Part shown: piece by piece, positions 1 to 15,915 of the stretch | Layout: every line of letters starts with the position of its first letter | Numbering within the stretch: the stretch's first letter is position 1 | NCBI GenBank assembly: GCA_017630975.1 | Contig: JAGBUF010000085.1 | Coordinates: forward strand, 1-15,915 | Length of the DNA stretch: 15,915 nucleotides | Reading direction: 5' to 3' | DNA from: Paraprevotella sp. | GTDB taxonomy: Bacteria > Bacteroidota > Bacteroidia > Bacteroidales > Bacteroidaceae | Notes under the pieces: generated by a model | Seen by the model: only the letters and a program-made list of their open reading frames with translations | Databases searched by the model: none | What the model was told of the DNA's origin: nothing | Made by a program: the position numbers and the translations under genes

Positions 1-3000
1 GATGTATGAAGTGGCACCACCATTGTTTGATGCACGACCAATACCACTGAATACGTATGTTCCGGCTGGGAGTGTGAATGTTTGGCTATTGGCAAAATCA
101 CCATTAGCATTATTATCGTAATATTTATTTCCGGTATTACCTAAGCCGTCATAATGTTGACTTTCTAATTGGCTCGTCCAATTTCCGTCCCAGTCGCCAA
201 GAGTTGCAACACCTTCATAGGTTTCCATCACGTAATTATAATCCAAAACTTTGAAGTTCTGCATAGCTAGGATTTCAGCAGATGGGTCTTCCTTAGTTCC
301 ACCATTCCAAACAGCTTGAGCTGTGTTGATGGCTGTGGTATAGTCTGTTTGGTTGCTTTCTACTACTAATGTATATGCGTTAGCATAACCAATTTCAGTC
401 TGTAAGTTCTTGTACACAGCAATAGAAGCTTCTACTGCATCATTTGCTGCGGTAAGTTCTTCAGTAATTATTTCGAATTGGTCGTAACTATCTGTTATGT
501 CTTTTGCTTCAGCAGCTGCTGCAACCTTTTCTATACATGTTTTCCAAAACTCGGTATAAAGTTTACTGATGCAGCCATTTTCTGCATCATTAAAGTTTGC
601 TTCAAAGCGGTCAAGTTGTACTACTAATGGTGCCTTAGCATCATTGTATGCAGTACGCCATGCGTTGGCATTAGCTACGGCAGTGTTCAAAGCGTCAATT
701 TTAGCTTTCATTTCAGCACCTGTTGTTACAGACATATTTATGGCATTGTTTAATGCTGTATTTTCGTCTATACCCATTGGTTTTGTGTTAACCAAAGCTT
801 GTGCAGGTGCCAATGCGGCATCAAGTCCACTTTGGTTAGCTTTCATATAGGTCTCTTCGGTCATTTGAAGGGTGTAGTCGCCAAATGAAACCCATTGATG
901 ATTGCTACTAGCTTCAGCATGTACGGCAATTTTTACTGTAGATTCTTCATTAAGAGTAAACTTAACATAGCGCCATTGCCATCCATAACCATTTCCGTTG
1001 TTAGCAAATCCGTCTTCGTCTTCTGGGTCAAAACTTGTTTCACCGGCCTTGTCTATACCACGTGCATTATTGCTTGCAGGGAAGTCTTCTACCGTTCCAA
1101 GAGTAGTCTCACCAACTGAGGCAATGAGTCGTAATGTAGTACCGCCACTTCTACGTCCGGCAACTTTAAATACATATTCTCCACTAGGAAGTGTTACGTC
1201 TTGGTCAAAGTCTATAGACCATGAATTTGCACCCCAACCTTGACCGTTAGAGTCATCTTGATTCATGTAATTACGTTTTGTACCACTCCAATGCTCATTG
1301 CTGAATGTCGCTGCTTGAGTGTTTACACCGGTAGAATTCCATGTGTCACTAAGTTTTACGTCATAGGTAAAGTTGTTGGTAACATAATTATATGTTGCAA
1401 CTTCAAGTTCTTGGAATATAGTTTCAGCATCGGCTGTGATTGTTCCATTATCGTACGCTGTTTGATAGTCTGCAGCAATACTTTCGTCAATAGTATTTGC
1501 TTTTGCAATGTATGTGGGGATTTTTTCATAGTTTTCAACAGAAGCCTTAGCCGCAGGGATGACATTTTGTAAAGCTAATATCATGGCATCTAATTCTGTC
1601 GGAATTTCAGATGTTGGATCAGCTCCTTCAATAGCAGCGGTTAAATTAGTTTGTATTTCTGCATTCATTTTTCCGGAAATGGTTTCTGCTTCAGCTTTTA
1701 GTGTTGCAACAGTTGCTTGTAGTTCACTTACATCAAGTCCTGCTGTGTAAGAAAGTTTAATGTTATCAATACCCATCCAACGGTACGTTTCAACAATTGA
1801 TTTTAGACCGATTTCTAATTTGCCTTCAGCATCATCTATCTTAATCTCTTCAACGGTGTATAAAGTAGGTGTGGCACTATTAACCAAAGTGGTTTGTTCA
1901 TTACCATATAAATATACTGCATCGGTATCAGTTTTGCCATCTGCCAATTGGTCTCTAAATGCAGCTGCAGTCAAAGAATAATATCCGGCAGGCAAACCTG
2001 TTATATTTTGATAGATAGAACCTTTGTATGATTCCCACTTCCATGTTTCATAGAAATTTCCTGTAATTGCGCCCCCTTGATTAGAAGCTTTACCAAAATT
2101 AGGTGCACCTGTATTATGAGACCATCCTGTTACATCTACATCAAAATAGGGATTAACGACAAAGAATGTCATGTCAAAAGGAAAACCTTCAGTTGGCTTA
2201 GCCCCGCTTGTAACATAAGTTTGACGTGCGCTCTCTAATGTGTTGTATGCCTCTGTATATGCCACTATGTCAGAGGAAGTAAAAGTTTCATTTATGCTTT
2301 CTGCAGCACTTATGGCATTGTTAAAAGTGGTTCTATCTCCTTCGGTTTTAGGTGTTGAGTTGGTTGAATGACTTTTACATAATGTAATGAGCGCATTCAT
2401 GTTTAAATAACTTTTAGCAATCGCATCATAATTATTAATGATAGCAGAGATTTCTTCGTTTGCTTTAGTTAAATCCGTCTTGGAGGAAGGTGCGGTAGTA
2501 TACTTGTTTTTTAATGCTTCAATTTCATCTACAAACGCAGAAGGAATATTTTCTGTGTTTAATGCGGTCAATGCTGCGTAGTTTGTATTGAACGCATCTA
2601 ATAATATTGATACATCTGCACCTTTATAAGTTAAACGGAAATGGTCGGCTTTATACCACCAATGCCCATCCGCATTATATGTACCATCGTCATTACCTCC
2701 GACTATACCGACTGTCGCTTGTCCGTTAATAACTTTAAATTCGTATGACATCTCATGGAACTTACTTTTATCTCCATCACTGATGGTATATACATTGCTG
2801 TGTTCACCATTAGCTAATAGGAAAAAGTCAGGCGTAGTGCCACTCCCATCACCCGATGCTACTAATGCCTTGAGTTCATATATACCATTAGGTAGGTTGG
2901 TTACTGTTTGTGTCAAAGGTACACCTCTCCACCATGTATTGAATAGGTATGAGCCATGAACTCCGGTAGTTTTGTATGTATTATTTGAGTTTTCTCGTAT

Positions 3001-3723
3001 GCCGGTATCTGACGAAGTATTGTATGTCCATCCTGTGCCATCACCCTTTTCAAATGACGGATTTGTCATGTATGAGGTATAGTCTGCAGGATTTGATTCA
3101 GAAATATCATCTACAGAAATTGAAGAAAGCTTCAAATGACTGATATATAAAGTAGGGGTGTTGGTATGTGCAATATTAGTTGATCCACTACCTATACCTA
3201 ATGAAAATGTTACTTTTTTAGCAGTAGGCACAGCAAATGTGATTGTATGTGTAGTCCAACTAGTACCACCATTCATCCATTCATTAGATTTGTCAATACA
3301 AGCAGCATCACCAACTTGTACGTAGCACAAATTTTCATACGCTCCTGCTGTTGTATTGGTGTTAGTGTTTTGTACGTCAAAAGTTAATGAGTAGACACCT
3401 GCGGGTAATTCTTGTAAAGATTCTTGGCGATAAGAAGAATAGCTTCCTCCCCAACGAACCTCAAAACCGAAACATGATTCTGTAGCTAAATGTGTTGCAT
3501 CAACAGTTGCTGCTGTCCCGACATCATTTCTCACCTTATATTCTCCTATTTTCCCAGAACCAATATCACTATATGAACCTGACTTATATACAGTCCATCC
3601 ATCAGTAGAAGAGAAATCAGCATTTTTTATATATGTGCTTGTCACATCTGTTTGTGCTGAAAGCGAAGTCGCTCCCAACAGCGCAAAAACTATTGCGCAT
3701 AATTTCTTATATATCTTTTTCAT
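1..3723 (-). CDS. Giant secreted modular protein, putative carbohydrate/ligand-binding (C-terminus off window)
   Basis: The frame is open without a stop from ATG at 3723 to the left edge: 1241 codons, C-terminus missing. The N-terminus is a signal peptide: a KKIYKK basic start, a hydrophobic core, then SLSAQ (cleavage near residue 25). Five modules follow, each with a Gly/Trp-rich beginning and an LPxGxY strand motif: LPAGVY at 106, LPNGIY at 277, LPAGYY at 577, LPSGEY at 845 and LPAGTY at 1218. They look like jelly-roll, CBM-like domains at about 28-200, 215-365, 516-658, 781-953 and 1160 onward. Ala/Thr/Glu-rich helical spacers resembling FIVAR-type repeats lie at about 365-515, 660-780 and 953-1160. 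No catalytic motif is visible, so binding or adhesion at the cell surface is inference. The gene begins 19 bp after the phosphoesterase stop and probably shares its transcript. Codon use is AT-rich, unlike pflB. A C-terminal sorting domain or enzyme could lie off the edge. Confidence 0.85.
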   Translation of the reverse strand, partial: MKKIYKKLCAIVFALLGATSLSAQTDVTSTYIKNADFSSTDGWTVYKSGSYSDIGSGKIGEYKVRNDVGTAATVDATHLATESCFGFEVRWGGSYSSYRQESLQELPAGVYSLTFDVQNTNTNTTAGAYENLCYVQVGDAACIDKSNEWMNGGTSWTTHTITFAVPTAKKVTFSLGIGSGSTNIAHTNTPTLYISHLKLSSISVDDISESNPADYTSYMTNPSFEKGDGTGWTYNTSSDTGIRENSNNTYKTTGVHGSYLFNTWWRGVPLTQTVTNLPNGIYELKALVASGDGSGTTPDFFLLANGEHSNVYTISDGDKSKFHEMSYEFKVINGQATVGIVGGNDDGTYNADGHWWYKADHFRLTYKGADVSILLDAFNTNYAALTALNTENIPSAFVDEIEALKNKYTTAPSSKTDLTKANEEISAIINNYDAIAKSYLNMNALITLCKSHSTNSTPKTEGDRTTFNNAISAAESINETFTSSDIVAYTEAYNTLESARQTYVTSGAKPTEGFPFDMTFFVVNPYFDVDVTGWSHNTGAPNFGKASNQGGAITGNFYETWKWESYKGSIYQNITGLPAGYYSLTAAAFRDQLADGKTDTDAVYLYGNEQTTLVNSATPTLYTVEEIKIDDAEGKLEIGLKSIVETYRWMGIDNIKLSYTAGLDVSELQATVATLKAEAETISGKMNAEIQTNLTAAIEGADPTSEIPTELDAMILALQNVIPAAKASVENYEKIPTYIAKANTIDESIAADYQTAYDNGTITADAETIFQELEVATYNYVTNNFTYDVKLSDTWNSTGVNTQAATFSNEHWSGTKRNYMNQDDSNGQGWGANSWSIDFDQDVTLPSGEYVFKVAGRRSGGTTLRLIASVGETTLGTVEDFPASNNARGIDKAGETSFDPEDEDGFANNGNGYGWQWRYVKFTLNEESTVKIAVHAEASSNHQWVSFGDYTLQMTEETYMKANQSGLDAALAPAQALVNTKPMGIDENTALNNAINMSVTTGAEMKAKIDALNTAVANANAWRTAYNDAKAPLVVQLDRFEANFNDAENGCISKLYTEFWKTCIEKVAAAAEAKDITDSYDQFEIITEELTAANDAVEASIAVYKNLQTEIGYANAYTLVVESNQTDYTTAINTAQAVWNGGTKEDPSAEILAMQNFKVLDYNYVMETYEGVATLGDWDGNWTSQLESQHYDGLGNTGNKYYDNNANGDFANSQTFTLPAGTYVFSGIGRASNNGGATSYI

Positions 3724-3742
3724 ATTCTTTTCGTTTTAAGGT

Positions 3743-5134
3743 TTAGAATGTAACACGTTTTACCGCAATTATGCCGACACCTGATTTGCAAAGAACAGCG
3801 AATGTGTTACCCTCTTGGCTATTTGATACGCCTGTATTTGTAATAGGTTGAATGGTATGGTCGCGGAAACTAACACCATTGTTGGCCGTTACGTCTTGTC
3901 CGTCATTTTTATGTGAGTGACCGGAGAAGTGGCGTGGGTTTTTGGTCTGAACGATAATGTCTGCCAATGCCTTTCTTTTCTTCTCTGCGATAGCTCGACC
4001 TTCGTCGCTTGTATAAACAGGAACGGAAGAGTCAGCTCCGTAAAATTCAGAACTAGCTGCGTCCACCGGCATCAAACATCTTCCTTCATAACCATCTCCG
4101 GAGTTGCTCTGATCCAACCACCAGCGTGCGCTAGCGTCATTAAAGTTGTTGGCTTCAGAATAGAATGGGTAGTGTGAAACCCAAACAGCAGGATCTTCTT
4201 TGTAAGAAGTACCATCAGAATTTTTATTTTCCAAATACGCTTTCAAAGCATCGATGGTGCCGTCAGCTGCATATGTTTTTTCGCTTTTTGAAAACAAACC
4301 TCCATCATCATGGGACTTTTGGAACCAATAGTTGTTGGCGCAGTAGAAACGTACGCCTTTATACTTGAATGCGAAGTGTTCTATTACAAAATCGGCATCA
4401 CATTCGGTGTCATAAATGCGATCAACGGTAAAACCACCGTTTGTTGCAGCGGTATTATAATGATTTTTTACAGCATTGAGTGATGTTCTATCGTGTGAAG
4501 TACCTGTAGAATTATAGGTTAAATCCCCGTTGTTCCAATAATAATCAGGTAATAAATCGTGGTTTCCAGTCAGAGTGATGAATGGGATTTCTGCATCAGC
4601 GAAAGGCTTCATCGCACTGTTGAAATTGCTTGCAGAACCAGCATTATCTTCATCCATGTCGCCTAAACAGAATACGATGTCGGCTTTTCCTTCATATCCG
4701 GGAAGCTCATCAAATGTATATGTGCTATTAATCATATTCGTAGCCTTAGTTTGCATATCAGCAACGCTTATACCAGAACCTTCTGCTACGTGTGGGTCAG
4801 AGAACATCACCACAGTGAAGTACTGTCCGGCTGTAAAGCGGAAAGAGTAAGCTTTGCCGTCGTAAACGAACGTTTCAATCTCCATTTCGGTAATGAATGT
4901 TTCTTTCGGATTAGGAGTGATGTCTTCTGCATTCACTACAACATCATTGACTTTAATAGTCATTTTGTCACCTAAACTGTTCAAGTCTGTACCGTCCGGT
5001 AACTGAATCAACTGACTACCATCTGCTTGGGTTAGCGTCTCAGTGTCTAAACCATTGAAGGTAATCTCCATTTGAGCCATGGCAGAGCCGCAGAACAACA
5101 GCCCAAAGCACATGCTGAGAAGTTTCTTCTTCAT
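3743..5134 (-). CDS. Secreted calcineurin-like metallophosphoesterase
   Basis: 463 aa. Signal peptide MKKKLLSMCFGLLFCGSAMA, cut before Gln21. Residues 22-100 form a small beta-rich N-terminal region. The metallophosphoesterase fold follows with its expected metal ligands: SDPH (Asp113, His115), GD (158-159), GNHD (190-193), SHYP (His321) and GHSH (405-408). This set is typical of dinuclear-metal enzymes that cleave phosphomono- or phosphodiesters. The substrate cannot be read from the sequence; a periplasmic or extracellular nucleotide, phospholipid or sugar phosphate is possible. A long insertion rich in Asn, Asp and aromatics lies between GNHD and SHYP. The protein ends in a short hydrophobic strand (about 453-463); I cannot identify a secretion-sorting domain there. 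It is the first gene of a minus-strand pair with the giant modular protein. The start at 5134 is set by the signal peptide. Family assignment is firm; the role is unknown. Confidence 0.88.
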   Translation of the reverse strand: MKKKLLSMCFGLLFCGSAMAQMEITFNGLDTETLTQADGSQLIQLPDGTDLNSLGDKMTIKVNDVVVNAEDITPNPKETFITEMEIETFVYDGKAYSFRFTAGQYFTVVMFSDPHVAEGSGISVADMQTKATNMINSTYTFDELPGYEGKADIVFCLGDMDEDNAGSASNFNSAMKPFADAEIPFITLTGNHDLLPDYYWNNGDLTYNSTGTSHDRTSLNAVKNHYNTAATNGGFTVDRIYDTECDADFVIEHFAFKYKGVRFYCANNYWFQKSHDDGGLFSKSEKTYAADGTIDALKAYLENKNSDGTSYKEDPAVWVSHYPFYSEANNFNDASARWWLDQSNSGDGYEGRCLMPVDAASSEFYGADSSVPVYTSDEGRAIAEKKRKALADIIVQTKNPRHFSGHSHKNDGQDVTANNGVSFRDHTIQPITNTGVSNSQEGNTFAVLCKSGVGIIAVKRVTF

Positions 5135-5207
5135 AAGATTTTATTTTTGGTTAATATTAATGTTCTTTTTAATCCTAAGGCATACTACCTCAAGATACAA
5201 ATCGGTG

Positions 5208-5215
5208 CAAAATTA
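5208..5215 (-). promoter_or_regulatory. Possible -7 box for the phosphoesterase gene
   Basis: Read on the minus strand this is TAATTTTG, a match to the Bacteroidetes TAnnTTTG -7 element, 73 bp upstream of the phosphoesterase ATG. I find no good TTTG -33 element about 20 bp further upstream, so the call is tentative. A second possibility is the minus-strand TACCTTCG at 5379-5386, the inverted half of the dyad described in this intergenic region. Confidence 0.35.
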
Positions 5216-5287
5216 TATATTATAATTTGCGTCGTATACTTTTAGAAATAATAATTAATTTTTTTTAACAAAATAATCCCGCTCATA

Positions 5288-5311
5288 GATGTGCGAGAGC
5301 ACCTCTTTTTT
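5288..5311 (+). terminator. Small terminator-like hairpin in the divergent region
   Basis: GTGC-GAGA-GCAC forms a 4-bp stem with a GNRA-type tetraloop, extended by two more pairs past one mismatch, and is followed by a run of six T. It sits between divergent genes and does not follow any visible plus-strand gene. It could insulate pflB from antisense or upstream transcription, end a short unannotated RNA, or be chance. The stem is short, so confidence is low. Confidence 0.3.
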
Positions 5312-5340
5312 CACCTATTAAAAATACCTACTTTTAAGTA

Positions 5341-5371
5341 TGGTGCGTGTCGCAGAATCTTCGTACCTTTG
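5341..5371 (+). promoter_or_regulatory. Candidate upstream pflB promoter (P1) overlapping dyads
   Basis: TACCTTTG at 5364-5371 matches the TAnnTTTG -7 box, with a weak TGG at the -33 position (5341-5343, spacing 20). The -7 box lies inside two overlapping dyads: TTCGTA/TACGAA (5360-5365 and 5377-5382) and GTACCTT/AAGGTAC (5363-5369 and 5381-5387). A repressor or activator could therefore act here. No direct evidence of use. Confidence 0.45.
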
Positions 5372-5418
5372 TAAAATACGAAGGTACTTCCGCTCGCTGT
5401 GAAAATATTCAAGTAAAC

Positions 5419-5452
5419 TTGACGTTTTTTCGCTCGCTTATTCGTACCTTTG
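5419..5452 (+). promoter_or_regulatory. Candidate pflB-proximal promoter (P2)
   Basis: TACCTTTG at 5445-5452 fits the -7 box and is preceded by TTGAC at 5419-5423; the spacing of 23 is slightly longer than the usual 19-20. It would give a leader of about 55 nt before the pflB ATG. The 12-base core TTCGTACCTTTG is the same as at P1, and CGCTCGCT (5391-5398 and 5431-5438) also occurs twice between them, so the promoter region looks partly duplicated. Confidence 0.55.
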
Positions 5453-5513
5453 TTGCAAAATTATGCGAGTTTTATAAAAAGGTATCAAAAACAATATATA
5501 ATAAGGTGTAATT

Positions 5514-7754
5514 ATGGAAATGAATTTTGACAGCTGGGCCGGCTTTAAAGGCGAACAGTGGAGAAAGGAAATTAACGTTCGTAATTTCATTCAACACAAC
5601 TACACCCCCTATACGGGTGACGATTCTTTCTTGCGTCCCTCATCTGAGAAAACCCGTAAGGTATGGAACAAATTGACAGAAATGTTCAAGGTGGAGCGTG
5701 AGAAAGGTGTGTATGACACTGAAACTAAGTTCCCACAAACCATTACTACATACGGACCGGGTTATATTGACAAGGAGAATGAGGTGGTGGTAGGTTTGCA
5801 GACTGATGCTCCATTGAAGCGCGGTATCTTCCCGAAGGGTGGTATTCGTATGGTGGAGAACAGTTTGGAGGCATACGGTTATCATCTTGATCCGATGACC
5901 AAAGAAATCTTTACAAAATATCGCAAGACACACAACGAAGGTGTGTTCTCTGCTTATACCGACGAGATGGTGGCCGCACGTCGTTCGGCTATTATTACCG
6001 GTTTGCCTGATGCATACGGTCGTGGTCGTATCATCGGTGACTACCGTCGTGTTGCACTCTATGGTACAACTCGTTTGATTGAGGACAAAAAGGTGTTCCA
6101 ACAACGTCTGGACATTCAGGAGTTGAACGATGAGATTATCCGTAACCGCGAGGAGGTGACTGAGCAGATTCGTGCGTTGAAGGATTTTGAGAAGATGTGT
6201 GCCGGTTATGGCTTTGACGTGACTCGTCCGGCTAAGGATGCTCGTGAAGCTGTACAATTCGTTTATTTGGCTTACTTGGCAGCGGTGAAGGATCAGGATG
6301 GTGCGGCAATGTCTATCGGACGTACTGCAACATTCCTTGATATCTATATCGAAAAAGATATTCGTGAAGGTAAGTTGACAGAAGAGGAAGCACAGGAATT
6401 GGTGGATCAGATGATCATCAAATTGCGTATCGTACGTTTCTTGCGTACTCCTGAATACAACGACTTGTTCTCAGGTGACCCTGTATGGGTGACTGAATCA
6501 TTGGGTGGTATGGGCTTGGACGGTCGTACGCTCGTGACCAAGACTTGTTTCCGCTATTTGCATACATTGTACAACCTCGGTCCCGCTCCGGAACCAAACT
6601 TGACAGTGCTGTGGGCTGATCAGTTGCCAGAGAACTGGAAGAAATTCTGTGCAAAGGTGTCTATCGACACTTCTGCCATTCAATATGAGAATGACGATTT
6701 GATGCGTGTGGATTACGGTGATGACTACGGTATCGCATGCTGCGTATCACCAATGAAGATTGGTAAGCAAATGCAGTTCTTCGGAGCTCGTGCCAACTTG
6801 GCGAAGTGTTTGTTGTATGCCATCAATGGTGGTCGCGACGAGGTGAGCGGTGCTCAAGTGTCTCCGAAATTTGCTCCTATAACCAGCGAATACCTGGATT
6901 ATAATGAGGTGATGGAGAAATTTGAGCAGATGATGCGCTGGTTGGCAAAGGTGTATATCAATGCGTTGAAGATTATTCACTATATGCACGATAAGTATGA
7001 CTATGAGGCTTACGAAATGGCATTGCACGATGGCGATGTTCAGCGCATCCGTGCTACAGGTATCGCCGGTTTGTCTATCGTGGCAGACTCATTGGCTGCT
7101 ATTCGTGATTGTAAGGTACGTGTCATCCGTGATGAGCGTGGTTTGGCTGTGGACTTCGAGCGTGAAGGCGACTATGTACCATTCGGTAACAATGATGAGC
7201 GTACCGATGCTATCGCAGTGGAAATCACTGAGAAGTTCATGAATTTCTTGCGTCAGCACGAGACTTATCGTAACGCTATACCGACTCAAAGTATCTTGAC
7301 TATCACCAGCAACGTGGTATATGGTAAGAAGACGGGTTCTACTCCTGACGGACGTAAGGGTGGTACTCCGTTTGCTCCGGGTGCTAACCCGATGAACGGA
7401 CGTGACGTGAAGGGTGCTGTGGCTGCATTGGCTTCTGTGGCTAAGTTGCCGTTCCATCACTCACACGACGGTATCTCCTATACCTTCGCTATCTCTCCTG
7501 CAACATTGGGTAAGGAGCGTGACATTCAAGTGAGCAACTTGGTAGGTTTGTTGGATGGTTACTTCACTCCGGACGGCGGTCAGCATCTGAATGTGAACGT
7601 GTTTGATAAGGACTTGTTGATTGATGCAATGGAGCATCCTGAGAAGTATCCGCAACTTACTATCCGTGTGTCCGGTTATGCTGTGAACTTCGTGAAACTG
7701 ACTCGCGAACAGCAACTTGACGTGATATCTCGTACCATCAATCAGGCATTGTAA
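5514..7754 (+). CDS. pflB: Pyruvate formate-lyase (formate C-acetyltransferase)
   Basis: 746 aa, close to the 760 aa of E. coli PflB. It catalyses pyruvate + CoA to acetyl-CoA + formate by a glycyl-radical mechanism in the anaerobic cytoplasm. The diagnostic adjacent cysteine pair is present in GIACCVSPM (Cys409-Cys410). The radical glycine lies in RVSGYAVNF (Gly721), 25 residues from the C-terminus as in the family. The Cys-Cys pair separates it from glycerol/diol dehydratase-type relatives, which have a single Cys. The next gene encodes the matching activase. Codon use is strongly biased (GGT, CGT, TTG, AAG), as expected for a highly expressed gene. The start follows an A/T-rich leader with AAGG 7 nt upstream of the ATG; the same leader string occurs before ffh. 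Confidence 0.97.
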
Positions 7755-7762
7755 GAAATAAT

Positions 7763-7896
7763 TTTAACGATTAACCTTAACGTTGACTTTAACTGTTATC
7801 GTTATAGTTACCGTTATAGTTACCGTTATCGTTATCGTTACCGTTACCGTTATCGTTACCGTTACCGTTATCGTTATCGTTAAAGTTGGTGTTACT
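7763..7896 (+). repeat. Hexamer array 1 (GTTAYC type), pflB-pflA intergenic
   Basis: From 7795 to 7896 there are 17 back-to-back 6-bp units without any phase slip: 14 GTTAYC/GTTATA units, then GTTAAA, GTTGGT and GTTACT. The last unit ends directly at the pflA ATG (7897). Upstream, 7763-7794 holds degenerate TTAACx/TTGACT units in a shifted phase. It belongs to the same family as the arrays at 9842-9915 and 11648-11719; a 22-base segment (7777-7798) is repeated exactly at 9874-9895. Because the unit is a multiple of three, the pflA reading frame stays open back through the array, but this is not believable coding sequence. Confidence 0.93.
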
Positions 7897-8610
7897 ATGA
7901 TTATAGGAAAAATACATTCATTAGAGAGTTTCGGGACCGTTGACGGTCCCGGAATTCGTTTTGTGACCTTTATGCAAGGATGCCCCTTACGTTGTCAGTA
8001 TTGTCATAATCCTGACACATGGGATGTGAATGCAGAGGTGAAATACAGATGGACACCACAACAATTGCTGGATGAGGTGTTGCGCTACAAGAGTTTCATC
8101 AAAAGTGGAGGTGTGACACTGACGGGGGGGGAACCGCTGTTGCAGGCGGACTTCTGCAGGGAGTTTTTCCGTTTGTGTAGAGAAGTTGGCATACATACGG
8201 CCATTGATACGTCAGGGGCTGTAATGAATGAAAGGACGTTGGCTGTGTTGGATTATACCGACTTGGTACTGCTTGACATCAAGGCGCTGCATCCGGAGCA
8301 TTGTAAAAAAGTGTGTGGAGCGGATGGTAAGAACGCATTGCGTCTGCTCGACGAACTGGAGCGTCGGGGCATTGAGACATGGGTGCGCCATGTGGTAGTG
8401 CCGGGACTGACGGATGACGATCAGCAATTGGATGAACTGTATGAGTATGTGTCCCGTTATCAGGTGGTGACCAAGATAGAGTGGTTGCCTTACCATACGA
8501 TGGGGGTGTTCAAATACAAGGAATTGGGGTTAGATTACCCACTCGATGGTGTTGAGCCACTTTCAGCGGAACGAATAAGTATAATCCGCAAAAAAATCAT
8601 AAAAAAATGA
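7897..8610 (+). CDS. pflA: Pyruvate formate-lyase activating enzyme (radical SAM)
   Basis: 237 aa from ATG 7897 (E. coli PflA: 246). It uses a 4Fe-4S cluster and S-adenosylmethionine to abstract a hydrogen from the PflB radical glycine. The family N-terminus is clear (ESFGTVDGPGIRF, 10-22), followed by the cluster motif CPLRCQYC (Cys29, Cys33, Cys36) and the SAM-binding GGEP motif. I chose 7897 because an upstream TTG extension to 7783 would add only Val-Ile/Val-Thr dipeptides encoded by the hexamer array. Codon use is much less biased than in pflB, consistent with lower expression. Two oddities: a G8 run (8124-8131) encodes the Gly-Gly of GGEP, and a strong hairpin (7929-7954) lies 32 nt into the gene. 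The 142-bp gap suggests an operon with pflB, with expression modulated in between. Confidence 0.96.
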   Translation: MIIGKIHSLESFGTVDGPGIRFVTFMQGCPLRCQYCHNPDTWDVNAEVKYRWTPQQLLDEVLRYKSFIKSGGVTLTGGEPLLQADFCREFFRLCREVGIHTAIDTSGAVMNERTLAVLDYTDLVLLDIKALHPEHCKKVCGADGKNALRLLDELERRGIETWVRHVVVPGLTDDDQQLDELYEYVSRYQVVTKIEWLPYHTMGVFKYKELGLDYPLDGVEPLSAERISIIRKKIIKK

Positions 8611-8640
8611 GTGTTTCGGTGGGAATGACAGAAGAATTAC

Positions 8641-8648
8641 TACCTTTA
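8641..8648 (+). promoter_or_regulatory. Weak possible -7 box before the thioredoxin lipoprotein
   Basis: TACCTTTA resembles TAnnTTTG with a mismatch in the last base and lies 36 bp before the chosen ATG. Only a TTTC is near the -33 position. The gene may instead be read through from pflA, since no terminator is visible in the 73-bp gap. Confidence 0.25.
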
Positions 8649-8683
8649 ACGCGATTTTTATTTATAACAAAAAAATAATGATT

Positions 8684-9769
8684 ATGAAAAAATGGTTAGG
8701 GATGTCGTTGGCAACATTGTTGGCGGTATCATGTACACAGAATGGTTATAAGGTGACTTATACCACCGATAACGATAGTGTAGAGAAGGTTTATCTGTAT
8801 GCGCAAGCTACAGGAGAGTTGTTGGATAGTGCTGACTGCAAGGATGGTGTGGCTGTAATCGATGGTGAAATGGAATTGCCGGTGTTTGCTGTTTTGATTC
8901 CGCAGCAGGCAAAGACTACGGTGAAGTTGGTGGTAGACAATGAACCGGTAGAAGTGGTCAATAAAGCAGATGTCATCGAGGTAATCGGTTCTGAACTCAA
9001 TGAGAAATATCGTGTGGTGGTAAGTAAGATTGACGAAATCGGTAAGAAATCACAAGAATTGATGGAGAAGGCACAAACTATCGCTATGGAGCATGGTGGC
9101 AGATTGCCGGACAGCATCAGTGCGGAGTTGTCAGCAAAGTACTATGAGTTGATGAACGAAAAGGTGGCGTATATCAAAGAGTCAATTGAGCAACATAAGG
9201 AAGATTTGATCTCTGCCGGACTGATTGCTATCTACAATAGTCAATTGGATATTAAGGAGGTTGAAGAGTTCTTGAAGGATTATAAGTTCAGCAACCATCC
9301 TATCTTGACAAAGGTGAAAGAGTACATCCAGGCCTTGAAACGCAAGGAAGTGGGTGCTGATTTCGTTGACTTTACCATGAATGATATGGAGGGAACACCC
9401 CGTAAGTTGTCGGATTATGTAGGTAAGGGCAATTATGTGTTGGTGGATTTCTGGGCCAGCTGGTGCGGTCCTTGTCGCAGAGAGATGCCGAATGTAAAGG
9501 CTGCCTATGATCAGTTCCACCCGAAGGGTTTTGAAATCGTAGGTATCTCATTGGATAACGATAAGGAAGCTTGGGCGAAGGCTACTGAACAAATGGGTAT
9601 CACATGGCCACAGATGTCTGACCTGAAGGGTTGGGAATGTGAAGCTGTTGATCTCTATGGTATCCGCGGCATTCCGGCTACCATCCTCTTCGGTCCTGAT
9701 GGTAAGGTGGTTGCAGCTAATTTGCGTGCTGAGGCTTTGCAGAAAAAATTGGAAGAGGTATATCAATAA
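8684..9769 (+). CDS. TlpA/ResA-like thioredoxin-fold lipoprotein with DUF4369-like N-terminus
   Basis: 361 aa from ATG 8684; an in-frame ATG at 8678 would add only Met-Ile. A short signal peptide ends in LLAVSC, a lipoprotein signal with acylated Cys17, so the protein is anchored in an envelope membrane. Residues about 20-105 are beta-rich and resemble DUF4369; about 110-225 are helical and charged (possible coiled coil). The C-terminal thioredoxin domain contains FWASWCGPC, redox Cys261 and Cys264, and the GIP cis-proline loop. This layout is common in Bacteroidetes and is typical of thiol-disulfide reductases that reduce envelope proteins or apocytochromes. The partner cannot be told from context; nothing links it specifically to the upstream pfl genes. 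It ends before a clear intrinsic terminator. Confidence 0.9.
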   Translation: MKKWLGMSLATLLAVSCTQNGYKVTYTTDNDSVEKVYLYAQATGELLDSADCKDGVAVIDGEMELPVFAVLIPQQAKTTVKLVVDNEPVEVVNKADVIEVIGSELNEKYRVVVSKIDEIGKKSQELMEKAQTIAMEHGGRLPDSISAELSAKYYELMNEKVAYIKESIEQHKEDLISAGLIAIYNSQLDIKEVEEFLKDYKFSNHPILTKVKEYIQALKRKEVGADFVDFTMNDMEGTPRKLSDYVGKGNYVLVDFWASWCGPCRREMPNVKAAYDQFHPKGFEIVGISLDNDKEAWAKATEQMGITWPQMSDLKGWECEAVDLYGIRGIPATILFGPDGKVVAANLRAEALQKKLEEVYQ

Positions 9770-9778
9770 TAGAGGACT

Positions 9779-9796
9779 TTCCCTTGAGAAAGGGAA
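9779..9796. repeat. Short inverted repeat after the thioredoxin lipoprotein gene
   Basis: TTCCCTT and AAGGGAA flank a GAGA loop, giving a 7-bp stem 10 bp after the stop codon. There is no T run, so alone it is not a terminator. It may protect the mRNA 3' end or be part of the double-hairpin end of this transcript. Confidence 0.55.
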
Positions 9797-9801
9797 TCAA
9801 T

Positions 9802-9844
9802 ACAAGAGGCATTCTTCATGATGAAGAGTGTCTCTTGTGGTTTT
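9802..9844 (+). terminator. Intrinsic terminator of the thioredoxin lipoprotein gene
   Basis: Arms 9802-9819 and 9821-9838 are 18 bases long and complementary over their whole length if two G-U pairs are allowed (the tip must open to form the loop). They are followed by GG and a short TTTT at 9841-9844. The stem is very stable though the T tract is weak. It precedes a converging gene, consistent with ending the plus-strand unit here. Confidence 0.75.
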
Positions 9845-9915
9845 AACGGAAACTTTAGTTATTAACTTTAACTTTAACGTTGACTTTAACTGTTACCGTT
9901 ATCGTTACCGTTGTA
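9842..9915 (+). repeat. Hexamer array 2, convergent intergenic region
   Basis: From 9861 the units ATTAAC, TTTAAC, TTTAAC, GTTGAC, TTTAAC run in phase to 9890. After a one-base slip, GTTACC, GTTATC, GTTACC and GTTGTA follow from 9892 to 9915; 9842-9860 is a more degenerate beginning. The segment 9874-9895 is identical over 22 bases to 7777-7798 in array 1. It lies just after the plus-strand terminator and between convergent genes, so it has no obvious promoter role here. The stretch 9916-9986 holds nothing I recognise. Confidence 0.85.
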
Positions 9916-9986
9916 GTGAGTTCGGACCGTCCGTTGGTTGGTTTATTTCTCTTTCGCTTGTCCGAAAGGAAAGCTTTGTCAGTGAT

Positions 9987-10021
9987 AAAAAAAGAAGCAC
10001 CCTTCGCATGAAGGATGCTTC
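9987..10021 (-). terminator. Intrinsic terminator for the OmpP1/FadL-like gene
   Basis: Arms 9994-10005 and 10010-10021 form a 12-bp stem with a 4-base loop; the one non-Watson-Crick position is a G-U pair when read on the minus strand. On that strand the stem is followed by seven T (9993-9987). It lies 52 bp past the stop codon of the outer-membrane protein gene, the correct orientation to end that transcript. Confidence 0.85.
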
Positions 10022-10032
10022 CTGTAGTATCA

Positions 10033-10072
10033 TTCTTCCTCCTTGAGGAGGAGCCGGGGGAGTCCCTTTTTT
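10033..10072. repeat. GC-rich palindromic element, REP-like candidate
   Basis: TCCTCC-TTGA-GGAGGA is a 6-bp stem, followed by GCCGGGGGAGTCCC and eight T. The layout (a short CT/AG hairpin, then a GCCGGGGG block) resembles dispersed intergenic palindromes found in many bacterial genomes, but only one copy is in the window, so repeat status is inference. On the plus strand the GGGAnTCCC-T8 end could act as a weak terminator against read-through into the minus-strand gene. Confidence 0.45.
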
Positions 10073-11497
10073 TTAGAAGTGGAAATCCAAACCAATACCT
10101 ACAGCGTCGCTCTTACGAGTGTATCTGTCGATGATGTTATTGCCACGGTTGATAGTCTTGTCACCATAGAATGAGTGCATGTAACCGATGTTCATGCTCA
10201 ATATCTTGCACAGGCGAGCCTTTGCACCCAAGCAAACGCTTAATGATGAAATGTTGAAGTTGGTGTCTTGCATGCCGTTGTCAAAGTTGAACTTAGTGCG
10301 TTGACCACCGCAGCTCAATGTCAACCAATTGTTTACATCATACTCAGTACCGAAGGTAACTTCCCATGTGTTATGAGCTACAGCTGTAGCAGAACCTTTG
10401 GCATCCTTGTCAAAGTAGTAGTTAAAACCACCCATCAAACGGAAGTTGTCCATTACAGAATATTGAGCACCCAAAGTCAAAAGAGCAGGGATGTCTGAAC
10501 GAACCTTAGCACCGTTGGCATAAGCAGGCATCAAAGCGTCTACGTTTGCAGAGTTGTTAGATTCGTTTTCCAATTCAATTTTGGTCTTGAACTCATACTT
10601 AGCTGCCAAGTTCAACTTGCCGAGGTTAACATCAATACCGAGGATAGGGGTGATACCCAAACCGCTTTGTTGACAGTCCAAATTATAGTCAGACATCATT
10701 GCTGCGGCTGTTCCGGCTTTAGTAGCAAGACCTTGATAATACTGAGCATTGGCCATGTCGCCTGCTGCTGCATATTGTTGAGCAGCTGCAATCGCTTGGT
10801 TCATTTGGGTGCTGTATACAGAGGCGTCAACTCCATTTACAGTGATACCGCTGATGGCGCCGGTATAACCGCTCTTTGCGATAACGCCGCGTGCACCTGC
10901 AAATACAGAAACGTGTTTGCCAATTTTATAGGTTGCACCTACTTGAATACCATAGAAATATTGCTCACCGGTTAAGTTCTGATTCAAACTATAAGAATAA
11001 GGAACTGAACCTGCGATGGTGCTTGCCATTTGTCCACCTACCAATTGCTCAAACATCGGAAGACCGTTGGCGAACTCGCATGCACCGCCACCACCACCGA
11101 TAGCGAATTGTGCTGATACAGACCATTTGTCATTGATAACATAAGCTGCTTGGAAAGAAGGGATGACGGGAGCCTGTGCTCTACCTTCAAACTTCTTGTA
11201 AGTAGTACCGTTTTCAGTGATGCCACTTCCGTTGGTGTTGAATGCATAGAAAGGAGCAGAACTGATCATTTGGCGTTTTTGCCATGCGGCTTGCCAGTTT
11301 AAAGAAAGGTGGAAACCTTTCGGTAAGAATGCGATACCGGCAGGGTTGCTGTATACACCATCGATGTCAATGGCTGCGGAACGAGCCGGGTTGCGCAAAA
11401 AAGCTACATTCTGATTTGTGTTGGTCAAAAGACCGCCCGCGAAAGTTGCACTTGAAACTAATAGTGCCATCGCTGTTAAAAAGATGTTTTTCTTCAT
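10073..11497 (-). CDS. OmpP1/FadL-family outer-membrane transport protein
   Basis: 474 aa. Signal peptide of about 20 residues ending SSATFA before GGLLTNTNQN. The start of the mature protein (NVAFLRNPARSAAIDIDGVYSNPAGIAFLP, about residues 29-58) is the Bacteroidetes version of the N-terminal hatch region of the OmpP1/FadL/TodX beta-barrel family. The rest shows alternating amphipathic strands, and the last residue is Phe in GLDFHF, as usual for outer-membrane barrels. Family members carry hydrophobic molecules such as long-chain fatty acids across the outer membrane; the substrate here is unknown. An Ala/Gln/Met-rich helical stretch at about residues 223-266 is probably a surface loop or an extended hatch segment. 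It is a single-gene unit with its own promoter and terminator, convergent with the thioredoxin lipoprotein and divergent from ffh. I assign no gene symbol. Confidence 0.9.
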   Translation of the reverse strand: MKKNIFLTAMALLVSSATFAGGLLTNTNQNVAFLRNPARSAAIDIDGVYSNPAGIAFLPKGFHLSLNWQAAWQKRQMISSAPFYAFNTNGSGITENGTTYKKFEGRAQAPVIPSFQAAYVINDKWSVSAQFAIGGGGGACEFANGLPMFEQLVGGQMASTIAGSVPYSYSLNQNLTGEQYFYGIQVGATYKIGKHVSVFAGARGVIAKSGYTGAISGITVNGVDASVYSTQMNQAIAAAQQYAAAGDMANAQYYQGLATKAGTAAAMMSDYNLDCQQSGLGITPILGIDVNLGKLNLAAKYEFKTKIELENESNNSANVDALMPAYANGAKVRSDIPALLTLGAQYSVMDNFRLMGGFNYYFDKDAKGSATAVAHNTWEVTFGTEYDVNNWLTLSCGGQRTKFNFDNGMQDTNFNISSLSVCLGAKARLCKILSMNIGYMHSFYGDKTINRGNNIIDRYTRKSDAVGIGLDFHF

Positions 11498-11527
11498 AAT
11501 TAAAACATTTTATCAATAAATCGGGTG

Positions 11528-11559
11528 CAAAGTTAGTGGTTTCTACTTATATTCACAAA
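11528..11559 (-). promoter_or_regulatory. Promoter of the OmpP1/FadL-like gene
   Basis: On the minus strand, TTTG (11559-11556), a 20-base spacer and TAACTTTG (11535-11528) form an excellent match to the Bacteroidetes housekeeping promoter. The predicted start would give a leader of roughly 25-30 nt before the ATG at 11497. A perfect 10-bp palindrome (ACAAATTTGT, 11567-11576) lies just upstream of the -33 box and could be an operator, or chance in an AT-rich tract. Confidence 0.75.
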
Positions 11560-11647
11560 CAAAAACACAAATTTGTTTTATCCTTGATAGTTTTATTTAC
11601 AACTATATATTATAACCCCTCTATCACATCAGAGTATTCTTTCTAAA

Positions 11648-11719
11648 GTTCCCGTTCCCGTTCCCGTTATCGTTAAAGTTAATGTTATTGTTCCCGTTAT
11701 CATTAAAGTTAAAGATAAA
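11648..11719 (+). repeat. Hexamer array 3, upstream of the ffh promoter
   Basis: Twelve 6-bp units run in perfect phase: GTTCCC three times, GTTATC, GTTAAA, GTTAAT, GTTATT, GTTCCC, GTTATC, ATTAAA, GTTAAA, GATAAA. The array stops 4 bp before the TTG -33 element of the ffh promoter. It has the same orientation and unit length as arrays 1 and 2, but includes GTTCCC units not seen in them. Confidence 0.9.
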
Positions 11720-11723
11720 ATCA

Positions 11724-11754
11724 TTGGTAAGGCGAAAAAACTTTCGTACCTTTG
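11724..11754 (+). promoter_or_regulatory. Promoter of ffh-folD
   Basis: TTG at 11724-11726, a 20-base spacer and TACCTTTG at 11747-11754 give a canonical Bacteroidetes -33/-7 pair. The predicted transcript begins about 30 nt before the ffh ATG. The leader contains a 14-base string (11767-11780) also present before pflB (5493-5506). Confidence 0.8.
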
Positions 11755-11788
11755 CGGCTCAATAATAATATATAATAAGGAATAAGAC

Positions 11789-12832
11789 ATGTTCGACAAT
11801 TTAAGTGAAAGACTGGAACGCTCGTTCAAGATATTGAAGGGTGAAGGAAAGATCACGGAAATTAACGTGGCCGAGACACTCAAGGATGTGCGTAGAGCCT
11901 TGCTCGATGCCGACGTAAACTATAAAGTGGCCAAGACATTTACTGATACGGTAAAGCAAAAGGCTTTGGGGCAGAATGTGCTCACAGCCGTTCGTCCAAG
12001 TCAGTTGATGGTGAAGATTGTGCATGATGAACTGGCTGAGTTGATGGGTGGCGAAACGGCTGAATTGAACCTAAGCGGTCATCCCACTGTCATCTTGATG
12101 GCAGGTTTGAATGGTGCGGGTAAGACTACACTGTCCGGAAAATTGGCGCTGATGCTCAAGAGTAAGAAACGCAAGAACCCGTTGTTGGCAGCTTGTGATA
12201 TCTATCGTCCGGCTGCTATTGACCAGCTGAAAGTGCTGGGTGAACAAATCGGAATTCCGGTATATAGCGAACCTGAGAACAAGGATGCGGTACAGATTGC
12301 ACAAAACGCTATTAAGGAAGCCAAGTCGAGAGGTTACGATACGGTGATTGTCGATACAGCCGGTCGTTTGGCTGTGGATGAGCAGATGATGCAAGAGATT
12401 GCTGCCATTAAGGAAGCGATTCAGCCGACAGAAACGTTGTTCGTGGTGGATGCCATGACGGGTCAAGATGCTGTGAATACGGCTAAGGAATTTAACGACC
12501 GTTTGGATTTCGATGGAGTAGTGCTGACCAAATTGGACGGTGATACCCGTGGTGGTGCGGCTTTATCTATTCGTACAGTGGTGAACAAACCCATCAAGTT
12601 TGTTGGTACCGGCGAGAAGATGGAGGCTATTGATCAATTCCATCCATCACGTATGGCCGACCGTATTCTGGGAATGGGTGACATCGTATCATTGGTAGAG
12701 AAAGCTCAAGAACAATACGATGAGGAAGAGGCACGTCGCTTGCAAAAGAAGATAGCCAAGAACCAATTCGATTTCAATGACTTCATGGCACAAATTCAGC
12801 AAATCAAGAAAATGGGTAATTTGAAGGATTAG
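11789..12832 (+). CDS. ffh: Signal recognition particle protein Ffh, N-terminal (NG) part, ended by an in-frame TAG
   Basis: 347 codons then TAG. This is the SRP54-type GTPase that binds 4.5S/SRP RNA and signal sequences and docks with FtsY at the membrane. The N domain covers about residues 1-95. The G domain has the P-loop GLNGAGKTT (106-114), DTAGRL (189-194), TKLDGD (247-252) and the closing LGMGD near 295. The ORF runs into the first M-domain helix ([22 protein letters not shown]) and stops there; family members continue directly into the finger loop and RNA-binding helices. Those are encoded in the same frame immediately after the TAG, so the full gene would be 11789-13141 (450 codons), normal Ffh length. 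Without the rest, the product could bind GTP but not signal peptides or SRP RNA. The start follows AAGG 8 nt upstream of the ATG. The cause may be sequencing error, nonsense mutation or real splitting. Confidence 0.93.
12830..12832 (+). other. ffh: In-frame TAG codon interrupting ffh (codon 348)
   Basis: The codons read AAG GAT TAG GCA AGC ATG, i.e. K-D-stop-A-S-M, inside the conserved M-domain stretch KMGNLKD-x-ASMIPGVG. From general knowledge of Bacteroidales Ffh the missing residue is expected to be Leu; TTG is the common Leu codon in these genes and differs from TAG by one base. None of the other six genes with a visible stop ends in TAG (five TAA, one TGA), and the downstream part of ffh ends in TAA. 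Confidence 0.9.
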
Positions 12833-12838
12833 GCAAGC

Positions 12839-13141
12839 ATGATTCCGGGAGTGGGCAAGGCCATAAAGGATATTGATATGGATGATGATGCATTCAAGAG
12901 TATAGAGGCCATCATTCAAAGTATGACACCGAAAGAGCGCGAAAAACCGGAAATTCTCAATACCAGTCGTCGAAACCGTATCGCGAAGGGTTCCGGTACC
13001 AATATTCAAGAGGTGAATCGACTCATCAAACAATTCGATCAGATGCGTAAGATGATGAAGATGATGACCGGCAGTAAGATGGGGCAGATGATGGGCAAGA
13101 TGCCCAACCTTCCCGGTATGCCGAAAATGCCTAAGTTTTAA
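12839..13141 (+). CDS. ffh: Ffh C-terminal M-domain part, downstream of the in-frame TAG
   Basis: 100 aa from ATG 12839, in the same frame as the upstream Ffh part and separated from its stop by 6 nt. It encodes the finger loop (MIPGVGKAIKDIDMDDDAF), the helices after it and the SRP-RNA-binding motif TSRRNRIAKGSG (fragment residues 42-53, full-length 392-403). A Met-rich tail (MMKMM, MGQMMGKMPNLPGMPKMPKF) typical of the hydrophobic M domain follows. An AAGGA string at 12824-12828 lies 10 nt before the ATG, so termination-reinitiation is conceivable, although Bacteroidetes depend little on Shine-Dalgarno. The conserved, undecayed sequence shows it has been under selection as part of Ffh until recently or still is. 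It lacks the first M-domain helix, so as a separate protein it would have to reassemble with the NG part. Confidence 0.85.
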   Translation: MIPGVGKAIKDIDMDDDAFKSIEAIIQSMTPKEREKPEILNTSRRNRIAKGSGTNIQEVNRLIKQFDQMRKMMKMMTGSKMGQMMGKMPNLPGMPKMPKF

Positions 13142-13157
13142 CGATTAAAAGAGATTT

Positions 13158-14036
13158 ATGCAGATTATAGACGGAAAGGCAACAGCCGCACAAATCAAGG
13201 CTGAAATTGCAGAAGAGGTAGAACGTATCGTTGCAGGTGGAGGTAAGCGTCCTCATTTGGCAGCTATTTTGGTGGGACATGATGGAGGAAGCGAGACTTA
13301 TGTGCGCAACAAAGTGTTGGCTTGTGAGGCTTGCGGGTTCAAGTCCACACTGCTTCGTTTTGAGGATGATATTACTGAAGCAGAGTTGTTGGCAGAAGTG
13401 GACCAACTGAATCAGGATGATGACGTTGATGGGTTTATCGTTCAGTTGCCCTTGCCTCGTCATATCTCAGAACAGAAGGTGATTGAGGCGATAGACTATC
13501 GTAAGGATGTGGATGGTTTTCATCCAATCAATGTGGGACGTATGGCTATCGGTTTGCCTTGCTATATCTCTGCTACGCCGAAAGGTATCCTTGAGTTGTT
13601 GAAACGTTATCATGTGGAAACCAGCGGAAAGAAATGTGTCATTTTGGGACGTAGCAATATCGTGGGTAAGCCCATGGCACAGTTGATGATGCAGAAACAA
13701 TATGGTGATGCTACAGTGACAGTGTGCCATAGTCGTAGCAAGGACTTGAAAAAAGAGTGTCGTGAGGCGGATATCATTATCGCAGCAATCGGTCAACCGG
13801 ATTTTGTGACTGCCGACATGGTGAAAGAAGGGGTTACTGTTATTGATGTGGGTACAACACGTGTGCCCGATGCAACAAAAAAGAGCGGTTTCCGTTTGAA
13901 TGGTGACGTGAAGTATGACGAGGTGGCTCCGAAGTGTGCCTATATCACTCCCGTTCCCGGTGGTGTAGGTCCGATGACCATCTGTATGCTGATGAAGAAT
14001 ACCCTTTCAGCCGGAAAGAAAGAGTTTTTTGACTAA
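13158..14036 (+). CDS. folD: Bifunctional methylenetetrahydrofolate dehydrogenase / methenyl-THF cyclohydrolase
   Basis: 292 aa, the usual FolD length. It interconverts 5,10-methylene-, 5,10-methenyl- and 10-formyl-tetrahydrofolate in the cytoplasm, feeding purine and formyl-Met synthesis. The catalytic Tyr48 and Lys52 are in SETYVRNK, followed by VQLPLPRH (95-102), the substrate-site signature KDVDGFHP (116-123), the dinucleotide-binding loop GRSNIVGKP (164-172) and the C-terminal signature [10 protein letters not shown] (265-274). The gene starts 16 bp after the last ffh codon and no promoter or terminator is seen between, so it is probably co-transcribed with ffh. If the ffh TAG is real, premature termination could reduce folD expression through polarity. 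Confidence 0.97.
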
Positions 14037-14051
14037 AAAGCAGCGGAAAAG

Positions 14052-14082
14052 TTTGCAGATTCAATAATAATGCGTATCTTTG
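14052..14082 (+). promoter_or_regulatory. Promoter of tRNA-His
   Basis: TTTG (14052-14055), a 19-base spacer and TATCTTTG (14075-14082) fit the Bacteroidetes consensus. It lies 51 bp before the mature tRNA 5' end. The leader holds a small hairpin (ATGCC-GGTG-GGCAT, 14101-14114), perhaps a processing feature. Confidence 0.75.
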
Positions 14083-14133
14083 CATCGCTTTAGGAAAGAA
14101 ATGCCGGTGGGCATCATTCTGTAAGAATTTGAT

Positions 14134-14211
14134 GGTGACTATAGTTCAGTCGGTTAGAGCGTCAGATTGTGGTTCTGAATGTCATGGGTTCGAATCCCAT
14201 TAGTCACCCCA
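14134..14211 (+). tRNA. tRNA-His (GTG anticodon), CCA encoded
   Basis: A full cloverleaf can be drawn: acceptor GGTGACT pairs with AGTCACC, the D arm contains AGTTCAGTCGGTTAGAGC, the anticodon stem TCAGA/TCTGA encloses TTGTGGT with anticodon GTG at 14169-14171, and the T arm has GGTTCGAATCC. The extra G at the 5' end opposite C73 is the histidine identity element. The terminal CCA (14209-14211) is in the DNA. A terminator follows within a few bases and no integrase is next to it. Confidence 0.97.
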
Positions 14212-14216
14212 AGAAA

Positions 14217-14253
14217 AACATCGGGTCTTCAATTGAAGGCCCGATGTTTTTTT
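14217..14253. terminator. Bidirectional terminator between tRNA-His and dnaX
   Basis: Arms 14217-14232 and 14233-14248 form a 16-bp inverted repeat with a single G-U position; the innermost bases form the loop. On the plus strand it ends in seven T (14247-14253), stopping the tRNA transcript. On the minus strand it is followed by five T (14218-14214), so it can also end dnaX, whose stop codon is 32 bp away. Confidence 0.9.
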
Positions 14254-14284
14254 GTGCTTGTATGAATGTGTTAAACTTATTGTC

Positions 14285-15915
14285 TTATGCAAATTCAAGA
14301 TTCAGCGCGTCGCGGAGTTTCTGTAGCGACGGGTTGCTTTTGCACATGGCAATGTATTGCTGCGGTTTGCTGTAGATACGTGTCACTTCCTGTGGTTTGG
14401 CGGTACGCACTTGCATGGTAATCTTTTTGTTGTGTAGTTGTTGGCGCATGTGAGCCTCTATGCGGGGAGCCATTCGTGTCATGTAGACCTTTACTTGGTC
14501 GTTGTCAACTACTACCTCGAATGTTTCGTCCTTGATCAGTTTGGGACGGATGATTTTCATGCGTTGTGCCATGGCGGTCTCTTCCTGCGGAAGCAGATTG
14601 ACAAACTCATGCCAATAGAAACAGATGTTGTCTTCTGTGACAGTGAAGTCCTCATTCTCATTTACAAGTGTACCTTTTTCTTCATTCGCTATCGGTGTGG
14701 TTGGTGTTGTTGTGGCTGTTCCCGTCGTTTTGCGAATGGATGTGCCGAAAGAGGAAATTTTGACCTTGGGTTTGTCCTGTTCTGTGTTGTTGCCAATGGG
14801 TAAGGGTGACTGCCGGGGAGTGTAAGTGTTCTCGTTTCTTTCCGTAGTGGGGGCAACCTTCTCAGCCTGCGCCTGAGGCGCACGCTGATTCACCGGAGCG
14901 GTAGTTGTTATTGCTTCGGTTGGTTGAGTGAATATGGGTTTAAGTATCTTCTCAGGGCAAAGCCCCGAGCCCACGGCATCGTCTTCTAAAGTGAGTTGTG
15001 CCAACTGGATGAGTGTGATTTCTACCAACAAACGTTTGTTTTTGCTCTGGCGGTAGTTCAAATCACAGTCATTGCACAACTTGATGGCATTGTACAGGAA
15101 TTTGGCAGGGCATTTCTTTGCTTGTTCCTGATAGCGCGTGCGGATATTCTCGCTGACTTCCAGCAGAGGAATGGTTACTTCGTCTTTACCCACCATCAAA
15201 TCGCGCAGATGTGCTGCCAATCCGGTGATAAAATGACTGCCGTCAAATCCCTTGTTGAGAATCTGATTGAAGATGAGCATGCATTGTGCCACGTCGTTGG
15301 CGAGGAAATGGTCTACGAGTTTGAAATAGTGTTCGTAGTCTAAGACATTGAGAGTCTCAATAATTTTCTGATACGTAAGGTTGCCACCGGTGAAGCTGAC
15401 GGTTTGGTCAAAGATGGACAGTGCGTCGCGCATACCACCGTCTGCCTTTTGGGCGATGATGTTCAGTGCTTCCGGTTCGTATGAGATACCTTCCTTTTCT
15501 GCCACAAATTGCAGGTGGTTCATGATGGAACCGATGCTCATGCGGTTGAAATCATACACTTGGCAACGACTTAGGATGGTGGGCAATATCTTATGCTTCT
15601 CTGTTGTTGCCAATATGAATATCACGTAGGAGGGCGGCTCCTCCAAAGTCTTGAGGAACGCATTGAAAGCGGCAGCCGACAACATGTGTACCTCGTCGAT
15701 GATGAATACTTTGTATTTGCCAACCTGTGGCGGTATTCTCACCTTGTCGATCAAGGAACGGATTTCCTCTACCGAGTTGTTGGATGCTGCGTCCAGTTCA
15801 TGAATGTTCATGGAGCGTTGCTCATTGAAAGCTCTACATGATTCACATTCGTTGCACGCCTCTCCGTTTTCTTGGGGACTGAGACAGTTGATGGTTTTTG
15901 CAAAGATACGTGCGC
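14285..15915 (-). CDS. dnaX: DNA polymerase III subunit gamma/tau (N-terminus off window)
   Basis: Open from the right edge to TAA at 14285; 542 codons visible. This is the clamp-loader ATPase that loads the beta clamp and joins the replicase. The first visible residues (ARIFAKTINCLSPQENGEAC) place the edge just after the Walker A helix. The four zinc-binding Cys follow in C-x9-C-x2-C-x2-C (codons at 15886, 15856, 15847 and 15838). Next come NIHELDAASNNSVEEIR, Walker B VFIIDEVHML, and sensor 1/SRC ATTEKHKILPTILSRC. Lid and collar domains follow, then a low-complexity Pro/Thr/Gln linker and a C-terminal domain of about 125 residues. An internal ATG at 15811 is not the true start because the conserved Cys cluster lies upstream of it. 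I see no E. coli-like A AAA AAG frameshift site. It converges on tRNA-His with a shared terminator. Confidence 0.95.
   Translation of the reverse strand, partial: ARIFAKTINCLSPQENGEACNECESCRAFNEQRSMNIHELDAASNNSVEEIRSLIDKVRIPPQVGKYKVFIIDEVHMLSAAAFNAFLKTLEEPPSYVIFILATTEKHKILPTILSRCQVYDFNRMSIGSIMNHLQFVAEKEGISYEPEALNIIAQKADGGMRDALSIFDQTVSFTGGNLTYQKIIETLNVLDYEHYFKLVDHFLANDVAQCMLIFNQILNKGFDGSHFITGLAAHLRDLMVGKDEVTIPLLEVSENIRTRYQEQAKKCPAKFLYNAIKLCNDCDLNYRQSKNKRLLVEITLIQLAQLTLEDDAVGSGLCPEKILKPIFTQPTEAITTTAPVNQRAPQAQAEKVAPTTERNENTYTPRQSPLPIGNNTEQDKPKVKISSFGTSIRKTTGTATTTPTTPIANEEKGTLVNENEDFTVTEDNICFYWHEFVNLLPQEETAMAQRMKIIRPKLIKDETFEVVVDNDQVKVYMTRMAPRIEAHMRQQLHNKKITMQVRTAKPQEVTRIYSKPQQYIAMCKSNPSLQKLRDALNLEFA

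Follow-up and report, generated by a model that had tools for sequence, protein, structure and literature searches.

The Ffh (SRP54) protein is essential in most bacteria. The Ffh structures of PDB entries 7o5b (chain g) and 2xxa (chain A) align over the N, G, and M domains when queried with P0121, an intact homologue described below, and neither is interrupted at the place equivalent to codon 348 of the gene considered here. The most closely comparable proteins are the Ffh of the Bacteroidales, particularly those of Paraprevotella, and the ffh gene in the window (the whole 15,915-nucleotide stretch of DNA that was analysed) has the same domain order, start, and end; it is 96% identical to the gene of its nearest relative, G013, and agrees with P0121 at 448 of the 449 positions other than the stop. 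Unlike all of these, the window has one TAG at codon 348, which among the sequences examined was found in its own assembly only. A sequence-only reading of the window had noticed this codon and offered four options for it: a sequencing or assembly error or a strain mutation, a two-piece SRP54 generated by reinitiation, amber suppression or readthrough, and a second intact ffh elsewhere in the genome.

Layout of the interrupted ffh frame

The ffh frame (11789-13141, plus strand) opens with an ATG at 11789, runs for 347 codons to the in-frame TAG at 12830-12832, continues for a further 102 sense codons and closes with a TAA at 13139-13141. Its 5' part (11789..12832, plus strand, ending with the TAG) encodes the N and GTPase domains and the opening portion of the M domain; the Pfam matches to SRP54_N (residues 5-82, 71 bits) and SRP54 (residues 99-295, 259.8 bits) are both above their cut-offs and identify it as SRP54/Ffh. 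The remainder (12839..13141, plus strand, ending with the TAA) would be an ORF of 100 aa if the ATG at 12839 were its start, and it corresponds to positions 26-91 of the 91 in the SRP_SPB M-domain profile. When the contigs of the genome were searched with this profile, the M-domain match crossed the TAG in one frame with 129.2 bits, the SRP_SPB stretch sitting behind the stop. The stop thus interrupts the M domain close to its beginning, outside the linker. In its anatomy of the locus the sequence-only reading was accurate: the reading frame and the Pfam domains bear out a TAG that splits ffh and an M-domain frame that goes on to a TAA, the cut does fall inside the M domain, and the AAGGA (12824..12828, plus strand) and the ATG at 12839 are where it had placed them.

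Compared with G013, 95 of the 102 codons that follow the stop specify the same residue (52 identical and 43 synonymous codons) and 7 are changed; judged by this comparison, the frame after the TAG is conserved far beyond chance. The ratio of synonymous to non-synonymous substitutions against the same relative is 153:12 before the stop and 43:7 after it, counts that are unable to date the stop because most of the divergence is likely to be older than the stop itself. Apart from the TAG, there is no visible damage in the window copy of ffh.

Several other characteristics of the window can be recorded here. In the P-loop of its ffh (12104-12130), GLNGAGKTT, the third residue is Asn, as it usually is in FtsY; the Ffh of 7o5b and that of 2xxa carry Gln there. 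Among the 35 relative loci that could be matched by pattern (56 of the 91 were unmatched) the residue is Asn in 14 and Gln in 21; the 137 listed proteins that bear the pattern divide into 109 with Asn and 28 with Gln. Tracts of a hexamer, GTTNNC/TTAACN, lie between large ORFs at 7764-7883, 9862-9907, and 11644-11712, the last being a short distance upstream of ffh. Runs of at least five GTTNNN units occurred 4 times in 414,601 sampled bases of the window's own genome and 3 times in 1,146,222 bases of G013, and in none of three mononucleotide shuffles of the own-genome sample. On the minus strand, positions 1-3723 hold a frame that stays open for 1241 aa or more, runs off the end of the contig and has, as judged by eye, a signal-peptide-like start and repeated modules.

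Codon 348 in relatives and in near-identical proteins

The sequence-only reading had proposed that codon 348 be compared in close relatives, and the outcome of this comparison is uniform: position 348 is a leucine codon, with no internal stop, in all of the 91 relative loci examined (11 loci other than the window from a first search and the best 80 of 592 confirmed, two sets that may share genomes). All 91 are uninterrupted across this codon, so that the two pieces do not appear as separate genes in the relatives. Of the 17 other genomes in the genus, 15 have an uninterrupted ffh match that is complete or almost so, reaching at least residue 441; the exceptions are G015, where the ffh match is partial, and G010, where the match is just 31% identical and FtsY-like. 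None of the 16 ffh matches from these 17 genomes has an internal stop. Relatives with a full ffh gave one such match each, and their second match, where present, is 29-37% identical and FtsY-like; stop marks are also seen in several of these weak second matches. G019 and G030 were considered as further cases of an interrupted ffh and rejected, each having one TAA, near the C-terminal end, that is a normal terminal stop.

Two other contigs encode very nearly the Ffh of the window in intact form, both with leucine at position 348. The longer protein, P0121 (450 aa, on a contig of 2631 bases), differs from the window frame at residue 134 as well as at the stop. Since residue 134 also differs, P0121 is not the allele of the window contig itself and is no proof that the gene of this strain is intact. 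The shorter one, P0001 (162 aa, on a contig of 1016 bases), has position 348 as its sole mismatch, with 0 differences at its other 161 positions. A third protein, P0002 (87 aa, on a contig of 1883 bases), is identical to the window frame over its length and begins inside the M domain; its start may reflect either the edge of the contig or a further occurrence of the stop. Among 258 listed homologues, leucine precedes the motif that follows position 348 in all 189 of the proteins that match this motif. The normal product of the lineage is most probably a full-length Ffh of 450 residues with leucine at position 348.

TAG usage and translation machinery in the host genome

The window forms contig C167 of a draft genome that resembles Paraprevotella and comprises 383 contigs with 1,824,316 bases in total; its completeness is 70.7% and its contamination 3.83%. 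Among named organisms its nearest relatives are Paraprevotella: the first 347 residues of the Ffh are matched at 95% by P. clara YIT 11840, and among the matches listed the closest named full-length proteins have source names that read Paraprevotella sp. In a family search of this approximately 71% complete genome, the M-domain and SRP54 GTPase families matched once each, both in the window, and the second intact ffh that had been suggested was not found. The same search gave no match to ftsY, and a separate one revealed just one member of the release-factor family and no second release factor; absence from so incomplete a genome therefore means little. Neither was the SRP RNA (RF00169) matched in the own genome, a result that says little because 3 of 14 control genomes, Bacteroides included, were also without a match.

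RF1 is intact in the own genome, its protein carrying the PxT motif of this factor. The use of stop codons was surveyed by aligning 764 ORFs, predicted from 1,146,222 bases of G013 in 60 stretches, to 81 own-genome contigs (414,601 bases, 39,788 of them N). At a 70% identity cut there were 92 alignments, covering 32,980 residues, and these contained 2 in-frame stops, one being the TAG of ffh and the other a TAA that falls on residue 3 of a different reference ORF. Of the 75 terminal stops readable at this cut, 58 are TAA, 11 TGA, and 6 TAG, and all six TAG fall exactly at the end of the relative's gene. TAG is thus a working stop in this genome.

Relaxing the cut to 50% identity gave 118 alignments with 7 in-frame stops in 6 reference ORFs, ffh included. 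The other five ORFs were examined as possible damaged genes and rejected: in L260, L124, and two ORFs of L229 the stop lies within about the first 20 reference residues and the own ORF starts after it, and on L155 the reference ORF, which has two stops, lies antisense to a continuous ORF of 1535 aa. Among the 118 sampled alignments ffh is therefore the only one with a stop in the body of the gene. Because no other sampled orthologue has such a stop, the assembly is not generally error-ridden, a point that counts against an assembly error as the source of the TAG. A general recoding of TAG was rejected as well, given the intact RF1, the 6 TAG among 75 terminal stops and the interruption of the ffh body alone.

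Origin of the stop codon

The reading that we favour, with a probability of about 0.92, is a defect confined to this single codon: the TAG would be either a wrong consensus base, the metagenome assembly being fragmented, or a rare strain allele without function. This option fits because an intact, near-identical protein is encoded on two other contigs. Between its two forms we would lean somewhat towards the error over the dead allele, and this preference is a guess. A single stop of this kind, picked by a scan over many windows, would presumably need no special mechanism.

The other options of the sequence-only reading gained nothing from the analysis. Amber suppression or readthrough, by which a full-length Ffh would be made from the TAG allele, accords with the intact and conserved frame after the stop and with the expectation, from the essentiality of the gene, that a true ffh null would be lethal; a suppressor tRNA might also be missing from an incomplete genome. 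However, RF1 is intact, TAG is a normal stop elsewhere and no other sampled gene body carries one, and the proposed check for tRNA genes with a CUA anticodon found none among the 26 tRNAs read by ARAGORN at 27 tRNA matches (the 27th being at a contig edge) in this approximately 71% complete genome. We consider this explanation very improbable. The proposal of a two-piece SRP54, in which an NG part and an M-domain part translated by reinitiation at the ATG at 12839 are separate products that assemble on SRP RNA, draws on the position of that ATG, 6 nt past the stop, and on the intact remainder of the M-domain frame. But the intact P0121 has the downstream Met as one of its ordinary residues, and the AAGGA is no distinct signal, being simply a part of the Lys-Asp codons 346-347. 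In the 47 of the 91 relative loci that were matched by motif, these two codons are AAAGAC in 18, AAAGAT in 13, AAGGAC in 11, and AAGGAT in 5, so AAGGA is spelled in 16 of 47 relatives whose genes are uninterrupted. Moreover, the C-terminal piece would be without the first 25 positions of the M-domain profile, and near-identical intact copies exist. No protein of 330-360 aa was present among the 258 listed homologues (the best 120 per search, so that rarer truncated forms are possible). A literature search on split SRP returned no papers. Such an arrangement is, in our estimation, less credible even than suppression.

Equally slight is the chance that the window copy is a pseudogene and that an intact second ffh resides in sequence that the draft lacks. 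In favour of this, the genome is incomplete, FtsY, seen as a second, weaker match in most relatives, is without a match in it, and just one release-factor family member was found; against it stand the single ffh of the relatives that have a full copy, their second match being FtsY-like, and the lack of other visible damage in the window copy.

We found no evidence of either a two-piece SRP54 or a programmed readthrough, and the feature is an ordinary one. An isolated defect of the kind favoured here carries a caution: a lone stop that interrupts an essential gene in a draft assembled from many fragments should first be compared with near-identical proteins in public databases, and a mechanism proposed only afterwards. 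That the sole ffh of a living Paraprevotella strain carries an amber codon, with Ffh made either by low-level readthrough or as two pieces assembled on SRP RNA, seems highly unlikely. If the TAG were nonetheless real and fixed, it would offer a natural experiment on the amount of intact Ffh that a bacterium requires.
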